Below are positions 1-64,000 of a stretch of DNA of 64,000 nucleotides, in pieces. Origin of the DNA: Spirochaetota bacterium (lineage in GTDB: Bacteria; Spirochaetota; Spirochaetia; Treponematales; UBA12059). Below the pieces are notes generated by a model, which saw only the letters and a program-made list of their open reading frames with translations, ran no database searches and was not told the DNA's origin. The stretch spans positions 1 to 64,000 of the forward strand of contig JAKPPT010000072.1 in the NCBI GenBank assembly GCA_029547205.1, written 5' to 3'. Positions within the stretch are counted from its first letter, which is position 1. The number at the start of each line of letters is the position of its first letter. Both the position numbers and the translations under genes were made by a program.

Positions 1-216
1 CAGGATAGTGCTTTTAAATCAGTTTTACTCCAAAAACTAGAGAAGCTACAGCAGAGCTATTACCGATCAGTAGAGCGTATACGAAAGTGCAAATTGGATT
101 TATCGAATGCAGAAGTGGCTTCAATCCTGGAAATACCCAAAGCTACTGTTGATTCCGGTTTGTTGAGACTTAAAAAGCTGTTTGAAAAAAGTTCTAGTTT
201 ATCAAGCATAAATTAA
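1..216 (+). CDS. C-terminal fragment, sigma-70 region 4-like HTH protein
   Basis: The open frame runs from the window edge to TAA at 214-216 and encodes 71 residues; the start lies outside. The stretch NAEVASILEIPKATVDSGL followed by a basic LRLKKLFEK tail has the helix-turn-helix pattern of sigma factor region 4: an acidic first helix, a turn, then a recognition helix with TVDS and later an Arg. It could be the end of an ECF-like sigma factor or another regulator with that fold. The protein stops soon after the HTH, as sigma factors do. A strong promoter for the next gene lies 11 bases beyond the stop, so the two are probably separate units. Confidence 0.6.
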   Translation, partial: QDSAFKSVLLQKLEKLQQSYYRSVERIRKCKLDLSNAEVASILEIPKATVDSGLLRLKKLFEKSSSLSSIN

Positions 217-226
217 AAATACAGCC

Positions 227-255
227 TTGCAAACTGATGTAAGAGGGTGTATAAT
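227..255 (+). promoter_or_regulatory. Sigma-70 type promoter of the 5'-nucleotidase gene
   Basis: TTGCAA at 227-232 and a perfect TATAAT at 250-255 are separated by 17 bases. Transcription should begin near 262, at the first base of the hairpin at 261-296. Confidence 0.65.
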
Positions 256-260
256 TAAAA

Positions 261-296
261 TTCCCTTCATACTATGTTATACATAGCAAGAGGGAA
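261..296 (+). promoter_or_regulatory. Hairpin at the 5' end of the 5'-nucleotidase leader
   Basis: TTCCCT (261-266) pairs with AGGGAA (291-296), and inside it CTATG pairs with CATAG around a short ATTA-rich loop. The hairpin begins where transcription is predicted to start and ends 17 bases before the ribosome binding site. It has no U tract, so it is unlikely to be a terminator. It may protect the 5' end of the mRNA or bind a regulator. Confidence 0.45.
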
Positions 297-323
297 GATT
301 TTTAATTTCAGTAAGGAGGCTTT

Positions 324-1877
324 ATGAAAAAGCTGTTGTCAGTACTTGTAGTACTTATTGCAGTCATCAGTATTGCTGGTTGTGTTGGTGGACAGGCTAA
401 ACCGCAGCAAGCTGAACTTGTTATTCTGCATTTTAATGACTACCATGCTCAGCTTGAAGCTGATAAAGACGGGCAGGGTGGTATTGCTGCATTAGCATCA
501 GTTGTTAAAGAAACTCGTGCAACTAACCAAAATGTACTGTTTGTGAGTGCAGGTGATATTAATACCGGTTCCATGGTTTCAGATAAGAATGATGGAATGC
601 CAGATATTGAAATATTTAATTTGCTCAAGCTTGATGCAACCGTAATTGGTAACCATGAATTTGATAAAGCACCTGCGGTATTTGCAAAACAGATAGCAGC
701 TGCTAAGTACCCATATATTTCTGCTAATATAAAAAAAGACGGAAAAACAGCTTTTACACCATATATCGTGAAGGTTATTAATGGTCTAAAAGTAGGAATC
801 TTTGGTATTACCACAAGTGATACCCCGGTTAAGGCTCATCCCTTAAAAGTTGCCGGATACACCTTTACAAACGAAATTGAAACAGCAAAAGAAATGGTTG
901 CACAGCTCCGCAATGTAGAAAAAGTTGACATTGTTATTGGTCTCTTCCATGTAGGAGTAGGTGATGGTGCAGGTCCAAATCCTGCAAATAAAATAGCTGA
1001 AGCAGTCAGTGGTATTGATCTTATTATTGATGGTCATAGCCATACAGAAATGAAAGAACCACTCGTTGTGAATGGTACACCAATTGTACAGGCTGGCTAT
1101 AATGCCCGATATGTTGGCCGTGCTGTAATTAGCTATAACAAAGGTGCAGTTAGTCTGAAAGAATGGAAAACAATCCCACTTAACATTAAAAAAGATGGTG
1201 CCTTAGTGGGAACAGCAATTACACCAGATCCTGAAGTTGCTGCTATGGTTAAGAAGTACGCCGATGCCATTAAAGCACAGTATAACGTTAAGATTGCTAC
1301 AACAACTGCAGCATTCGATTTGGGAGATCGACTTACCAGAAAGCAGGAAACCCCATTGGGCAATATCGTCGCAGATTCAATGGTATTTAAAGCCAGAGCT
1401 ATGGGTATTAAAGCCGATTTTGCATTTACTAATGGTGGCGGTATTAGAAAATCACTACCGGCAGGTGATGTTACCCGCATGAATGCATATGAAGTGCTTC
1501 CATTTGGTAATACTCTTGCATATTTTGAAATGACCGGTGAACAGGTGCTCGAACTCTTTAAGAATATTGGCGCTATTCCATTAGGAAATGGCGGTTTTGC
1601 GAATGTTTCCAAAGATGTACGGTTTACTCTTGATACTATCAATAAGGTAGCAAAAGATATAACTATCAATGGACAGCCAATCGATCCAGCCAAAAAATAT
1701 ATTGTTATTACGAATGACTTTATTGCTGTTGGCGGCGATGGCATGTATCCTTTCCTTAAAACCCTTACGTTCAAAGATACTTTTATTGATATGCTTGAAG
1801 GTTTTATTGAATACCTGCAGTCATTGCCTCAACCCATAACACCAACAACAGATGGTCGTATTACAATTATTAAATAA
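324..1877 (+). CDS. Lipoprotein 5'-nucleotidase / UshA-family metallophosphoesterase
   Basis: This 517-residue protein has a lipoprotein signal ending in SIAGC (Cys20), so it should be anchored in the envelope with the enzyme facing outward. The metallophosphoesterase half shows the family's metal ligands in order: HFNDYH (about 36-41), GDIN (about 77), GNHEFD (about 110) and GHSHTE (about 237). The C-terminal nucleotidase domain contains NGGGIRKSLPAGDVT, which contributes to substrate binding. Such enzymes hydrolyse extracytoplasmic nucleotides to nucleosides and phosphate for salvage; the exact substrate cannot be told. The start is fixed by AAGGAGG nine bases before ATG. The gene is monocistronic, between its own promoter and the terminator at 1927. 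Confidence 0.9.
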   Translation: MKKLLSVLVVLIAVISIAGCVGGQAKPQQAELVILHFNDYHAQLEADKDGQGGIAALASVVKETRATNQNVLFVSAGDINTGSMVSDKNDGMPDIEIFNLLKLDATVIGNHEFDKAPAVFAKQIAAAKYPYISANIKKDGKTAFTPYIVKVINGLKVGIFGITTSDTPVKAHPLKVAGYTFTNEIETAKEMVAQLRNVEKVDIVIGLFHVGVGDGAGPNPANKIAEAVSGIDLIIDGHSHTEMKEPLVVNGTPIVQAGYNARYVGRAVISYNKGAVSLKEWKTIPLNIKKDGALVGTAITPDPEVAAMVKKYADAIKAQYNVKIATTTAAFDLGDRLTRKQETPLGNIVADSMVFKARAMGIKADFAFTNGGGIRKSLPAGDVTRMNAYEVLPFGNTLAYFEMTGEQVLELFKNIGAIPLGNGGFANVSKDVRFTLDTINKVAKDITINGQPIDPAKKYIVITNDFIAVGGDGMYPFLKTLTFKDTFIDMLEGFIEYLQSLPQPITPTTDGRITIIK

Positions 1878-1926
1878 TATTAATTTTACCGTACTGCAAT
1901 TTACCACAGAAAGGTAATGAGTAACA

Positions 1927-1963
1927 AATAGGCTGAACCAGAGTTGGCTCAGCCTATTTTTTT
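1927..1963. terminator. Intrinsic terminator, probably bidirectional
   Basis: AATAGGCTGA (1927-1936) pairs perfectly with TCAGCCTATT (1949-1958) over a 12-base loop and is followed by a run of T. On the other strand the stem is followed by a looser T-rich stretch, so it may also end the opposing cob operon. Confidence 0.8.
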
Positions 1964-2032
1964 AAGAATATACCTACAATTCCTTGATCCAGGCTAATTG
2001 CATGAAAGAATGTTGTTGAATTATATCTGTAG

Positions 2033-2800
2033 TTAGTTAAAAACAATACATGTCCCGATAAGTGAAAAAAGCTCTGTTAATTCAATAACAGCTCCCATAG
2101 CGTCTCCGTTATAACCACCGATATTTTTTGCATACCAGGTGCTCAGGTAACCTGCTGTGAGAACAGCGCTTACACCGGTTAGGAAAAAGCTTATCGAAGC
2201 TGCAAGAATATTTCCATTTCTCATAAAAAGTATTAAAGGAAGCAATGAGCAGGCTATAACGCTAATTGTTGCGTTAAATACCGAGGGTTTTCCTAACTGT
2301 ACAGCTAATCCTGACTGATTCACCGGTTGAGCAAAATTAGTTATGAGTATCGATGCGTATCGGCTAAATGCCATAGCAAGCATATAGCTTGCCCATGTAT
2401 CAAGTATGCTATTGCTTACAAGTAAATAGGTAACTAAAAATTTACCACCAAGAATAGCTGTTCCTGCAAAAAAACCATATACGCCAATTCGCGAATCTTT
2501 AAGGACTTCGTACCGTTTTTCTTTGCTGCCAAAAACACCGCTTGCATCTGCAGTATCCATAAGTCCATCAAGATGAAACAAGTTTGCGGTAAGGTATTGG
2601 CTGATAAGTATAATAAATGTTAGCAAAAGTGGTGTGCGAATAATTAATGAAAACAGCAAAGCTGGTAAAAAAATAACTATGCTGAGCAGTAATCCTGTTA
2701 GCGGAAAAAATAATGCACTGGAACTGTAATCAGGTTCATGTGATAATTTTATAGGTATTCGTGTTAATAGGCTAATAATGCTTAAGAATTTGTGTGTCAT
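2033..2800 (-). CDS. cobS: Adenosylcobinamide-GDP ribazoletransferase (cobalamin synthase) CobS
   Basis: CobS joins adenosylcobinamide-GDP to alpha-ribazole (or its phosphate), the last assembly step of cobamides, in the cytoplasmic membrane. The 255-residue protein has normal family length and is largely hydrophobic. It carries the conserved acidic motif HLDGLMDTADA (about residues 76-86), then KDSRIGVYG, and a C-terminal GGYNGDAMGA. The start codon overlaps the stop of the upstream cbiR-like gene by four bases (ATGA), so translation is probably coupled. With cobU and cbiR in one operon and no de novo corrin ring genes in view, the cluster points to salvage or remodelling of imported cobamides. 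Confidence 0.93.
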   Translation of the reverse strand: MTHKFLSIISLLTRIPIKLSHEPDYSSSALFFPLTGLLLSIVIFLPALLFSLIIRTPLLLTFIILISQYLTANLFHLDGLMDTADASGVFGSKEKRYEVLKDSRIGVYGFFAGTAILGGKFLVTYLLVSNSILDTWASYMLAMAFSRYASILITNFAQPVNQSGLAVQLGKPSVFNATISVIACSLLPLILFMRNGNILAASISFFLTGVSAVLTAGYLSTWYAKNIGGYNGDAMGAVIELTELFSLIGTCIVFN

Positions 2801-3504
2801 ATGATATTTCCTTTCATAATATAGTTAAAATAATTTAATGAAATATCTATTTCGTTAATAGAAAATAATTCAAATTCTATAATTCCGGAAAACTGTTTAA
2901 AAAATGGAATACAGGGAATTAGCCAGTCCGATTGAAATGAAATAGGTTTATGTTCCTTGTTTCCTCTAAAGTCATTAAGATGAATGGTTTTAATGAATTG
3001 ACCATATTGTGCAATAAAATCAATAGGAGCAATACCTTCTTTTAGGAGATGCGCTGTATCCATGCATAGACCAGGATGTATGCTTGGCTTCATATCCAGA
3101 TAGCAGTCTAATAACCGCTCAAGTTTACTCATTGTGGTATTTTCAAGCACTATTGGTCTTTGAAACTGTTGTTCCAGTGTAGCAAGTGATGCTGCAAATG
3201 TACATGATTCTGTACTGTCAGGAGGAGGATGTACACAGTATGACGACACAAATGTATGCGTCAATTCGATGATTTCTGTGAGTATTGCATAATCGGATTC
3301 AGGAAGATGCAAGGTAAATATAAATCGGTTTTTCAATTGCTTTATTGCTTCAAGTTCACTTAAAAACTCACTTCGTATTGTTTCGTTCCATAAAAATAAA
3401 AGCAATTCAACAGCATGAATATCACTACGGTTTTTGAGGAACCTGATATTCTCAAGCCATGTTCCAGGTATTACGTACGATGGTACGCTTATTCTATAAT
3501 TCAT
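2797..3504 (-). CDS. cbiR: CbiR-like cobamide remodelling hydrolase (AP-endonuclease-2/xylose-isomerase TIM barrel)
   Basis: This 235-residue protein has the sequence pattern of the xylose-isomerase-like TIM-barrel superfamily. Likely metal ligands appear in the expected order: HLPES (His about 86), VLENTT (Glu about 142), CMDTAH (about 170), TIHLND (about 197) and a late EFE. It lies between cobU and cobS with four-base overlaps on both sides. A member of this superfamily, CbiR, was described in Akkermansia as an enzyme that cuts the lower-ligand linkage of cobamides so the base can be replaced. Fold and position are seen; the CbiR assignment is inference. The alternative is another sugar-phosphate isomerase/epimerase-like enzyme with an unrelated substrate. 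Confidence 0.65.
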   Translation of the reverse strand: MNYRISVPSYVIPGTWLENIRFLKNRSDIHAVELLLFLWNETIRSEFLSELEAIKQLKNRFIFTLHLPESDYAILTEIIELTHTFVSSYCVHPPPDSTESCTFAASLATLEQQFQRPIVLENTTMSKLERLLDCYLDMKPSIHPGLCMDTAHLLKEGIAPIDFIAQYGQFIKTIHLNDFRGNKEHKPISFQSDWLIPCIPFFKQFSGIIEFELFSINEIDISLNYFNYIMKGNII

Positions 3505-3995
3505 TTTATTTTTACAGGTATTCCAGCGACCATGAGTTCTACAGCATCACAGCAAGCTGCTAAGCGAATATTTATTTTGCCGAGGAGTGTTTCATACTGT
3601 CGTGCAAGCGGATTATCGGGTATGATACCCCAGCCAATTTCATTGGTAACAATGACAATATTTTCTGGTAAATACTCTATGAGGGCATTAAGCAGACTAT
3701 CGATTTGGTCCGTTTTATTGTAATAGAGCAGATTGTTGAGCCACATCGGTATGCAATCCAGTATCATGTTATTACGTAATTTTGTATGGATCTCAATTGG
3801 CTCTTCGATGGTGATAAATCGATCTTCACGTTCCTGACGGTGCAATCTAATACGTTCTTGCATTTCATCATCAAAAGGTATTGCAGTAGCTAAAAAATAA
3901 CGTGGTGTTGCAAATGACTCTGCCAGGAGCAAAGCTCGCGATGATTTTCCTGATTTTATACCGCCTGTAATAAGTGTTCGCATAGCAAAGAGCAT
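3501..3995 (-). CDS. cobU: Adenosylcobinamide kinase / guanylyltransferase CobU (CobP)
   Basis: CobU phosphorylates adenosylcobinamide and then transfers GMP to it, giving the activated precursor used by CobS. The P-loop GGIKSGKS lies at the very N-terminus, as in the family, followed by AESFATPRYFLATA and, later, TNEIGWGIIPDNPLARQY, a hallmark of CobU. The length of about 160 residues is slightly under the usual 170-180. The first ATG is at 3995, but the protein aligns better from the internal ATG at 3983; neither has a convincing Shine-Dalgarno. It is the first gene of cobU-cbiR-cobS. No cobalamin riboswitch fits in the 57 bases upstream. Confidence 0.9.
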   Translation of the reverse strand: MLFAMRTLITGGIKSGKSSRALLLAESFATPRYFLATAIPFDDEMQERIRLHRQEREDRFITIEEPIEIHTKLRNNMILDCIPMWLNNLLYYNKTDQIDSLLNALIEYLPENIVIVTNEIGWGIIPDNPLARQYETLLGKINIRLAACCDAVELMVAGIPVKIK

Positions 3996-4004
3996 ATCGA
4001 GTCA

Positions 4005-4029
4005 ATAAAAACCTTTCAAGAGCAGGTTT
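4005..4029 (-). terminator. Weak terminator-like hairpin after the response regulator
   Basis: Read on the minus strand, AAACCT (4029-4024) pairs with AGGTTT (4014-4009) and is followed by TTTATT. The stem is only six AT-rich pairs, so some read-through from the two-component genes into cobU is possible. Confidence 0.35.
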
Positions 4030-4052
4030 GACAGAAAAATTATATGCTTGTG

Positions 4053-4466
4053 TTACACTTGCCAGATATAACTTTCATCAAGAATCGCTGTAATAGTATC
4101 CTTTAACGAATATGCATCAATTGGTTTTGGAATAAATCCATGAAAGCCAACTGATTTATACTGTGCAACATCCTGTTTCATTACATTTGCAGTGAGAGCA
4201 ATAATTTTGCTATTTAAAAATCGGGGATCTTCTTTTAGCTCTTTAAAAATAGAAATTCCATCTTTGTCCGGAATCTGAATATCGAGAAATACAATGTCAA
4301 AATTACGCTTTAGGGTAAGCATCTGTGGAAGTGGATCTTTTTCAAACACATAGATGTTTTCTTGTTTTACTTTATGAATTTTGAGAAGCCGTTCAATGAC
4401 TATTCTGTTGTTCTCATCATCCTCTACAATAAGTACCGTACAATCTGCGATTTCTTTTTTTCCCAT
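4053..4466 (-). CDS. CheY-like single-domain response regulator
   Basis: This is a receiver domain of about 137 residues with no output domain. The acidic pocket is in VLIVEDDENN, the phosphoacceptor Asp is in FDIVFLDIQIPDKDG, the switch Thr in IIALTANV and the conserved Lys in GFIPKPID. I chose the ATG at 4466 (MGKKEIADC), four bases beyond the stop of the histidine kinase, because upstream in-frame codons lie inside the kinase gene. Kinase and regulator form one operon, so the kinase is the likely phosphodonor. Without an output domain, it should act by protein-protein contact. Confidence 0.88.
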   Translation of the reverse strand: MGKKEIADCTVLIVEDDENNRIVIERLLKIHKVKQENIYVFEKDPLPQMLTLKRNFDIVFLDIQIPDKDGISIFKELKEDPRFLNSKIIALTANVMKQDVAQYKSVGFHGFIPKPIDAYSLKDTITAILDESYIWQV

Positions 4467-4470
4467 AGTA

Positions 4471-6237
4471 CTACCCTGTCCTATATATCGGTATCGTAAA
4501 AGAAACAGTTGTTCCTTTATGCTTTTCACTCGTAATGGAAATTGTGCCTCCATGCAGTTCAACAAATCGTTTTGCAATAGGAAGACCTAAGCCTGTTCCG
4601 CCAGCTTTGCGAGCATAACCCGTGTCGAGTTGTACAAATTCAGCAAAGGCTTTGTTTACATCTGATTCTGAAATTCCAATTCCAGTATCTATTATAGAAA
4701 AAACAAGAAAATCGTCCTGCCGTATGATTTTTAGGGTTATTGTACCCTCATCGGTAAATTTAACCGCATTAGAAAGAATATTGAGCAGTATCTGTCGTAA
4801 ACGAACCCGATCGGCTTTAACCGGAGGCAATGAGTCTTCTGCTGCGTATATGAGTTTTATCGGCTTGTTTTGAATTAGACTTTCGGTTACTCCTATCATT
4901 TCTTTAATTATGATATTGCTATCAGTTTCTTCAAGGTAAAGTTCCATTTTGCCGGATTCTATTTTTGCAAGATCGAGAATATCATTAATGAGTGATAAGA
5001 GGTGTTTCCCCGATAGCTCAATACGAGAGAGAAGTTCCCGCTGTTGAGGAGTAATTGGTCCTTCAACCTCCTGGAGTAGAAGAAATGCAAAGTTAATAAT
5101 AGAATTAAGTGGTGTTCGTAGTTCATGTGACATTGTTGCTAAAAATTGCGATTTAATTTTATTCGCTTCTTCAGCTTCTATTTTAGCAAATTGTACTTCT
5201 TTAAATATCATAATATTATTGTAGATTGTAGCAGCATGTTTTGAAAGAGCATTACTGCTATCGAGTTCCCACAGAGTAAAATCGTTATCATTGTTACTCC
5301 TGAGCATAATTGCAAACCCTGCTATTTGCGAGGTTGTTGTGATAGTAACAAGCATTAACTTAATTGAATTGTTAGAATTTTTTAATAATGTGCTGGCGAC
5401 CGGTCCTGTCCCTGTATTATCAATTACTCCTTCACAGAGACATTTATAATCATTTGAAATAAAAGTATCATATGATATTGTATCAGGTATATAGGAATCG
5501 TAGTCGCTGGACGTTTCTTTTGTACGGATATAACAATGCTTTTCAGCATCAAGGAAAAATACAGCAATAGTGCTGTGATGTACTAAAAGTTTCAATTTCT
5601 CTGTAAAAATTGCAAAAAATGATTCAAGGTCTAGAGTTGTTTGCAGAGAGTTCAGTATAGAAATGAGGAGAGCGCTATTTTCTGCCTGTCGCTTCATAAA
5701 TGCATAGTCACGTGCTGTCTTAATTGATTCAGCGATGCTGTTTGCAATTATAGTAAGAGTTTCGATATCTTTGTCAGAAAAATAATTATCAAAATCATAG
5801 TTCTGGAGAGAAATTACACCGAGCAAATCCTTATCTTTAACAATTGGAATACCAATCCATGATTTTGGTTCCCGTTTCCTATTAATGACAATAGCGTGAT
5901 GTGCAACAAAAAAATCATGAGCGTTGGTTTGAATAATCAAAGGTTTTTGATCTTTGATTATCAGGCTGATAAGCCCTGTATCATGAGGAAAATCTTCAAT
6001 TTGCTGTTCTTTCCCATCAGAAACATAATATGGGATATTAAAACTCTGTTTTTCCGGGTAATAAACTGCTATGAAAATAGTATTGGTTTTAAAGAAATCA
6101 AGTAAAGCTTTTACTGTCTCCCTGCATATAGTTTCAATATCAATTATTGCATGGAGTTTTTTATACAACTGTGTAATTAATAATTCTTCTGCCTTTATCT
6201 TTGAAGTAATATTCATTGAATTGTTTGAATAGCTCAT
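4471..6237 (-). CDS. GAF-domain sensor histidine kinase
   Basis: The kinase is soluble, with no membrane segments, and senses a cytoplasmic signal. Two GAF-like domains fill about residues 15-180 and 190-345. They are followed by a HisKA dimerisation helix with SHELRTPLNS (phosphoacceptor His) and a HATPase domain with N-box NILSNAVKF, G1 DTGIGIS and G2 GGTGLGLPIAKR. All catalytic boxes look intact. The first possible start is TTG at 6279, inside the serC terminator and the promoter -35 box, so ATG 6237 is better; it lacks a clear Shine-Dalgarno and the predicted leader is only about 8 bases. The response regulator follows after four bases. Confidence 0.88.
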   Translation of the reverse strand: MSYSNNSMNITSKIKAEELLITQLYKKLHAIIDIETICRETVKALLDFFKTNTIFIAVYYPEKQSFNIPYYVSDGKEQQIEDFPHDTGLISLIIKDQKPLIIQTNAHDFFVAHHAIVINRKREPKSWIGIPIVKDKDLLGVISLQNYDFDNYFSDKDIETLTIIANSIAESIKTARDYAFMKRQAENSALLISILNSLQTTLDLESFFAIFTEKLKLLVHHSTIAVFFLDAEKHCYIRTKETSSDYDSYIPDTISYDTFISNDYKCLCEGVIDNTGTGPVASTLLKNSNNSIKLMLVTITTTSQIAGFAIMLRSNNDNDFTLWELDSSNALSKHAATIYNNIMIFKEVQFAKIEAEEANKIKSQFLATMSHELRTPLNSIINFAFLLLQEVEGPITPQQRELLSRIELSGKHLLSLINDILDLAKIESGKMELYLEETDSNIIIKEMIGVTESLIQNKPIKLIYAAEDSLPPVKADRVRLRQILLNILSNAVKFTDEGTITLKIIRQDDFLVFSIIDTGIGISESDVNKAFAEFVQLDTGYARKAGGTGLGLPIAKRFVELHGGTISITSEKHKGTTVSFTIPIYRTG

Positions 6238-6251
6238 ATGTTCTTGCTTTA

Positions 6252-6279
6252 AGTATATACAGTTTTTTTGTAAGTGCAA
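6252..6279 (-). promoter_or_regulatory. Promoter of the histidine kinase operon
   Basis: On the minus strand TTGCAC (6279-6274) and TATACT (6257-6252) are 16 bases apart. The predicted start of transcription is near 6245, leaving about 8 bases before the ATG at 6237. The -35 box overlaps the last bases of the serC terminator. Confidence 0.5.
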
Positions 6280-6309
6280 GAAAAGGCTGCAAAAAGCAGC
6301 CTTTTTCTT
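6278..6309 (-). terminator. Terminator of the serA-serC operon
   Basis: GGCTGC and GCAGCC form a six-pair GC stem around a five-base loop (6285-6301), extended by an A/T stem and followed on the minus strand by TTTTCTT. It lies 31 bases after the serC stop. Confidence 0.85.
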
Positions 6310-6339
6310 AATGTATTTGCTTTTTAGTTACAAGTAATC

Positions 6340-7428
6340 TTATTTATTTTTAATTTTAAAATCATCCATAAATGCTACAGCATCTTTTACATGCTTTACT
6401 GTAGAAGCATTATAGATGGAGAATCTGATACCGCCTACTGATCGGTGTCCTTTTACACCAATGATACCTGCATTTTTTGCTTCCTTGACAAATTTCTCTT
6501 CAAGTTCTTCAGTAGGAAGTCGGAAGACAACATTCATCCAGGAGCGGGAATTTTTTTCTACTGGACAGCGGTAGTAACCATTAGAATTATCAATTGCCTT
6601 ATAGAGTATTTCTTGTTTTTCTTTGTTAATCTTTTCTATTGCTGTGAGTCCTCCCACGTTTTTAATCCAATCGAGCGTAAGGTCAAGAATGTAGATTGAG
6701 AAGCAGGGTGGAGTATTGTAGAGAGAATCATTTTCGGCATAGGTTTTATATGCAAGCATGGTTGGAAGATCCGTAGCTACTTTTTCAAGGAAATCTTCTT
6801 TTATTGCTACAACGGTAACACCAGAAGGACCTAAATTTTTCTGAGCACCTGCATAAATCATGCTGAATTTTTCAACGGGGAATGGCCGGGAAAAAATATC
6901 ACTGGACATATCGCACACAACAGGAGCGGTGCCAAGATTAGGCCAATATTGCCATTGTGTTCCGAAAATTGTGTTGTTGCTGGTCATATGAACGTAGACA
7001 GGGTTGCTTGATAATTTGATTTCGTTCTGTTCTGGAATTCGAGTAAATACCCCATTAGACTCGGTATCTGCAGCAATATGAACATTTCCGAATCGTTTTG
7101 CCTCTTTAATAGCTGCCTTAGACCAGTGTCCGGTTGAAATATAGTCAGCAGTTTTATCTTTTGTTAAGAAATTCATTGGGAGCATAGCAAATTGTGTGCT
7201 AGCACCGCCAGTGCAGAATAAAATCTTCCAGGAATCATCCATTCCGGCAATTTCTTTAAATGACTGCATAGCATGATGGTGCATTTCATCATATTCTTTA
7301 CCGCGATGCGATACTTCCATTACTGACATACCTGTTCCGCGCCAGTCAAGCATCTCGCTCTGTGCCTTTTCTAGTACTTCAAGCGGTAATGCTGCAGGAC
7401 CAGCGTTAAAATTAATAACACGTTTCAT
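6340..7428 (-). CDS. serC: Phosphoserine aminotransferase SerC
   Basis: SerC converts 3-phosphohydroxypyruvate and glutamate to O-phosphoserine, the second step of serine synthesis; it also serves vitamin B6 synthesis in some bacteria. The 362-residue protein begins with the family signature NFNAGPAALP. The PLP lysine lies in YAGAQKNLGPSG (about residue 195), and RGTGMSVMEVSHR and GHRSVGGIR are also typical. Length is normal. GAGGAGG sits just before ATG. It lies 21 bases after serA, so the first two steps of the pathway are co-transcribed. Confidence 0.97.
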   Translation of the reverse strand: MKRVINFNAGPAALPLEVLEKAQSEMLDWRGTGMSVMEVSHRGKEYDEMHHHAMQSFKEIAGMDDSWKILFCTGGASTQFAMLPMNFLTKDKTADYISTGHWSKAAIKEAKRFGNVHIAADTESNGVFTRIPEQNEIKLSSNPVYVHMTSNNTIFGTQWQYWPNLGTAPVVCDMSSDIFSRPFPVEKFSMIYAGAQKNLGPSGVTVVAIKEDFLEKVATDLPTMLAYKTYAENDSLYNTPPCFSIYILDLTLDWIKNVGGLTAIEKINKEKQEILYKAIDNSNGYYRCPVEKNSRSWMNVVFRLPTEELEEKFVKEAKNAGIIGVKGHRSVGGIRFSIYNASTVKHVKDAVAFMDDFKIKNK

Positions 7429-7449
7429 GAAAACCTCCTCTTATTTTGG

Positions 7450-8322
7450 TTATCGTGATACAAATTTTGATACTCTATCAACAATACAATCACCAAGCCG
7501 GGCAAGATTTTCTTCTGTACTTGCACCGATGTGTGGTGTGAGAAGTGTGTGCGGTGCTTTAAGCAGTGGCGAATTTTCAGGTGGTTCTGCATAAAAAACA
7601 TCAGCAGCGTAGCCGGCTATTTTGCCAGTTTCCAGTGCTTTTGCAACATCCTCTTCAATGATTACCTGTCCCCGGCATGTGTTAATAATACGAACTCCCT
7701 GTTTCATTTTAGCGATAGCACCAGAATTGATCATGCCTTTTGTTTCATCAGTTAGAGGAGTATGGAGTGAAATATAATCTGATTGTTGGTATACAGTGTC
7801 TAAGTTTACCATTTCTGCAACATCAGAACTCTGTACATACTTGGCGCAGGCAATGACTTTCATTCCAAACGCTTTTGCTCGAATTGCAACTTCACGGGCA
7901 ATCCTTCCAATGCCTATGAGACCTAAAACTTTTCCATGAAGCTCTGTGCGCTCAAGTTCTTTTTTGAGCCATTTACCCTGCTTCATCGATGTATCTGCTT
8001 CGACTATGTGGTTAGGCATTGCAATCATAAGTGCAAATGCAAGCTCGGCAACAGCAAGACTCGATGCTTCTGGAGTATTGGTAACTTCGATTTTTTTACT
8101 TTCTGCATAGGCAACATCGATAGTATCAACACCGACGCCGCCCCGGATAATAAATTGCAAATTGGGAGCTTTATCGATTATTTCTTTTGTTACTTTTGTT
8201 TTTGAACGAACAATAAGTATATTTGCTTTCCCAATATCTGCCATGTCTTCTGAGACTGTACCGAATTGCTTAAGCCTTTCTGGAAGATCCGGAAGAAACG
8301 GATCTGCTAGTAAAATAACCAT
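7450..8322 (-). CDS. serA: D-3-phosphoglycerate dehydrogenase, short form
   Basis: This enzyme oxidises 3-phosphoglycerate with NAD to start serine synthesis. The protein has about 290 residues and consists only of the substrate- and NAD-binding domains. It has no ACT or ASB regulatory domain, so feedback inhibition by serine through an ACT domain is not expected. The NAD motif is GLIGIGRIARE. The catalytic Arg, Glu and His fall in NTCRGQVI, YAEPPE and LTPHIGA. The start at 8322 is chosen because AAGGAGG lies seven bases upstream; the longer frame from 8355 lacks this. Its partner serC follows in the same operon. Confidence 0.92.
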   Translation of the reverse strand: MVILLADPFLPDLPERLKQFGTVSEDMADIGKANILIVRSKTKVTKEIIDKAPNLQFIIRGGVGVDTIDVAYAESKKIEVTNTPEASSLAVAELAFALMIAMPNHIVEADTSMKQGKWLKKELERTELHGKVLGLIGIGRIAREVAIRAKAFGMKVIACAKYVQSSDVAEMVNLDTVYQQSDYISLHTPLTDETKGMINSGAIAKMKQGVRIINTCRGQVIIEEDVAKALETGKIAGYAADVFYAEPPENSPLLKAPHTLLTPHIGASTEENLARLGDCIVDRVSKFVSR

Positions 8323-8400
8323 ATTGCCTCCTTGTGGTCTATTACTATGATACAAGTATAATATATCAGTATAGGCGTTTTATAAAGTGGGTGTTGTGTT

Positions 8401-8916
8401 TTAATTGTCAAAATTTAAAGTGATGTTTGTGTATCGGGAAATTGCTTCAGCGTCATCGATAAGTTTTTTTCGTCTGTTAAAGTTCGTTGTATTGATAAGA
8501 ACCGGATTCATGGTTTTTAAGTTGAGAATAAGCCGTGTTTGTGAACCGAAAGGCATTTTTTCTGGAGGTGGTAGTGTTTCCTGATTCAATTTCCCTCGGG
8601 CAAAGTGATTGATACTCAAATTGTCTATTTCTGAAAAAGCAAATACACGTTTCTTTTTAAGAATAATGAGTCCAAAATAGTACACAATGGTGCCAGTAGT
8701 ATTGTCAAATAGCCATTTTTCCTCGTAGAGCATTGCCAGAAAACATACTGTGAGTATGATTATTCCAGAAACTGTTACCGGTTTATTTAAAAAAACAGCT
8801 AGTGCAATAAGCGCAACAATTAGGCTCATAATGATTCGATAAAGTAGTGATATCTGGTATATTAAAAGCGTCTTATTGCCTTTTTGTTTTGTGACCAGTG
8901 TTAGAGTTATTTCCAT
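8401..8916 (-). CDS. Small membrane protein of unknown function
   Basis: I do not recognise this 171-residue protein. Two hydrophobic segments lie at about residues 28-46 and 50-66, after which a mostly soluble, beta-rich C-terminal half begins (FDNTTGTIVYYFGLIILKKK). That arrangement resembles small bacterial membrane proteins with a PH-like domain, but the similarity is only structural impression. It is separated by 56 bases from the SpoIIE phosphatase gene upstream and may be transcribed with it. Confidence 0.6.
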   Translation of the reverse strand: MEITLTLVTKQKGNKTLLIYQISLLYRIIMSLIVALIALAVFLNKPVTVSGIIILTVCFLAMLYEEKWLFDNTTGTIVYYFGLIILKKKRVFAFSEIDNLSINHFARGKLNQETLPPPEKMPFGSQTRLILNLKTMNPVLINTTNFNRRKKLIDDAEAISRYTNITLNFDN

Positions 8917-8972
8917 AGTTTATTCAGCTCCCTGATTTTTTAAGGTTAAGCATAACGCAATGCTAAACCCTG

Positions 8973-10091
8973 TTATGGTTCTACTGTGGCAGCTATTGTA
9001 CTGTCAAGGCCATTGAAACGAACAACAAGCATCGCACGGTCATCATGTGCAGGAGCACCCATAGTAAAAGAATCGAGATCGCTCATAACAGCATCAATGA
9101 GTTCCTGTGGTTCTTTTAAATAGTTTCGCATCAGTGCTTCATGAAAACGATCATGACCATATTCTTCATCAAGATAGCTTTTTGCTTCTATGATACCATC
9201 GGTATAGAGAATGATACTGTCATCTGCTTCCAATTTAATTGTTTTTTTAGAGTATACTGGTTCGGGGAAAATGCCTAAAAACCGGCCATCGCTGTTAAGT
9301 TCTAATAAATCACCGTTGCGCAGTAAAATACCTGGATGATGCCCTGCATTGGTAAATTCAAGTATACCTGTTTCAAGATTGAGAATAGCGAGGAATGCTG
9401 TGACATACCGTTCGCCTTCTCCGATAATTTCATAGAGTTCATGATTGACATTTTTACAGGCTAAATCTGGAGAAACACCCCAAACAAGCTGCGATCGGAA
9501 TGCTACTTTAACCAGAGCAGTAATCAGGGCAGCAGGAACACCATGCCCCGATACATCGGCAATGAGAAAGCCATACGCATTGCGGCCAATTCGAATGACA
9601 TCGTAGAGATCGCCACCAATATCTGCCATTGCCTGATAAAAGCCACCAAAATTGAGTTCACTCCGTTTTGGGAAATCCTTTTCGGATGGTATGAATGTTT
9701 CCTGAACACGCCTCGCTACAATAAGTTCCCTGCGATATTCATCATTTCTGCGCTGGAGTTCTTCATAGGCACGTGCAAGTTCCTGTGTTTTAGGGTCATT
9801 TTTATCAGCAGTACTCGAAACAGGAGAAGTTTCTTGTTGCTCGTTTTCTATAAACGTATCAAGATCAATTTCAGTAAATTCATTAGTCTCCGGTTGTGGT
9901 TTTTTATCTGAAATTGCTTCTTGTGGTAGAGTAGAACTGCTTTCCTGTATTGTTTCAGTGTCAAAGGTGATTGCTGGTTCTGAATCTATTTGCTTTTCAG
10001 TTTCAAGAATAAATTCTTCTGGAATGTGTAAGGTACTTATTGTATTATCCTGTTTACGATATTTTTGCGCAACTAGAAAGAAGCTTTCCAT
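8973..10091 (-). CDS. SpoIIE/RsbU-type PP2C serine phosphatase
   Basis: The C-terminal 240 residues are a SpoIIE-type PP2C phosphatase. Metal-binding Asp residues appear in MADIGGDLYDV, IADVSGHGVP, LYTDGIIEA and HDDRAMLVV, in the right order. The N-terminal 100 residues are low-complexity and acidic, followed by a short coiled coil before ERRVQET-like linker sequence. Such enzymes dephosphorylate STAS anti-anti-sigma proteins in partner-switching pathways; no STAS gene is in view, but a HATPase anti-sigma-like protein lies at 22302. I chose ATG 10091: the TTG at 10127 coincides with the -35 box, and the predicted transcript starts at or next to this ATG. Confidence 0.88.
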   Translation of the reverse strand: MESFFLVAQKYRKQDNTISTLHIPEEFILETEKQIDSEPAITFDTETIQESSSTLPQEAISDKKPQPETNEFTEIDLDTFIENEQQETSPVSSTADKNDPKTQELARAYEELQRRNDEYRRELIVARRVQETFIPSEKDFPKRSELNFGGFYQAMADIGGDLYDVIRIGRNAYGFLIADVSGHGVPAALITALVKVAFRSQLVWGVSPDLACKNVNHELYEIIGEGERYVTAFLAILNLETGILEFTNAGHHPGILLRNGDLLELNSDGRFLGIFPEPVYSKKTIKLEADDSIILYTDGIIEAKSYLDEEYGHDRFHEALMRNYLKEPQELIDAVMSDLDSFTMGAPAHDDRAMLVVRFNGLDSTIAATVEP

Positions 10092-10098
10092 AATAAAA

Positions 10099-10127
10099 AT
10101 TATATGGTATTCAGAATAAATGGTCAA
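10099..10127 (-). promoter_or_regulatory. Leaderless-type promoter of the SpoIIE phosphatase gene
   Basis: On the minus strand TTGACC (10127-10122) and a perfect TATAAT (10104-10099) are 17 bases apart. Only seven bases separate the -10 box from the ATG at 10091, so transcription should start at or next to the A of the start codon. No Shine-Dalgarno is present. Confidence 0.65.
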
Positions 10128-10159
10128 ATAATTATGGTTTTATCCCGATACTACAGACT

Positions 10160-11146
10160 ATGAAGCCTGCTGTGTTGTATCGCAACAAAAAGATACTTTT
10201 ACTTATTATCGTACTGCTTTGCATTATATCACATCAGGCAGCACCTCTCTATAAAGTACTTATTCCTGCAGTTCTCAAGCAGGGCAGTGCATACTTTATT
10301 GAATGTGCTGGATTTCCTTCTGGTTGTTCGCTTCAATTTGAATTTAGTGATAAAACTAAGAGTCCAAAATTCCCACTCGTGAGATTTTACTCCTGGAAGG
10401 ATCGGTATTATGGTAAACAACAAAGGAATACCATAGCTGCATTCGTCTGTGGTATTCATCCATTGGCTGCTCTCGGTACAGCAAAAATTACAATTTTTGA
10501 TAAAGAAAATACAGTTATATATACTCAGCCGGTCACTATAACTGCGGAAAACTGGCAAAAAGAAGATGTTTACCTGAACAGTACCTTGACAGAACTTGTA
10601 ACAAAACCTGATCCTGAAAAAGAAGCACAGGCAAAACGGTACCAGGAAATTTTAGCAACAATTAATCCTTTTGGTATCTGGCTTACTAAGCCGCTTGAAT
10701 TTCCGGTATCAAAACCAAGAATAACATCGCAGTTTGGAATCCAGCGGCGTTACCTGTATGCAAATGGCAGTAAAAGCATCACATTTCATGCAGGTATCGA
10801 TTTTGGAAAAGAAAAAGATACAACGATTTATGCATCTGGCTCAGGCAGGGTAGTGCTTGCTGAGAAGAGAATTGTAACCGGAAACACCGTGATTATTGAG
10901 CACCTGCCTGGAGTATATTCAATTTATATGCATATGGATTCACTTGCTGTTGCACCACATGGTACTGTGAGGGCTGGTATGCCTATTGGTATTATGGGAA
11001 GCACAGGACTTGCAACCGGGACACATCTTCATTGGGAAGTTAGAATCTGTACCGTTCCTGTTAATCCATTATCTCTTATGCATATTGACTTTTTTTCTAA
11101 ATTGCATACAATCGTAGAAACGCAGGAAGGGGGTGATTTCGATTAA
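10160..11146 (+). CDS. M23 (LytM-type) peptidase family protein
   Basis: The protein is 328 residues with an N-terminal hydrophobic signal or anchor (about 10-27), so it works in the periplasm. The C-terminal M23 domain shows the zinc motif FHAGIDFG (His, Asp), then [20 protein letters not shown] and the HLHWEVR motif that completes the site. All expected zinc ligands seem present, so it is probably an active peptidoglycan endopeptidase and not a degenerate LytM activator. The region before it (about 30-170) is beta-rich. No Shine-Dalgarno precedes the ATG. The last 14 bases overlap rpsU, which carries its start signal inside this gene. Confidence 0.88.
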
Positions 11147-11345
11147 TCAGATTATAGTAGAAGATAATGAGCCGTTAGAGAAAGCAATTAAGCGTTTTAA
11201 ACGAATGGTTGAAAAAGAGGGAATTATTCGTGAATGGAAGAAGCGTGAGTATTTTGAAAAGCCCTCTGCAATTCGCAATCGGAAAAAGAAAACGATGGCT
11301 CGCAAGCTCATGAGAAAGAATCTTAAAACTAAAGATTCGCGATAG
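11133..11345 (+). CDS. rpsU: 30S ribosomal protein S21
   Basis: The 70-residue basic protein matches S21: [16 protein letters not shown], then the conserved [17 protein letters not shown] and a Lys/Arg-rich tail. S21 binds near the 3' end of 16S rRNA and aids initiation. The start is GTG at 11133, inside the M23 gene, with AGGAAGG almost touching it; no ATG exists in frame upstream of the conserved region. An ATT at 11142 would have a more normal spacing, so the true start deserves caution. A terminator follows. Confidence 0.93.
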
Positions 11346-11358
11346 TGTGAGAGTAGAG

Positions 11359-11390
11359 TAACCTGCTGGTATCAGCAGGTTATTTTGTTT
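11359..11390 (+). terminator. Terminator after rpsU
   Basis: TAACCTGCTG (11359-11368) pairs perfectly with CAGCAGGTTA (11373-11382) over a four-base loop, followed by TTTTGTTT. Confidence 0.85.
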
Positions 11391-11426
11391 ACCTGTTAGA
11401 ATAGAGTGATAGTACGGTTTGAATTA

Positions 11427-11455
11427 TTGACATTTTTTGCTATTTCTGGCATTCT
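11427..11455 (+). promoter_or_regulatory. Promoter of the tRNA cluster
   Basis: A perfect TTGACA (11427-11432), a 17-base spacer and CATTCT (11450-11455) are followed by a GC-rich discriminator, as is common for stable RNA promoters. tRNA-His begins 18 bases later. Confidence 0.6.
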
Positions 11456-11472
11456 GAGCTGGCGTTAAGCAT

Positions 11473-11545
11473 GGTGGATGTAGCTCAGCGGTAGAGTCCC
11501 AGAATGTGGATCTGGTCGTCGCGGGTTCGAACCCCGTCATCCACC
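11473..11545 (+). tRNA. tRNA-His (GTG)
   Basis: The cloverleaf is complete: acceptor GTGGATG/CATCCAC, D arm, anticodon stem CCAGA/TCTGG with loop ATGTGGA, and T arm with GGTTCGAACC. The extra G at -1, needed by HisRS, is encoded and faces C73. CCA is not encoded. Confidence 0.97.
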
Positions 11546-11557
11546 CTAATCTGGCAG

Positions 11558-11631
11558 GCGTTCGTAGCTCAGCTGGATAGAGCGACGGACTTCGAATCCG
11601 TAGGTCGCAGGTTCGACTCCTGCCGGACGCA
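11558..11631 (+). tRNA. tRNA-Arg (TCG)
   Basis: Acceptor GCGTTCG pairs with CGGACGC (one G-T pair). The anticodon loop CTTCGAA gives TCG, reading CGA and related Arg codons. The T arm is GGTTCGACTCC. CCA is not encoded. Confidence 0.97.
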
Positions 11632-11646
11632 TATGTATTAAAACCC

Positions 11647-11719
11647 GGGCCGTTAGCTCAGCTGGCAGAGCAGCAGACTCTTAATCTGCGGGTCGCAGGT
11701 TCGATGCCTGCACGGCTCA
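11647..11719 (+). tRNA. tRNA-Lys (CTT)
   Basis: Acceptor GGGCCGT pairs with ACGGCTC (one G-T pair). Anticodon stem GCAGA/TCTGC encloses CTCTTAA, giving CTT for AAG codons. CCA is not encoded. A short direct duplication, AAAAAGTACT twice, follows. Confidence 0.97.
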
Positions 11720-11738
11720 AAAAGTACTCAAAAAGTAC

Positions 11739-11767
11739 TTGACAATTTTTAGTTGATTTAGTAAGGT
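11739..11767 (+). promoter_or_regulatory. Possible internal promoter before tRNA-Leu
   Basis: Perfect TTGACA at 11739-11744 and TAAGGT at 11762-11767 with a 17-base spacer, 20 bases before tRNA-Leu. The -10 box is weak, so this may only supplement read-through. Confidence 0.4.
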
Positions 11768-11787
11768 CGAAGCACCTGAAGTTCCGG

Positions 11788-11867
11788 GCGAGAGTGGTGG
11801 AACTGGCAGACACGCCAGACTTAGGATCTGGTGCTTCGGCATGAGGGTTCAACTCCCTCCTCTCGCA
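11788..11867 (+). tRNA. tRNA-Leu (TAG)
   Basis: Acceptor GCGAGAG/CTCTCGC, anticodon stem CCAGA/TCTGG with loop CTTAGGA (anticodon TAG), and a long variable arm TGCTTCGGCA typical of class II tRNAs. CCA is not encoded. Confidence 0.97.
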
Positions 11868-11895
11868 GGTAATACCGCGGGAGGTATCGTTCCAA

Positions 11896-11967
11896 GCGGG
11901 AATAGCTCAGTGGTAGAGCGCCACCTTGCCAAGGTGGATGTCGCGGGTCCGACTCCCGTTTCCCGCT
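11896..11967 (+). tRNA. tRNA-Gly (GCC)
   Basis: Acceptor GCGGGAA/TTCCCGC, anticodon stem CCACC/GGTGG with loop TTGCCAA (anticodon GCC), and a T arm of GGGTCCGACTCCC. CCA is not encoded. Confidence 0.97.
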
Positions 11968-11970
11968 CGT

Positions 11971-12004
11971 AAGGCGATCTGGAAATCCGGATCGCCTTTT
12001 TTTT
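11971..12004 (+). terminator. Terminator of the tRNA cluster
   Basis: AAGGCGATC and GATCGCCTT form a nine-pair stem with an inner GG/CC extension, followed by eight T. Confidence 0.92.
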
Positions 12005-12073
12005 ACTTAAAATTGCGTGCAAATTGTATGCAGCCATACTGGATATTTTTTATTATCAATTGAGGAGTTTTAC

Positions 12074-13429
12074 ATGATTACTGCGAAACATACAGAAAAA
12101 CTTGAAAAATCTGCTATGCGGCTTACCGTAACAGTAGAAAAAGATTTTGTTCAGAAAAAATACAATGAAGTGCTCAATGAGTATTGCAAAAAAGCACGCA
12201 TTGATGGTTTTAGAGTAGGAAAAGTGCCACCAAAGGTTTTCGAAAATAAATATGGTAACGAGATTAAGATGGATGCATTTCAAAAAATAATTGAAGCTGC
12301 AATGGATGAAGCATGGAAAGATGAATCTATTGCAAAACCACTCCCGTATGCCCATCCCGATCTCGATGAAGACCCCGATTTTAGCTTAGATAAAGATTTT
12401 ACTTTTAAAATTAAGTATGATGTATATCCGGAATTTGCCCTTCCTAACACCTCAAATATCACTATTGAAGTTCCTCAATGCTCTATCAGTAAAGAGGATG
12501 AGCAGGAAGAAATAGAAGAACTGCGCCAGCGAAATGCAGTAATTCAGGATGTTAAGGATGATGCAAAAGCTTCAAAAGGCATGTTAGCAACCGTGAATTA
12601 TAGTGAGCTGGATGAATCCGGCAATGTCGTTCCTGGTACTTCATCGCAAGATTTTGTATTTGAAATTGGTTCAGGTCAGAATATTTACAAGTTTGATGAA
12701 GAAATCATCGGGATGAAAAAAGGTGAAGAAAAAGTCATTACAAAAACATATCCAGCTGATTTTGAATATCCAGAACTGGCAGGAAAAAGCAAAACAATCA
12801 AAGTCGCTTTGACAAGGCTTCGTGAAAAGATACTTCCAGATCTTGATGATGAATTTGCACAGGATGTTTCAGAAAAATATAAAACACTTGCTGACCTTAA
12901 AAATGATATAAACACAAAGCTTGCTCGTGAACTTGATGATCTTGTAAAAGCAAAAAAAGAGCAGGCACTTCTCGATGAGCTTATCGCACGTACCACTATT
13001 GAAGTTCCTGAAACAATGATCCAATCGAGTCTTTCTATGCGTCTTGAGCAGATGGCATACCGATTTGGTTTGAACAGCTTTGATCAGCTTAAGTCGCTGT
13101 TTGCAAGTATGGGTAAGGATATTAAAGATCTATTCAATGAATGGCGGCCCGATGTTGAGAAAAACTTGAAAAAAGATTTGCTTATCCAGAAATTTCTTGA
13201 AGAGAAAAAGTATGAAATCTCCGATGAAGACCTCAATGCAGAATATGCAAAAATAGCAGAAGAGACTTCACGGACAGTAGATGAAGTAAAGAAACAGTAC
13301 GAAAAGCCTGAATACCAGGAGTATCTTAAAGAGCATCTTTTGCAAGAAAGGCTATTTAATGAACTGCTTGCTCAAGTAACCGTAAAAAAAGGTGCAAAGA
13401 CAACGTTTAAAGAATTACGAAAACAGTAA
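12074..13429 (+). CDS. tig: Trigger factor (ribosome-associated chaperone/prolyl isomerase)
   Basis: Trigger factor binds at the ribosomal exit tunnel and shields nascent chains. The 451-residue protein has the ribosome-docking signature GFRVGKVP (about 43-50), a central FKBP-like PPIase domain (about 165-255; ATVNYSELDESGNVV, then FEIGSGQNIYKFDEEIIGM), and a long helical C-terminal chaperone domain. The start at 12074 follows GAGGAG by ten bases; the longer frame from 12017 runs back toward the tRNA terminator and is not credible. It leads tig-clpP-clpX-lon, the same order as in many bacteria. Confidence 0.96.
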   Translation: MITAKHTEKLEKSAMRLTVTVEKDFVQKKYNEVLNEYCKKARIDGFRVGKVPPKVFENKYGNEIKMDAFQKIIEAAMDEAWKDESIAKPLPYAHPDLDEDPDFSLDKDFTFKIKYDVYPEFALPNTSNITIEVPQCSISKEDEQEEIEELRQRNAVIQDVKDDAKASKGMLATVNYSELDESGNVVPGTSSQDFVFEIGSGQNIYKFDEEIIGMKKGEEKVITKTYPADFEYPELAGKSKTIKVALTRLREKILPDLDDEFAQDVSEKYKTLADLKNDINTKLARELDDLVKAKKEQALLDELIARTTIEVPETMIQSSLSMRLEQMAYRFGLNSFDQLKSLFASMGKDIKDLFNEWRPDVEKNLKKDLLIQKFLEEKKYEISDEDLNAEYAKIAEETSRTVDEVKKQYEKPEYQEYLKEHLLQERLFNELLAQVTVKKGAKTTFKELRKQ

Positions 13430-13514
13430 GCAGTATATACGTGCTTGCCAATACAATAGTGCATCGTATTGATTGTTGCATAAAATAGCAGTATCTTTCC
13501 AGCGGGAGTTAAAT

Positions 13515-14132
13515 ATGGATGAAAAAATGATTGTAACAATACCGCATATTTTTGAGCAAAATGGTGTAACAGAAAGGGCTTACGATATCTATTCCCGCCT
13601 GCTCAAGGATAGAATTGTCTTTGTAGATGGTGAGATTGATGATGTGAGCGCTGACCTTGTTATAGCTCAGCTCTTATTTCTTGAATCACAGGATCCTGAT
13701 AAAGATATTGATATCTATATCAATTCTCCCGGCGGACTTGTTACAGCAGGATTGGCAATTTACGATACCATGCAGTATATCAAACCTGATATAAAAACAA
13801 TTTGTGTAGGACAGGCAGCTAGCATGGGAGCATTGCTTTTGGCTGGAGGTACTCAAGGCAAACGGTATGCACTTCCAAGTTCACGCATACTCATCCATCA
13901 ACCATGGGGTGGCGTACAGGGACAGGCTTCTGATATAAGCATTCAGGCTAAAGAAATTATAAGACTTAAAAAACTAACCATTGACTATTTTGCATACCAT
14001 ACCGGAAAATCTGTAGATGTTATTGCACAGGATATGGAGCGCGATTTCTTTCTCTCTGCCCAGGAAGCAAAGGAGTATGGTATAATCGATACAATTCTGG
14101 AGCGAAAAACTAATGGCAAAAACACGAACTGA
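13515..14132 (+). CDS. clpP: ATP-dependent Clp protease proteolytic subunit ClpP
   Basis: ClpP forms the tetradecameric protease chamber fed by ClpX or ClpA. The catalytic Ser lies in [11 protein letters not shown], the His in [10 protein letters not shown], and the Asp about 50 residues later. [10 protein letters not shown] is also diagnostic. Length (205 residues) is normal. I chose ATG 13515 ([11 protein letters not shown]) because GCGGGAGT lies just upstream and family members start here. The 3' end overlaps clpX by 20 bases, so the two are likely co-translated. Confidence 0.96.
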
Positions 14133-15351
14133 TTACCGAATCTGCTCTTTTTGCGGAAAAAGTGCACAAAATGCTCAGAAAATTGTAGCAGGTCCTGGTG
14201 TATTTATCTGCGATGAATGTATTGAAGCCTGTTATAGCATCATTCATGAACCAACGCGCCGGGATGACAAATCTACTATTTCATCAGTACCAAAACCAGG
14301 AGAAATAAAAGAGTTCCTTGACTCGTACGTTATTGGTCAGGAATATGCAAAAAAAGTTTTATCGGTAGCAGTATATAATCATTATAAACGTATTTTGTAT
14401 AAAAAACAGTTAAATCAAGATGTAGAGCTGGAAAAATCCAATGTGTTATTGATTGGGCCAACTGGTTCTGGTAAAACATTGCTTGCCCGTTCGCTTGCAA
14501 AAAAACTTAATGTGCCGTTTGCAATAGCCGATGCAACAACGCTTACAGAAGCTGGTTATGTTGGAGAAGATGTAGAAAACATATTGCTCAAGCTAATTCA
14601 GAATGCAGGCGGCGATATAAGTGCTGCTGAAAAAGGTATTGTGTATATTGATGAAATCGATAAGATTGCCCGAAAGACACAAAATGTTTCCATTACGCGC
14701 GACGTTTCCGGAGAAGGTGTTCAGCAGGCATTGCTTAAAATAATTGAAGGCACCATTGCTAATGTCCCGCCGCAGGGAGGAAGAAAGCATCCCCAGCAGG
14801 AATATATAAAAATCGATACGACGAATATCCTGTTTATATGTGGAGGTGCATTTGTAGGCCTTGAAAAACATATAGAACAGCGCATTGCTAAAACAGCTAT
14901 GGGATTTGGCGCTGATGTACGTGGTGCAAAGAAAAAATCTGCACATGAATTGTTTTTACATATCCATCCTGATGATTTAATTTCATATGGCATGATACCC
15001 GAGTTTATCGGACGGTTGCCCATTACCGTAGCGCTCGATGAACTTACCAAGGTAGATCTCAAGCGAATTATTTCAGAGCCTAAAAATGCAATTCTCAAGC
15101 AATACCAGGAAAGCTTTAAGCTCGATAATGCAGACCTTGAATTTACTGATGATGCTATTGATGCAATAGTTCAGAAAGCGATTGACCAGAAAACGGGAGC
15201 ACGTGGCTTGAGAGCAATTGTAGAAAAAATTCTCATCGATGTTATGTTTGAAATACCGCATTCTGAAGAAAAAAAACGCATCATTGTTAATGCTGATACG
15301 GTGATGGAAAATAAAGCTCCTTTAGTCGAAACGGTCAAAAAGAGCGCATGA
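14113..15351 (+). CDS. clpX: Clp protease ATP-binding subunit ClpX
   Basis: ClpX is the AAA+ unfoldase partner of ClpP. The 412-residue protein has an N-terminal C4 zinc finger (CSFCGKS and CDECIE), Walker A GPTGSGKT, Walker [12 protein letters not shown], and sensor-2 GARGLRAI. The tripeptide IGF-type loop that contacts ClpP is seen as MGFGA. Length is normal. It overlaps clpP upstream by 20 bases and lon downstream by 4 bases, so protease subunits are translated in a coupled run. Confidence 0.97.
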
Positions 15352-17762
15352 GTTTTTTACGAGAACTCTTTAAGAAAAAAAATAATACGCTTGTATTTCC
15401 TCTACTATATACACCGGATTCAGTATTGTTTCCCGATACAATACTGTCGCTTTCAGTTTCTTCAAAATACTGTATTAATGCCTTACAGGAAGCACTGCAT
15501 CGTGACAGGCTTATCGTTGTTGTGCTTCTAAAAAAAATACCTGAACAGGGAGATACTGAACTCGAGTTTCATGAAGTTGGCACGTTGGCAACAGTGTTGC
15601 AGGTAAGCCCTGGAATCGATGGTAGTCAGCGGTTGCTGCTTGAAGGTAAAGAACGGGTAAAAATACTAAAAACAAGAATCAACAATGATTTTTATGAAAC
15701 TGTATTGGATGGACTTTCGGGTACTACTCATGCAATCATTGCAGAAAACAAAGAGCTATCTGCGTTAGTAAAAATAGCTAAGCAGGAGTTCCGACACTAT
15801 GCAGAACAGTTAAAAAAAATTCCCTTTGAAACACTCAATGCGGTTGAAAAAGCCGATAGTGCAGAGGAAATATGTAATATTATTGGTCATTTTTTACCCA
15901 TTACGCATGAACGTAAACAGGAAATCCTCGCTCTTGATGATGATTACAAAAGAATTGAGTTTGTAATTAAGATATTATCACAGGAAAACGAACTTAACGA
16001 AATACAACAAAAAATTGAACAAAAAGTTAAAATGAGAATTTCAAAAGCTCAAAAAGATTATTATCTGCAAGAAAAACTTCGTGAAATAAAAAAAGAGCTC
16101 GGAAAAGAAAATGATGCTCAAAACGAATATGAAGAGCTTGAGCAGCAGATACTGCAAAAGCAGCCTCCGCAGGAAATTGTAGCCCGGATTAAAAAAGAGA
16201 TACGGAGACTATCACGATTGCCTCCGCTTTCTCCGGAGGCTGTAGTGTTGCGGACGTACATTGAAGTATTTGGAGAGCTACCCTGGACAATTAAAAGCAA
16301 TGATGTTCCATCTATCGAAGAAGCCAAAAAAATATTGGATAATGACCACTATGGTATGCAAAAGGTTAAGGAACGTATACTCGAATTTATAGCAGTACAA
16401 CAGCTTAGCCAGTCATGCCGTGGACCAATTTTGTGTTTTATAGGTCCGCCAGGAACAGGGAAAACAAGTCTCGGAAAATCAATAGCACGAGCTCTTGGCA
16501 GAGAATTTGTTCGCATCAGCCTTGGTGGTCTGAGAGATGAAGCCGAAATACGCGGTCACCGCAGAACATATGTTGGAGCACTTCCTGGAAAAATTATTCA
16601 AGGTATGCGCCATACTGTATCGATCGACCCTGTATTTTTACTTGATGAGATTGATAAAATGTCCAGCGATTTTCGCGGTGATCCTGCTAGCGCGCTCCTT
16701 GAAGTATTGGATCCTGAACAGAATCATGCATTTACCGATCATTACCTGGAAGCTCCGTATGATCTATCACATGTCGTATTTATAACTACTGCAAACAGTT
16801 TACACGGAATACCGTATCCTCTCTTAGATCGTATGGAAATAATAGAAATTCCAAGCTATACCGATTATGAAAAATGTATTATAGCAGAAAATTTCATAAT
16901 TCCAAAACAACTTGCGGAGAATGGTCTTGCTTCTCTTGAATTGACATGGAGTAAACAGGCAATTAAAAAAATAATCCATGATTATACAATGGAGGCAGGT
17001 GTGCGTTCACTGGAACGTGAAATTGCCCATGTTATCCGCAAACTTGCACTCGATTTAGTTGAAAAACATAAGGCAATTACAGAAATTAAAAAGACAATAA
17101 CAGAAAAAGATATAGAAAAGTATTTAGGAAGAAAAAAGTACGATCCTGATCTGGTTTTTTCAGATACAATACCAGGCCTGGTGTATGGCCTTGCATGGAC
17201 TGAATTAGGCGGTTCAATACTACCTGTAGAGGTAACGAGCTTCCCTGGAGAAACTGAACTTATATTAACCGGAAATCTTGGGGACGTTATGAAAGAAAGT
17301 GCAAGAACCGCACTTACCTATATTCGGGCTCATCAAGAAGTACTATCCATTCCAAAATCTGTTTTTGAACACAAAACAATTCATATTCATGTACCTGAAG
17401 GTGCAATACCAAAAGATGGACCTTCGGCCGGAATAACTCTTGCTGTTGCCATGCTTTCGGCATTTCTCGGTACTCCAGTAGAACAGGGCTGGGCAATGAC
17501 TGGAGAAATTACCTTAACAGGAAGAATACTGCCAGTAGGCGGAATTAAGGAAAAATTACTTGCTGCTCATCGAAATAAGTGCACAAAAATACTGTTGCCG
17601 GAAAAAAATCATAAAGACCTGGAAGATATTCCAAAAGAAGTTCTTAGTGAATTAACTATTAAAGAAATCAACTCTGTACTCGATGCTTTTACGCTTTTAT
17701 TCCCATCGATAAAAGTATCCGAAAAAAATAAAAAAGCAAAAAGCATAAAAAAGAAAGCATAG
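15348..17762 (+). CDS. lon: ATP-dependent protease Lon
   Basis: Lon is a soluble homo-oligomeric protease for damaged and regulatory proteins. Within 804 residues are the N-terminal LAN domain, a coiled linker (about 195-265, [18 protein letters not shown]), an AAA+ module with Walker [10 protein letters not shown] and Walker [10 protein letters not shown], and a C-terminal peptidase domain. There, the catalytic Ser is in [12 protein letters not shown] and the Lys in [12 protein letters not shown]. All catalytic parts are present. The tail is Lys-rich. The ATG overlaps the clpX stop by four bases. Confidence 0.97.
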
Positions 17763-17771
17763 TAAACATGT

Positions 17772-18107
17772 ATGAATACTGAGCAGGTATATACAAATAA
17801 ATTTTTAACAGTCATGCATGCTGCGAGGGTAATTATACGCTGGTACATTTTATTTTCTGCTCAAACTGCCCTCGTATTTATCATTGCAAAGTTAAGCCAA
17901 TCAATAATGGAGATAGTTATTATCAATTCTGGAATAGCAGCTGCAACAGGTTTTGTATTTACAGGAATTTCCGGAACCACAGCGTTTATAATTGAAAAAA
18001 GAAAACTATCGGCATTTATTGCGAGTATTTTTGAAAGTATAGTATATCTCCTGATATTTTTCTTAAGTTTTTTCATACTAAAACTACTCAAGGGGTTTAG
18101 CTTATAA
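17772..18107 (+). CDS. Small membrane protein, three predicted helices
   Basis: I do not recognise this 111-residue protein. Hydrophobic segments lie at about 20-40, 46-70 and 84-106, with a basic loop EKRKL between the second and third. It follows lon by nine bases, and its TAA overlaps the ATG of aroH (TAATG), so it is translated as part of the same run. No Shine-Dalgarno is obvious. Confidence 0.7.
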   Translation: MNTEQVYTNKFLTVMHAARVIIRWYILFSAQTALVFIIAKLSQSIMEIVIINSGIAAATGFVFTGISGTTAFIIEKRKLSAFIASIFESIVYLLIFFLSFFILKLLKGFSL

Positions 18108-18481
18108 TGATTTTTAGAAATGCCATAACAGTTTTACGAGGCGCTGTCTTTGTTAAAGATGATAGCCCGAAAGAAATTGATCGTGTTACACAAGTATTAC
18201 TGAACCGTTTAGTAGAACATAATTCTTTAAAACACAAACGAATTCTTGCAATGATATTTTCTGTAACCAATGATATACAATCAAAAAACCCTGCTACAGC
18301 AGTTCGAGAAGCAGGTTATGAGGTGCCTCTGTTTTGTGTTCAGGAAGCACAGTTTAAAAATGCTCCTAGACTCTGCATACGCGTTATACTCTGGTATCAA
18401 GGTAAAATCAAGAAACCTGTTCATGTATACTGTGAAGGTGCTGAAATACTCCGTCCAGATTTAATGATACCGAATAATTGA
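18107..18481 (+). CDS. aroH: Monofunctional chorismate mutase, AroH type
   Basis: AroH-type enzymes convert chorismate to prephenate for Phe and Tyr synthesis and act as trimers. The 124-residue protein has the family pattern: LRGAVFVKDD near the start (active-site Arg), FSVTNDIQSKNPATAVRE in the middle, then VPLFCVQEAQF (Cys and Glu) and LCIRVILWY (active-site Arg). All four key residues are present. It is last in the tig-to-aroH run, overlapping the preceding membrane protein gene by one base. Its location next to protease genes has no clear functional reason. Confidence 0.9.
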   Translation: MIFRNAITVLRGAVFVKDDSPKEIDRVTQVLLNRLVEHNSLKHKRILAMIFSVTNDIQSKNPATAVREAGYEVPLFCVQEAQFKNAPRLCIRVILWYQGKIKKPVHVYCEGAEILRPDLMIPNN

Positions 18482-18553
18482 AAACGACATATAAACTGTA
18501 TTAACAGCAGAACCAGTGTAATCACAACTGATTCATTGCCAAAACATTACGCC

Positions 18554-18582
18554 TTGAAATTAAACACCTGACCGATTATACT
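18554..18582 (+). promoter_or_regulatory. Promoter of gltX
   Basis: TTGAAA (18554-18559) and TATACT (18577-18582) are 17 bases apart, 26 bases before the ATG. Confidence 0.65.
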
Positions 18583-18607
18583 GCTTTGCATATAGTGAGG
18601 AGGATTT

Positions 18608-20068
18608 ATGAGTGTTCGGGTACGATATGCCCCATCACCTACTGGTTTACAACATATTGGAAGTGTGAGAACTGCTCTTTTTAATTATCTTTTTGCAAAA
18701 TCACAGAATGGTACCTTTATAGTACGGCTTGAAGATACTGATCGAACCCGATTCAGAGAAGAATATGTACAGAATCTATATGATACATTTGCATGGTTAG
18801 GTTTTTACTGGGATGAAGGTCCTGATGTGGGAGGTCCAGCTGGTCCATATGTTCAGTCGGAACGGCTCGCACTGTATCAGCAGTATGCGCATGAACTAGT
18901 TAAAAAAGGAGCAGCATACTACTGCTTTTGTAAAGATAAGCGTACTCAAGGCAATGATGGAGAAGAAACAGAAAATGAAGGTGGATTTGGATATCCACGG
19001 ACATGCAGAAATCTCGATCCTGAAGAAGCGAAGCGCAGAGTCGATGCCGGTGAACCCTATGTAATCCGACTTAAAATTCCTCTTGAAGGAACCACAGTTT
19101 TTGAGGATCTTTTGTTAGGCACCATTGAATGGAAAAATGTCGATATCAACCCGGATCCCGTGCTGTTAAAAAGTGATGGATTCCCAACCTATCATTTGGC
19201 TAATGTGATTGACGATCATAGTATGCAGATTACCCATATCATGCGTGCTCAGGAATGGATTTCTTCCACACCGCTACACATCATTATGTATAAAGCATTT
19301 GGCTGGGAGGTGCCAAAGCTCTGTCATCTCCCTATGGTATTGGGGCAGGATGGTCATAAATTAAGTAAACGGCATGGTGCTACAGCGGTCAATGAGTTTA
19401 AGAAAAAAGGATACCTTCCTGAAGCGCTTGTCAATTACGTTGCACTCCTTGGCTGTTCGTATAAAGATGGGCAGGATATATATTCACTTGATGAACTCAT
19501 TGCAAATTTTTCTATTAAGCATCTCAATAAAGCACCAGCTGTTTTTGATTATGTGAAACTTGAGTGGTTTAATGGTCAGTATATTCGTATGAAATCTGAT
19601 GAAGAGCTTGCTCGGTTGATACTACCGTTTATGTGTGATGCAGGGCTCCTCAACGATGACAACCATGGTATAGAGTTTATGCGTAAAGCCGTTCCACTTA
19701 TAAAAGAACGGCTCAAATATCTCTCTGATGCGCCGCTCATGCTTGGTTTTGTGTTTAAGGATTTTGATGTACCGCCGCAAGAAGAACTCATTCCTAAAAA
19801 GCTTGATAAAACTGCTACTGCCCGCGTGCTTTTTGAAGCAAAGGCATTACTTATCAAACATGGGGTAAGTGATCATGCAGTAATTGAGCAGGCATTCCGG
19901 ACAAAAGCAGAAGAGCTTGGCTATAAGCTTGGTGATATGCTCATGCCCCTCCGTATGGCTGTAACAGGGACAAAGGTAAGTCCGCCACTCTTTGAAAGCA
20001 TAGCATTGGTAGGCATAGAAAAGGCTTGTGCGCGTATTGATGCAGCAGTACAGGTGCTCCAAAAATAA
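18608..20068 (+). CDS. gltX: Glutamyl-tRNA synthetase
   Basis: A class I synthetase that charges tRNA-Glu. It has the HIGH motif as PTGLQHIGS (about residues 11-19) and KMSKS as HKLSKRHG (about 255-262). The length of 486 residues is normal. GAGGAGG precedes the ATG. Because a separate GlnRS is encoded nearby, this GluRS is likely discriminating (tRNA-Glu only), although that is inference. It heads gltX-msrC-glnS, with only 14 bases to the next ATG. Confidence 0.96.
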   Translation: MSVRVRYAPSPTGLQHIGSVRTALFNYLFAKSQNGTFIVRLEDTDRTRFREEYVQNLYDTFAWLGFYWDEGPDVGGPAGPYVQSERLALYQQYAHELVKKGAAYYCFCKDKRTQGNDGEETENEGGFGYPRTCRNLDPEEAKRRVDAGEPYVIRLKIPLEGTTVFEDLLLGTIEWKNVDINPDPVLLKSDGFPTYHLANVIDDHSMQITHIMRAQEWISSTPLHIIMYKAFGWEVPKLCHLPMVLGQDGHKLSKRHGATAVNEFKKKGYLPEALVNYVALLGCSYKDGQDIYSLDELIANFSIKHLNKAPAVFDYVKLEWFNGQYIRMKSDEELARLILPFMCDAGLLNDDNHGIEFMRKAVPLIKERLKYLSDAPLMLGFVFKDFDVPPQEELIPKKLDKTATARVLFEAKALLIKHGVSDHAVIEQAFRTKAEELGYKLGDMLMPLRMAVTGTKVSPPLFESIALVGIEKACARIDAAVQVLQK

Positions 20069-20082
20069 TTGAGGTGCAACAT

Positions 20083-20550
20083 ATGGTAGAAGAACGCAGA
20101 GCAGCAGCGTATGAAAGAATCTATACACAACTTGAAGGGTTAATAAAAAATAAATCGCCCAATTTGCTTGCAGCAATGTCAACAATTGCTGCAGTACTGC
20201 ATGCAAAACTGACTCATCATTCCTGGACAGGATTTTATTTTGTTGCTGGTCCAAAAGAGCTCCATGTTGGACCATATCAGGGACCAGTAGCCTGTCAGAT
20301 TCTCCGTGACAGAGGTGTGTGTGTTGCATCGGTAGAGACAAAACAAGCAGTCGTGGTTCCTGATGTACATGCTTTCCCTGGACATATTGCATGCGATAGC
20401 CGCTCAATGAGCGAAATTGTAGTTCCCATACTTAAAAACGGGACAGTGGTGGCAGTTCTCGATATCGATTCTACAAAACCCGCGATGTTTGATGAAGATG
20501 ATGTTAAACCTTTAGAAAAAATAGTATCGTTGTTACAACCATATCTATAG
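20083..20550 (+). CDS. msrC: Free methionine-(R)-sulfoxide reductase (GAF fold)
   Basis: The protein of about 155 residues matches fRMsr/YebR, a GAF-fold enzyme that reduces free methionine-R-sulfoxide. Typical are [25 protein letters not shown] and [17 protein letters not shown], then SEIVVPI and AVLDIDS. The three conserved cysteines of the family are present, in VAC, GVC and IAC. ATG 20083 is chosen since TGAGG lies eight bases upstream; the GTG at 20074 overlaps that site. It sits between gltX and glnS (eight bases before glnS). Confidence 0.9.
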
Positions 20551-20558
20551 GAGTTTTT

Positions 20559-22289
20559 ATGAGTAATGAAAATATAGTACAAGTTATTGAAGAAGCAAGT
20601 GATTTTATACGAGATGCAATTAAGGAAGATCTTGCGAGTGGACGGTATAAAGAGGTTCACACCAGGTTTCCTCCAGAGCCTAATGGATGGCTCCATATAG
20701 GACATGCTAAAGCGCTTTCTATTGATTTTGAGATAGCTAAAGAATTTGGTGGAAAGTGCAATTTGAGGTTTGATGATACGAATCCGGAAAAAGAAGATGT
20801 GAGCTATGTTGAGGCTATTAAGCGTGATATTCGATGGCTCGGCTACGATTGGGAAGACAGAGAATACTATGCTTCTGATTATTATGAGTATTTGTATGAG
20901 CTTGCGGTAAAGCTTATTAAAAAAGGCAAAGCATATGTAGATGATCTCTCTGATGAAGAAATTCGAGTGTATCGTGGTACAGCAGTTCCTGATAAAAACA
21001 ATATAACCTATACACCACCGGGAAAAGACAGCCCTTATAGAAACCGCAGCGTAGAAGAAAATCTCGATTTGTTTGAAAGAATGCGCAAGGGTGAATTCCC
21101 TGATGGTTCCAAGACACTGCGAGCTAAAATTGATATGGCTCATCCAAACCTGGTAATGCGGGATCCGGTTATGTACAGAATTCGGCGGGTGCCACATTAT
21201 CGAACCGGAAATACCTGGTGCATTTATCCCATGTATGATTTTCAGCATCCACTCTCTGACGCAAAAGAAGGAATTACGCATTCGCTCTGCTCACTGGAAT
21301 ATGAAATTCACAGACCACTCTATGAGTGGTTCATACGAGAATGTGAGGTTTTCCCGAGCAGACAGATAGAATTTGCACGGCTTAATCTGAGTCATACAGA
21401 ATTGAGTAAACGCTGGCTGCTCCGGCTTGTGCAGGAAGGTGTTGTTGCAGGATGGGATGATCCTCGCATGCCGACCTTGAGTGGACTGAGGAGGCGCGGT
21501 TACACGCCAGAGGCTATACGAGATTTCCTTTCACGAATTGGAATTGCAAAAACTAATAGTCTTGTAGATATACAATTATTAGAGCATTGTCTCCGTGAAG
21601 ATCTTAATAAAAAAGTTCAGCGTGTTATGGCTGTATTAAAACCATTAAAGTTAATAATAGATAATTGGCCTCAAGGACATGTTGAATATATAGACGCAGT
21701 AAATAATCCGGAAGATCCAGGTATGGGTACACGAAAAATACCATTTACAGGTGAACTATACATTGAGCAGGACGATTTTATGGAGAATCCGCTTCCAAAG
21801 TATTACCGACTCTATCCTGGAAATCAGGTTCGTTTGCGATACGGCTATATTGTTCAATGTGTTTCGTGTGAAAAAGATAGCACAACAGGCGAAGTTGTTG
21901 CTGTACACTGTACATACGATCCTGCAACAAGAGGTGGTAATGCACCAGACAACAGTAAGGTAAAAAGCACTATCCATTGGGTAAGTTGTGCTCATGCTGT
22001 TCCAATAGAAGTTCGGCTCTATGATCATTTATTTGAGTCCGAGCGCCCTCGCGATGTTCCACCAGATGTTGATTGGATTTCCACAGTAAATCCTCAATCA
22101 CTTCAGGTTATTCCAAATGCATGGGCTGAACCCTTGCTTGCAGAATCGAAGCCAGAACAAAAGTATCAATTTGAACGGCTTGGATATTTTGTGTGTGACC
22201 CTGATAGCACACAAACAAAAAAAGTGTTTAACAGGACAATTACATTAAAGGATACATGGGCCAAGCTTGAAAAAAAGTTAACAAAATAG
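20559..22289 (+). CDS. glnS: Glutaminyl-tRNA synthetase
   Basis: GlnRS charges tRNA-Gln directly, so the organism need not rely on Glu-tRNA-Gln amidation for Gln. The class I motifs are [13 protein letters not shown] (about 40-52) and the KMSKS variant SHTELSKRW (about 277-285). The two-lobed beta-barrel anticodon domain fills the last 220 residues. At 576 residues the length is normal. GGAG precedes ATG. GlnRS is patchy in bacteria and is considered to have come from eukaryotes by transfer. Confidence 0.96.
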
Positions 22290-22301
22290 TCGGATGCCAA
22301 T

Positions 22302-22817
22302 ATGAGTTATTATTTGGAATATGGCAACAAAAAAGCAAAATGTATAGAGCTTAAAATAAACCCAAAGGTGCCATTTCCTAAAATTGTACAATCAATAACT
22401 CGTATTGGTATAGCAGGATGCAGCAAAGCAGAGCTAATTCATTATGCAGTATTAGAGCTTGTTTCAAATTCTGTGCGTTCTCATTTAGAAAAAAATGTTC
22501 AAGAAAACATACACGTTATTTTATCAATACAGGAAGAAAAACTCACTGTCAATGTTGAGGATAGAGGTGGCGGTTTTAACCCTGCAGTACTGCCTTATGA
22601 TATCACATTTGATCCTGATTCTATAGATGTCAATTCTGAAACATTCCAGAAATATCGAGAACATCACAACTACTCCAGATTTGGAATGGGCTTATTATCT
22701 GCAAAACGTACGTTCCCTGAACTAAAGATTCAGTTTGTAACGCAGAAAGGAGTCGTTACATCATGGTCAGAAGCTGTAATAGGTACGTATATATCCGGGG
22801 AACTATATTTGAAATAA
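22302..22817 (+). CDS. HATPase-domain protein, anti-sigma (RsbW-like) type
   Basis: The 171-residue protein is a lone GHKL ATPase domain. The N-box is LELVSNSVRSH (about 49-59), G1 is VEDRGGGF (about 85-92), and G2 is FGMGLLSAKRTFP (about 127-139). There is no His phosphoacceptor domain, which suits an RsbW/SpoIIAB-like serine kinase working with a SpoIIE phosphatase such as the one at 8973. The N-box has SNSV where NAV is usual, so activity is not certain. It follows glnS by 12 bases. Confidence 0.78.
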   Translation: MSYYLEYGNKKAKCIELKINPKVPFPKIVQSITRIGIAGCSKAELIHYAVLELVSNSVRSHLEKNVQENIHVILSIQEEKLTVNVEDRGGGFNPAVLPYDITFDPDSIDVNSETFQKYREHHNYSRFGMGLLSAKRTFPELKIQFVTQKGVVTSWSEAVIGTYISGELYLK

Positions 22818-22856
22818 AAAATGTACATATAAATTAGGTTATAAGGAGACAAACTC

Positions 22857-23201
22857 ATGGATACCAATGATAAGCGACGTTCAGAACGATTTGTTTCTTT
22901 TGCACATGTTAGAATTATCGATGCTGAGATGTATGGATACATAACTAATATCTCCTCTACTGGTATAAAAACATTACTTACAGCAAAGGTTTTTACGCTT
23001 AAGCAAGAAGCTCAGTATAATCTCGAACTATATGCACCCGAACTAAATTTACCTCGTTTTAGCTGTATTGGACTTTTAAAATGGATGAACGTCATTGATA
23101 TAAACCACTATGAAGCAGGCTTTGAAATTCTTTCATTTTCTAATGATACAGCTAAGCTCTTATTTGATAGGCTTATAGAAACATATAAACGATTTGATTA
23201 G
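22857..23201 (+). CDS. PilZ-domain protein (possible cyclic-di-GMP receptor)
   Basis: The 114-residue protein consists of one PilZ domain. The nucleotide-binding signature is present: KRRSERF near the N-terminus (RxxxR) and NISSTGIK (about 37-44; D/NxSxxG). It should therefore bind cyclic-di-GMP, which in spirochaetes often controls motility and envelope functions. AAGGAG precedes the ATG. The last four bases overlap the convergent rsmG gene. Confidence 0.85.
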   Translation: MDTNDKRRSERFVSFAHVRIIDAEMYGYITNISSTGIKTLLTAKVFTLKQEAQYNLELYAPELNLPRFSCIGLLKWMNVIDINHYEAGFEILSFSNDTAKLLFDRLIETYKRFD

Positions 23202-23854
23202 TGCAATCTAGGTTTAATAATAACAAGACATCGTTCTTCGTTGAGGTAGGGTACAGTTAGTGGTTTTACTGTATATGATTCCATTAGATTTGCAATTTCA
23301 ATGATTTCAGAGTGTACACGATCCTGTTTCCCTTTATATGCTGCAATAACTCCGTTCGGGGTACAGAGCTTGAACAGTTTCTTAAAAAGTTTGTACTCAA
23401 AAGGGTGGAAAGCTCTGAAAGTTACTATATCAAACTGCATTTTACAGTGCTCTGCTTGAGTTTCCAGCACAGTTACATTGTTTATTGAAAGTTTTGCAAT
23501 AACCGATTCAAGAAACTGTATTCGTTTTGTCATTCTATCAATAAGTGTAAAATGAATATCGGGGAAGGTTAAAGCTAGTGGTATACCAGGTAGTCCTGCT
23601 CCAGTTCCAAAATCACCAATCGTATTATATCTATTAGCAGCAATAAGGTTTGTAAAAATATTTACTGGTGCTAAAGAATCAAGGATATGCTTTACAACAA
23701 GATCTCTGCCACTGGCAGCGACAAAACTATGATAGTGGTTTCCTGCTTCAATAAGTTCGGCGTAAGCGATTAATGTATCACAGTATTCCTGAGATGCGGT
23801 TATGTTTAATGAGGCTAAACCAGCAGAAAGTATCTGTTTTGCTTCGATATCCAT
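23198..23854 (-). CDS. rsmG: 16S rRNA m7G methyltransferase RsmG (GidB)
   Basis: RsmG methylates a guanine in the 530 loop of 16S rRNA. The 218-residue protein has the SAM-binding motif IGDFGTGAGLPGIPLA (about 88-103) and a later VTFRAFHPFE in place of the usual SRA motif. Length is normal. It is a single gene facing the PilZ gene; its upstream region borders the glyQS promoter. Confidence 0.92.
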   Translation of the reverse strand: MDIEAKQILSAGLASLNITASQEYCDTLIAYAELIEAGNHYHSFVAASGRDLVVKHILDSLAPVNIFTNLIAANRYNTIGDFGTGAGLPGIPLALTFPDIHFTLIDRMTKRIQFLESVIAKLSINNVTVLETQAEHCKMQFDIVTFRAFHPFEYKLFKKLFKLCTPNGVIAAYKGKQDRVHSEIIEIANLMESYTVKPLTVPYLNEERCLVIIKPRLH

Positions 23855-23885
23855 TGATAGGCATTGTATCTTTTTTATAAGGTTC

Positions 23886-23914
23886 TTGTACAGTGCTGTA
23901 TTATTTTATATACT
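23886..23914 (+). promoter_or_regulatory. Promoter of glyQS-dtd
   Basis: TTGTAC (23886-23891) and TATACT (23909-23914) with a 17-base spacer, 29 bases before the GTG start. Confidence 0.6.
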
Positions 23915-23943
23915 GCAATAAATTATGCTAGAGGAGTATCAGC

Positions 23944-25302
23944 GTGGAAAATAATGATCGCTCGGTAACAATGGAGAAAATTACATCACTGGCTAAGAGA
24001 AAAGGTTTTGTATTCCAGTCATCAGAAATATATGGCGGCTTGTCCGGTGCCTGGGATTACGGCCCGTATGGTATAGAGTTAAAGAATAGAATTCAGCGGT
24101 TCTGGTGGAAAGAGATGACACAGCTGCATGATAATATTGTTGGTCTTGATGCAGCTATTCTCATGCATCCCCGTGTGTGGGAGGCCTCTGGTCATGTTGA
24201 GAACTTTACAGATCCTCTCGTTGATTGTAAAAAATGTAAGGCTCGATTCCGCGCAGACCAGATTGATCCAGAAAAATTGCAAAAGCATGAATGTCCCGAA
24301 TGCGGTGGCGAGCTTACTGATACAAGAAAGTTCAATTTAATGTTTAAAACACATATAGGTCCTGTAGAAAATGATTCAGGTCTTATCTATCTTAGACCAG
24401 AGACAGCACAGGGAATTTATGTAAATTATAAAAATATAATTCAGTCAAACCGAATGAAAATTCCTTTTGGAATAGCTCAGGTAGGAAAGGCATTTCGTAA
24501 TGAAATTGTAACTAAAAATTTTATTTTTAGAACCTGTGAATTTGAACAGATGGAAATGCAATATTTTGTTAAGCCAGGCGAAGATGAAAAAGCATTTGAA
24601 TACTGGAAAAATGAACGTTGGAATTATTATAAAAAACTGGGTATACGAATGGAGAAACTGCGCTGGCATCAGCATGGCAAAGATGAACTGGCTCATTATG
24701 CAAAAGATGCATATGATATTGAGTATGAGTTTCCTATGGGCTGGAAAGAGCTTGAAGGCGTTCATAACCGTTCTAACTATGATTTATCACGTCATCAGGA
24801 GTTCTCTGGAAAAGACATGCAGTATATTGATCAGGATAACGGAAATGAACGCTATATACCCTATATTATCGAAACCAGTGCAGGATTAACACGTCAGCTC
24901 CTTATGGTTCTCTGCGATGCTTATGAAGAAGAAAAAATTGCAGATAATGGTAATGAAGATGATTGGCGGACAGTGCTCCATTTCCATCCATTACTGGCAC
25001 CGGTAACTGTTGCAGTTCTTCCACTCATGAAAAAAGATGGTCTTGCTGAACTTGCTCAGGATATACGTAATGAACTTAAAGAAGATTTTGTAACCGATTA
25101 TGATCAGGCAGGTGCTATTGGAAGACGTTATCGCAGACAGGATGAAGCGGGCACGCCATACTGCATTACTATTGATTATGATTCAAAAGAAGATGGAACG
25201 GTTACAGTACGTGATCGTGATACAATGGAACAGAAGCGAGTGCATCGCTCAGAATTGCGCGCATATATTCATGAGCAGATAAAGCAGTATAAACGAAAAT
25301 AA
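23944..25302 (+). CDS. glyQS: Glycyl-tRNA synthetase, single-chain dimeric type
   Basis: This class II enzyme is the homodimeric, eukaryote-like GlyRS and not the bacterial alpha2beta2 form. Family marks are RKGFVFQSSEIYGGLSGAWD near the N-terminus, a zinc-like pair CKKC and CPEC (about 96-99 and 119-122), LRPETAQGIY (motif 2 region) and EFEQMEMQYF. The anticodon domain ends the protein. Length 452 is normal. The start is GTG, nine bases after GAGGAG. dtd begins two bases after its stop, so both quality-related genes are co-transcribed. Confidence 0.96.
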   Translation: MENNDRSVTMEKITSLAKRKGFVFQSSEIYGGLSGAWDYGPYGIELKNRIQRFWWKEMTQLHDNIVGLDAAILMHPRVWEASGHVENFTDPLVDCKKCKARFRADQIDPEKLQKHECPECGGELTDTRKFNLMFKTHIGPVENDSGLIYLRPETAQGIYVNYKNIIQSNRMKIPFGIAQVGKAFRNEIVTKNFIFRTCEFEQMEMQYFVKPGEDEKAFEYWKNERWNYYKKLGIRMEKLRWHQHGKDELAHYAKDAYDIEYEFPMGWKELEGVHNRSNYDLSRHQEFSGKDMQYIDQDNGNERYIPYIIETSAGLTRQLLMVLCDAYEEEKIADNGNEDDWRTVLHFHPLLAPVTVAVLPLMKKDGLAELAQDIRNELKEDFVTDYDQAGAIGRRYRRQDEAGTPYCITIDYDSKEDGTVTVRDRDTMEQKRVHRSELRAYIHEQIKQYKRK

Positions 25303-25303
25303 A

Positions 25304-25750
25304 ATGCGTGCGGTAGTTCAGCGAATTAAAAATGGCAAAGTCTCAGTAGACGGAGCAGTAACAGGCGAGATAGAGCAGGGACTACTTGTCTATCTCGCAG
25401 TTGCTCCCACCGATACCGAGACTGTAGCAGAAAAAATGGCATTAAAAATAATTAATTTAAGAATATTTGAAGATGCCGAAGGAAAAATGAATCTCAACCT
25501 GCAGGCAGTAAACGGGCAGCTGCTCATTGTTTCACAGTTTACTCTGTATGCAGATACAAAAAAAGGAAATCGTCCTTCATATAACCAATCCGCAGAACCC
25601 ACATTGGCAAAACAGCTATATGATTATTTTGTTGATTATGTGCGAAAAACGGAAATCGTCACAGCAACAGGAATATTTGGCGCTTCAATGGATGTTTCGT
25701 ATACTAATGTGGGACCGGTAACTATTATTCTCGATATAGATGCGCCCTAA
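25304..25750 (+). CDS. dtd: D-aminoacyl-tRNA deacylase
   Basis: Dtd hydrolyses D-aminoacyl-tRNAs and also Gly wrongly loaded on tRNA-Ala. The 148-residue protein has MRAVVQRI at the start, the catalytic SQFTLYAD motif (about 76-83) and the cross-subunit motif TNVGPVT (about 134-140; bacterial NxGPxT). Its pairing with glyQS fits a role in proofreading glycine and D-amino acid charging. The stop lies 37 bases from the convergent cyclase-like gene. Confidence 0.95.
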   Translation: MRAVVQRIKNGKVSVDGAVTGEIEQGLLVYLAVAPTDTETVAEKMALKIINLRIFEDAEGKMNLNLQAVNGQLLIVSQFTLYADTKKGNRPSYNQSAEPTLAKQLYDYFVDYVRKTEIVTATGIFGASMDVSYTNVGPVTIILDIDAP

Positions 25751-25786
25751 ATTGTTTCTTAACTGAACCTCAAATCCTTATTTTTA

Positions 25787-26722
25787 TTATTTTTTTGATG
25801 GCTTATAATTAAATGACTTAAATATATCATGACCCTCGAATTTTTTATCTTTAATGAATAATGCAGAATATTTTTCGGGAATACGTTTTATAAATTCCTC
25901 AGAAGCAAGTACAATACCTGGCTTTGCAATTTTTTTTATGATGTGATGAATAAAATTAATATCAGCAGAAATAATGTTACCAGTTTTTCCTACTTTTTCC
26001 CATGGCGTTGTCCCATAATGGAGCGCAATTGTCATTGGAAGTATGGTTTGAATTTTGTAGTATTCATACGATAAAGGAATTGCATTGAGAATAATTTGCA
26101 ATGCAATTCGTAAAGCAAACTCGCTATGCTCCGGAGGGAAAAGCAGTAAAGCGTATGTGCCATCAGTCATCCATAGTTTACCCGTATCCTGAATGACATA
26201 GCTTAGATAATTTAAAAATAATTCTTTGATTTTTTCGAACCGTTTTTCTCCAAAACTCTTTTTAAGCTCTTCCGAAATGCTCAATGAAATAATTAAGAAA
26301 ATAAATGGATATTCCTTCCGGGAAATTAATTTGTCCCACCCAGGAAATTCGGGAAGCTCTATATGTTCTACATTTTGTCCTGTTTTAAATGAATAGATTT
26401 GTTGAAGTCTCGATTCAGATATTTTTTTTTCGAGAACCTGACCGTTGAGGTAATCTGCTGCTCCAGAAAAAAACAAAAGAGCGGGATCGGTAATTTGATT
26501 TTTTGGATCAATAACACCCCACAATGAAGCTCTAGTCTGCAATTCTTTAAGTACGAGATTAAAATTTTCATGTGAAAAACTTAATCGATCAACATATACT
26601 ATGGTATCTGGGTCCGCCTTTAACTTTTTTATTGCTGATATGTTTTCAATTGGGAACAGCGAACAGTGAGCTGTAAAAAATGATGTAATTTTTTTATATT
26701 TGCCAAGTATTACTATTTGCAT
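25787..26722 (-). CDS. Pseudo-receiver plus degenerate class III cyclase-homology protein
   Basis: The 311-residue protein seems to have two parts. Residues 1-98 read like a receiver domain lacking the usual acidic pair: QIVILGKYK, IVYVDRLSFS and FFSGAADYLNGQ at the place of the typical GADDYL. Residues 139-305 look like a class III nucleotide cyclase domain (LWMTDGTYALLLF, then TIALHYGTTPWEKVGKTGNIISADIN). Only one metal Asp (187) is kept; the first is missing from FIFLIISLS, and the N..R pair is N256..H260. I infer a non-catalytic partner of the overlapping upstream gene (10-base overlap). Both domain calls are by pattern only. Confidence 0.55.
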   Translation of the reverse strand: MQIVILGKYKKITSFFTAHCSLFPIENISAIKKLKADPDTIVYVDRLSFSHENFNLVLKELQTRASLWGVIDPKNQITDPALLFFSGAADYLNGQVLEKKISESRLQQIYSFKTGQNVEHIELPEFPGWDKLISRKEYPFIFLIISLSISEELKKSFGEKRFEKIKELFLNYLSYVIQDTGKLWMTDGTYALLLFPPEHSEFALRIALQIILNAIPLSYEYYKIQTILPMTIALHYGTTPWEKVGKTGNIISADINFIHHIIKKIAKPGIVLASEEFIKRIPEKYSALFIKDKKFEGHDIFKSFNYKPSKK

Positions 26723-27645
26723 GAAAACTCCGTTGAAGGTTTATAATAATATAATTTCCATTTATCACACTGGATGGATGATGTAAGGCTATCCGTTAAC
26801 AATTTGTCCAGGCGAGCATATACGTTTACAGTAACGGAAAGCACGTTTTCTGGAGTATGTTTACTTTCAATTTCAAAAGCTTCGCGGATTGGATCGTACT
26901 TGCGAATTACAGAAGCATTTGAAGAAAAAGGAAACGTCCCTGCATGACACGAAATTCTCAGTGAGACTGGTTTTTGCAATATATTGTCAAAAATATTAAA
27001 CAAATTTAATTTATTGATAATATCAATACCTGTTAATACAGCGTTGTTATAAATATCGCCATTAAAGAAAGCTATGAGACCACCATCGCCTTCCCAGAAC
27101 CATTCGCGGCCATCTCGTTTTAAAAATGAGTTAGTAATAAACGCATGAATATGGCGGTAAGCAGATTCTACATCGGTTTTTTTGTTTGAGCGAACATGCT
27201 CGGAGTTTCTTACAATGTCAATTTTCAAAAACGTAAATGAATAGTTTGAGCCTTCATGCAACCTTCCCCAGTTGATTGTAGCCTGTTTTGTGGTATCTTC
27301 CATGAATCGGTTAATTTCAGGATTATAGAGAAAACCTTCTGCTGCAATATGCTTGATCATTTCGTCAAGATAGAGAATTGGAAATTCTCTGCCCATATAG
27401 CCTCTCGAGTTGAGTATAATTAGATACTCAAGCAAATCGAGAAACATATCAAGAGCGATGCAGTCATCGATTACCTGACGAGCAGTCTGCTGTGCGGTAA
27501 GGGGAATGTTGTGCGGACAGCCAGTGCGTTCATAGATATCATAATTTTCAATAACCTGAGATGCAACATGAATAATCATGCGGACATCAAGTGATTCATA
27601 CAAACTTTTTATGGCTAAAGAGCGTAAAGCATTTCTAACGCGCAT
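26713..27645 (-). CDS. Class III nucleotide cyclase-homology protein, possibly active
   Basis: The 310-residue protein has an N-terminal helical region (1-135) that I do not recognise. Its C-terminal domain reads as a class III adenylate/guanylate cyclase. Both metal-binding Asp appear present (D143 in FLKIDIVRN, D187 in WEGDGGLIAFF). SVTVNVYARLDKL has the transition-state Asn and Arg (N274, R278) at the usual spacing of four, and LRISCHAG matches the strand before it. The usual Lys before GDG is not seen, so nucleotide choice is unclear. It overlaps the degenerate cyclase-like gene by 10 bases, suggesting a heteromeric pair. Confidence 0.6.
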   Translation of the reverse strand: MRVRNALRSLAIKSLYESLDVRMIIHVASQVIENYDIYERTGCPHNIPLTAQQTARQVIDDCIALDMFLDLLEYLIILNSRGYMGREFPILYLDEMIKHIAAEGFLYNPEINRFMEDTTKQATINWGRLHEGSNYSFTFLKIDIVRNSEHVRSNKKTDVESAYRHIHAFITNSFLKRDGREWFWEGDGGLIAFFNGDIYNNAVLTGIDIINKLNLFNIFDNILQKPVSLRISCHAGTFPFSSNASVIRKYDPIREAFEIESKHTPENVLSVTVNVYARLDKLLTDSLTSSIQCDKWKLYYYKPSTEFSCK

Positions 27646-27686
27646 GCACTGTCCCTTAATTTTTGTTCTATACGTTTGCTAGTATT

Positions 27687-28361
27687 TTATACGATAGTAT
27701 AGGTTTTAGCAACATTTTCTTTTTGTGTGCGTAAGTAATCTGCAATTGCAGTATCGTACATGCTTTGTCTTTCAAAAACAGCTTCCGCCATGTTAATTCT
27801 ATCTTTTAACGTGAGCCTACCATTATTTTTTTCAAGTGCTTGCATGATTTGTGCATAATATTCGGGTGAAGGAACGGGACAGACGCGCAAAAAGTTTTTA
27901 GCAGCTGCACGAAGCAGTGTAGGTCCTCCAATATCAATATGCTGGCGTGCTGTTTCAAAACTATCAGCTTGGTCGCTTGCTTGAGTAAATGGATAGAGAT
28001 TGCAGATAACCATATCAAACTGAACAGCATCGTATCGGGCTAAATCTGCTTCATGCTCTCGATCAAACGGTTCAGCAAGCAATCCAAGGTATATTTTCCA
28101 GTCTAATGTCTTAACAAGGCCACCTTTCATTTCCGGCTGACCGGTGTATCTTGTCATATCAACGAGATGTGCGCCAGATCGCTCACCTAATAACTGCTGG
28201 ATAAAACTGTACGTTCCACCTGTAGCATAAAAACGTACTCCCGGGCAGTAGCGGAGCAGGGCTACCAGCATGTTTTCAAGTCCGCTTTTGTCATAGACAG
28301 AAACAATAACATTACGAATAGGTACAGCATCCTGTATTTTTTCTACATGGTTAAAAGCCAT
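27687..28361 (-). CDS. purH: IMP cyclohydrolase, stand-alone PurH N-terminal domain
   Basis: This domain closes FAICAR to IMP, the last step of purine synthesis. The protein has only about 224 residues. SVYDKSGL, YATGGTYSFI and IDIGGPTLLRAAAKN are clear PurH motifs. The AICAR formyltransferase half of bifunctional PurH is absent and not found downstream. The motif usually written VKTLHPKIHGG is VKTLDWKIYLG here, a variant of active-site surroundings. ATG 28361 has AAGGAG five bases upstream; the GTG two codons earlier overlaps that site. Last gene of folD-folE2-purH. Confidence 0.88.
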   Translation of the reverse strand: MAFNHVEKIQDAVPIRNVIVSVYDKSGLENMLVALLRYCPGVRFYATGGTYSFIQQLLGERSGAHLVDMTRYTGQPEMKGGLVKTLDWKIYLGLLAEPFDREHEADLARYDAVQFDMVICNLYPFTQASDQADSFETARQHIDIGGPTLLRAAAKNFLRVCPVPSPEYYAQIMQALEKNNGRLTLKDRINMAEAVFERQSMYDTAIADYLRTQKENVAKTYTIV

Positions 28362-28363
28362 TG

Positions 28364-29161
28364 TCACTCCTTGTGAGCTTGATAGTGAACCATTGCAAAA
28401 GCCGAATGGTTATGGATACTTTCAAAATTTTCCGCTTCTACTGTAAACTCTGGAAACTGTTTCAATGCTTCAAGCTTAAGGTACACTTCCCGAACTAAAT
28501 CCTCAACGAAACGAGGGTTTTCGTATGCAGTTTCCGTTACAAATTTTTCATCACTTCTTTTTAATAATGTAAACACAGCACTTGAAGCGCATGATTCAAC
28601 GAGTCCGATAATATCTTCAATCCAGAAGAACGGACCGAGGTGCAGCGATACGGTAACAATACCGCGCTGATTGTGAGCTCCGTATTTGCTAATTGCTTTC
28701 GAGCATGGACACACTGTTTGAACCGGTATAGAAATAGAAACAATAAAGTTATGTTTATTGGTATTAACCATGCCCTGAAATGCGCATTCATACCGCATTA
28801 TACTTTTTTGATGAGAAACAGGAGCTTCTTTTTCAATAAAATAGGGGAAATGAATATCAGCATAGGCAGTTTCAGCATGGAGAGCGGTACGGACTTCTTT
28901 AAGCATGGTTAGAAAATGGGGCATTGATAAGTCTTTCCGGTGTTTATTAAACACTTCTATAAAGCGGCTCATGTGAGTGCCCTTGAACTCATGCGGCAGA
29001 TCAACAAAAAGGTTTACAATCGCACTCGTATGCTGAACACCATTTGCCTTATCGAGCACCGTTATTGGGTATTCAAGCCCCTTTACACCTACTTTGTTGA
29101 TGGGAATTTTTCTAAAATCTTTTTGATTCTGAACATCAATGTGATGCAATTGTTTTCCCAC
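28364..29161 (-). CDS. folE2: GTP cyclohydrolase FolE2 (type IB)
   Basis: FolE2 converts GTP to dihydroneopterin triphosphate, the entry to folate. The 265-residue protein shows the catalytic Cys in QTVCPCSKAIS (about 147-157), KYGAHNQRG just after, and FVEDLVREV with the Glu near the end. Type IB enzymes can use metals other than zinc. It lies between folD (6 bases) and purH (2 bases), forming a folate and one-carbon/purine operon. Confidence 0.95.
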   Translation of the reverse strand: MGKQLHHIDVQNQKDFRKIPINKVGVKGLEYPITVLDKANGVQHTSAIVNLFVDLPHEFKGTHMSRFIEVFNKHRKDLSMPHFLTMLKEVRTALHAETAYADIHFPYFIEKEAPVSHQKSIMRYECAFQGMVNTNKHNFIVSISIPVQTVCPCSKAISKYGAHNQRGIVTVSLHLGPFFWIEDIIGLVESCASSAVFTLLKRSDEKFVTETAYENPRFVEDLVREVYLKLEALKQFPEFTVEAENFESIHNHSAFAMVHYQAHKE

Positions 29162-29167
29162 GTGTGA

Positions 29168-30043
29168 TTATACACTCATCTTTTCTGCTGCAGCAACAGT
29201 ATTATAGAGCAGCATTGTAATAGTCATGGGTCCGACTCCGCCTGGAACTGGAGTAATAAACCCTGCCACATCAAGCACCTCGTCAAACAAAACGTCGCCG
29301 ACCAGTTTCCAGCCTTTTTTTGACTGCGGTGCAGGTACTCTGTTTACACCTACATCGATTACGCAGGCACCTGGTTTGACCATATCAGCAGTGATAAGCC
29401 CGGCTTTTCCGGCACAGGCAATGAGAATGTCAGCATGTTTTGTAAAATCCGCAAGGTTTACGGTGCCGGTATGACAGATCGTAACGGTGGCATTGATTTC
29501 TTTGCGAATGAGCAGATTAGCGAGTGGTTTTCCCACAATGTTCGATCGTCCTACCACAACTGCATGTGTGCCTTTAGTTGGTATTCCAGTGTGTTCAATT
29601 AGTTTGATAATTCCGTGCGGTGTACAGGGAATGAAAGCATCCTGTCCCAGGAGCATTTTCCCCAGATTGATACTCGTAAATCCATCAACATCCTTTTCTG
29701 GAGCAATAGCCTCGATAACGGAAAATTCATCGATATGTCCGGGAAGCGGTAGCTGTACAAGAATCCCATGTACAGCTTTATCGGCATTGAGTTTGTGAAT
29801 GAGAGCAACGAGTTCCTCTGTCCTGGTTGTATCGGGAAGGCGGTACTCAAAACTTTTCATGCCGATATCTGCACAAGCCTGTTCTTTAGCAGTTACATAC
29901 GAAACGCTCGCAGGATCCTCTCCAACAAGAATAACTGCCAGTCCCGGAACAATGTTTTTATGTTTAAGCGCACTGATTCGTTCGCTCAGGGCACTGCGGA
30001 TTTCCTGTGCAACCAGTTTACCATCGATAATTGATGCAGGCAT
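29168..30043 (-). CDS. folD: Bifunctional methylene-THF dehydrogenase / methenyl-THF cyclohydrolase FolD
   Basis: FolD interconverts 5,10-methylene-THF and 10-formyl-THF and so supplies formyl groups for purine synthesis. Active-site Lys and Tyr are in SYVTAKEQAC (about 49-58); DGFTSINLG, VVGRSNIVGKPLA (NADP site) and the C-terminal PGGVGPMT signature follow. Length of 291 is normal. GGAGG precedes ATG, and a promoter lies at 30070-30098. Confidence 0.97.
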   Translation of the reverse strand: MPASIIDGKLVAQEIRSALSERISALKHKNIVPGLAVILVGEDPASVSYVTAKEQACADIGMKSFEYRLPDTTRTEELVALIHKLNADKAVHGILVQLPLPGHIDEFSVIEAIAPEKDVDGFTSINLGKMLLGQDAFIPCTPHGIIKLIEHTGIPTKGTHAVVVGRSNIVGKPLANLLIRKEINATVTICHTGTVNLADFTKHADILIACAGKAGLITADMVKPGACVIDVGVNRVPAPQSKKGWKLVGDVLFDEVLDVAGFITPVPGGVGPMTITMLLYNTVAAAEKMSV

Positions 30044-30069
30044 GTTTCCTCCATAATTAAGGTACTACA

Positions 30070-30098
30070 ATAATAGTAAAATATTAAAAATAACACAA
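30070..30098 (-). promoter_or_regulatory. Promoter of folD-folE2-purH
   Basis: On the minus strand TTGTGT (30098-30093) and TATTAT (30075-30070) are 17 bases apart, 26 bases before the folD ATG. Confidence 0.5.
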
Positions 30099-30325
30099 CT
30101 ATAGGGTACATGTATGCATTTCCATACACTTTGTTTGAAGAGGGATAGCAGGAAGTGCGTCTAGCATATCGATCAGCTATCTAAAGCTATACTTTGAAGT
30201 ACGATTTCAGTGATGTATGCGTGCAGGTATATAGATTGTGTGCTGTCAGGAATCGAATGTACTATGTGCTTTTTTCCCCGGGATATGGTTTGAATTATTA
30301 TTTAGAGTTTATTTTTAATCTTTAA
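30099..30325. other. Intergenic stretch without recognised genes
   Basis: Between the divergent folD and lipoprotein promoters I find no ORF with codon-like pattern, no tRNA and no strong hairpin. It contains mixed sequence up to about 30290, then becomes very AT-rich, which may serve as an UP-like element for the promoter that follows. Confidence 0.5.
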
Positions 30326-30353
30326 TTGAAAATTTAACACAGCGTGCTATATT
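30326..30353 (+). promoter_or_regulatory. Promoter of the propeller-type lipoprotein gene
   Basis: TTGAAA (30326-30331) and TATATT (30348-30353) are 16 bases apart, with AT-rich DNA upstream; the ATG is at 30393. Confidence 0.5.
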
Positions 30354-30392
30354 TTGAAAAAAGAGAAATATACTTAAAAAGTAGGGAAAGCA

Positions 30393-30914
30393 ATGAAAAG
30401 CGTTGTACACTCATCACTATTTTTAATTCTTTCCCTGGTAATACTTTCCTGCGCAGTCGACAACACCATTGACCAGGGAACGGTTCCAGAATGGAAGATT
30501 TTAGGGTCAGCAGGCCAAGGCGCAAGCATTGGCAATTACCTGGATCTGGCGGTAGATTTGAATGACTACCCCGTGGTGGCCTATGTGGATTTGGCACACA
30601 AAATTTCAGTAAAACGCTGGGACGGAACACAATGGGTTTTTATTGGGAGTCCAGCCTTTTCTCCTGTCACAACCGATACGGTAGACCTTGCACTCAATTC
30701 TCTGAACCAGCCCCTTGTAGCATTTATAAGCAATGACAATCGTAAAGCCATGGTCATGCAATGGGATGGAAACAGCTGGGTCACACTCGGAGAAGGGGGA
30801 ATCTCTAAAGGAACAGCAAAACTGATTCATATAGCCCTAAAAACGGATAAACCAATCATAGCTTTTAAGGATCTGAGCCATGAAGGAAAACTCACGGTCA
30901 TGATCTATGAATAA
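30393..30914 (+). CDS. Short lipoprotein with propeller-like repeats, possibly truncated
   Basis: The signal ends in VILSC (about Cys20), so this is a lipoprotein of about 150 mature residues. Two repeats are plain: a run such as DLAVDLNDYPVVAYVD, a strand ISVKRWDGTQWVFIG, and again DLALNSLNQPLVAFIS followed by VMQWDGNSWVTLG. A third begins (HIALKTDKPIIAFKDLS) but stops after KLTVMIYE, just where its WDG..W strand should come. Such repeats normally build multi-bladed propellers, so this may be a 3'-truncated copy or a minimal module. Its base composition seems richer in G and C than its surroundings. Function is unknown; a surface location is likely. Confidence 0.72.
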   Translation: MKSVVHSSLFLILSLVILSCAVDNTIDQGTVPEWKILGSAGQGASIGNYLDLAVDLNDYPVVAYVDLAHKISVKRWDGTQWVFIGSPAFSPVTTDTVDLALNSLNQPLVAFISNDNRKAMVMQWDGNSWVTLGEGGISKGTAKLIHIALKTDKPIIAFKDLSHEGKLTVMIYE

Positions 30915-30933
30915 TAGTCGATAAAAGTGAGGA

Positions 30934-31051
30934 GGTATGTTATTAAGCCAACATACCAGCTATTCGAATACCAGCATCAAAGCCTATACACCATTTGATG
31001 AGCGGCATGTAACCAGTTAGTAACTGGCGTACTTTGTATGATGCTGGTATT
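30934..31051. repeat. Complex of inverted repeats after the lipoprotein gene
   Basis: Three stems are packed here. GGTATGTT/AACATACC spans 30934-30957. A perfect 13-base inverted repeat, AATACCAGCATCA and TGATGCTGGTATT, spans 30967-30979 and 31039-31051. Inside it, CCAGTT/AACTGG forms a small hairpin at 31013-31027. The outer arms end in TTTTGT on the plus strand. It lies between convergent genes and could act as a bidirectional terminator, but it is more elaborate than that needs. It might also be a small mobile repeat or a recombination site. Confidence 0.6.
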
Positions 31052-31066
31052 TTGTAGCTAAAAAGT

Positions 31067-33049
31067 TTACTCGCTTTGTTTTTCTGCAATATCCCTTCCC
31101 GGAAGCTCTACACAGTGCAATATTTTATTGATTTTTTCATAGGGAGGAATATAGGCAGTAAATTTAAAGAATACTTCTTTCCCCTTTTTAGTTACAATGC
31201 GTACATGTTCGTCAAGATTAACGGTTATGGGTGCATCATAATCGGGGAAGTATTCAAATTTGCGTGGAACAACAATAAGCGACTCTCCATCGTAATATAC
31301 ATCTGCAATTCGATTAGGAAAAGGATAAAGAAAAATATAAAAATCACTCAATTTGCCGCCTATTGTTTTTTTACCACCGGCATGCAAAACTTTAATGTTA
31401 CGATTTCCGATGCATCGGTTCTGATTTTCTACAATAAACTCAACTTTAATGGTGCCCGGCTTTACGATTGATGGATTATATTCAATTGGAGCTTTGTGTC
31501 GGACTACTATCTGTGCAGGTTCTTTTTTCTGCAGTTTGCTAAACAATTGTTCCTGTCGAGCTTTTTGCATTGACGATACACTTGTAAGGACAGAGAGCTT
31601 ATCAGGTCCACGTTTAGGTGTGGTAATCGTTTCAATGTTTTTATGGCTATGGGTGTCTATTGTTTCCAGTACGTTTTGAGTTTGTTTTTTCTGGGAATTA
31701 AGATAGGTTTCAAGCGTTTTAGTTTTAAAATCTGCAGTTTCAGTTGTCACTGCTGGCACATGAGTAAGTACTTCAGCAGTATGAGATGAACTGGTTGGCT
31801 CCAGCGTTGTAGCTGATTTTTTAACAGTAGTGGATGCCAGTACCTGAGCTGCCCGTTGTTCACGGTGCAAACTTTGCCCGGCAATCTGCTGTACCTGCAT
31901 GGAATCGTAAACAGCATCTACAACAGGTTGTTCTGCTTGTTTGTGTATGGAACGGATATAGAGCAGTATAATGATAACAAGCGCAATAATAGCAGCAATA
32001 ATGAGTATCGATAGAATCAAGTGGGTTACATTACTCACAATTGATGCTATAAAAGAATATTTAAGATTGACTGATGTTTGCAGTACGGGTGGAATTACTC
32101 TGAGATTATCATAAAAAACTGGTTCAAAGGTAATAGTTTGTTCACCAGCCTGCCAGTCTCTCGGAAATGCAACTGGGACTGAAATGGTCTTAGACGATTG
32201 TGCAGGAATAACTGCAGATGCTTTTCCGTTCAATACATTTGTTTTGCCATTTACAATTACTTTTACTACTTCGATAGCAGCTTCTGTATCGCTTGTATTG
32301 GTAAAGGTTACTGGAATTCTAAAAGTGTAATTTCTTTTCCCCAGATTGGCAGGACAGGATATCTGAATAAGAGAAAGGGCCTTTCCTATGACTTCCTGTT
32401 CACTACCTTTCTGGTATTCTACAGCTGTAGTACCGGTAGAATTTGCGATAGTTTCCGTATAGATACCTGCACCAGGTGCTGTACTATTCTCTGTTCCTGC
32501 TGTTGTTTCGCTCGTAAAAGGTACCGTAATAAGTTTAAATGTCCAGTTCTGGCTCTTAATCTTATCCGCAATTCTGGTTATTTCTGTTTTTACGGCTTCA
32601 TTTGTTAAAGGATAATAGGGAGAGGATGTAAGTGGAGCATGCATACCGTCGGTAATCATCACGATTACCTTGTTAGAATCAGAAGGTAGATCCAGCGTCC
32701 ATTTCCAGGTACTTTCAAGTGCGGTAATTAAATCAGTGCTCGTTCCCAGTGGATACAATAATAAAACACCAGCAACTATTGCATTTATATCAGCGTTTGT
32801 CAGCACTTCTTTGCTGATTGGATTTTGTACAGTATCAGAAAAAGTCAGCACATGAAAGCGGTCGCCATAACGTAAATAAGAAGGCAAAATTGATTTGCAA
32901 ATAAACTCTGCAACATCATTGTAATAAGGAATCATGCTTTGACTTGAATCTAAAAGAATAATGAGATCAGTAGTGGACTGAGCATATGTTACTGTTGAAA
33001 TACCAAGTACAATGACTGCAAGAAAAATTGTTAATAACTTTTTGGTCAT
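31067..33049 (-). CDS. VWA-domain membrane protein
   Basis: The 660-residue protein has a signal peptide (1-23), then a von Willebrand A domain with a full MIDAS: DSSQS (Asp34), the Thr in PLGTSTD, and Asp in VIMITDGMH. It binds a divalent cation and probably a protein ligand outside the cytoplasm. After a beta-rich region comes one membrane helix (about 340-365). The cytoplasmic tail is rich in Thr, Gln and Lys (about 370-520) and ends in a beta-rich domain (about 530-650). It follows the GreA fusion gene by 15 bases. It resembles envelope VWA proteins, but no precise function is known. Confidence 0.8.
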   Translation of the reverse strand: MTKKLLTIFLAVIVLGISTVTYAQSTTDLIILLDSSQSMIPYYNDVAEFICKSILPSYLRYGDRFHVLTFSDTVQNPISKEVLTNADINAIVAGVLLLYPLGTSTDLITALESTWKWTLDLPSDSNKVIVMITDGMHAPLTSSPYYPLTNEAVKTEITRIADKIKSQNWTFKLITVPFTSETTAGTENSTAPGAGIYTETIANSTGTTAVEYQKGSEQEVIGKALSLIQISCPANLGKRNYTFRIPVTFTNTSDTEAAIEVVKVIVNGKTNVLNGKASAVIPAQSSKTISVPVAFPRDWQAGEQTITFEPVFYDNLRVIPPVLQTSVNLKYSFIASIVSNVTHLILSILIIAAIIALVIIILLYIRSIHKQAEQPVVDAVYDSMQVQQIAGQSLHREQRAAQVLASTTVKKSATTLEPTSSSHTAEVLTHVPAVTTETADFKTKTLETYLNSQKKQTQNVLETIDTHSHKNIETITTPKRGPDKLSVLTSVSSMQKARQEQLFSKLQKKEPAQIVVRHKAPIEYNPSIVKPGTIKVEFIVENQNRCIGNRNIKVLHAGGKKTIGGKLSDFYIFLYPFPNRIADVYYDGESLIVVPRKFEYFPDYDAPITVNLDEHVRIVTKKGKEVFFKFTAYIPPYEKINKILHCVELPGRDIAEKQSE

Positions 33050-33064
33050 AATGATACTCCTTTA

Positions 33065-35749
33065 TCAAATATCCGCCAATTCAATTTTAATAACTTTATA
33101 ATTAAACTGCTTTTCATTTATTGAGAATGAAAGCATGTCATCGACTTTATGGTTTACTAATTTTTTACCAAGCGGTGAAAGGTAAGAAATAATATTATTA
33201 GCGGGATCTGATTCCCACGGACCCAATATTGTAAAAACTTCATTTTTATTTGTATTAAGATTCAGCAATGTAACTTTGGTTCCAAAAGAAATCTTTGTCG
33301 TAGAGGCACTTGCTCTATCAAAAATCTGAGCACGTTCAATCTCGTTCTTAAGTTTGGCAATTTTTGAATTCAGTTCATCTTGTTTTTCCTTAGCAGCCTT
33401 ATATTCTGCATTTTCACGAAGATCGCCCAGCGAGAGAGCAAATGCAATTTCTTTTTGATTTGCAGGCACATCTTCATTAACTAATTTATTGAGCTGCTGT
33501 GTTTTTTCATTATATTTCTTTTCTGTTACAATTAAGCCGCGAGAAACAATTGATCGTTCTTCTTCCTGGAATTTAAAGTCGGGGAAGCGTTCCTGTATTT
33601 TTTTCCGAATATTTAATTTAATTGCCGGATCGATGGTTCTTACATCGGAAATAAGCGCATACATACGTTCAACTGCTTCTTTGCTTGACTGTTCAATAAA
33701 TTTGGTAATTGCACCATCTCTGAATAAAAAGTTATCAATGGCTTTAATCAGTTTTTTATTCTCAACAGTGTTTTTATGGTTTTCGATTTCTTTATAACAG
33801 ATATCAAGTATATGAATGAGAATAATGAGAACCTTATCGTAATAACGATAGAGTGGCTCTATCCATTTTTCTGTCCAGAGCGACCGGATCATCCAGATAA
33901 ATGTTGAGCGGTAATCTCGATAATTTTCTATAACATTATTAAAGAGTCGAAGCAGCTGTTCTGTTTCACCAGCATCAAGAAGAATATCAATCATCGACTT
34001 AAGTTGAGTTGTTGGTAGTAGCTCCATGTAAATGGATACCCAGTTTGCAAGAGTCTGCTTGATGGTCTGAAGCAGCATCTGCCTGAGATTAGTGTCTTTA
34101 ATAAAATTATAGAGAGCTGTGAAATCTGTATCTTTTGTAACAAGTTCTGTAAATGACACTGTTAGATATTTTTTTAACATTGTATGATGCTGAGCAAGTT
34201 CTTTGATAAAGAGATACGCAGCAATTGAATATTCATCTGATGTCTGTCCTGTTTTGATAAATGTTGCAACAAACTCAATCATTTCTGTAAAAAGCTCAGA
34301 ATCGGTATCGCCGCCCTTATCAATAAAATTGCGAATGCATTGGAGTCGTGAAAAAAAGTTTTTCTCAGCCTTAAATTGATTGTATGTTTTTTCCTCAAAC
34401 GTAAGCGGCCTGTCACGGACCATGTAGGTATTTACTGAATCACTTGTATTGCCAATAGTAGGATCGGTCTGCAGAATATCTTTAGCTTTTTTGCTCCACG
34501 ATGTCCATTCGCTTTCGGTGAGAATTGCGGGAACAAGTTCTTTTTTAATAGTTTTGAGATCTGTATTGTTATCAAAGCTCTTTATAAGAATCTTGAGCGC
34601 CCATGAAATATCAGACTTTATTTTCTCTTTTAGAACTTCCTGTTTCATGATTGCTTTTAATACCCAGATATGATCTTTGGGTAGTACCTTGAGGTTATCA
34701 AAAGCCATTTTCAGGGTCATTTCGTGATTGCGTTTTTTAGCAAAATCAATATAAATATTTTCACCTTCTATTGAACGGATACGTCCGATACTCCAGTTTC
34801 TATGATATACAAAGTTTCCTACATCAAACTGAATGTGTTTTTCGAAATCGCTTATTGCTTCAAAAATAGCGCGGTATGTTTGAGAAATATTGGATATGCG
34901 CAGGCATTCTTCAAGCCGTGAATGGTTTGCATACTTTGCTCTATAGCATTCTACAATTTCTTTTCTCATAACAGGATTTCGGTCTTCATATTCAAGTATT
35001 TGTTTAAGAATAAGTATGGATGTATCCCAGTCTTTTTTAGTTTTATATACTTTATACAAATCCTCGAGGAGCTGCGCTGCTTTTTCACCGCTGATATTTT
35101 TTGCAATTTTCTTTTGTACATACAGGAAAAAGTAAACATCAGAAGGCGTTAGGGTTATAAGTTTTTCCCACATTTCTTTTATCATTGCAAATTGTCCCTT
35201 TGCAATGAAGCGGTGCAAAGCTTTGCGGTAATAGTCAATTGCAGTTTCAAGATCATTTTTTTGTTCATAGTATTCTGCAATTGTTTTAACAAGTTCGGTT
35301 TCTTCTGTGTCGATGCGGATTAATCGTTCCCAGATAGCAAATTTTTCTTCATTTTTGTTTTCATTCTCATAGCACTCTGCCAATCTGATAAGTGCATTAC
35401 GATTTTCTACATAATCAAGTACCCTGAGACAGATATATTCAACGATGTTCCATTTATGGTTTTCTGTAAAAATATTGAGCAGTTCCACTATTGGAGAGTC
35501 GTCAAGTGTCTGACGGGTTAGGTTTATAATACCGGTTAGATATAATGCAATAATGCTGTTCTTTGAATGTGCCAGATGTTCTGAGCAGATTTGATATATT
35601 TCATCTACCAGTTTCTCTTTTGCAGCTTCATGATAAATATTATCTAATTCTTTTATTTGATTGACAGTGTACGCAGAAATTGCTGCACGTGTCCATTTTT
35701 CTTCATTGAGCATTTCCTGTGTTCGTTTGAGTATTCCAGATTCAGCCAT
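33065..35749 (-). CDS. greA: GreA-type transcript cleavage factor with long N-terminal extension
   Basis: The last 150 residues of this 894-residue protein are a complete GreA. A coiled coil contains GDLRENAEYKAAKEKQ, whose Asp and Glu are the acids that enter the polymerase secondary channel, and an FKBP-like C-terminal domain follows (FGTKVTLLNLNTNKNEV, SPLGKKLVNHKVDD). The first 740 residues are helical with TPR-like segments (60-200) and a small beta insert near 300-350 (FVYHRNWSIGRIRSIEGENI). Long GreA proteins of this type are known from treponemes, so the fusion is a lineage trait. It probably rescues stalled polymerase; the extension's role is unknown. Confidence 0.88.
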   Translation of the reverse strand: MAESGILKRTQEMLNEEKWTRAAISAYTVNQIKELDNIYHEAAKEKLVDEIYQICSEHLAHSKNSIIALYLTGIINLTRQTLDDSPIVELLNIFTENHKWNIVEYICLRVLDYVENRNALIRLAECYENENKNEEKFAIWERLIRIDTEETELVKTIAEYYEQKNDLETAIDYYRKALHRFIAKGQFAMIKEMWEKLITLTPSDVYFFLYVQKKIAKNISGEKAAQLLEDLYKVYKTKKDWDTSILILKQILEYEDRNPVMRKEIVECYRAKYANHSRLEECLRISNISQTYRAIFEAISDFEKHIQFDVGNFVYHRNWSIGRIRSIEGENIYIDFAKKRNHEMTLKMAFDNLKVLPKDHIWVLKAIMKQEVLKEKIKSDISWALKILIKSFDNNTDLKTIKKELVPAILTESEWTSWSKKAKDILQTDPTIGNTSDSVNTYMVRDRPLTFEEKTYNQFKAEKNFFSRLQCIRNFIDKGGDTDSELFTEMIEFVATFIKTGQTSDEYSIAAYLFIKELAQHHTMLKKYLTVSFTELVTKDTDFTALYNFIKDTNLRQMLLQTIKQTLANWVSIYMELLPTTQLKSMIDILLDAGETEQLLRLFNNVIENYRDYRSTFIWMIRSLWTEKWIEPLYRYYDKVLIILIHILDICYKEIENHKNTVENKKLIKAIDNFLFRDGAITKFIEQSSKEAVERMYALISDVRTIDPAIKLNIRKKIQERFPDFKFQEEERSIVSRGLIVTEKKYNEKTQQLNKLVNEDVPANQKEIAFALSLGDLRENAEYKAAKEKQDELNSKIAKLKNEIERAQIFDRASASTTKISFGTKVTLLNLNTNKNEVFTILGPWESDPANNIISYLSPLGKKLVNHKVDDMLSFSINEKQFNYKVIKIELADI

Positions 35750-35790
35750 TATAGTTCTCCTTATGTATAGTACAGAATAAAATCCTCATG

Positions 35791-36735
35791 TCATGATATA
35801 TATGCTGCATACACTGATGCATCCAGTAACTTAATTTTAAGCAGATTTTCATCAATAAGTTTTTTATCGGCTTTTGTGATAATCAGGTGATCAAGATACC
35901 AAAAATAGCGAGTAATAAGCCGCGGAATAAGTATCATGCGGCGATTAGTAGAATTTTTTAATTCTGTCTCAAGCTCATAGATAGAGTGTCGTAGCTTGCT
36001 GACTTCTATGGGTTTTAATTCGCGTTTGACCGAGAAAATACCCCACAGTTCACCATATACAGGAATCCACTCTTCAAGCTCTATACCTGATTTACCAAGT
36101 TCTGCAACTTTTTCTTTAAGTCGCTGAATGGTTTGTGATTCCAGGAGCTCGATATCGATTTTTTGAGGATTGAGATAAAATGCTTCCCGAAAAAATGCTT
36201 TTGCCTTAACCGGTTCATTGATTAAATCGTATACATCAGCAAGTTCTGCGAGGAGAGCCGGATCTTCTTTTCTGGTTGATACGAGTGATAAAAACTGATC
36301 GAGCGCTTCCTGATAATTTCCAAGCATCTTGTTTGTTTGTCCAAGCTTAAAATTGATATCAGGTTCACTGTGTTTTTGTGAAAAGGCTAGAAATGCAGCA
36401 TGTGCTTTTGTAAATACAAAGTGCTGAAATGCAAGCATCACTCGATTGTTAATAGTTCCATAGTGCTGTACTGAATGCTTAAATTCCTTCCACTGCTGTA
36501 TCAATTTTTCGCCGTATTCAAAAGTATCTTCGTCGCATTCGATTTGTTCAAGTGATGACTGCCACCAGTTGACACATGTTAAGGCAAGAATGAGTTCCTG
36601 ATTATCAAAATCTAAACGCAATGCCTGTTGAAAAAAATCAAGCGCATCGGCTAAATTACCGCATTCAAGCATAGAATATGCTTGTTCTAGAAGAGAAGCA
36701 ATTGAAGATTGTGTACTGCTTTCAGTTTGTACCAT
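35791..36735 (-). CDS. TPR-repeat protein
   Basis: The protein of 314 residues is soluble and helical, with TPR motifs at about 15-60 (LEQAYSMLECGNLADALDFF) and 125-205 (NFKLGQTNKMLGNYQEALDQ, then LAELADVYDLINEPVKAKAFF). It should serve as a protein-binding scaffold. I chose ATG 36735; the longer frame begins with TTG at 36762. Neither start has a clear ribosome binding site. It stands between the 1219-residue outer-membrane-like gene (72 bases) and the GreA fusion (41 bases), on the same strand. Confidence 0.75.
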   Translation of the reverse strand: MVQTESSTQSSIASLLEQAYSMLECGNLADALDFFQQALRLDFDNQELILALTCVNWWQSSLEQIECDEDTFEYGEKLIQQWKEFKHSVQHYGTINNRVMLAFQHFVFTKAHAAFLAFSQKHSEPDINFKLGQTNKMLGNYQEALDQFLSLVSTRKEDPALLAELADVYDLINEPVKAKAFFREAFYLNPQKIDIELLESQTIQRLKEKVAELGKSGIELEEWIPVYGELWGIFSVKRELKPIEVSKLRHSIYELETELKNSTNRRMILIPRLITRYFWYLDHLIITKADKKLIDENLLKIKLLDASVYAAYIS

Positions 36736-36807
36736 GTGCGTTTGTATCTCTCTATTGTACAATCAATAACATAAAAAAGTCAATGAATCGAGTTGCATAC
36801 AATTTAG

Positions 36808-39800
36808 CTAAAAAACAGCTTTAAGTGATAAACCGAGTGAGTATCCAATAGAAAACATGAAGCGTTCTGTTTGCCATTTCAGTGTTTCTTCGAGTTTGAT
36901 AAACAACGTAACGCGTAGGAACGTGTCCAGAAAACTCTCTGCACTATAGGATTCTTCCAGAATCAATGTACTCTGAGCTGGGAGCGTTGAATAGGAAGCT
37001 CCAATTTTCCATGAGTCTTCTGCCTGTATACCCGCGCGCGAAAGCTTTATGAGCCAAGTTGAAACAAAAGCTTTTTCTTGAGCTGTTTCGGTATATGGAT
37101 CTGGCAATTGTTTTCGGATAAGTTCGGTAATCCATGATACACTGTTTGCATGAACAGGGAACCTGTTTTCGCCTGTAACAGAACAGGAAAATCCCCTGCC
37201 ATACTCAGCTTCTGTATATTCGCAGGTAATTGCAGTATTAAACTTGCTGTTTCCGGTAAAATAAGCCTGCAAGTTGCCTTGTATGGTAAAGTAAATAGCA
37301 GAATTTGTTTGTGGAAAACCAAATATGGTCGTAGAGAGTTTCCACTGGTATTCATCAAAGGTATACGCTGTAAAGTATGGAATGTATCCGTACTGTGAAA
37401 AGATGTTGCCAGCTTTTGCTCCAATAATTCCTGATATACCAAGCTTTTGTACAGGTACAGATCCATGCTGCTGATACTCGCTAAAGCTTTCAATTTTAAT
37501 GAGGGCTGGAATAACGAGATCCCACAAACCATAACCGAGCGAACGCTGAAAACTAAGTCCATATCGTTCATTGAATTGAGCTTGAGGATACTCTGCAAGC
37601 GCTATAATAATGGATTGTGCATAGGTGTTGGTAAAAAATGGTTCCCACATGCATTGAGCAGCAGCTACTGTGAGAAATGTTGCAAGCCAGGTATCGATAG
37701 CTGATGCAAAAGAATCATCACTACCTGTTGTACGTATTGAATAGCTCTTGTTGATAGAGGGTGTTATGGAACCAGCTGGAAATGTGAACTGTGGCGCAAG
37801 TTCAATTTGAAAATCCGAACCAGCTTTTTCTGTTTTATAAATTGAATACAGGCTTCGTGCCTGGAGCGTTAAACCAATAGTCTTTTGTACCATAGTTATT
37901 TTTAGGTTTCTATAAAAGACTTCTGGATCAGTGAATGTAACAAGTGTTGCCCAGGAATCGGTGTAAGCAGAAAAAAAATCAAACTGGGATAACGAATGCA
38001 CCCATTGCTGTTTTAACTCTGAGTTAATGGCAATGAACTCAGGCCTGCCTGTAGCAAGCTTCCATGTTTGCGTTATAGTACCTGAGCTAAATATGCTTGA
38101 TGCACTCACGGTCACAGGGAATGGTGTCGAGAGAGTACCGCTGATTCCCTGACTGAACCTATCTGGTTCCCGGGCAAAAGAAAATTGATTCTGAAAGGAA
38201 AATGGAAATAAATCGGGTTCGAGACGAATAGAACTGTGAAATGCAGGAATTACCCGTGCATCAGTATAAAATAGAATACTTCCCAGTGTTGTTTCGAAAA
38301 AACCAAGCTTCCAGAAAGCCTGTACTTCACCGCGCGCGGTAAGCGGGTTTACTGTCGTATCATGCCAGTAGAGTTGTTCGTGCAGTGAAATCGATGCATA
38401 ACGCTGCATCCAGGTCAAACTGCCCTCCTGTGCCATTCTAAAATTGGGAAGTGGATTATAGAGCACTGGTTCACTGAGTATAAAGCTGGATGGTTCGTCA
38501 TTTAAGTATAATTTTAGTGTATTAAAAGCTACAGAGCTTTCTTCAGGAATTTTGCCAGTGATGCTTGAAATAGATAGTGGTGAATTGTGTGTGTCATAGC
38601 ACAGGACCATGCCAGTTTTAATGTTTATTGAAATATGTATCCATTCATTTGCTGGTAAATTACCAATAGGAATACTTTCAATGCGGAGACTGTTTGTGCC
38701 AGTTCCTAGTTCAAGAGTGAGTTCTGCAGCTGGATCTGAACTTGTATTTTGAATATAGAACCCGATGGTTTCATAATTTTCCAGCCGTATGTTGGTGTCA
38801 CAAACCAAATAAACCGATGTTCCAGCTGCTGTTTTATCGTAGCTCAGTACTAAGAGCTTTGGTTCGATGTTTGTTTCAGGGAGCAGAAACGTGTCAGTTG
38901 TTGTTGCTGTAGAAACAGTTACTGGAGTACCCCCAATGTGCATGAAAGATGTAGGTTTCCACCTCTCGCTCACAGGAAGAGTAACAGGACTACTCTGCGA
39001 AAATTGAGCTGAGTATGCAGCGTTAACAAGTAATGCACGATCAGTATCATACGATCGGTCATAGCTCCACAGTAAACCTCCATATAATTTTTCGATGCTT
39101 ATGAGTGAAAAATCCTCTGGTACAGCAAAAATACCAGAAAGTATAGTATCGAGCGTAGAAAATTCAGAAAGATTAGCCATATATCCTGCAGCAGCTACAA
39201 GCTGACCGTTGTTTCGATTAGTTGAATACTTTTTGCAAGTAATAATTAATTTATCGGTGGGTAAGGGTGGTGGAGATACGGTAAGCGTATGGGTAGTGCT
39301 GTCATAGCTAAAACTCGTTGTTTCAAGACCATTGCGATAGACAGTGATTGAACCAGGAATTACCGCTTCCGATAAAACAATACTTTCACGCGCTTCAAGA
39401 ACGTTTGTAATGATAACAAATGATGATGCAGAATTTGTTTGTGTGGCATCATAAATCCATGGATTGTCTGCATAAAATGGACGTGAAAAATCATCGGTAT
39501 GGGGATCCTCTGCATTGTTCCGCACTACCATAATGGTATTGGCGCTTACCGTGCGGGTTGTAAAATTTGAATCAACGGTATTGCTATCTTTATTGATTAC
39601 CGAACATGCCTGAGCGCTCGTATCTGCTGGAATGCTGTATACATTTTTGAGTTCCAGGGGATTCGTATCATCGGGAAGAAAGAGTATAAGCTCATAAACT
39701 GCTGCATTTTCTCGTATTACAGCACGAAGTTCTTTTGTCACAGGATTTTTGAGGATTAGTATGCCTGTTTGCTGGTAATAGTCGTATGTGTCAGGGAATA

Positions 39801-40467
39801 CAAGGGAAGACTGTCCCCTGTCTATTGTATAGAGTGAGACAATTTGTGCCTGGGCTGGTAGTACAAAAGCCTTGCCCCGAAGCCACTGTGCTGGATTTAT
39901 CGAGAGCTTTGTTTCTTCACTGTAGCCATAGTACGTATAAGTTTCATATTGCACCGTATCCCATCGGAGCATGGCCTCTGCATGGTTCAGGGTTTGTGTG
40001 TTGATGACGTCTGCTTTGATGCCAAATGATGATGCCGGGTTCCCTAATCCGGGAAAGCTCTCATTTTTTATTGATATGTTTGAATTACCAACTCGTATTG
40101 ATAGGAGTACATCGTCCAGCTGTTTGTAATACCCTGCGCTGAATTTATTGTTATCCGGATCATTCCCTATTTGAGCTTCAAACCACAGTGATTCTGCCAG
40201 TGCAAGGAACAGGTACACATCTGGTACCTGTTTAAAAAGCAGCGGAACACCGCTATATACGAATGGAATAATCTGCACAATACCAGAGTGAACAAGTTCT
40301 GCCTGCCAGCTTCCACGTATAAACAGTGAAACTTCAACATCGTTGATACTGGTTGTGAGGAGTGTTTCTGGCGCTTCTTCTCCTCTTTGCAATGGTTTTG
40401 GGATTTGCTGAGAAAAACAGAGTGTTGATACGATGAACAGCACCGCAGTAGCAATAACTCGTTTCAA
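36808..40467 (-). CDS. Very large secreted, outer-membrane-like beta protein
   Basis: I do not recognise this 1219-residue protein. It has a signal peptide (1-19, cleavage near CFS-QQ), no other membrane helices, and repeated beta-strand patterns rich in Thr, Ser, Tyr and Phe. Residues about 560-640 (IGFYIQNTSSDPAAELTLEL, then WIHISINIKTGM) resemble a carbohydrate-binding-type jelly roll. From about 690 onward strands alternate in the manner of a large barrel, and the protein ends in Phe, as outer membrane proteins usually do. The start is TTG, 12 bases after AAGGGAGG. It is the first gene of a same-strand run of four. Confidence 0.7.
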   Translation of the reverse strand: MKRVIATAVLFIVSTLCFSQQIPKPLQRGEEAPETLLTTSINDVEVSLFIRGSWQAELVHSGIVQIIPFVYSGVPLLFKQVPDVYLFLALAESLWFEAQIGNDPDNNKFSAGYYKQLDDVLLSIRVGNSNISIKNESFPGLGNPASSFGIKADVINTQTLNHAEAMLRWDTVQYETYTYYGYSEETKLSINPAQWLRGKAFVLPAQAQIVSLYTIDRGQSSLVFPDTYDYYQQTGILILKNPVTKELRAVIRENAAVYELILFLPDDTNPLELKNVYSIPADTSAQACSVINKDSNTVDSNFTTRTVSANTIMVVRNNAEDPHTDDFSRPFYADNPWIYDATQTNSASSFVIITNVLEARESIVLSEAVIPGSITVYRNGLETTSFSYDSTTHTLTVSPPPLPTDKLIITCKKYSTNRNNGQLVAAAGYMANLSEFSTLDTILSGIFAVPEDFSLISIEKLYGGLLWSYDRSYDTDRALLVNAAYSAQFSQSSPVTLPVSERWKPTSFMHIGGTPVTVSTATTTDTFLLPETNIEPKLLVLSYDKTAAGTSVYLVCDTNIRLENYETIGFYIQNTSSDPAAELTLELGTGTNSLRIESIPIGNLPANEWIHISINIKTGMVLCYDTHNSPLSISSITGKIPEESSVAFNTLKLYLNDEPSSFILSEPVLYNPLPNFRMAQEGSLTWMQRYASISLHEQLYWHDTTVNPLTARGEVQAFWKLGFFETTLGSILFYTDARVIPAFHSSIRLEPDLFPFSFQNQFSFAREPDRFSQGISGTLSTPFPVTVSASSIFSSGTITQTWKLATGRPEFIAINSELKQQWVHSLSQFDFFSAYTDSWATLVTFTDPEVFYRNLKITMVQKTIGLTLQARSLYSIYKTEKAGSDFQIELAPQFTFPAGSITPSINKSYSIRTTGSDDSFASAIDTWLATFLTVAAAQCMWEPFFTNTYAQSIIIALAEYPQAQFNERYGLSFQRSLGYGLWDLVIPALIKIESFSEYQQHGSVPVQKLGISGIIGAKAGNIFSQYGYIPYFTAYTFDEYQWKLSTTIFGFPQTNSAIYFTIQGNLQAYFTGNSKFNTAITCEYTEAEYGRGFSCSVTGENRFPVHANSVSWITELIRKQLPDPYTETAQEKAFVSTWLIKLSRAGIQAEDSWKIGASYSTLPAQSTLILEESYSAESFLDTFLRVTLFIKLEETLKWQTERFMFSIGYSLGLSLKAVF

Positions 40468-40492
40468 ATGGTTACAGAGCCTCCCTTAATAA

Positions 40493-40521
40493 TTGTATTT
40501 TAGCATGAGCTATTGTATAAT
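40493..40521 (+). promoter_or_regulatory. Promoter of the DUF503-lipoprotein genes
   Basis: TTGTAT (40493-40498) and a perfect TATAAT (40516-40521) with a 17-base spacer. Transcription should start near 40528, which supports ATG 40568 as the first gene's start. Confidence 0.6.
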
Positions 40522-40567
40522 GGAAATGCAGGGTAAGCGAGCATGTGCTGTACTGGAGGGTGCCTGT

Positions 40568-40861
40568 ATGATGGTTGTTTCTATGTTCCATGTTATTGTG
40601 GAAATCCCAGAGTCTTTTACCATTAAAGATAAACGCATGGTTGTGCAGTCGATAAAAGATAAACTGCACAAGAGGTTCAGAATAAGCTGTGCAGAGCTGG
40701 ATCTGCTTGATTCACTCAGGTTTGCACATATTGGCGGTGCATATGTTTCAAATTCAATCGAAGTAGGAAACTCTGTGATGCAAAAAGCGTTAAGTTTTAT
40801 TGAAACATCGTTTCCGCTGCGTATCCATACAGTAGAATTTAATACTGAGCACTATGATTAA
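40568..40861 (+). CDS. DUF503 (YlxP-like) protein
   Basis: The 97-residue protein matches DUF503: FHVIVEIPESFTIKDKRMVV near the start, then IKDKLHKRFRISCAELD, and HIGGAYVSNS. YlxP-type proteins usually lie beside ribosome-assembly genes, but not here, and have no proven activity. I place the start at ATG 40568, since TGGAGGG lies just before it and the promoter's transcription start lies downstream of the earlier in-frame codons. The 3' end overlaps the next lipoprotein gene by eight bases. Confidence 0.85.
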   Translation: MMVVSMFHVIVEIPESFTIKDKRMVVQSIKDKLHKRFRISCAELDLLDSLRFAHIGGAYVSNSIEVGNSVMQKALSFIETSFPLRIHTVEFNTEHYD

Positions 40862-41447
40862 AAAAAAATTTTCTTTAATTTTTTTAATTTTATCATTTCT
40901 ATTGCAGAGTTGTGTCAGTGAACTTACCTATTCGATCCGGGAAAACAATCAGATTACCATTGGGTTTACGAGTACCATGCCACTCATTATATATTCACTC
41001 ATAACTGAGAATATTTCTCCCGGATTACCGGTCAATTTTTCAAGAGCAAATGTTATGGAAAAACTTGAAAAGGTAAAAGGTACACTAACGTTTTATAAGA
41101 TTGAACAGAAAAATGATTCGGGTTATCTTGAAATTACTGTGCAGTTTGCATCACCAGAAAGTGCAAAACAGTTTTTAACATCGTATGGAGTAACTATAAA
41201 TTATTCTGTACAGGAAAAGAAATTTGAATTGCATTACGCAGCCTTACAAGCTTATATTTCTGAAGAAGTATCAGGGTTTATTTCGCTCCTCATTAAGCCT
41301 TTTTCCCAAACAGTTCGAGTCACCCTGCCATTCAGAAATTTAAGAGCACAAAATGGAACTGTTAGTGGAAACACTGCAACCTTTACGAATACATTTTTAT
41401 CGCTAGAAGAATTTTTCCCCAGATCAACATACATTATTACCTGGTAA
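40854..41447 (+). CDS. Lipoprotein of unknown function
   Basis: A basic start MIKKK, a hydrophobic stretch and LLQSC (Cys20) mark a lipoprotein. The mature 178 residues are mainly beta with two helices and end in a hydrophobic strand (STYIITW). No family is recognised; comparable small lipoproteins of this layout occur in treponemes. It overlaps the DUF503 gene by eight bases and is followed 20 bases later by another lipoprotein gene. Confidence 0.72.
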   Translation: MIKKKFSLIFLILSFLLQSCVSELTYSIRENNQITIGFTSTMPLIIYSLITENISPGLPVNFSRANVMEKLEKVKGTLTFYKIEQKNDSGYLEITVQFASPESAKQFLTSYGVTINYSVQEKKFELHYAALQAYISEEVSGFISLLIKPFSQTVRVTLPFRNLRAQNGTVSGNTATFTNTFLSLEEFFPRSTYIITW

Positions 41448-41467
41448 CACACAGGAAGGAGCACGGT

Positions 41468-42643
41468 ATGAAAAAGTTATGGATATTTTGCATTGTAGGT
41501 TGTTTTGCTGCAGTTACAGTAATTGTTTCCTGTCTTTCTCTTGATACAGTATCAGTGAAGGTGCAGACAGGTAACACAAGTGTTGAGATTGCTACTGGGA
41601 ACTCACAAAACACATCAGCTGGAACGAGTAAAATCACAAATGAACAGCTTGAAGAAATCAATACGTATCTCATAAAAGCTCAAGAAGCGCTCGATATGAA
41701 CCATTTGCAGGAAGCAGTTAAGCTATATATTTCTGCATTGATAAGGGCAGAGAAATATGCAGTTCAGGAAAAGATACAGGAAATTACAAATATACTCAAC
41801 AAAGTTGGTGCAAAATTTACTATTGAACCTGGTAATATCTGGAAATCGAATACTGAAAAACCAGTAACCGGTAACTGCTTTTGGGCTGCACAGGCTAAAG
41901 GCATTATGCCAGCCCTTAACATTTATGAAAACTTTGGTTTTGGAAAGAGTCCTTTACAGGATGTTTCTATACGGTTTGAGTTTATTGAAAACAATGGTAC
42001 ACTTGTACCAACTGTAACCACCGATGCAACAGGGTTTGCCTCTACAACTATAAGCGGCATCAAAGATCCAACGAGAGCAGCAAGGATACGGGCATATCCG
42101 ATAGTTACCAACGAAGGGTATACCTATGCTTTCAAAACGGTTTACTACGATTTTGTGTATATTCCCACTCCATTTGTTGTGCTTGTTTATACAATGGAAA
42201 AAGTTGGTTCCTCCGTTGGTAGCTATACACGAAACATGGAAACAATCAGCCAGACACTAAAAACAGTGCCGCTTCAGCCAGTTTTAATGCAAGAAGCTGT
42301 TAATCCAAATAGTTTCCTCGCAGCGCTCCAAGGTGATGTTTCAAAAATTGCTGTTTCGCAAAACGTAAATCCCGATTTATTTGCGCTCTTCTATATAGAA
42401 ATTAAAGAACCGTATCAATATTCTGCATCATACAAAATATTTCTCTGCATGGGGTCGGTAACGGTTAGAATACTTACAAGAGAGGGTGTAGTGCTAACAT
42501 CATTGGTTTTGACTGATATCAAAGGCTCAGGCAGAGATGGAACAGCTGCAATCGAGAGCTGTCGCAATGAAATTGCCACCGCATTAGAACAGCGCATGTC
42601 CCAAGACGTGCAAAAGTTGTATAAAGATATTTATAAACAGTAG
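41468..42643 (+). CDS. Lipoprotein with helical and Ig-like parts
   Basis: The signal ends in VIVSC (Cys22), so the protein of 391 residues is lipid-anchored. Residues about 60-105 form a helical repeat (AQEALDMNHLQEAVKLYISA) like a single TPR. Residues about 155-225 resemble an Ig-like (invasin/Big_1) domain with VTTDATGFASTTISG. The C-terminal part (about 280-390) is alpha/beta and may resemble the LPP20 or TolB N-terminal type domain. AAGGAG is close to the ATG. The partner or substrate is unknown. Confidence 0.72.
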   Translation: MKKLWIFCIVGCFAAVTVIVSCLSLDTVSVKVQTGNTSVEIATGNSQNTSAGTSKITNEQLEEINTYLIKAQEALDMNHLQEAVKLYISALIRAEKYAVQEKIQEITNILNKVGAKFTIEPGNIWKSNTEKPVTGNCFWAAQAKGIMPALNIYENFGFGKSPLQDVSIRFEFIENNGTLVPTVTTDATGFASTTISGIKDPTRAARIRAYPIVTNEGYTYAFKTVYYDFVYIPTPFVVLVYTMEKVGSSVGSYTRNMETISQTLKTVPLQPVLMQEAVNPNSFLAALQGDVSKIAVSQNVNPDLFALFYIEIKEPYQYSASYKIFLCMGSVTVRILTREGVVLTSLVLTDIKGSGRDGTAAIESCRNEIATALEQRMSQDVQKLYKDIYKQ

Positions 42644-42672
42644 TGCAGCATTGCCTCTTTGCTGACCAGTAA

Positions 42673-43875
42673 TTATTCCTCCGTATTACTGTTCGTATTG
42701 TCACGAGGTTGTGATTTAATAAGCAGGTCACGCGCACGTATGATTTTTCCACGTCCCTGTTTTTTTAACTCAGCAGCTGTTTTTTCCGCTTTTGCCTGTT
42801 TCAATTCACTGTCTGCAAAGAGATACTGCTCATGTTCATTGGTTTCTGTGATATTGCTAACACCAAGTCCCAATAACCGGACTGGCTGTCCATTCCACTT
42901 TTCATAAAGCAGCGCACATGCAGTGCTAAAAAGCTCGGAACAATTAAATATCGGATGTTTAAGAGTTTTCTGTACATTTACTGTTATAAAATTATCATAC
43001 CGTATTTTAAGAAAAACTGTAGTCGCGCTCGCATTGTGGTTGTAAAGGCGCTCCATAACTTCTTCACAGAGTGTGAGCAGTTTTGTTTCAAGAAATTCCC
43101 GATCGGATATATCAAGTTCAAACGTTTCCTCTGTACTTAATGATTGAGAGCCTTTTCGTTCCTGATAAATCCCTGGGTCATGTCCATGAACAGCAAGGTA
43201 AAGAAACTCTCCAAATGCGTTTCCAAAAATTTGTTTGAGCATACTCTCACTCATGCCAGCGAGCTGTTTTACCGTCACAATGCCCAATTCAGCGAATCGC
43301 TCCTGTGTTTTTTTACCTGCTCCCCATAATTTTTTTAATGGTAGTTCCTGCATAAAAGCAGCTTCTGTACCAGGTTGAACGTATGTTATGCCGTGCGGCT
43401 TGTGTATATCACTGGCAATTTTTGCAACATAGCGGTTGCTTGCAATACCGAGTGAACATGATATACCGATCTCTTTGCTCACAGCATCCTGTATGCGATG
43501 AGCTGTTTCTAACGGTGTACCCCATAATCGTTCTGTTCCGGTCATATCAAGACTTGCTTCATCAATTGAAATTTGCAGCATATCAGGAGTAAAACCAGAA
43601 AGTATTTCCATAACCTTATTGGAAACTTCACTGTAGCGTTTAATCCGCACAGGCAAAAATACAGCAGAAGGGCATAACCGATATGCTTCACTGATAGGCA
43701 TTCCGGAACGTATACCAAACGCTCGTGCTTCGTATGAACACGTTGAGACTACACCTCTGTTTCCCGGAAGCGCACCCACAATGACAGGTTTACGCTGTAA
43801 TGCTGGATTGTCAAGAATTTCCACCGAAGCAAAAAACGCATCAAGATCGATATGGATAAAAAATTTTGCGCTCAT
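42673..43875 (-). CDS. dinB: DNA polymerase IV
   Basis: A Y-family polymerase for lesion bypass. The 400-residue protein has the catalytic acids in HIDLDAFFASVE and SIDEASLD, the YEARAFGIRSGM motif of the fingers, and helix-hairpin-helix sequence around LKKLWGAGKKTQERFAELGI. Length slightly exceeds the usual 350, due to a Lys-rich tail. It overlaps the upstream membrane protein gene by four bases. No LexA-type box was seen nearby. Confidence 0.95.
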   Translation of the reverse strand: MSAKFFIHIDLDAFFASVEILDNPALQRKPVIVGALPGNRGVVSTCSYEARAFGIRSGMPISEAYRLCPSAVFLPVRIKRYSEVSNKVMEILSGFTPDMLQISIDEASLDMTGTERLWGTPLETAHRIQDAVSKEIGISCSLGIASNRYVAKIASDIHKPHGITYVQPGTEAAFMQELPLKKLWGAGKKTQERFAELGIVTVKQLAGMSESMLKQIFGNAFGEFLYLAVHGHDPGIYQERKGSQSLSTEETFELDISDREFLETKLLTLCEEVMERLYNHNASATTVFLKIRYDNFITVNVQKTLKHPIFNCSELFSTACALLYEKWNGQPVRLLGLGVSNITETNEHEQYLFADSELKQAKAEKTAAELKKQGRGKIIRARDLLIKSQPRDNTNSNTEE

Positions 43876-44903
43876 TGGTTGGAATCCTGTGTGTGTGGCA
43901 ATTTTTTACTGTAAGGAGGGATAAGTATAATAATGATACTGCTAATAGCAATAAAACTGGATACCAGTACTTTAGCTAACATTTCAGCAGGTATTGAAAA
44001 TAGTAATCTATCATGGAGAAAAACCGTAATCCAGAACAGTATTGGAAAGAGTATGATGCCATATCGGAGTTTGCTGCTACCTGCAATTTGCTTGAGTAGC
44101 AAAAGAGTGAGCAAATAAAAGGTAATTACAAGCGAGTAAAAGAGCATTACAGAGGTGAGTACCATTGTAAGAAAAAATATCCAGAACTGTCCCGACGAAT
44201 GTGCGCGAATTCGATAAACAATAAGGTTGATGAGAAATAAAAGACTCACAATAATATAGAGATAATCTGCTTGAATTGGTATGAGCCATGCAAGCATCGG
44301 CAACATATAAATACGATTGCGCGTGAACGTTGTCTTTAGGAAAAGTAGAAACAAAGAATTCCAGAATGATGAATCTAAAACATAATGTTCTGGTAAGACA
44401 ATCTGCAATTTTTCCAGACCAAAATTGTCAGTACGGTGATCATAAAAAAAAGAATCGATGAGACGAAATTGAGTTTTTTCGCCTTTCTGATCAAAAAATG
44501 ATAAAAGTTCAAGTGATGTTTTTGTAAGCGCTGTTTTGTCAAAAATAATCGTGTTGTCATCTGAAACGTTTACAATGAGTAGAAATTGCAGTTGTGGATA
44601 GAAAGCATGTATAAAATCCATCAAAGTGCTATCTGTACTTTTAGAAAAAAAAAGGATAATCGGATACTCCGTAGCTTGAAAATTGGTGAGTATTGTTTCC
44701 AGTTCTGGTAATAATGATTTTGGGAGTATTATTCCTGTGTGTGCATTGTTCGATGCTGCAGTAAGCGGAATTGCTGCAGTAATGAGCTCTGAAAAGGGAT
44801 AGGGAAAGCCAGTTTTTTGCATTGCTTGCGCTGCTTTAGTATCTTGAGAGAATATCGTATATGCACATACAGTAATAAGTACTATTACAATAATTTTTTT
44901 CAT
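43872..44903 (-). CDS. Signal-bearing polytopic membrane protein of unknown function
   Basis: From ATG 44903 the protein has 343 residues. It begins with a signal peptide (MKKIIVIVLITVCAYTIFSQ), followed by a soluble alpha/beta region (about 25-190) with TEYPIILFFS and FLLIVNVSDD, and then five or six membrane helices (about 195-330). The frame extends farther upstream, but that part lacks protein-like composition and lies in the divergent promoter region. No family is recognised. It is joined to dinB by a four-base overlap. Confidence 0.7.
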   Translation of the reverse strand: MKKIIVIVLITVCAYTIFSQDTKAAQAMQKTGFPYPFSELITAAIPLTAASNNAHTGIILPKSLLPELETILTNFQATEYPIILFFSKSTDSTLMDFIHAFYPQLQFLLIVNVSDDNTIIFDKTALTKTSLELLSFFDQKGEKTQFRLIDSFFYDHRTDNFGLEKLQIVLPEHYVLDSSFWNSLFLLFLKTTFTRNRIYMLPMLAWLIPIQADYLYIIVSLLFLINLIVYRIRAHSSGQFWIFFLTMVLTSVMLFYSLVITFYLLTLLLLKQIAGSSKLRYGIILFPILFWITVFLHDRLLFSIPAEMLAKVLVSSFIAISSIIIILIPPYSKKLPHTQDSNQ

Positions 44904-45087
44904 TGTTGAGCCTGATGTCCGAGCATGACATATTATATAAAAGTATACAATATCAACGGTTAGTATATAACAGCGTACTATAAAATAAAAGTGCAATCCG
45001 CATGTTCGTAATAAACTATCATTATATTCTGCCGATAAGTTAAAACAAGAGTGATAACGTTTCGTAAACTGCAAGGTGTATGCCTTA

Positions 45088-45116
45088 TTGCAAAAAGTAA
45101 TCACACTCGGTATCAT
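45088..45116 (+). promoter_or_regulatory. Promoter of the 45159 gene
   Basis: TTGCAA (45088-45093) and TATCAT (45111-45116) are 17 bases apart, 43 bases before the ATG. The rest of the 255-base divergent gap (44904-45158) is AT-rich with nothing else recognised. Confidence 0.5.
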
Positions 45117-45158
45117 ACGACGGTATGCCACTATAAAAACAGGGAGTAGACTGGTACA

Positions 45159-46325
45159 ATGAGCGCACAGGGTAAAAAGGTTGTTATAGAGTTACCCCTA
45201 AAAGTGATCTTGACAGATGCAGGTACCACCTTTTTTATCAATAACAAAAAAACATTAAAAAAATTTAAACTTGCTGATAATGTAGAAGAATATGGTATTT
45301 TTCTTGATAAATTTACACCACCAAGCCTTCAGCGGCTTATCATGATAGATTATGTCAATAAGATTGAGCTTGCGACAACAGAGTTCTTGCGTATACGCCA
45401 GGAAGTCATGGATCTTACAAAATTGATTACCTATTCCATGCTGTACAGGCAGTTTGATGGCTATGTGTTTCAGCAGGTGATGGCAAGTGATTTAATAAAA
45501 AACTGGAATCGCAAGAATCCATCTAATATTATAGATGAAAAGACAAAGACAAATGACCAGACATTACAAACATGGCTTCGTTCAAAGTATGATGAGCTCG
45601 AAGCAATGAAAGAATCGATACTTGCGCCGATGCATGCTTTTATCACCAAAAATACCAATCTTCAACCCGATGAAAAAAATGTTCAGCTCCTTTTGTCTGA
45701 AAAATTTTTGAATAACCTTCGTCCATTTATCTGGTTTATTCTCAATAAATTTAAGGAGCTTGATGGATATGAAGAGTTATTAAAAAAGATTCGTACAACG
45801 CTTGCAGATTACATGGAAAAAGCAAAGCTTGGAGAATTTTTAGCACTCAACGTAATGGAATTAGTAACCAATGCTGAAAATTCAAACCTTAAGCGAGAAG
45901 CAAAAACTTTATTCAAAGGTACTGTTGATATCAACTCTGTGCTTTTTGATCCAGGAATTAGAAGACAGGTTATGGAATCTTTGAAACAAAAGGGTGATGT
46001 TGTCTATGTTTCCTGGAAACTTGGTTCACGGGGAGCATCAATAGGAACGCAAGGTAAGCTAACGGTAACTATTTATAATAAAGAATCCCAGTATGAAAAG
46101 ATGCGGGAAACAATTGATGAGAAAAAAAGCGCTGATCTTAAAAAGAAATCGTTAACTGATTTTTATAAAGAATTGCCTCAAGAAGAAGCAAATACAGAAT
46201 TAGGTCTGTATTACCTGTCATACCTTTCAGAAGCCTGCGAAAAAGTAAATGTTAAGTTTGAATCATTTGTTAATCAGGTAAGTGGCTCAGACTTAACAGT
46301 TATCACACTGGTTCTTAATATTTAG
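45159..46325 (+). CDS. Conserved-looking soluble protein, possible degenerate GHKL ATPase fold
   Basis: I do not recognise the family of this 388-residue, soluble, highly charged protein. It is mainly helical from 45 to 240. Around 235-250, LALNVMELVTNAENSNLKREA resembles the N-box helix of GHKL ATPases, and the last 40 residues (GLYYLSYLSEACEKVNV, then DLTVITLVLNI) could match the lid and final strand. No glycine-rich G1 box is present, so any such domain would be non-catalytic. The fold suggestion is weak inference. Its RBS (GGGAG) is 13 bases from the ATG. Confidence 0.65.
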   Translation: MSAQGKKVVIELPLKVILTDAGTTFFINNKKTLKKFKLADNVEEYGIFLDKFTPPSLQRLIMIDYVNKIELATTEFLRIRQEVMDLTKLITYSMLYRQFDGYVFQQVMASDLIKNWNRKNPSNIIDEKTKTNDQTLQTWLRSKYDELEAMKESILAPMHAFITKNTNLQPDEKNVQLLLSEKFLNNLRPFIWFILNKFKELDGYEELLKKIRTTLADYMEKAKLGEFLALNVMELVTNAENSNLKREAKTLFKGTVDINSVLFDPGIRRQVMESLKQKGDVVYVSWKLGSRGASIGTQGKLTVTIYNKESQYEKMRETIDEKKSADLKKKSLTDFYKELPQEEANTELGLYYLSYLSEACEKVNVKFESFVNQVSGSDLTVITLVLNI

Positions 46326-46403
46326 TTTTTATCATCTCTATTTGCCTGGTGCGTGAACATTCATTATATTAATATAAGAATTTCCTTATATAAGGAGAAA
46401 TTA

Positions 46404-47258
46404 ATGAAAAGTTTTAAACAGTTTTTTATGCTGGTTTTTCTCGAAATTTTCGCTATTATTTCTGGACTGAGTGTGAATGCACAAGAAGCCCCAAGCCTTT
46501 CTTTTGAGGCAGAGTATGGCGCTGGTAAAATTCTCTTGCACACCTATCGCGTGGGCTCGGTTGATCAAGGAAATACCGATTTCAATTTTCTAACGCAGGG
46601 CGGGCAGGAACTCTTGTTTCCCTTCGAGCGCTATACAGCTATTATGCTTCTAGGAGGCAGGCATGATATCCGGTTTTTGTATCAGCCTTTTGAGCTCGTA
46701 ACCGAAGTCCGATTTAGAGATGCAGTTCAGATTGATGGTGTCTTGTTTCCTCAGGCAACACCGATGCGTTTAACATACAGCTTCCCTTTTTACAGGCTTA
46801 CCTATCAATACCGATTCCTCACAGATAATTCTGGTTCATGGCTTCAGGCAGGTGCAGCATTACAAGTTAGAAACGCATCAATCAGGTTTGAGCAGCTTGA
46901 TGGAACACAACTTGCTGTATCTCAGAATCTTGGTTTGGTCCCTGCCTTTGCACTTTCTGGTCGGGTAGCCATTGGTACAAATCTATATGCAGCCTTTGAT
47001 ATGACAGGTATCTATGCTTCATCAGCCTTTTTTAACGGTGCAAATTTCCAATTTGAAGGATCCATTCTCGATGCATCGATTCGTTTTGGCACAAAGTTTG
47101 TCGATATGGCTGATGTTTTCCTGAATTTGAGATTTTTAGGAGGATCAGCATCCGGAGTTTCACAGTATGCACGGCTTGAGTGGAGCAATGCAACGTCACC
47201 TGAGACTGCGAATTACCTTGCCCTTATGAGTGTTACTCTCGGTGCTACACTTAAGTAG
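46404..47258 (+). CDS. Probable outer-membrane beta-barrel protein
   Basis: From ATG 46404, nine bases after AAGGAGA, the protein has 284 residues. The signal peptide is about 1-24 (LSVNA-QEAP). The rest consists of alternating strands with aromatic girdles (RLTYSFPFYRLTYQYRF, SWLQAGAALQVRN, NLYAAFDMTGIYAS), typical of an 8-12 strand barrel. It ends in SVTLGATLK and not in an aromatic residue. No family is recognised, and function could be structural or porin-like. A terminator-like hairpin follows. Confidence 0.72.
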   Translation: MKSFKQFFMLVFLEIFAIISGLSVNAQEAPSLSFEAEYGAGKILLHTYRVGSVDQGNTDFNFLTQGGQELLFPFERYTAIMLLGGRHDIRFLYQPFELVTEVRFRDAVQIDGVLFPQATPMRLTYSFPFYRLTYQYRFLTDNSGSWLQAGAALQVRNASIRFEQLDGTQLAVSQNLGLVPAFALSGRVAIGTNLYAAFDMTGIYASSAFFNGANFQFEGSILDASIRFGTKFVDMADVFLNLRFLGGSASGVSQYARLEWSNATSPETANYLALMSVTLGATLK

Positions 47259-47294
47259 GATCATTTTACTCTGTTTTGCTTATACTAACAGCGC

Positions 47295-47320
47295 TGGTAG
47301 GTAACCTGCTGCCGTTTTTT
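47295..47320 (+). terminator. Probable terminator of the barrel protein gene
   Basis: TGGTAGG and CCTGCTG pair (with three G-T pairs) around the loop TAA at 47295-47311, followed by six T at 47315-47320. Confidence 0.5.
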
Positions 47321-47394
47321 ATTAAATTTAATGTTTGCACATTTGGAATCACTTCCTTGCTTTTCACGTCTCTGACATTTCAGGTATACTTTGT

Positions 47395-47590
47395 TTTTTA
47401 GGGAAAAGCACTGGCGACGGATCCTTGTATGAGGGGGTAGCAGAGCAGCCCTGACCACCCAATCACTCATTTTAAAGTTCTCTCAGGTTGTCGGATGGTC
47501 AGACTTCGGAGCGAGGGGGAGCATGCTGATATGAAAAAACAGTTAGTGAGAGGATTTCTCATCGAATAGATGTGCTCTCCCTTTAGAATA
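47395..47590 (+). ncRNA. Candidate structured RNA, unassigned
   Basis: No credible protein is encoded between 47321 and 47630, yet from 47401 the sequence becomes GC-rich and foldable. A TATACT box lies at 47395-47400, without a good -35. AGGGGGAGCAT (47514-47524) pairs with GTGCTCTCCCT (47572-47582) in an 11-pair stem including two G-T pairs. Inside, TGAGA (47547-47551) pairs with TCTCA (47557-47561). It does not match SRP RNA, tmRNA or RNase P signatures. Strand, ends and existence are inference. Confidence 0.3.
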
Positions 47591-47631
47591 TCTATGTGAA
47601 AAAACATTAATAGTGAATTTTGTTTTAATTT

Positions 47632-47663
47632 AAAAAATGCCAGGGTTTATAAAATCCCTGGCA
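47632..47663 (-). terminator. Terminator of the cyclic-nucleotide-binding protein gene
   Basis: TGCCAGGG (47638-47645) pairs perfectly with CCCTGGCA (47656-47663) over ten bases; on the minus strand it is followed by TTTTTT. It lies 29 bases after the stop. Confidence 0.85.
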
Positions 47664-47691
47664 GAAAGATTAATAACAATATTCTAGTGTG

Positions 47692-48129
47692 TTATGCTCT
47701 AAGGCCGGTTAGCGCATCGTTGGTTTCTCTGAATTTCCTTACAACAACAGGAAGAATTCCTAGTGCAACTTCAGGATGTGTCTTCATAAATGAGTTAAAC
47801 TCCCAGGAAGCTAGTACCAGGCATTCCGTTTCTTCGATAGCGGTTACTGTTGCTGTTCGTGGTGCTCCATCAAGTACCGCAAACTCACCAAGTATGTCAC
47901 CTGCAGTGTTTTCTGCTATTTCTACAACACGATTGTCTGGAGTTGTTTTTGTTACTTTAACCTTACCCTTAGTAATAATAAAAATACCTATTCCTTCTTC
48001 TCCCTGTTTGATAAGTATATCACCCGGTTTGTAAACACGTTCGGTACATAACTGCGCAATACTCGCAATGTACTTTTTGTCAAGTTCTTTAAAAAGACTC
48101 ACATTAGCAATTAACTGCTCTTTATTCAT
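47692..48129 (-). CDS. Stand-alone cyclic-nucleotide-binding domain protein
   Basis: The 145-residue protein is a CRP-type cyclic nucleotide-binding domain without a DNA-binding domain. The phosphate-binding cassette reads GDILGEFAVLDGAPRTATV, with the Glu and Arg that hold the ribose and cyclic phosphate. It should therefore bind cAMP or cGMP and act through protein contact. AAGGAG precedes the ATG. A possible source of ligand is the cyclase-homology pair at 25787-27645, but this is inference. It has its own promoter and terminator. Confidence 0.9.
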   Translation of the reverse strand: MNKEQLIANVSLFKELDKKYIASIAQLCTERVYKPGDILIKQGEEGIGIFIITKGKVKVTKTTPDNRVVEIAENTAGDILGEFAVLDGAPRTATVTAIEETECLVLASWEFNSFMKTHPEVALGILPVVVRKFRETNDALTGLRA

Positions 48130-48165
48130 ACAAGCTCCTTCTTATGTGCATTTTCATACAATAAT

Positions 48166-48194
48166 ACAATACTGGAAATATTTTAAAGAGTCAA
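48166..48194 (-). promoter_or_regulatory. Promoter of the cyclic-nucleotide-binding protein gene
   Basis: On the minus strand TTGACT (48194-48189) and TATTGT (48171-48166) have a 17-base spacer, 36 bases before the ATG. Confidence 0.6.
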
Positions 48195-48200
48195 ATAGAA

Positions 48201-48434
48201 TTATTTAAAAGAAAAATAGATACCAAACATGTATAGCTGATTAAAAGGAAATCCAAACAAATATAGGTTTGATGCTAATTCCTTTAATTGTGGCATATAT
48301 AGGAAATTAAAGCCAATATGTGATGTTTTTCCGGTCTTAAATCCAATATACAGTTCTGGAATCATCATAAGTGCAAAACCTATAAATGATCGAAAATCAG
48401 GAAAGAGAGGTAATAAAAGAAAATTGGAACACAC
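48201..48434 (-). pseudogene. C-terminal stump of an outer-membrane-like protein
   Basis: This short minus-strand frame (77 codons, with only a GTG as start) has protein-like strands: SFIGFALMMIPELYIGFKTG, HIGFNFLYMPQLKEL and a final NQLYMFGIYFSFK. This looks like the last strands of a membrane barrel without signal peptide. It begins within six bases of the insertion sequence end at 48440, so the element probably cut off or replaced the 5' part. The missing portion is not found on the far side of the element. Confidence 0.5.
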
Positions 48435-48439
48435 CGTAA

Positions 48440-48463
48440 TGCCTCATCATAAATTCTTACCGT
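48440..48463 (+). repeat. Left outer terminal repeat (type a)
   Basis: All 24 bases match the inverted copy at 49787-49810. Confidence 0.9.
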
Positions 48464-48475
48464 AAGCGTACTGGA

Positions 48476-48497
48476 TGCATCATGCAAAAATCTTACC
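48476..48497 (+). repeat. Left inner terminal-like repeat (type b)
   Basis: Starts TGCATCATGCAAAAATC; it matches the inverted motif at 49825-49845 except for one extra G, and is visibly related to type a (shared TCAT and TCTTACC). Confidence 0.8.
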
Positions 48498-48522
48498 AAA
48501 GCATTCCGTGTTTGTCACTGTA

Positions 48523-49737
48523 CTAGGCAGAGTTTCGCTTGTTTTTATGAATAATAACAAGGTCTGCAATAGCCCGATCAAGCTTTTGTTTTAGTTCGAC
48601 AATCGATAGTTGCTCCCTTTGTTTCATGGCAAGCAGCTTTGAAGCATGCGGTACCAGTGGCGATTCAAGAAGTCTCTCATACGGTGTTTTACATTGTTCA
48701 TAGATTGTATGGACTTTTGCTCCAATCCTGGTTTTATTGATTATTTTTTGCGTCGGATAGAAGTAATTGAGCAACAAATTCAAAACAGTATACACTTTTT
48801 TCAGAGCTTCAAATTCTTGATCACTGTCATACCGCATATATCCGACAAAACGGCGTACGGCATAGTCATTTTTTTGCTCAACAAAGCACTTGTCATTCTT
48901 GTGGTATGAGCGAGATCTTGTAAATGTGACACCATTTGCAGTACACCAATCATAGAGCTGTTTGTTGATGAATTCGAATCCGTTGTCAGTGTCCACTCCA
49001 AGCAACTCATACGGCAGTGATTGTTTTAGGCTCTCGGCACCCTCCTTGACCCAGCGATGAGCACTGTTTCGCAGTGCTATGAGTACGGTCTAGCCTAGAC
49101 AAACATCGGTCATGGTCAATGTTCTGCAAAACTCGCCGTGTACGGTTCCGCCATCATGAAAAACAGTGTCAAATTCAAAGAAACCTGGCTGTCGCTCTTC
49201 GAAACTAAATGATAGCCTTACCGGTATTCTATACTTAAGAAACCCTGATTTTTTGCCGCTATACCGCGCTGCGTTGGTAAGTTTTGCCCGTTCAAATGCC
49301 ATTTTTCTATCAATCGTTGCAGAGCTTACGCTGAGTAGTCTAGCTTTGATTGATTCATCGATGCCAAAGCTATCATACCTCATTAATTCGTCAATATTAC
49401 GTCGTATGATGTATGCAAGCCGTTTCCCACACATATGGTCGAAAAACTCCCAAATCTTTTTTAAACACCTACAAAACACAGCATCGTATCAGCATATTCC
49501 TTGTCGTTTTTTCCGTTTTTGCTGTGTCCCGACGACTATCTTGACAGCTTTGCCATTGCAAGTATGTATGACCTCCTATCCCCAAGTAGACAAGAGCATG
49601 GTTGCATATTTCCTGTGATACCCCGTGATGTTCACAAAATTACACAAGATTTTTGTTTTCTGCTTCTTTTGCGATTTTTGATACAGCTTTGCTGTTTCCC
49701 GTGTTAGCGCCTTTTTTTCGCTCATAGTTAACCCCAT
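48523..49737 (-). pseudogene. Integrase-core transposase pseudogene with three in-frame stops
   Basis: One continuous minus-strand frame encodes a transposase of about 404 codons, broken by TAG at 49576-49578, TGA at 49489-49491 and TAG at 49090-49092, with no frameshift. The start is ATG 49737 (MGLTMSEKKALTRETAK). Parts seen are an N-terminal HTH (NFVNITGYHRKYATMLL), then LKKIWEFFDHMCGKRL, and an integrase core with catalytic Asp in FEFDTVFHDG, Asp in LLGVDTDNGFEF and Glu in CFVEQKNDYAV. The last stop replaces a likely Trp (TGG to TAG). All three stop codon types are used normally elsewhere here, so read-through is not expected. Confidence 0.9.
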
Positions 49738-49786
49738 GATTTCACCCCGCTGTAAGTGTATAGCAGGGTATAAATTACATAAATTC

Positions 49787-49810
49787 ACGGTAAGAATTTA
49801 TGATGAGGCA
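49787..49810 (-). repeat. Right inner terminal repeat (type a)
   Basis: Perfect 24-base inverted partner of 48440-48463. Confidence 0.9.
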
Positions 49811-49824
49811 TCAGACTACATTTG

Positions 49825-49845
49825 GGTAAGATTTTTGATGATGCA
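49825..49845 (-). repeat. Right outer terminal-like repeat (type b)
   Basis: Inverted partner of 48476-48497 with a one-base gap; it lies 14 bases outside the type a copy. Confidence 0.8.
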
Positions 49846-49917
49846 ACGCGCCCTATAGCCTCAAACCATCAAATTTGATAGCATACGATTCGAGTAATGT
49901 GTAAGGGAGTTAGAAAC

Positions 49918-51486
49918 ATGGCTGTAACTGCAGATAGTATTAAAACACTGCATCCTCTCGAAATACGTGTCTTACGAACATACAAGCCTGGCGATCATTT
50001 AACAGCCAGTCTCTTGTGCAGTGATCTGGGTTTTGTTGAAGGGCAGGCAAATCAGGTATATGCCTGGCTTACTGCAAAACAGCTTGCACGTGATATTGAA
50101 CGTAAAGTTTATAATGTTTATGAGCTTACCGATCTTGGTAAATCATGGCTTGAAAAGGGTACTCCGGAACAGAGAATGATTACCTATCTTGAAAACCATG
50201 GACCAGAGTTCATACCTGCTATCTGTACAGCACTTGGGCTGGAGCAGAAAGATATAGGGAGTGCATTCGGCCGCTTAAGCAAAGACGGTGCAGTAGGCAT
50301 GACCGAAGAAAAGCGCGTTAAGCTTATTGATAAACAAAAAGATACGCTCTCACTCGCAATACAGGCAGTGCTGACTCGAGTACAAAAAGCAGGAGGTTCG
50401 ATTAAGGAGTTTGAGCTTTCAAAAGAGGAACAGGCAACTGCAGGCAGCATTGCAAAAAAACGTGGAGCTGGTGACTCGCCGCTCAAGCTTGTAGAGCGTG
50501 AAACAATAACGTGGACCTTAAGCGATGCAGTTTTAGCAATACAGGAAGAGCTCAAGTCAATGCCAGAGCAGGAAGAGATAGGAGCGCTCACACAGGACAT
50601 TCTCACAAACGGAACATGGAAAAATGCGCGGTTTCGGCCATATACCATTACAAACCGTACGTCACGGGTTATTCCCGGAAGACACAATTCATATGTTCAG
50701 TTTCTCGAAAGCGTAAAAGATAAATTGGTCTCCCTTGGGTTTGAAGAGTTCGATGGCAGTCTTGTAGAAACAGAGTTCTGGAACGGTGATGCACTCTTTA
50801 TGCCTCAGTTCCACTCTGCGCGCGATATTCATGATGTTTACTATGTGGCGGAACCGACTCATGCTGACACTATTGAAGAGCCTTACTTTAGCCGTGTCGC
50901 TCAGACTCATGAAAATGGAGGATCAACTGGTTCACGAGGCTGGGGATACACATTTGATAGAGCTTTCTCACGCAGGCTCATTCTCCGCAGTCAGGGTACG
51001 GTACTATCTGCACATCAACTTCCTCATGCAAAAGTACCGGGAAAATATTTTGGTATTGTTCGCTGTTTCCGATACGATAAGGTTGATGCGACACATCTTT
51101 CAGATTTTTACCAGACGGAAGGTATTGTTCTCGGCGAACATGTATCATTGAGAACTTTACTCGGTTTTCTTGAAATGTTCGCAGTTGAAATTGCTGGTGC
51201 AAAAGATGTTAAGTATGTGCCTGGCTATTTCCCATTTACAGAACCTTCCATTGAGGTTCACATTAAACACCCTGTTCTGGGCTGGTTTGAGCTTGGTGGT
51301 GCTGGTATCTTCCGACCGGAAGTTACTGAATCGCTTGGTGTTCGTGTTCCGGTACTGGCATGGGGTATTGGTATTGACCGCATGGCGCTTATGGCGCTTG
51401 GTCTTAATGATCTCAGAGAACTGTTTTCATACGATATTGAAAATGTGCGATTACGAAGAACTGTTATGAGGGGAAATCATGCCTAA
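49918..51486 (+). CDS. pheS: Phenylalanyl-tRNA synthetase alpha chain, archaeal/eukaryotic type
   Basis: The 522-residue chain is longer than the usual bacterial PheS (about 330-350) and carries N-terminal winged-helix domains (1-160; LEIRVLRTYKPGDHLTASLL), as in archaeal and eukaryotic enzymes. The class II catalytic core has FWNGDALFMPQFHSARD, FRCFRYDKVDATHL and the motif 3 region GIDRMALMALGL. I chose ATG 49918 (MAVTADS) with GGGAG nine bases upstream. It begins 72 bases after the insertion sequence and overlaps pheT by eight bases. PheRS of this type is a known trait of spirochaetes. Confidence 0.95.
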   Translation: MAVTADSIKTLHPLEIRVLRTYKPGDHLTASLLCSDLGFVEGQANQVYAWLTAKQLARDIERKVYNVYELTDLGKSWLEKGTPEQRMITYLENHGPEFIPAICTALGLEQKDIGSAFGRLSKDGAVGMTEEKRVKLIDKQKDTLSLAIQAVLTRVQKAGGSIKEFELSKEEQATAGSIAKKRGAGDSPLKLVERETITWTLSDAVLAIQEELKSMPEQEEIGALTQDILTNGTWKNARFRPYTITNRTSRVIPGRHNSYVQFLESVKDKLVSLGFEEFDGSLVETEFWNGDALFMPQFHSARDIHDVYYVAEPTHADTIEEPYFSRVAQTHENGGSTGSRGWGYTFDRAFSRRLILRSQGTVLSAHQLPHAKVPGKYFGIVRCFRYDKVDATHLSDFYQTEGIVLGEHVSLRTLLGFLEMFAVEIAGAKDVKYVPGYFPFTEPSIEVHIKHPVLGWFELGGAGIFRPEVTESLGVRVPVLAWGIGIDRMALMALGLNDLRELFSYDIENVRLRRTVMRGNHA

Positions 51487-53197
51487 AATAGATGTTCAGG
51501 AACAGCTTTTTTTTGAATTACTGGGGAAGTCAATGTCCCTTGAGGAGCTCGAAGCCCTGCTTCCTGTTGCAAAGGCAGAGCTTGATGAAAAGCCAGATAT
51601 GAGCATACCTGCTCAAGAGCGGACATTGAAGATTGAACTCAATGATACAAATCGTCCCGATCTCTGGTCGACCGCTGGGCTTGCTCGCCAGCTCCGGACG
51701 TATCTTTCGGGAACCACACATATGTACCCGTTCTTTTCGGCAGAAGGTAATTTGCAAAAAGCCAAATATACAATTAATGTTGATGCATCAGTGCAGGAGG
51801 TTCGCCCCTATATTTCAGCATTTGTTGTAAGCGGCAAACCGATAAGCGATGCTATGCTTCGTGATGCTATTCAAACACAGGAAAAGCTCTGCTGGAATTT
51901 TGGTCGAAAACGAAAATCGGTTTCAATGGGGTTATACAGAATTAACCTTATTTCATGGCCGGTAACCTATCATGCAGTCGATCCGCTCAAAGCCAGTTTT
52001 GCGCCGCTTGGTTTTGAATCGGTCATGAATCTTGAAACGATCCTCAATGAGCATCCAAAAGGCAAGGAGTATGGACACATACTAAAAGGTAACAAACGGT
52101 ATCCGCTTTTGTCTGACAGCAAGGGACATATTCTCTCATTCCCGCCCATTATCAACAGCAATGATATCGGAGCTGTCAAGGTTGGAGATACAGACCTCCT
52201 TGTTGAGTTCACGGGCACCGATATGGTAAGTGTTGCTCTTTCAGCAAGCATTGTTGCCTGTGACTTTGCTGATGTCGGATATACTGTAGAACCGGTAGCA
52301 GTAAATTACTCATTTGATACACCGTTTGGGAAAATGCAGGTGTATCCCTATTATTTCCAACTCCCGACAACGGTAGATGTTGCTAAAGCATCGGCTTTGC
52401 TAGGAAAAAGTATCAGCACCGATAAAGCGCGGGAAGCGCTTGCACGCATGGGTGTCGAGAGTGAAATCCATGGTCAGTTTGTAAAGGCATGGCCGCCATT
52501 CTATCGTAATGACTTCCTGCATCAAGTTGATCTTATCGAAGATATCATGATTGGTATTGGTATGGATCAGTTTGAATCGGAAAAGCCGCAGGACTTTACC
52601 ATTGGCCGACTAACGCCAATCGAACAATTCTCGAGGCTGGCTAAAAACATCATGGTAGGGCTCGGTTTCCAGGAAATGATTTATAACTATCTGGGAAGCA
52701 GACGGGACTTTATCGAAAAAATGTGTCTTTCCGACGAGGGTGTAATACGCATTGCGAATCCTATGACGGAAAATTATGAATATGTTCGCCCATCAATACT
52801 GCCAAGTTTACTGCAGTCAGAATCGGTTTCGGCAAAGGCAGTATATCCTCATAAAATATTTGAAATAGGAAAGGTCGCATTCATCGATCACAGCACCAAT
52901 ACACATACAAATACCCGGCAGCGCCTGGGCTTTCTCTCAGCTCATGGAACTGCAGATTTTAATGAAGCTGCAAATATAGTAAGTGTACTTACATACTATT
53001 TAGGAATACCCTATGAGGTTATTCCTGCAGAGGATTCCCGTTTTATTCCGGGGCGTCAGGCACAGCTCATGCTCAATGGAAAATCGGTAGGAGTCTTTGG
53101 TGAGGTTCATCCTGCAGTACTCGAGAATTGGGACATTACAATGCCTTGTGTTGCCGGTGAATTTGACTTAGAATGTATCTTGCAAGAGCGCAAGTAG
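51479..53197 (+). CDS. pheT: Phenylalanyl-tRNA synthetase beta chain, archaeal/eukaryotic type
   Basis: The 572-residue beta chain is much shorter than the typical bacterial 800 residues and lacks the N-terminal EMAP/OB part and the C-terminal anticodon-like domain. Present are the B3/B4 editing region (about 80-260; CWNFGRKRKSVSMGLY), the B5 domain (about 285-350; KARLALARMGV-like) and the catalytic-like domain ending VFGEVHPAVLENW. It forms the alpha2beta2 enzyme with PheS, whose gene overlaps by eight bases. Both chains being archaeal-type indicates joint ancestry. Confidence 0.95.
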   Translation: MPKIDVQEQLFFELLGKSMSLEELEALLPVAKAELDEKPDMSIPAQERTLKIELNDTNRPDLWSTAGLARQLRTYLSGTTHMYPFFSAEGNLQKAKYTINVDASVQEVRPYISAFVVSGKPISDAMLRDAIQTQEKLCWNFGRKRKSVSMGLYRINLISWPVTYHAVDPLKASFAPLGFESVMNLETILNEHPKGKEYGHILKGNKRYPLLSDSKGHILSFPPIINSNDIGAVKVGDTDLLVEFTGTDMVSVALSASIVACDFADVGYTVEPVAVNYSFDTPFGKMQVYPYYFQLPTTVDVAKASALLGKSISTDKAREALARMGVESEIHGQFVKAWPPFYRNDFLHQVDLIEDIMIGIGMDQFESEKPQDFTIGRLTPIEQFSRLAKNIMVGLGFQEMIYNYLGSRRDFIEKMCLSDEGVIRIANPMTENYEYVRPSILPSLLQSESVSAKAVYPHKIFEIGKVAFIDHSTNTHTNTRQRLGFLSAHGTADFNEAANIVSVLTYYLGIPYEVIPAEDSRFIPGRQAQLMLNGKSVGVFGEVHPAVLENWDITMPCVAGEFDLECILQERK

Positions 53198-53208
53198 TGG
53201 TACGGCAT

Positions 53209-53511
53209 ATGGAGCAGACTGCAGTTATTGTAACATTAGTGGAACTTCTCATGTTTACGATAACTGCAGCACTCTCGATTGCCGTTTGGGTGCAAACTCA
53301 CGAACCAGAGTGGATTCTCATAAGTCTTGGTATACTGACTGGTTTTCTGAGCTTTATACTGATTGTTTTAGCAAAGTATGGACTCCTGCCACTCTATCTC
53401 GTTCCCGATCAGTTGCTCTTTATTTTGCAGGCATTACTGATTGTAATTCCACTTTTATTTTTTGCAAGTGCTTTTATTGTTTATAGCAGGCGGCATGTAA
53501 AATCATTATAG
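53209..53511 (+). CDS. Small membrane protein, three predicted helices
   Basis: From ATG 53209 the protein has 100 residues with hydrophobic segments at about 4-27, 34-56 and 66-92, and a basic end SRRHVKSL. No family is recognised. It follows pheT by 11 bases and probably shares its transcript, but no Shine-Dalgarno is obvious. The convergent ABC-F gene ends 27 bases beyond. Confidence 0.6.
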   Translation: MEQTAVIVTLVELLMFTITAALSIAVWVQTHEPEWILISLGILTGFLSFILIVLAKYGLLPLYLVPDQLLFILQALLIVIPLLFFASAFIVYSRRHVKSL

Positions 53512-53538
53512 TCAGACTGTCTCGTTTCACACTCATAT

Positions 53539-55470
53539 TCAGTTTTCAAAATGGCTGAGTTGTTCTGCAACTGTTTCCCATGCTGTATGTAGTTCGGTGA
53601 GAGTTTTTTCTGTTTCCTGAATTGTAGCGTGAAGTTCTTTTGCTTTAGCTGGGTTAGAATAATTTTCGGGACGTGCAAGCGCAGCTTGCAGTGCTTTTAT
53701 TTTCTGTTCTGTGGTATCAATTTCAGCAAGGAGTTCGCTTTCTTTGCGCTGTAGGCGGCGCAATTCGGCTTTTTTTTGCTTTTCCTGCTCCCGATACTGT
53801 TGAGCAGTACTGAGGGTATCTTCCTGTTTTATTGCTACTGGTGTTTGAATCTCTGCAAATTGTTCTCTTTTTTGAAGATAGTAGGAATAACCGCCATTGT
53901 ACAATCGCGGCTCTTTACCGCATGAAAGTTCAAGAACTTCTTCGGCAAGACTGTCGAGAAAAAACTTATCATGTGAAACAAATATTACAGTTCCTTTGTA
54001 GTTTTTAAGTGCTTCAAGCAAAATATCTTTTGAGTCAAGGTCGAGGTGGTTTGTAGGTTCATCGAGCACAAGCAGATTAGCAGGATGCATGAGCATTTTA
54101 AGGAGTGCAAGCCGCGAGCGTTCACCGCCCGATAAAACTGATACTTTTTTATAAATATCATCACCGCGAAATAGGAATGCTCCAAGAAGGTTTCGCACTT
54201 CAGGTATCAAATCAAATGGGCAGTCAGCTTCTGCTTCATCGAGCACAGTTTTAGAATCATCAAGAGCGTATATGGTATCCTGTGAAAAAAAGCCAATAGA
54301 TACACCAGTTCCATACTTTAGAGTTCCGGTGAAATTTTTATCATATCCGGCAATTATGCGCATAAGTGTGGTTTTTCCGGCTCCATTAGGTCCAACGAGA
54401 GCTAATTTTTTGCCAGAATCGATAATACGCGAAAAGCTTGGTATGACGCAGAACTCACCGTAGTGCTTTGCAATGTTTTCAAGCGTCAGTGCAATGGAAC
54501 CGCAGTGCGGGGGTTCTGGAAGCCGGAAATGCATGCGCTTAAAACCTTCTGGAATAATAATTGGTTCTATTTTTTCGAGCTGCTTTATTCTGCTCTGCAC
54601 GAGGCTCGCTTTTGATTCATTGTATCGGAAACGGTTAATGAATTCTTCGATTCTGGCAATTTCTTCCTGCTGCGCCTCCCATGCAGCAATGAGAGCAGCG
54701 AGTTCTTCTTTTCTGCGTTTTTCATACGCTGAATAGTTGCCTGTATATCGTTCAAGTTTGCCATTCCAGAGTTCATATACTTCTGTAACACATGCATCAA
54801 GAAATGAGCGGTCATGCGATACTATGAGATAGCCACCTTGAAATTTAGTCAGGTACTGTTCAAGCCATGTGCGTGCTTCTATATCAAGATAGTTTGTCGG
54901 CTCATCAAGTAGCATAATGTCGGGAAACTCGAGCAGTACGTGAGCAAGCCCAAGCCGCATCTGCCAGCCTTGTGAAAGTTCATGAACGTGTGCATTAATC
55001 ATTTTTTCTGTAAAACCTAGACCGGTTAAAACATCATAGATGCGCTCTTTTCGGCGCCAGTAGCCAGAATTATCAATTGTTTCAACAAGGTGATTAAACT
55101 CTTCAAGCAGTAGTGTCAGTTTTGTTTCATCGTATTGCTTTTGCTCAAGACGAATTCCCAGCTCATCTCGTTTGGCGATGAGCTCTTCAATATCACGATA
55201 GGCGGTTTCTGCAGCTTCATAGATTGTACAGCCTCTGAATTCAATTCCAGACTGTGGTAGATAGGCAATGCGTGTGCCTTTTTGTACAGCAAGTTCAACA
55301 CTATCAGGTGTAAAAATTCCTGCAAGGATCTTCATCAGTGTTGTTTTGCCCGCACCGTTTGGTCCTGCCAGCGCAGCGCGTGAACCATCTTTCAAATAGA
55401 GTGAGGCATTGTTAAAAATTGTTCGTGCTCCAAATGCATGAGAAAGACCAGTACACTGGACGAATGGCAT
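53539..55470 (-). CDS. ABC-F family ATPase (ribosome-associated)
   Basis: Two ABC domains are joined in one 643-residue soluble chain with no membrane part, the mark of ABC-F. Both Walker A sites read GPNGAGKTTLM; signatures are LSQGWQMRL and LSGGERSRL; Walker B sites are MLLDEPTNYLD and LVLDEPTNHLD. The inter-domain linker (about 235-315) is the helical P-site tRNA interaction element, and a coiled C-terminal extension (about 545-640) follows. Such proteins act on ribosomes during stalling or antibiotic stress; which subfamily this is cannot be told. It overlaps the SH3 lipoprotein gene by one base (TGATG). Confidence 0.93.
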   Translation of the reverse strand: MPFVQCTGLSHAFGARTIFNNASLYLKDGSRAALAGPNGAGKTTLMKILAGIFTPDSVELAVQKGTRIAYLPQSGIEFRGCTIYEAAETAYRDIEELIAKRDELGIRLEQKQYDETKLTLLLEEFNHLVETIDNSGYWRRKERIYDVLTGLGFTEKMINAHVHELSQGWQMRLGLAHVLLEFPDIMLLDEPTNYLDIEARTWLEQYLTKFQGGYLIVSHDRSFLDACVTEVYELWNGKLERYTGNYSAYEKRRKEELAALIAAWEAQQEEIARIEEFINRFRYNESKASLVQSRIKQLEKIEPIIIPEGFKRMHFRLPEPPHCGSIALTLENIAKHYGEFCVIPSFSRIIDSGKKLALVGPNGAGKTTLMRIIAGYDKNFTGTLKYGTGVSIGFFSQDTIYALDDSKTVLDEAEADCPFDLIPEVRNLLGAFLFRGDDIYKKVSVLSGGERSRLALLKMLMHPANLLVLDEPTNHLDLDSKDILLEALKNYKGTVIFVSHDKFFLDSLAEEVLELSCGKEPRLYNGGYSYYLQKREQFAEIQTPVAIKQEDTLSTAQQYREQEKQKKAELRRLQRKESELLAEIDTTEQKIKALQAALARPENYSNPAKAKELHATIQETEKTLTELHTAWETVAEQLSHFEN

Positions 55471-56843
55471 CAGCGTAACCCTATCGAAAACTCCAGCAGA
55501 TTAGTACCGGAAATCGTACGTACTTGCTCGTATATGCAATCATCAGCAGTGAGTGGCATTAATATGAGCTTATCATTGCTAATTTTGTACACAAAGCTCC
55601 TCGATTGTTCTGGCTTTTTATCAAAAGAGAGTGTAAATGCACCCTGCCACTGTTCTTTTAGTTCCCCGGTTAAAAACCTGTCCATTACGATAGTACCTAC
55701 GGTTCCAGCATCATCAGGGAGTATTTCAGGAACGAGCGCACTGTATTGTTCCCATGAAAATTTTCCGCTCTCATACAGTGTTAGTGTTCCATACGTAGAA
55801 CTTACAAACATGGTGCCATTTGCTAAAAAATTTTTAAGCCGTGTGATTCTATTTATTTTTTCGGTTGTAATAAGCTTTTGAATGTCGATTGTACTGACAG
55901 AAAATAAAAGTGCAACATCATCGTTTGCTGTATGTTCTACAAAGGGAAAATTTTCAGGAATATTCTGCATATCTTCTCGCGGCGGAATGCACATAAGCTT
56001 ATTATCTGCAGTAACCATGAAGCGGAGCTTTGAAGGTTCAGCGCGGTAGCTTCCATCAGTATCTCTAAAGAATTGTTCTACAGGGTATGCTTTTGAAAAC
56101 CATGGCAAATTGATAAATATTCTTGATTCAGATGCATAATAGAAAAATCCAAATGAGGTTTGAAACATGGTAAGATCATAGATTCCCTGTTCTGCCAGCT
56201 CAGAAAAATATACAGGTCTCCAGGTTTTTTGAAGAAAATCTGGTTCTGGTACAGGCTGCTGTTGTGTTGATGTACTGGTAATCGATTGTGCAATATCAAT
56301 AATTGTAAATTGATTTGAAAAAATATATCCGCGGGTACCATCTGAGGCAAGAACGAGGTACCAATCTCCCGGCAATGCTTGATTACCAGTCCGCACTTCG
56401 ACGCCTTTTACCTTTTTGAGTACTTTACATCGCTCATTTTCAAGGAATCGGTACACTTGTTTTGAGAGATTATCCGGTTCCTGACGCATGATGAGTCCCT
56501 GTCGTTTAGCCTGTGCAAATAAGCTAACATAGGTTGCATAAGCTTTTGCTTCCTCATTAGCTTTTCGTTTGCTTGAAAATTGTTTTACACGCCAGAGATC
56601 AATTTCTTCTTTACCATTGGTGCCAGGTACACCAGCAATCCAGCACCGTGTGATGTTGGATTTAAAGTACAGGGGTACAACTGTTCCTGTAGCAATTCGA
56701 GAATCTTGAGCAGACCATAAAATAAGTCCCCAGCCCTCGCGTGGAGCACAGGAAATCGTAAGCAGTGCGAGGATCCCTATAAACCATAAAAAAATGCTAT
56801 TTTTGTATGAAACACGATCGTGGTGTACAGTATAATTCATCAT
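55470..56843 (-). CDS. SH3-domain lipoprotein
   Basis: The 457-residue protein has a long basic N-terminus, then a hydrophobic stretch ending in LTISC (Cys32), so it is probably a lipoprotein. Residues about 130-185 form a bacterial SH3-like domain (NERCKVLKKVKGVEVRTG, then GDWYLVLASDGTRGYIFSNQF), which often binds cell-wall peptides. The rest is beta-rich with no recognised family. The start may be the first or second of two adjacent ATG codons. Its promoter leaves almost no leader. The next gene is the ABC-F ATPase. Confidence 0.78.
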   Translation of the reverse strand: MMNYTVHHDRVSYKNSIFLWFIGILALLTISCAPREGWGLILWSAQDSRIATGTVVPLYFKSNITRCWIAGVPGTNGKEEIDLWRVKQFSSKRKANEEAKAYATYVSLFAQAKRQGLIMRQEPDNLSKQVYRFLENERCKVLKKVKGVEVRTGNQALPGDWYLVLASDGTRGYIFSNQFTIIDIAQSITSTSTQQQPVPEPDFLQKTWRPVYFSELAEQGIYDLTMFQTSFGFFYYASESRIFINLPWFSKAYPVEQFFRDTDGSYRAEPSKLRFMVTADNKLMCIPPREDMQNIPENFPFVEHTANDDVALLFSVSTIDIQKLITTEKINRITRLKNFLANGTMFVSSTYGTLTLYESGKFSWEQYSALVPEILPDDAGTVGTIVMDRFLTGELKEQWQGAFTLSFDKKPEQSRSFVYKISNDKLILMPLTADDCIYEQVRTISGTNLLEFSIGLR

Positions 56844-56851
56844 AGGTGTAT

Positions 56852-56880
56852 ACTATACAAAACTTACAAGCTCTTGTCAT
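56852..56880 (-). promoter_or_regulatory. Leaderless-type promoter of the SH3 lipoprotein gene
   Basis: On the minus strand ATGACA (56880-56875) and TATAGT (56857-56852) are 17 bases apart, and only eight bases lie between the -10 box and the ATG at 56843. The -35 box overlaps the -35 of the divergent ppx promoter, so the two may compete. Confidence 0.5.
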
Positions 56881-56902
56881 GTAGTACGGTTCTCTGTACT
56901 AT
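56874..56902 (+). promoter_or_regulatory. Promoter of ppx-ppk
   Basis: TTGTCA (56874-56879) and TACTAT (56897-56902) with a 17-base spacer, 19 bases before the ATG at 56922. It faces the SH3 gene promoter with overlapping -35 boxes. Confidence 0.55.
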
Positions 56903-56921
56903 AGACAGTAGGGTTACATAC

Positions 56922-58457
56922 ATGATGCAAAAAACAACAGCCGTTCTTGAAATTGGATCATCAGGTATTCGTCTGCTTATTGCTAATATTAATACCGGCA
57001 CAGAATTATTCGACATACTGGAAAATGAGTCTAAGCCTACTATGCTCGGTTCTGATGTTTTTTTGCACGGTATGGTATCGCTTCCGGTAATCAATGAGTG
57101 TGTAGAGACGCTCCATGTGTACAAAGAGCTCCTGCAGTCATATGGTTTGCACGTCAGACAGGTTCATGTAATTGCTACGAGTGCTCTTCGAGAAGCTTCT
57201 AATAAAGATAATTTTGTAGATATTGTGCTCATGCGCACAGGGTTTAAAATTAAAATTCTGGAAGATCTTGAAGAAAACCATTACATGTATTTTGCAGTAA
57301 TGCATGCACTCACCCGAGAATCAGAAAATCTAACTGCTAAAAATGCAATGGTAATTGAAACCGGAGGTGGTTCTACTGAAATTTTGCTCATAAAAAAAGG
57401 TCAGATTGAGGCTGTCCATTCATTTCAATTAGGAACCATACGAATTGCTTCGGCAGTGCAGGCAGTAGATGGATTTCCGGAATCTATCAATAGAATTATT
57501 CAGGATCAGGTGAGTACGATTGTATCAAAACTAAATGCTGAACTTCCGTTACAGAGTATAGAACATGTAATCATTATGGGAAGTGATGCCCGGCTGCTGG
57601 CATCGACTGAACATGTTGATTTTTATGACACATACTGGAAACTCACAACACAAGAATTTATTACAAACAGTGAAAAACTTGCACAATACTCAGAAATGCA
57701 GTGTATTCAGCAATTTGATATTGATGCCTGTGACGCTGTTACCATGCGGTATGGACTTCTCATACTGAGAGAATTTATCAGGCATACGCATGCAGATACA
57801 GTGTTTATTCCTGTATACTCGATGCGGGAAGGCTTTTTATTAAGTCTTGTTGTATCCGAAAAAAATAAAATTCAAAATGAGTTAAAAAAACATATAGTAG
57901 CATCTGCAAGGAGCATTGGAAAAAAATTTCATTTTGATGAAAATCATGCAAACTGGGTAAGAAAAAACATGCTGAAACTGTTTGATAGTCTTGAGTTCAT
58001 TCATCATCTTTCAAAGCGAGACCGCTTATTGGCTGAAATTGCTGCACTGCTACATGATATTGGTGTATACATTCGTTCTGGCAGTCACCATAAACATTCT
58101 GAATATATTATCAGCAATAGCGAAATATTTAGTATATCTAATGAAGAACGCATTATGATTGCGTGTATTGCTCGGTATCATAGAAAGGGCGGTCCAAATC
58201 CTTCTCATGCCAATTTTATGTATCTCGATAAAGCTGATAGAATTCGTGTGCTTAAATTATCAGCATTACTTCGCATAGCTGATGTGCTTGACCATAATCA
58301 CAACCAATCAATTCGGGTAGTTTCTGCAGAAAGAAAAAGTAATACAATTATAATTTATACTGACAATCCATATGAGCTAAGCTTATTAAAACAGGACATT
58401 GAAAAGAAAGCTGATATTTTTGAATATGTTTATGGATATTCACTGACGGTGGTGTAA
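56922..58457 (+). CDS. ppx: Ppx/GppA-type exopolyphosphatase with HD domain
   Basis: The 511-residue protein has the actin-like ASKHA fold of Ppx/GppA. LEIGSSGIRLLIAN is the first phosphate loop, VIATSALREASN the middle part and VIETGGGSTEILL the second loop. A C-terminal HD domain (about 325-450) has LAEIAALLHDIGVYI and HHKHSEYII, as in E. coli PPX, and helps bind long chains. It should remove phosphate from polyphosphate ends or hydrolyse pppGpp. ATG 56922 fits the promoter; the upstream frame runs into the divergent region. The stop overlaps ppk by one base (TAATG), so synthesis and breakdown enzymes are coupled. Confidence 0.9.
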   Translation: MMQKTTAVLEIGSSGIRLLIANINTGTELFDILENESKPTMLGSDVFLHGMVSLPVINECVETLHVYKELLQSYGLHVRQVHVIATSALREASNKDNFVDIVLMRTGFKIKILEDLEENHYMYFAVMHALTRESENLTAKNAMVIETGGGSTEILLIKKGQIEAVHSFQLGTIRIASAVQAVDGFPESINRIIQDQVSTIVSKLNAELPLQSIEHVIIMGSDARLLASTEHVDFYDTYWKLTTQEFITNSEKLAQYSEMQCIQQFDIDACDAVTMRYGLLILREFIRHTHADTVFIPVYSMREGFLLSLVVSEKNKIQNELKKHIVASARSIGKKFHFDENHANWVRKNMLKLFDSLEFIHHLSKRDRLLAEIAALLHDIGVYIRSGSHHKHSEYIISNSEIFSISNEERIMIACIARYHRKGGPNPSHANFMYLDKADRIRVLKLSALLRIADVLDHNHNQSIRVVSAERKSNTIIIYTDNPYELSLLKQDIEKKADIFEYVYGYSLTVV

Positions 58458-60592
58458 TGATGAAAGATAGTAATCTAGAAGAGTATTATGGCAACAGAGA
58501 AAAAGCAATTTTAGCATTTAATAAAATGATTCTTGAAGAAGCATGTAAACAAGATGTACCGTTGCTGGAACGTCTCAAATTTCTGAGCATTTTAAGTGGA
58601 AATCTTGATGAGTTTTTCATGATTAGGGTTTCAGGACTTCGGTCTGCACTGCTTGAAGACCAGGTTTCTGCAATCAATGATAAAAAAGGCAATCAGGGTA
58701 GACATAAAGAACTTCTTAACGAACTATATCAGGAAGTCCATGAAATACATGCTAAACAGTATGCGATTCTCAACAATGAAATATTTCCAGGACTCGAGAT
58801 GTATGGAGTTAAAATATTAAAACCAGATAACTGGTCAGCTGAAATATATCAATATCTCGAGACATTATTTGTTAATGAAATTGCACCACTCCTTACACCA
58901 ATAGCAGTATTTGAAAATACATCGAACGTATTTACTGCCATTGGAAATCTTTCATTACATGCTGCTTTTTGGTTTAAGGAAGAAGAAATTCAGGAATATA
59001 AGAATAACGAACCATCTCCTTCACTTGTTTTTATACAGTTTCCTAAGAACTGTAATAGGTTCTATAAAATTCCAACATTACAAAATACTTTTGTTCTGCT
59101 CGATGATATTATAGTAACCTTTTGTGCATCATTATATCCCGGTAGGGAAATTGCAGATATAATTTTATTTAAAATTACTCGTGATGCAGATATTAGTGTT
59201 GATGAACTTAATGACGACGATTTTGTTTCTGCAATGGAAGATGTGCTTATAAACAGGCAGCTGTCACTCCCTTTGCGAATGACCTGTAATGGCACCTCGG
59301 ATCGTCTAATCAATTATGTTGCGCAGATTTTTAATCTTCATGAACAGGAGATATTTCGTTTTAATGGTCCGCTCGATCTTAAAGCTTTTATGCAATTATA
59401 TGATACAATAACAATTGAAGAGCTAAAATTTCCTACACTCAAACAGGCAACTTTTCCTTATGATTTCAATGAGTTGTGGGATGCTGTGAAACGTGATGAT
59501 ATTCTCTTGCAATTTCCCTATGATTCTTTTGAAACAGTAGAAAAACTCTTCGAACTTGCTGCAAAAGATCCAGATGTGCTGGCAATAAAAACGACGCTGT
59601 ATCGTGTTGCTCCTGATTCATCAATTGTTCGCTCTTTAACGAAAGCTGCGCGCGCAGGAAAACAGGTAACAGCGGTCGTTGAACTTAAAGCACGCTTTGA
59701 TGAAGCACTTAATATTCATTGGGCAAGTAAGCTGGAGCAGGCAGGTGCAATTGTAGTGTATGGTGTAATGCATTATAAGATTCACGCTAAAACATGTCTC
59801 ATCATCAGGCGTGAACGGAATACAATAAAACGATATTCCTATATTGCAACCGGTAACTTAAATGAAAAAACTGCTCAGACATATGTTGATATTGGGCTTT
59901 TAACTGCGCACAGCGGTATTTGCCATGATGTTTCATCTTTTTTTAATGTACTTACAGGCCTATCTACTAAAAAAAGTTTTAATCATCTTGTTATGGCTCC
60001 TTTTTCGCTCCGTTCTAAAATTGAAGAACTCATCGAACGAGAAATCGCTAAGTCATCTCCAGAACAGCCTGGCTTGATAATTGCTAAACTTAATGCACTC
60101 AATGATTATGCAATTATTCAGGCTCTCTACCGAGCATCTCAACATGGTGTTCACATAAAACTGTTTGTTCGCGGAATTTGTCAGCTTATACCAGGAATTC
60201 CTGGATTATCGGAGACTATTGAAGTTCGATCTTTGGTTGGCAGGTTTTTAGAACATTCCAGGATTTATTATTTTCGCAATGGAGGTACTGAGGATCTCTA
60301 TGTTTCCAGTGCAGATTGGATGGAACGTAATTTTGATAAGCGAGTTGAGCTCATGCTCTCAATACAGAGCCAGCAAGCTAAAGAAAAAGTAAAAGCTATA
60401 CTTATGCTCTATTTCAAAGATACTAAACAAGCACGCATATTAGGTTCAGATATGGAATGGCATTCGATTTCAGATACTGGAAATCAATTTTCTGTGCAGG
60501 AATATTTCATGCACAATGCAGCATTACAGCACGTGAAAAATATAAATAAACCACTATTAATTCCGCGCAAAAAAAAGCATAACCCACGATAA
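58457..60592 (+). CDS. ppk: Polyphosphate kinase 1
   Basis: PPK1 reversibly makes polyphosphate from ATP. The 711-residue protein has normal length and order: N domain with LSGNLDEFFMIRVSGL, a head domain, then two phospholipase-D-like catalytic domains. The phosphorylated His lies in MHYKIHAKTCLI (about 433-444), and SYIATGNLNEKTA follows. SSADWMERNFDKRVEL is near the C-terminus. All catalytic parts are visible. With ppx in the same operon the cell can turn over polyphosphate. The tail is basic (RKKKHNPR). Confidence 0.97.
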   Translation: MMKDSNLEEYYGNREKAILAFNKMILEEACKQDVPLLERLKFLSILSGNLDEFFMIRVSGLRSALLEDQVSAINDKKGNQGRHKELLNELYQEVHEIHAKQYAILNNEIFPGLEMYGVKILKPDNWSAEIYQYLETLFVNEIAPLLTPIAVFENTSNVFTAIGNLSLHAAFWFKEEEIQEYKNNEPSPSLVFIQFPKNCNRFYKIPTLQNTFVLLDDIIVTFCASLYPGREIADIILFKITRDADISVDELNDDDFVSAMEDVLINRQLSLPLRMTCNGTSDRLINYVAQIFNLHEQEIFRFNGPLDLKAFMQLYDTITIEELKFPTLKQATFPYDFNELWDAVKRDDILLQFPYDSFETVEKLFELAAKDPDVLAIKTTLYRVAPDSSIVRSLTKAARAGKQVTAVVELKARFDEALNIHWASKLEQAGAIVVYGVMHYKIHAKTCLIIRRERNTIKRYSYIATGNLNEKTAQTYVDIGLLTAHSGICHDVSSFFNVLTGLSTKKSFNHLVMAPFSLRSKIEELIEREIAKSSPEQPGLIIAKLNALNDYAIIQALYRASQHGVHIKLFVRGICQLIPGIPGLSETIEVRSLVGRFLEHSRIYYFRNGGTEDLYVSSADWMERNFDKRVELMLSIQSQQAKEKVKAILMLYFKDTKQARILGSDMEWHSISDTGNQFSVQEYFMHNAALQHVKNINKPLLIPRKKKHNPR

Positions 60593-60634
60593 TACCATCG
60601 ATATGCCAGAATGTATTTTAGCTGTAAAAACTTA

Positions 60635-60666
60635 TTGTTGTACTATTGTTCGTTACTATAGTACAA
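60635..60666 (+). promoter_or_regulatory. Palindrome over the glgA promoter
   Basis: A perfect nine-base inverted repeat, TTGTACTAT (60638-60646) and ATAGTACAA (60658-60666), spaced by 11 bases, overlaps a likely promoter: TTGTTG (60635-60640), 16 bases, TATAGT (60657-60662). One arm covers the -35 and the other the -10, as in a repressor operator. It lacks a T tract, so a terminator is unlikely. Confidence 0.5.
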
Positions 60667-60734
60667 TAAAACTGTATTATTGTAAGTGCTATTATGGCTA
60701 GAAAGAAATTCAAACTATTGGTAAGGAGTAGTGT

Positions 60735-62192
60735 GTGAAAATTCTCATGGTCACAAGTGAGGCTGTACCGTTTGCAAAATCTGGAGGTTTGGGAGATGCA
60801 GTTGCATCACTGGCAAAGGCACTCAAGAGAGCAGGGGCTGATGTACGAATAGTGCTTCCACGGTATTACAACATCAATAAAGCTATGCTCAATGCAATTC
60901 CTGGACCAATGGGTGTTCCAATGGGAGATGGTGAAGCCTGGTGTGCTGTATTAGAAAGCAAACTGCCAGGTTCTGATGTTCCTGTATATTTTATTGACCA
61001 TGAAGGATTTTTTGGACGCGATGGCATTTATGGAGATAAAGCTGTACCGGATTTTCCAGATAATCCGTATTGCTATGCCTTTTTTTGTAGAGCTGCATTT
61101 CAACTGTGCCGGAAACTAGAATGGATTCCCGATATCATGCATGCACATGATTGGCCTGCGTCACTCGTACCTGTTTATAAGCGGTATCTGGAAGCCCATG
61201 GAGATTTTGCACACACACATACGGTTCTTACAATTCATAACTTAGGATATCAGGGCATTTACAATAAAGATGTATTTCCATATTTTGGACTGCCATGGGA
61301 AGCCTATCATGGTGCTGGGCTTGAATATTTTGGATCGATAAATTTACTGCAGGCAGGAATTGCAACAGCAGAAAAAATAACAACGGTTTCACCGACATAT
61401 GCAAGAGAGATACAAACAAGCATACTGGGTTGTACACTCGATGGACTTTTGAGGCACAGGAGTAACAATCTTGTAGGTATTTTAAATGGAGCCGATTATG
61501 ATGAATGGAACCCAGAAACCGATAAATATATTCCAGCACACTTTAACAGTAAAGATTTATCTGGAAAGGCCGTTTGTAAAGAAGCATTACAAAAAGAGTT
61601 CGGCCTAGCAGTAGATCCTGAAGTTCCACTTATAGGAATGGTTGCACGGTTGACCGATCAAAAAGGAATTGGAGATTTATTCGGGCCCATGCATGGAGCT
61701 GCATACCATATCTGTACAAAAATGAACGTACAGTTTGTTGTAGTTGGATCTGGCGATGTATGGTGCGAACGCGAACTAGAATCACTTTCTGGTAAACTGA
61801 GTAATTTTAAGGTAAAACTTGGCTATTTTGAGAAAACAGCTCATCTCATTGAAGCTGGATCTGATTTATTTATGATGCCGAGCAAATATGAACCCTGTGG
61901 ATTAAATCAGCTATATTCATTGCGGTATGGAACGCTACCAATTGTGCGGAGAACGGGAGGTCTTGCAGATACTGTTTCAAACTACAACGAAGAAAAGGGT
62001 ACTGGTACAGGTTTTGTGTTTGATAATTTAACTCCGCAGGCAATATTTGACACAACAGGGTGGGCTGTATATACCTATTACAATCGTAAGGATCATTTTA
62101 TTGCAATGCAGAAAGCAGCTATGGAACAACGGTTTAGCTGGGATAAATCTGTTAGCGAGTATATGGCATTGTACTCGCTTCTTGTAAAATAG
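60735..62192 (+). CDS. glgA: Glycogen synthase (ADP-glucose, GT5 family)
   Basis: GlgA extends alpha-1,4-glucan chains with ADP-glucose. The 485-residue protein has the ADP-glucose loop as KSGGLGDAVASLAKAL near the N-terminus (Lys replaced pattern of KTGGL), HAHDWPASLVP, and the C-terminal catalytic region SKYEPCGLNQLYSLRYG with RRTGGLADTV. Length is normal. The start is GTG after AAGGAG. Glycogen genes other than this one are not in the window. Its promoter carries a palindrome at 60638-60666. Confidence 0.95.
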   Translation: MKILMVTSEAVPFAKSGGLGDAVASLAKALKRAGADVRIVLPRYYNINKAMLNAIPGPMGVPMGDGEAWCAVLESKLPGSDVPVYFIDHEGFFGRDGIYGDKAVPDFPDNPYCYAFFCRAAFQLCRKLEWIPDIMHAHDWPASLVPVYKRYLEAHGDFAHTHTVLTIHNLGYQGIYNKDVFPYFGLPWEAYHGAGLEYFGSINLLQAGIATAEKITTVSPTYAREIQTSILGCTLDGLLRHRSNNLVGILNGADYDEWNPETDKYIPAHFNSKDLSGKAVCKEALQKEFGLAVDPEVPLIGMVARLTDQKGIGDLFGPMHGAAYHICTKMNVQFVVVGSGDVWCERELESLSGKLSNFKVKLGYFEKTAHLIEAGSDLFMMPSKYEPCGLNQLYSLRYGTLPIVRRTGGLADTVSNYNEEKGTGTGFVFDNLTPQAIFDTTGWAVYTYYNRKDHFIAMQKAAMEQRFSWDKSVSEYMALYSLLVK

Positions 62193-62226
62193 AACTTTAT
62201 GAGCAACAAGATTTTGGGAGGAAAAT

Positions 62227-63708
62227 ATGAATACTAGTATTGAAAAAAAAGTATATGACTATAAACCCGATGCTGTTCGTTCTACAATAGTGCAAGCATT
62301 ACGCAAGAAGCATGGTGAAGCAACTGTTGCAGATGTGATTGCAGCAACAGGACTTCCAAAATATCAGGTAGAAACGGAAATGCCAGCTTTAGTCGATGAA
62401 TACAACGGTAGGCTTCGTGTAACTGATTCAGGTGAAATTTTATTTTCTTTTCCTCATGGGTTTACAAGCCGCTATAGAGGATTAGGAGTAACGTTAAAAA
62501 AAATATTCTCTGCTGTAAAAAAAGGTGTTAAAGCAATTGCTGTTTTTTTATTTAAAGCATGGATTATGGTAATGCTTGTTGGCTACTTTGTTTTTTTTGT
62601 TGCATTAGCATTACTCGCAGTGTTTGCAAGCTTTGCTGGCAGTTCATCTTCACGACGGGATAATCGAAGCAGCAGCTCTGGAGCAGGTGGTTTCCTGGCT
62701 GTACGGGTAATTGAACTCATAGTTAGAATTTGGTTTTATAGTGAGCTATTTAAAACACCAGAAGAACGAGCTTCCGATTATTATAGACGACAGGAAGCTA
62801 AAAGGAATTCACGGCCACTTCATAAAGCAATTTTTTCTTTTGTGTTTGGTGAACCTGATGTAAACAAAGATCATGATGTTTTACTAAAAAAAATCTTTGT
62901 TGCCATGGTAAGGATGAAAAAAGGTATTATTACAATTGAGGATTTTATTGCGCTTACAGGTTTATCGCCAGAATCAGCAGAACAGGCTATATGCCGCTAT
63001 TTATATGAATTTGAAGGAAGTCCCGAAGTTTCAGAAGATGGAACATTATACTATGATTTTTCAAAGCTGCTTGTTCGACTGGATACTGAAAAGTCGATCA
63101 ACACTGTCTCTGCATTTAAGAAGCTGCAACCGTTTTCTGGGAATAATAAAAAAAGTAATACAACATTCGCGGTTATTAATGGCGTAAACTTGATCTTTGG
63201 CAGTTATTTTTTATTTCAAGCTTTACAGTATGATCCTGCAATGATTAAAACCGAATTTTCATATTTCTTTTATTTTACATTTAAATTATTTGCATCTTTT
63301 GGAGTTGAAAATCCACTGGCAGTAATAACATGGGTTCTTGGAGCTGTTCCATTTGTGTTTTCACTATTATTTTGGATTGTTCCTGCTGTGCGATCGTTGT
63401 TACTCAAACATTCCAATGAAGCTATAAAAGTAGAAAATGCAAGACGGTATGTATACACGCAGCTTGCTCATGCTCCGATTGAACTCGATGAATCTATTTT
63501 TAATGATGCTCCTGTGTTTGCTGTACCAGATTCTCAAAACATAAAGAAAGTACTAATGGAAACAGCAGTCTATGAAAAAGCTGATGTTTCTGAAAACGGT
63601 AAATATATACTTACCGATTATGGAAGACGTTATAAAGATATAGAAAGCCTTCGTGCAAAAAAAATAGTTACCGGACCGGGTTCAGTTATTTTTGATTCAG
63701 AATCGTAA
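62227..63708 (+). CDS. Membrane protein with two winged-helix-like modules
   Basis: I do not recognise this 493-residue protein. Residues 15-80 (VRSTIVQALRKKHGEATVAD, VIAATGLPKYQVETEM) look like a winged helix with a strand end (GRLRVTDSGEILFSF). A hydrophobic segment at about 113-138 is followed by a Ser/Arg linker. A second, similar module lies at 215-280 (VAMVRMKKGIITIEDFIALTG, then GSPEVSEDGTLYYDF). Three further hydrophobic segments fall at about 315-390, and the end is soluble. The repeated module suggests internal duplication. GGAGG precedes the ATG. The last 23 bases overlap the convergent partial gene. Confidence 0.68.
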   Translation: MNTSIEKKVYDYKPDAVRSTIVQALRKKHGEATVADVIAATGLPKYQVETEMPALVDEYNGRLRVTDSGEILFSFPHGFTSRYRGLGVTLKKIFSAVKKGVKAIAVFLFKAWIMVMLVGYFVFFVALALLAVFASFAGSSSSRRDNRSSSSGAGGFLAVRVIELIVRIWFYSELFKTPEERASDYYRRQEAKRNSRPLHKAIFSFVFGEPDVNKDHDVLLKKIFVAMVRMKKGIITIEDFIALTGLSPESAEQAICRYLYEFEGSPEVSEDGTLYYDFSKLLVRLDTEKSINTVSAFKKLQPFSGNNKKSNTTFAVINGVNLIFGSYFLFQALQYDPAMIKTEFSYFFYFTFKLFASFGVENPLAVITWVLGAVPFVFSLLFWIVPAVRSLLLKHSNEAIKVENARRYVYTQLAHAPIELDESIFNDAPVFAVPDSQNIKKVLMETAVYEKADVSENGKYILTDYGRRYKDIESLRAKKIVTGPGSVIFDSES

Positions 63709-64000
63709 GAGCGTTCGCAATAAATTGTTTGAGTTCTCCAATGCTGTATTCCATGGGTATAATACTTGGGGATTCTGGAGCTGGATTAAGGAGTACATTA
63801 CAGGCTAATGCTTGTGTAAATAATTCATGATAATTACTGCATGCTGGATAGATATACGGTCCATCATTAATAAATATTCCTTTACAATAATCGGTAAATT
63901 GTTTCCAGAAATCGGGGTTATAGCCTGATTGAGTAAAGTTAAGAAGACTATAAATACTGCGAGCGCCAGCATAATACTGCAGTGGCGCAATACAAAAAAG
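63686..64000 (-). CDS. C-terminal part of an unrecognised protein, runs off the window
   Basis: The minus-strand frame is open from the window edge to TAA at 63686-63688 and encodes 104 residues without a stop; the N-terminus is outside. The sequence looks like real protein: YYAGARSIYSLLNFTQSGY, DFWKQFTDYCKGIF, YPACSNYHELFTQALA and a final GELKQFIANALTILNQK. It is rich in Tyr, Asn and Phe, with three Cys. No family is recognised. It overlaps the convergent gene at 62227 by 23 bases. A shorter frame in the same region (63805-63990) is a shadow. Confidence 0.65.
   Translation of the reverse strand, partial: LFCIAPLQYYAGARSIYSLLNFTQSGYNPDFWKQFTDYCKGIFINDGPYIYPACSNYHELFTQALACNVLLNPAPESPSIIPMEYSIGELKQFIANALTILNQK

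Follow-up and report, generated by a model that had tools for sequence, protein, structure and literature searches.

Two overlapping genes in a spirochaete genome raise the question of whether bacteria possess a class III nucleotide cyclase whose active site is divided between two separately encoded proteins. The genes, here termed A and B, lie on the minus strand of the window, i.e. the whole stretch of 64,000 nucleotides that was analysed (Spirochaetota bacterium, assembly GCA_029547205.1, contig JAKPPT010000072.1). In the original prediction, which was made from the letters of the sequence, they were described as adjacent genes overlapping by 10 bases, each encoding a C-terminal domain similar to class III cyclases; one protein was held to be apparently catalytic, the other to be degenerate and to start with a receiver-like domain without phosphorylation pocket.

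Layout and predicted folds of the gene pair

The two reading frames and their overlap are found exactly as described (Table 1), and a Shine-Dalgarno-like GGAG motif is present just 5' of the ATG of B, within the end of A. Both genes are kept in 26 of 59 related genomes, which rules out chance open reading frames. In 25 of these 26 relatives the start codon of B overlaps the stop codon of A, typically as ATGA, and stop/start overlaps of this type are the usual layout of translational coupling. A promoter scan yielded sites that were no more numerous than in shuffled sequences.

Table 1. Features of the A/B gene pair, with positions in the window
Feature	Position	Strand	Basis or conservation
Gene A	26713..27645	-	310 aa ORF; metal-Asp half; kept in 26/59 relatives and 60/393 Spirochaetota genomes
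Gene B	25787..26722	-	311 aa ORF; Asn/His half with pseudo-receiver; genomes identical to those of A
10-base overlap between 3' end of A and 5' end of B	26713..26722	-	Sequence; overlap in 25/26 relatives, mostly ATGA
A, N-terminal helical domain, residues 1-125	27271..27645	-	Model; restricted to proteins of the A type (also S and a)
A, class III cyclase-homology domain, residues 130-305	26731..27258	-	Profile match to 3MR7 and Ma1120; Z 21.8 to 4WP8
A, D143, first metal Asp	27217..27219	-	79/79 and 74/74
A, D187, second metal Asp, in signature W.WxGDG	27085..27087	-	79/79 and 74/74
A, R230, beta-4 Arg (eukaryotic triphosphate position)	26956..26958	-	No exceptions among A, a and S proteins; not so in B and b
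A, R254..E258, actual Asn/Arg columns without either residue	26872..26886	-	Alignment with canonical cyclases
B, pseudo-receiver domain, residues 1-115	26378..26722	-	8SVZ profile match, E=8e-4; residues compared with CheY
B, class III cyclase-homology domain, residues 130-305	25808..26335	-	Z 19.1 to 4WPA; Foldseek
B, N256, ribose Asn position	25955..25957	-	74/74
B, H260 at transition-state Arg position	25943..25945	-	73/74
B, E296, probable beta7-beta8 Lys position	25835..25837	-	69/74; gap adjoins in alignment, less certain

The A and B proteins of the window have no significant match in Pfam and none in NCBIfam or PADLOC, which makes the recognition of a cyclase fold from raw letters a good call. 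Against solved structures, the A profile matches 3MR7 (E=2e-6), Ma1120 (7e-6) and the cUMP synthase 7R65 (2e-4); the B profile matches the receiver 8SVZ (E = 8e-4) at the N-terminus and, weakly, cyclases at the C-terminus. AlphaFold models were obtained with a mean pLDDT of 95.0 for A (73 sequences) and 92.9 for B (72 sequences), and Foldseek searches with models of either protein retrieved class III cyclases. Superposition on Ma1120 resulted in a Z score of 21.8 and an rmsd of 1.7 over 159 residues for A (4WP8) and in a Z score of 19.1 and an rmsd of 2.2 over 153 residues for B (4WPA), and comparison with the mammalian adenylyl cyclase complex 1CJK (chain A) gave Z scores of 20.2 and 18.2, respectively. 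Profile comparison, weak in the case of B, and predicted structure therefore agree in assigning both C-terminal domains to the class III cyclase fold. PleD and DgcR also appear in the Foldseek list for B, probably due to the common receiver-plus-palm layout; their superposition is poor (TM ~0.3, rmsd ~16), and a GGDEF assignment was rejected.

The helical N-terminal domain of A was seen in A proteins only among the relatives, and a profile search for a known structure returned nothing beyond a non-significant match. The N-terminal part of B resembles CheY-like response-regulator receivers in keeping the GAxDY motif and, in about 93% of sequences, an Asp where receivers accept the phosphate (D45). 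It differs from them in that the acidic pair is lost, Thr/Ser is replaced by an invariant Asp (D72) and the Lys is usually missing. The proposed receiver likeness and the loss of most of the pocket are thereby upheld, with the correction that the acceptor Asp is still in place. Judging from these residues, B is unlikely to be phosphorylated in the manner of an ordinary receiver, and it is possible that a ligand or protein input enters via this domain.

Distribution of the pair among spirochaetes

Separate searches of 59 related genomes recovered A and B from an identical set of 26. Among 393 Spirochaetota genomes, strong A matches are present in 60 and strong B matches in exactly those 60 without exception, so that neither homologue occurs widely without the other; where genomes contain two copies, the copy numbers of A and B are equal. 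The best 80 loci found with the A profile in 84,980 species genomes are all spirochaete-titled, except for one labelled only 'bacterium'. B comes immediately after A in 78 of these 80 loci, and in most of the 80 the two genes overlap or abut. One of the two exceptions (L130) is truncated at the edge of its contig; the other (L089) has A without an adjacent B. The genome of the latter (CP070841.1, apparently G061) contains a second, unlinked B about 64 kb away from the lone A, and it is because of this extra copy that the numbers of A and B are still equal. The pair was also noted in two metagenome bins (L062 and L082, SulCav isolates) carrying the names 'Treponema denticola' and 'Borreliella garinii', which are probably wrong. 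Pairwise distances of A and B are correlated with r = 0.87, a value to which shared species history contributes.

A search for further conserved neighbours within about 6-7 kb revealed no other gene family in more than 9 of approximately 76 loci, and the conserved unit therefore consists of A and B alone. Deducing a function from folD, folE2 and the purH-like and dtd-like genes that accompany the pair in the window was rejected, as these are not conserved beside the relatives. The purH-like gene (27687-28367, minus strand), located directly upstream of A and following folD and folE2, is short. Its product comprises an MGS domain and, out of the 311 positions in the AICARFT/IMPCHase model, just the first 66, and is apparently a stand-alone IMP cyclohydrolase.

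Active-site residues divided between A and B

In class III cyclase dimers, one monomer contributes two metal-binding Asp residues and an Arg on beta-4, and the other contributes an Asn and an Arg on helix alpha-4 and a Lys in the beta7-beta8 loop (PMC2576301). We inspected these positions in an alignment of 74 A, 74 B, 19 S, 21 a and 21 b proteins (the last three groups are introduced below) and 12 canonical cyclases from related genomes. The canonical enzymes have D,D,N,R in 12/12 cases. A proteins have D,D,R in 74/74, with mostly K/R and E/D/Q in the Asn and Arg columns; B proteins have N, H and, probably at the Lys position, E with the frequencies given in Table 1 and lack the Asp pair, S146 and T189 being found in its place in the window protein. 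The position of the base-choice Lys/Glu is occupied by Met or Ile in 71 of the 74 B proteins, and the canonical base-choice pair, Lys/Asp(Thr) or Glu/Cys, is absent. A Trp beside the base-recognition position is invariant in all five groups (A, B, S, a and b), where canonical relatives have Asp.

Invariance across A sequences bears out the earlier assignment of D143 and D187 as metal ligands, and the alignment likewise places N256..H260 of B in the canonical columns and confirms that its first Asp is lost. N274..R278 of A, which had been taken for the catalytic Asn/Arg pair, turned out to be a chance match: the real columns, R254 and E258, are situated about 20 residues upstream, N274 is present in 19 of 79 sequences and R278 is rare. 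The division into one apparently catalytic and one degenerate protein had to be abandoned, because A, with the metal half only, is as incomplete as B. Strict reciprocal retention of the residues is observed in 73 of 74 A/B pairs, which is beyond chance. Read from the aligned columns, A and B are reciprocally incomplete halves, together predicted to build one complete and one dead site.

From the strict reciprocity, the coupling of the genes and their co-occurrence we infer that A and B probably form an obligate heterodimeric enzyme of the class III nucleotide cyclase type with one composite active site. A would provide D143 and D187 for metal binding and R230 from beta-4, and B would provide N256 for the ribose, H260 in place of the transition-state Arg and probably E296 in place of the Lys. 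The mirror-image second site would be dead because B is devoid of the Asp pair and A of Asn/His, and either subunit alone would be inactive. Translational coupling would ensure an even A:B ratio, and the pseudo-receiver of B as well as the helical N-terminal domain private to A are candidate sites for input. The idea of a heteromeric cyclase, already put forward in the original prediction, gains strength from the folds, the strict co-occurrence and the divided residues; the part that did not stand is A as an intact partner.

With Arg replaced by His and Lys probably by Glu, two of the charges normally involved in cyclising an NTP are absent, which could point to another substrate or to no catalysis at all. 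With the base-choice residues gone, His instead of Arg, apparently Glu instead of Lys and an invariant Trp, the substrate is not readable from sequence, and the product may be one other than cAMP or cGMP. The same replacements and the loss of the base-choice residues would also suit a heterodimer without catalysis, whose composite site binds a metal-nucleotide ligand such that the pair serves as a nucleotide-sensing regulator. We regard this as unlikely, since the metal Asp pair, the beta-4 Arg and the Asn are invariant despite a mean identity among sequences of 41% in A and 33% in B, and since S proteins conserve the same full residue set within single polypeptides. Invariance of the metal Asp residues and the Asn rather suggests that the composite site of an A/B heterodimer still does chemistry.

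The genome of the window encodes 11 canonical cyclase domains (PF00211) and 13 cyclic-nucleotide-binding domains, and the pair would therefore work amid ordinary cyclic-nucleotide signalling. This wealth of potential partners could be taken to mean that A and B each dimerise with, and tune, further class III cyclases present in that cell, a reading that we consider highly improbable in view of the strict co-occurrence, the coupled genes and the complementary halves, and given that canonical cyclases are also present in genomes without the pair. Least credible is the original reading of A as an active homodimeric cyclase with B as its inhibitor or regulator: A does possess both metal Asp residues, but Asn and Arg/His are absent from it save in a few sequences, and N274/R278 are not homologous to the catalytic pair.

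Relatives, possible origin and known counterparts

The A/B pair is not without relatives. A single-gene family, S, is present at 19 loci (L141-L157, L159 and L160) and combines the A-type N-terminal domain with a cyclase domain that retains every residue of D,D,R,N,H,E in 16 of 19 proteins, L156 being the one S protein having Arg. PF00211 is matched by 17 of 18 tested S proteins, the N..H pair of S aligns onto N..R of 3MR7, and the S profile matches the PycC structure 7R65 with 7e-7. In profile comparisons S lies nearest of all groups both to the canonical cyclases and to the remaining groups, which fits a form near the ancestor. One longer S variant of 561 aa (L160) matches the N-terminal domain only in part, and L158, at first counted as S, is of the a type according to the tree and to the b-type gene downstream.

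Gene pairs also make up a further, diverged family, a/b (L161-L179, chiefly from genome family f50), which displays a division parallel to that of A/B: a keeps D,D,R, and b keeps N,H and is devoid of the first Asp. A tested b protein has a recognisable N-terminal receiver domain (NtrX model, 4.5e-11), and in certain b proteins this domain is more complete than in B. Phylogenetically, A clusters with a (support 93) and all B proteins form a single clade (100); b appears in two places, which are unsupported. A single origin of the pair is likely. In the simplest scenario, a single-gene homodimeric cyclase of the S type would have been duplicated, whereupon the copies would have lost residues in a complementary manner and one of them would have been joined to a receiver; S is a plausible homodimeric ancestor of A/B in this respect. 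A more far-reaching proposal, to which we attach distinctly less confidence, is that S, A/B and a/b make up a distinct class III branch whose active site has been rebuilt through the invariant Trp beside the base position, Met/Ile for Lys in B, His for Arg and Glu for Lys, whose product is neither cAMP nor cGMP, and in which a two-gene, C1/C2-like enzyme emerged from a homodimer that survives in the phylum.

A single site shared by two class III domains is characteristic of the C1/C2 domains of mammalian membrane adenylyl cyclase and of heterodimeric soluble guanylate cyclase. In A and B, as in C1/C2, the Asp pair resides on one domain and the residues of the Asn/Arg columns on the other, and the second site is predicted to be dead. 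A and B differ from C1/C2 in that they are bacterial, soluble and encoded by separate overlapping genes, in the pseudo-receiver on one half, in His instead of Arg and in the lack of the Lys/Asp base-choice pair. Among bacteria, the homodimeric class III cyclases (Rv1625c/Cya, CyaC, Ma1120 and 3MR7) share fold and sequence relationship with A and B but have the complete residue set on a single chain and build two sites, whereas A and B contain half of the set each. PycC of Pycsar (7R65, 8JSF and 8JSZ) likewise has a class III fold, one with non-purine base recognition, and 7R65 matches A and S; here, the differences are two chains, His for Arg and no adjacent effector in A/B. A role in Pycsar or phage defence was dismissed, as there is neither a conserved effector neighbour nor a PADLOC match and none was found in phage records.

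In the open-access literature searched, neither the A/B pair nor any bacterial class III cyclase naturally encoded by two genes is described. A bacterial homodimer that underwent duplication and fusion is regarded as the source of the adenylyl cyclases of animals (PMC9552081). Bacteria appear to have evolved a two-part cyclase of their own in parallel to animals, and division of the active site apparently arose in bacteria without fusion. The undivided form persists in the same phylum and sometimes in the same genome, which renders the transition open to direct study. Should the rebuilt pocket take another substrate, an undescribed spirochaete second messenger would be at hand, and it would be situated in cells rich in cyclases and cyclic-nucleotide receptors.

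Some further genes of the window deserve mention. A stand-alone cyclic-nucleotide-binding protein of 145 aa (PF00027, 3.3e-23) is encoded at 47692-48129 on the minus strand, about 20 kb from the pair, and is a possible receptor. Also on the minus strand, 36808-40467 is an open reading frame for 1219 aa without a Pfam match at E 0.001, and 33065-35749 encodes a GreA/GreB protein of 894 aa with a long N-terminal extension containing TPR. On the plus strand, a histidine-kinase-like gene for the ATPase only (22302-23201) adjoins a PilZ-like gene that falls below the Pfam cut-off.
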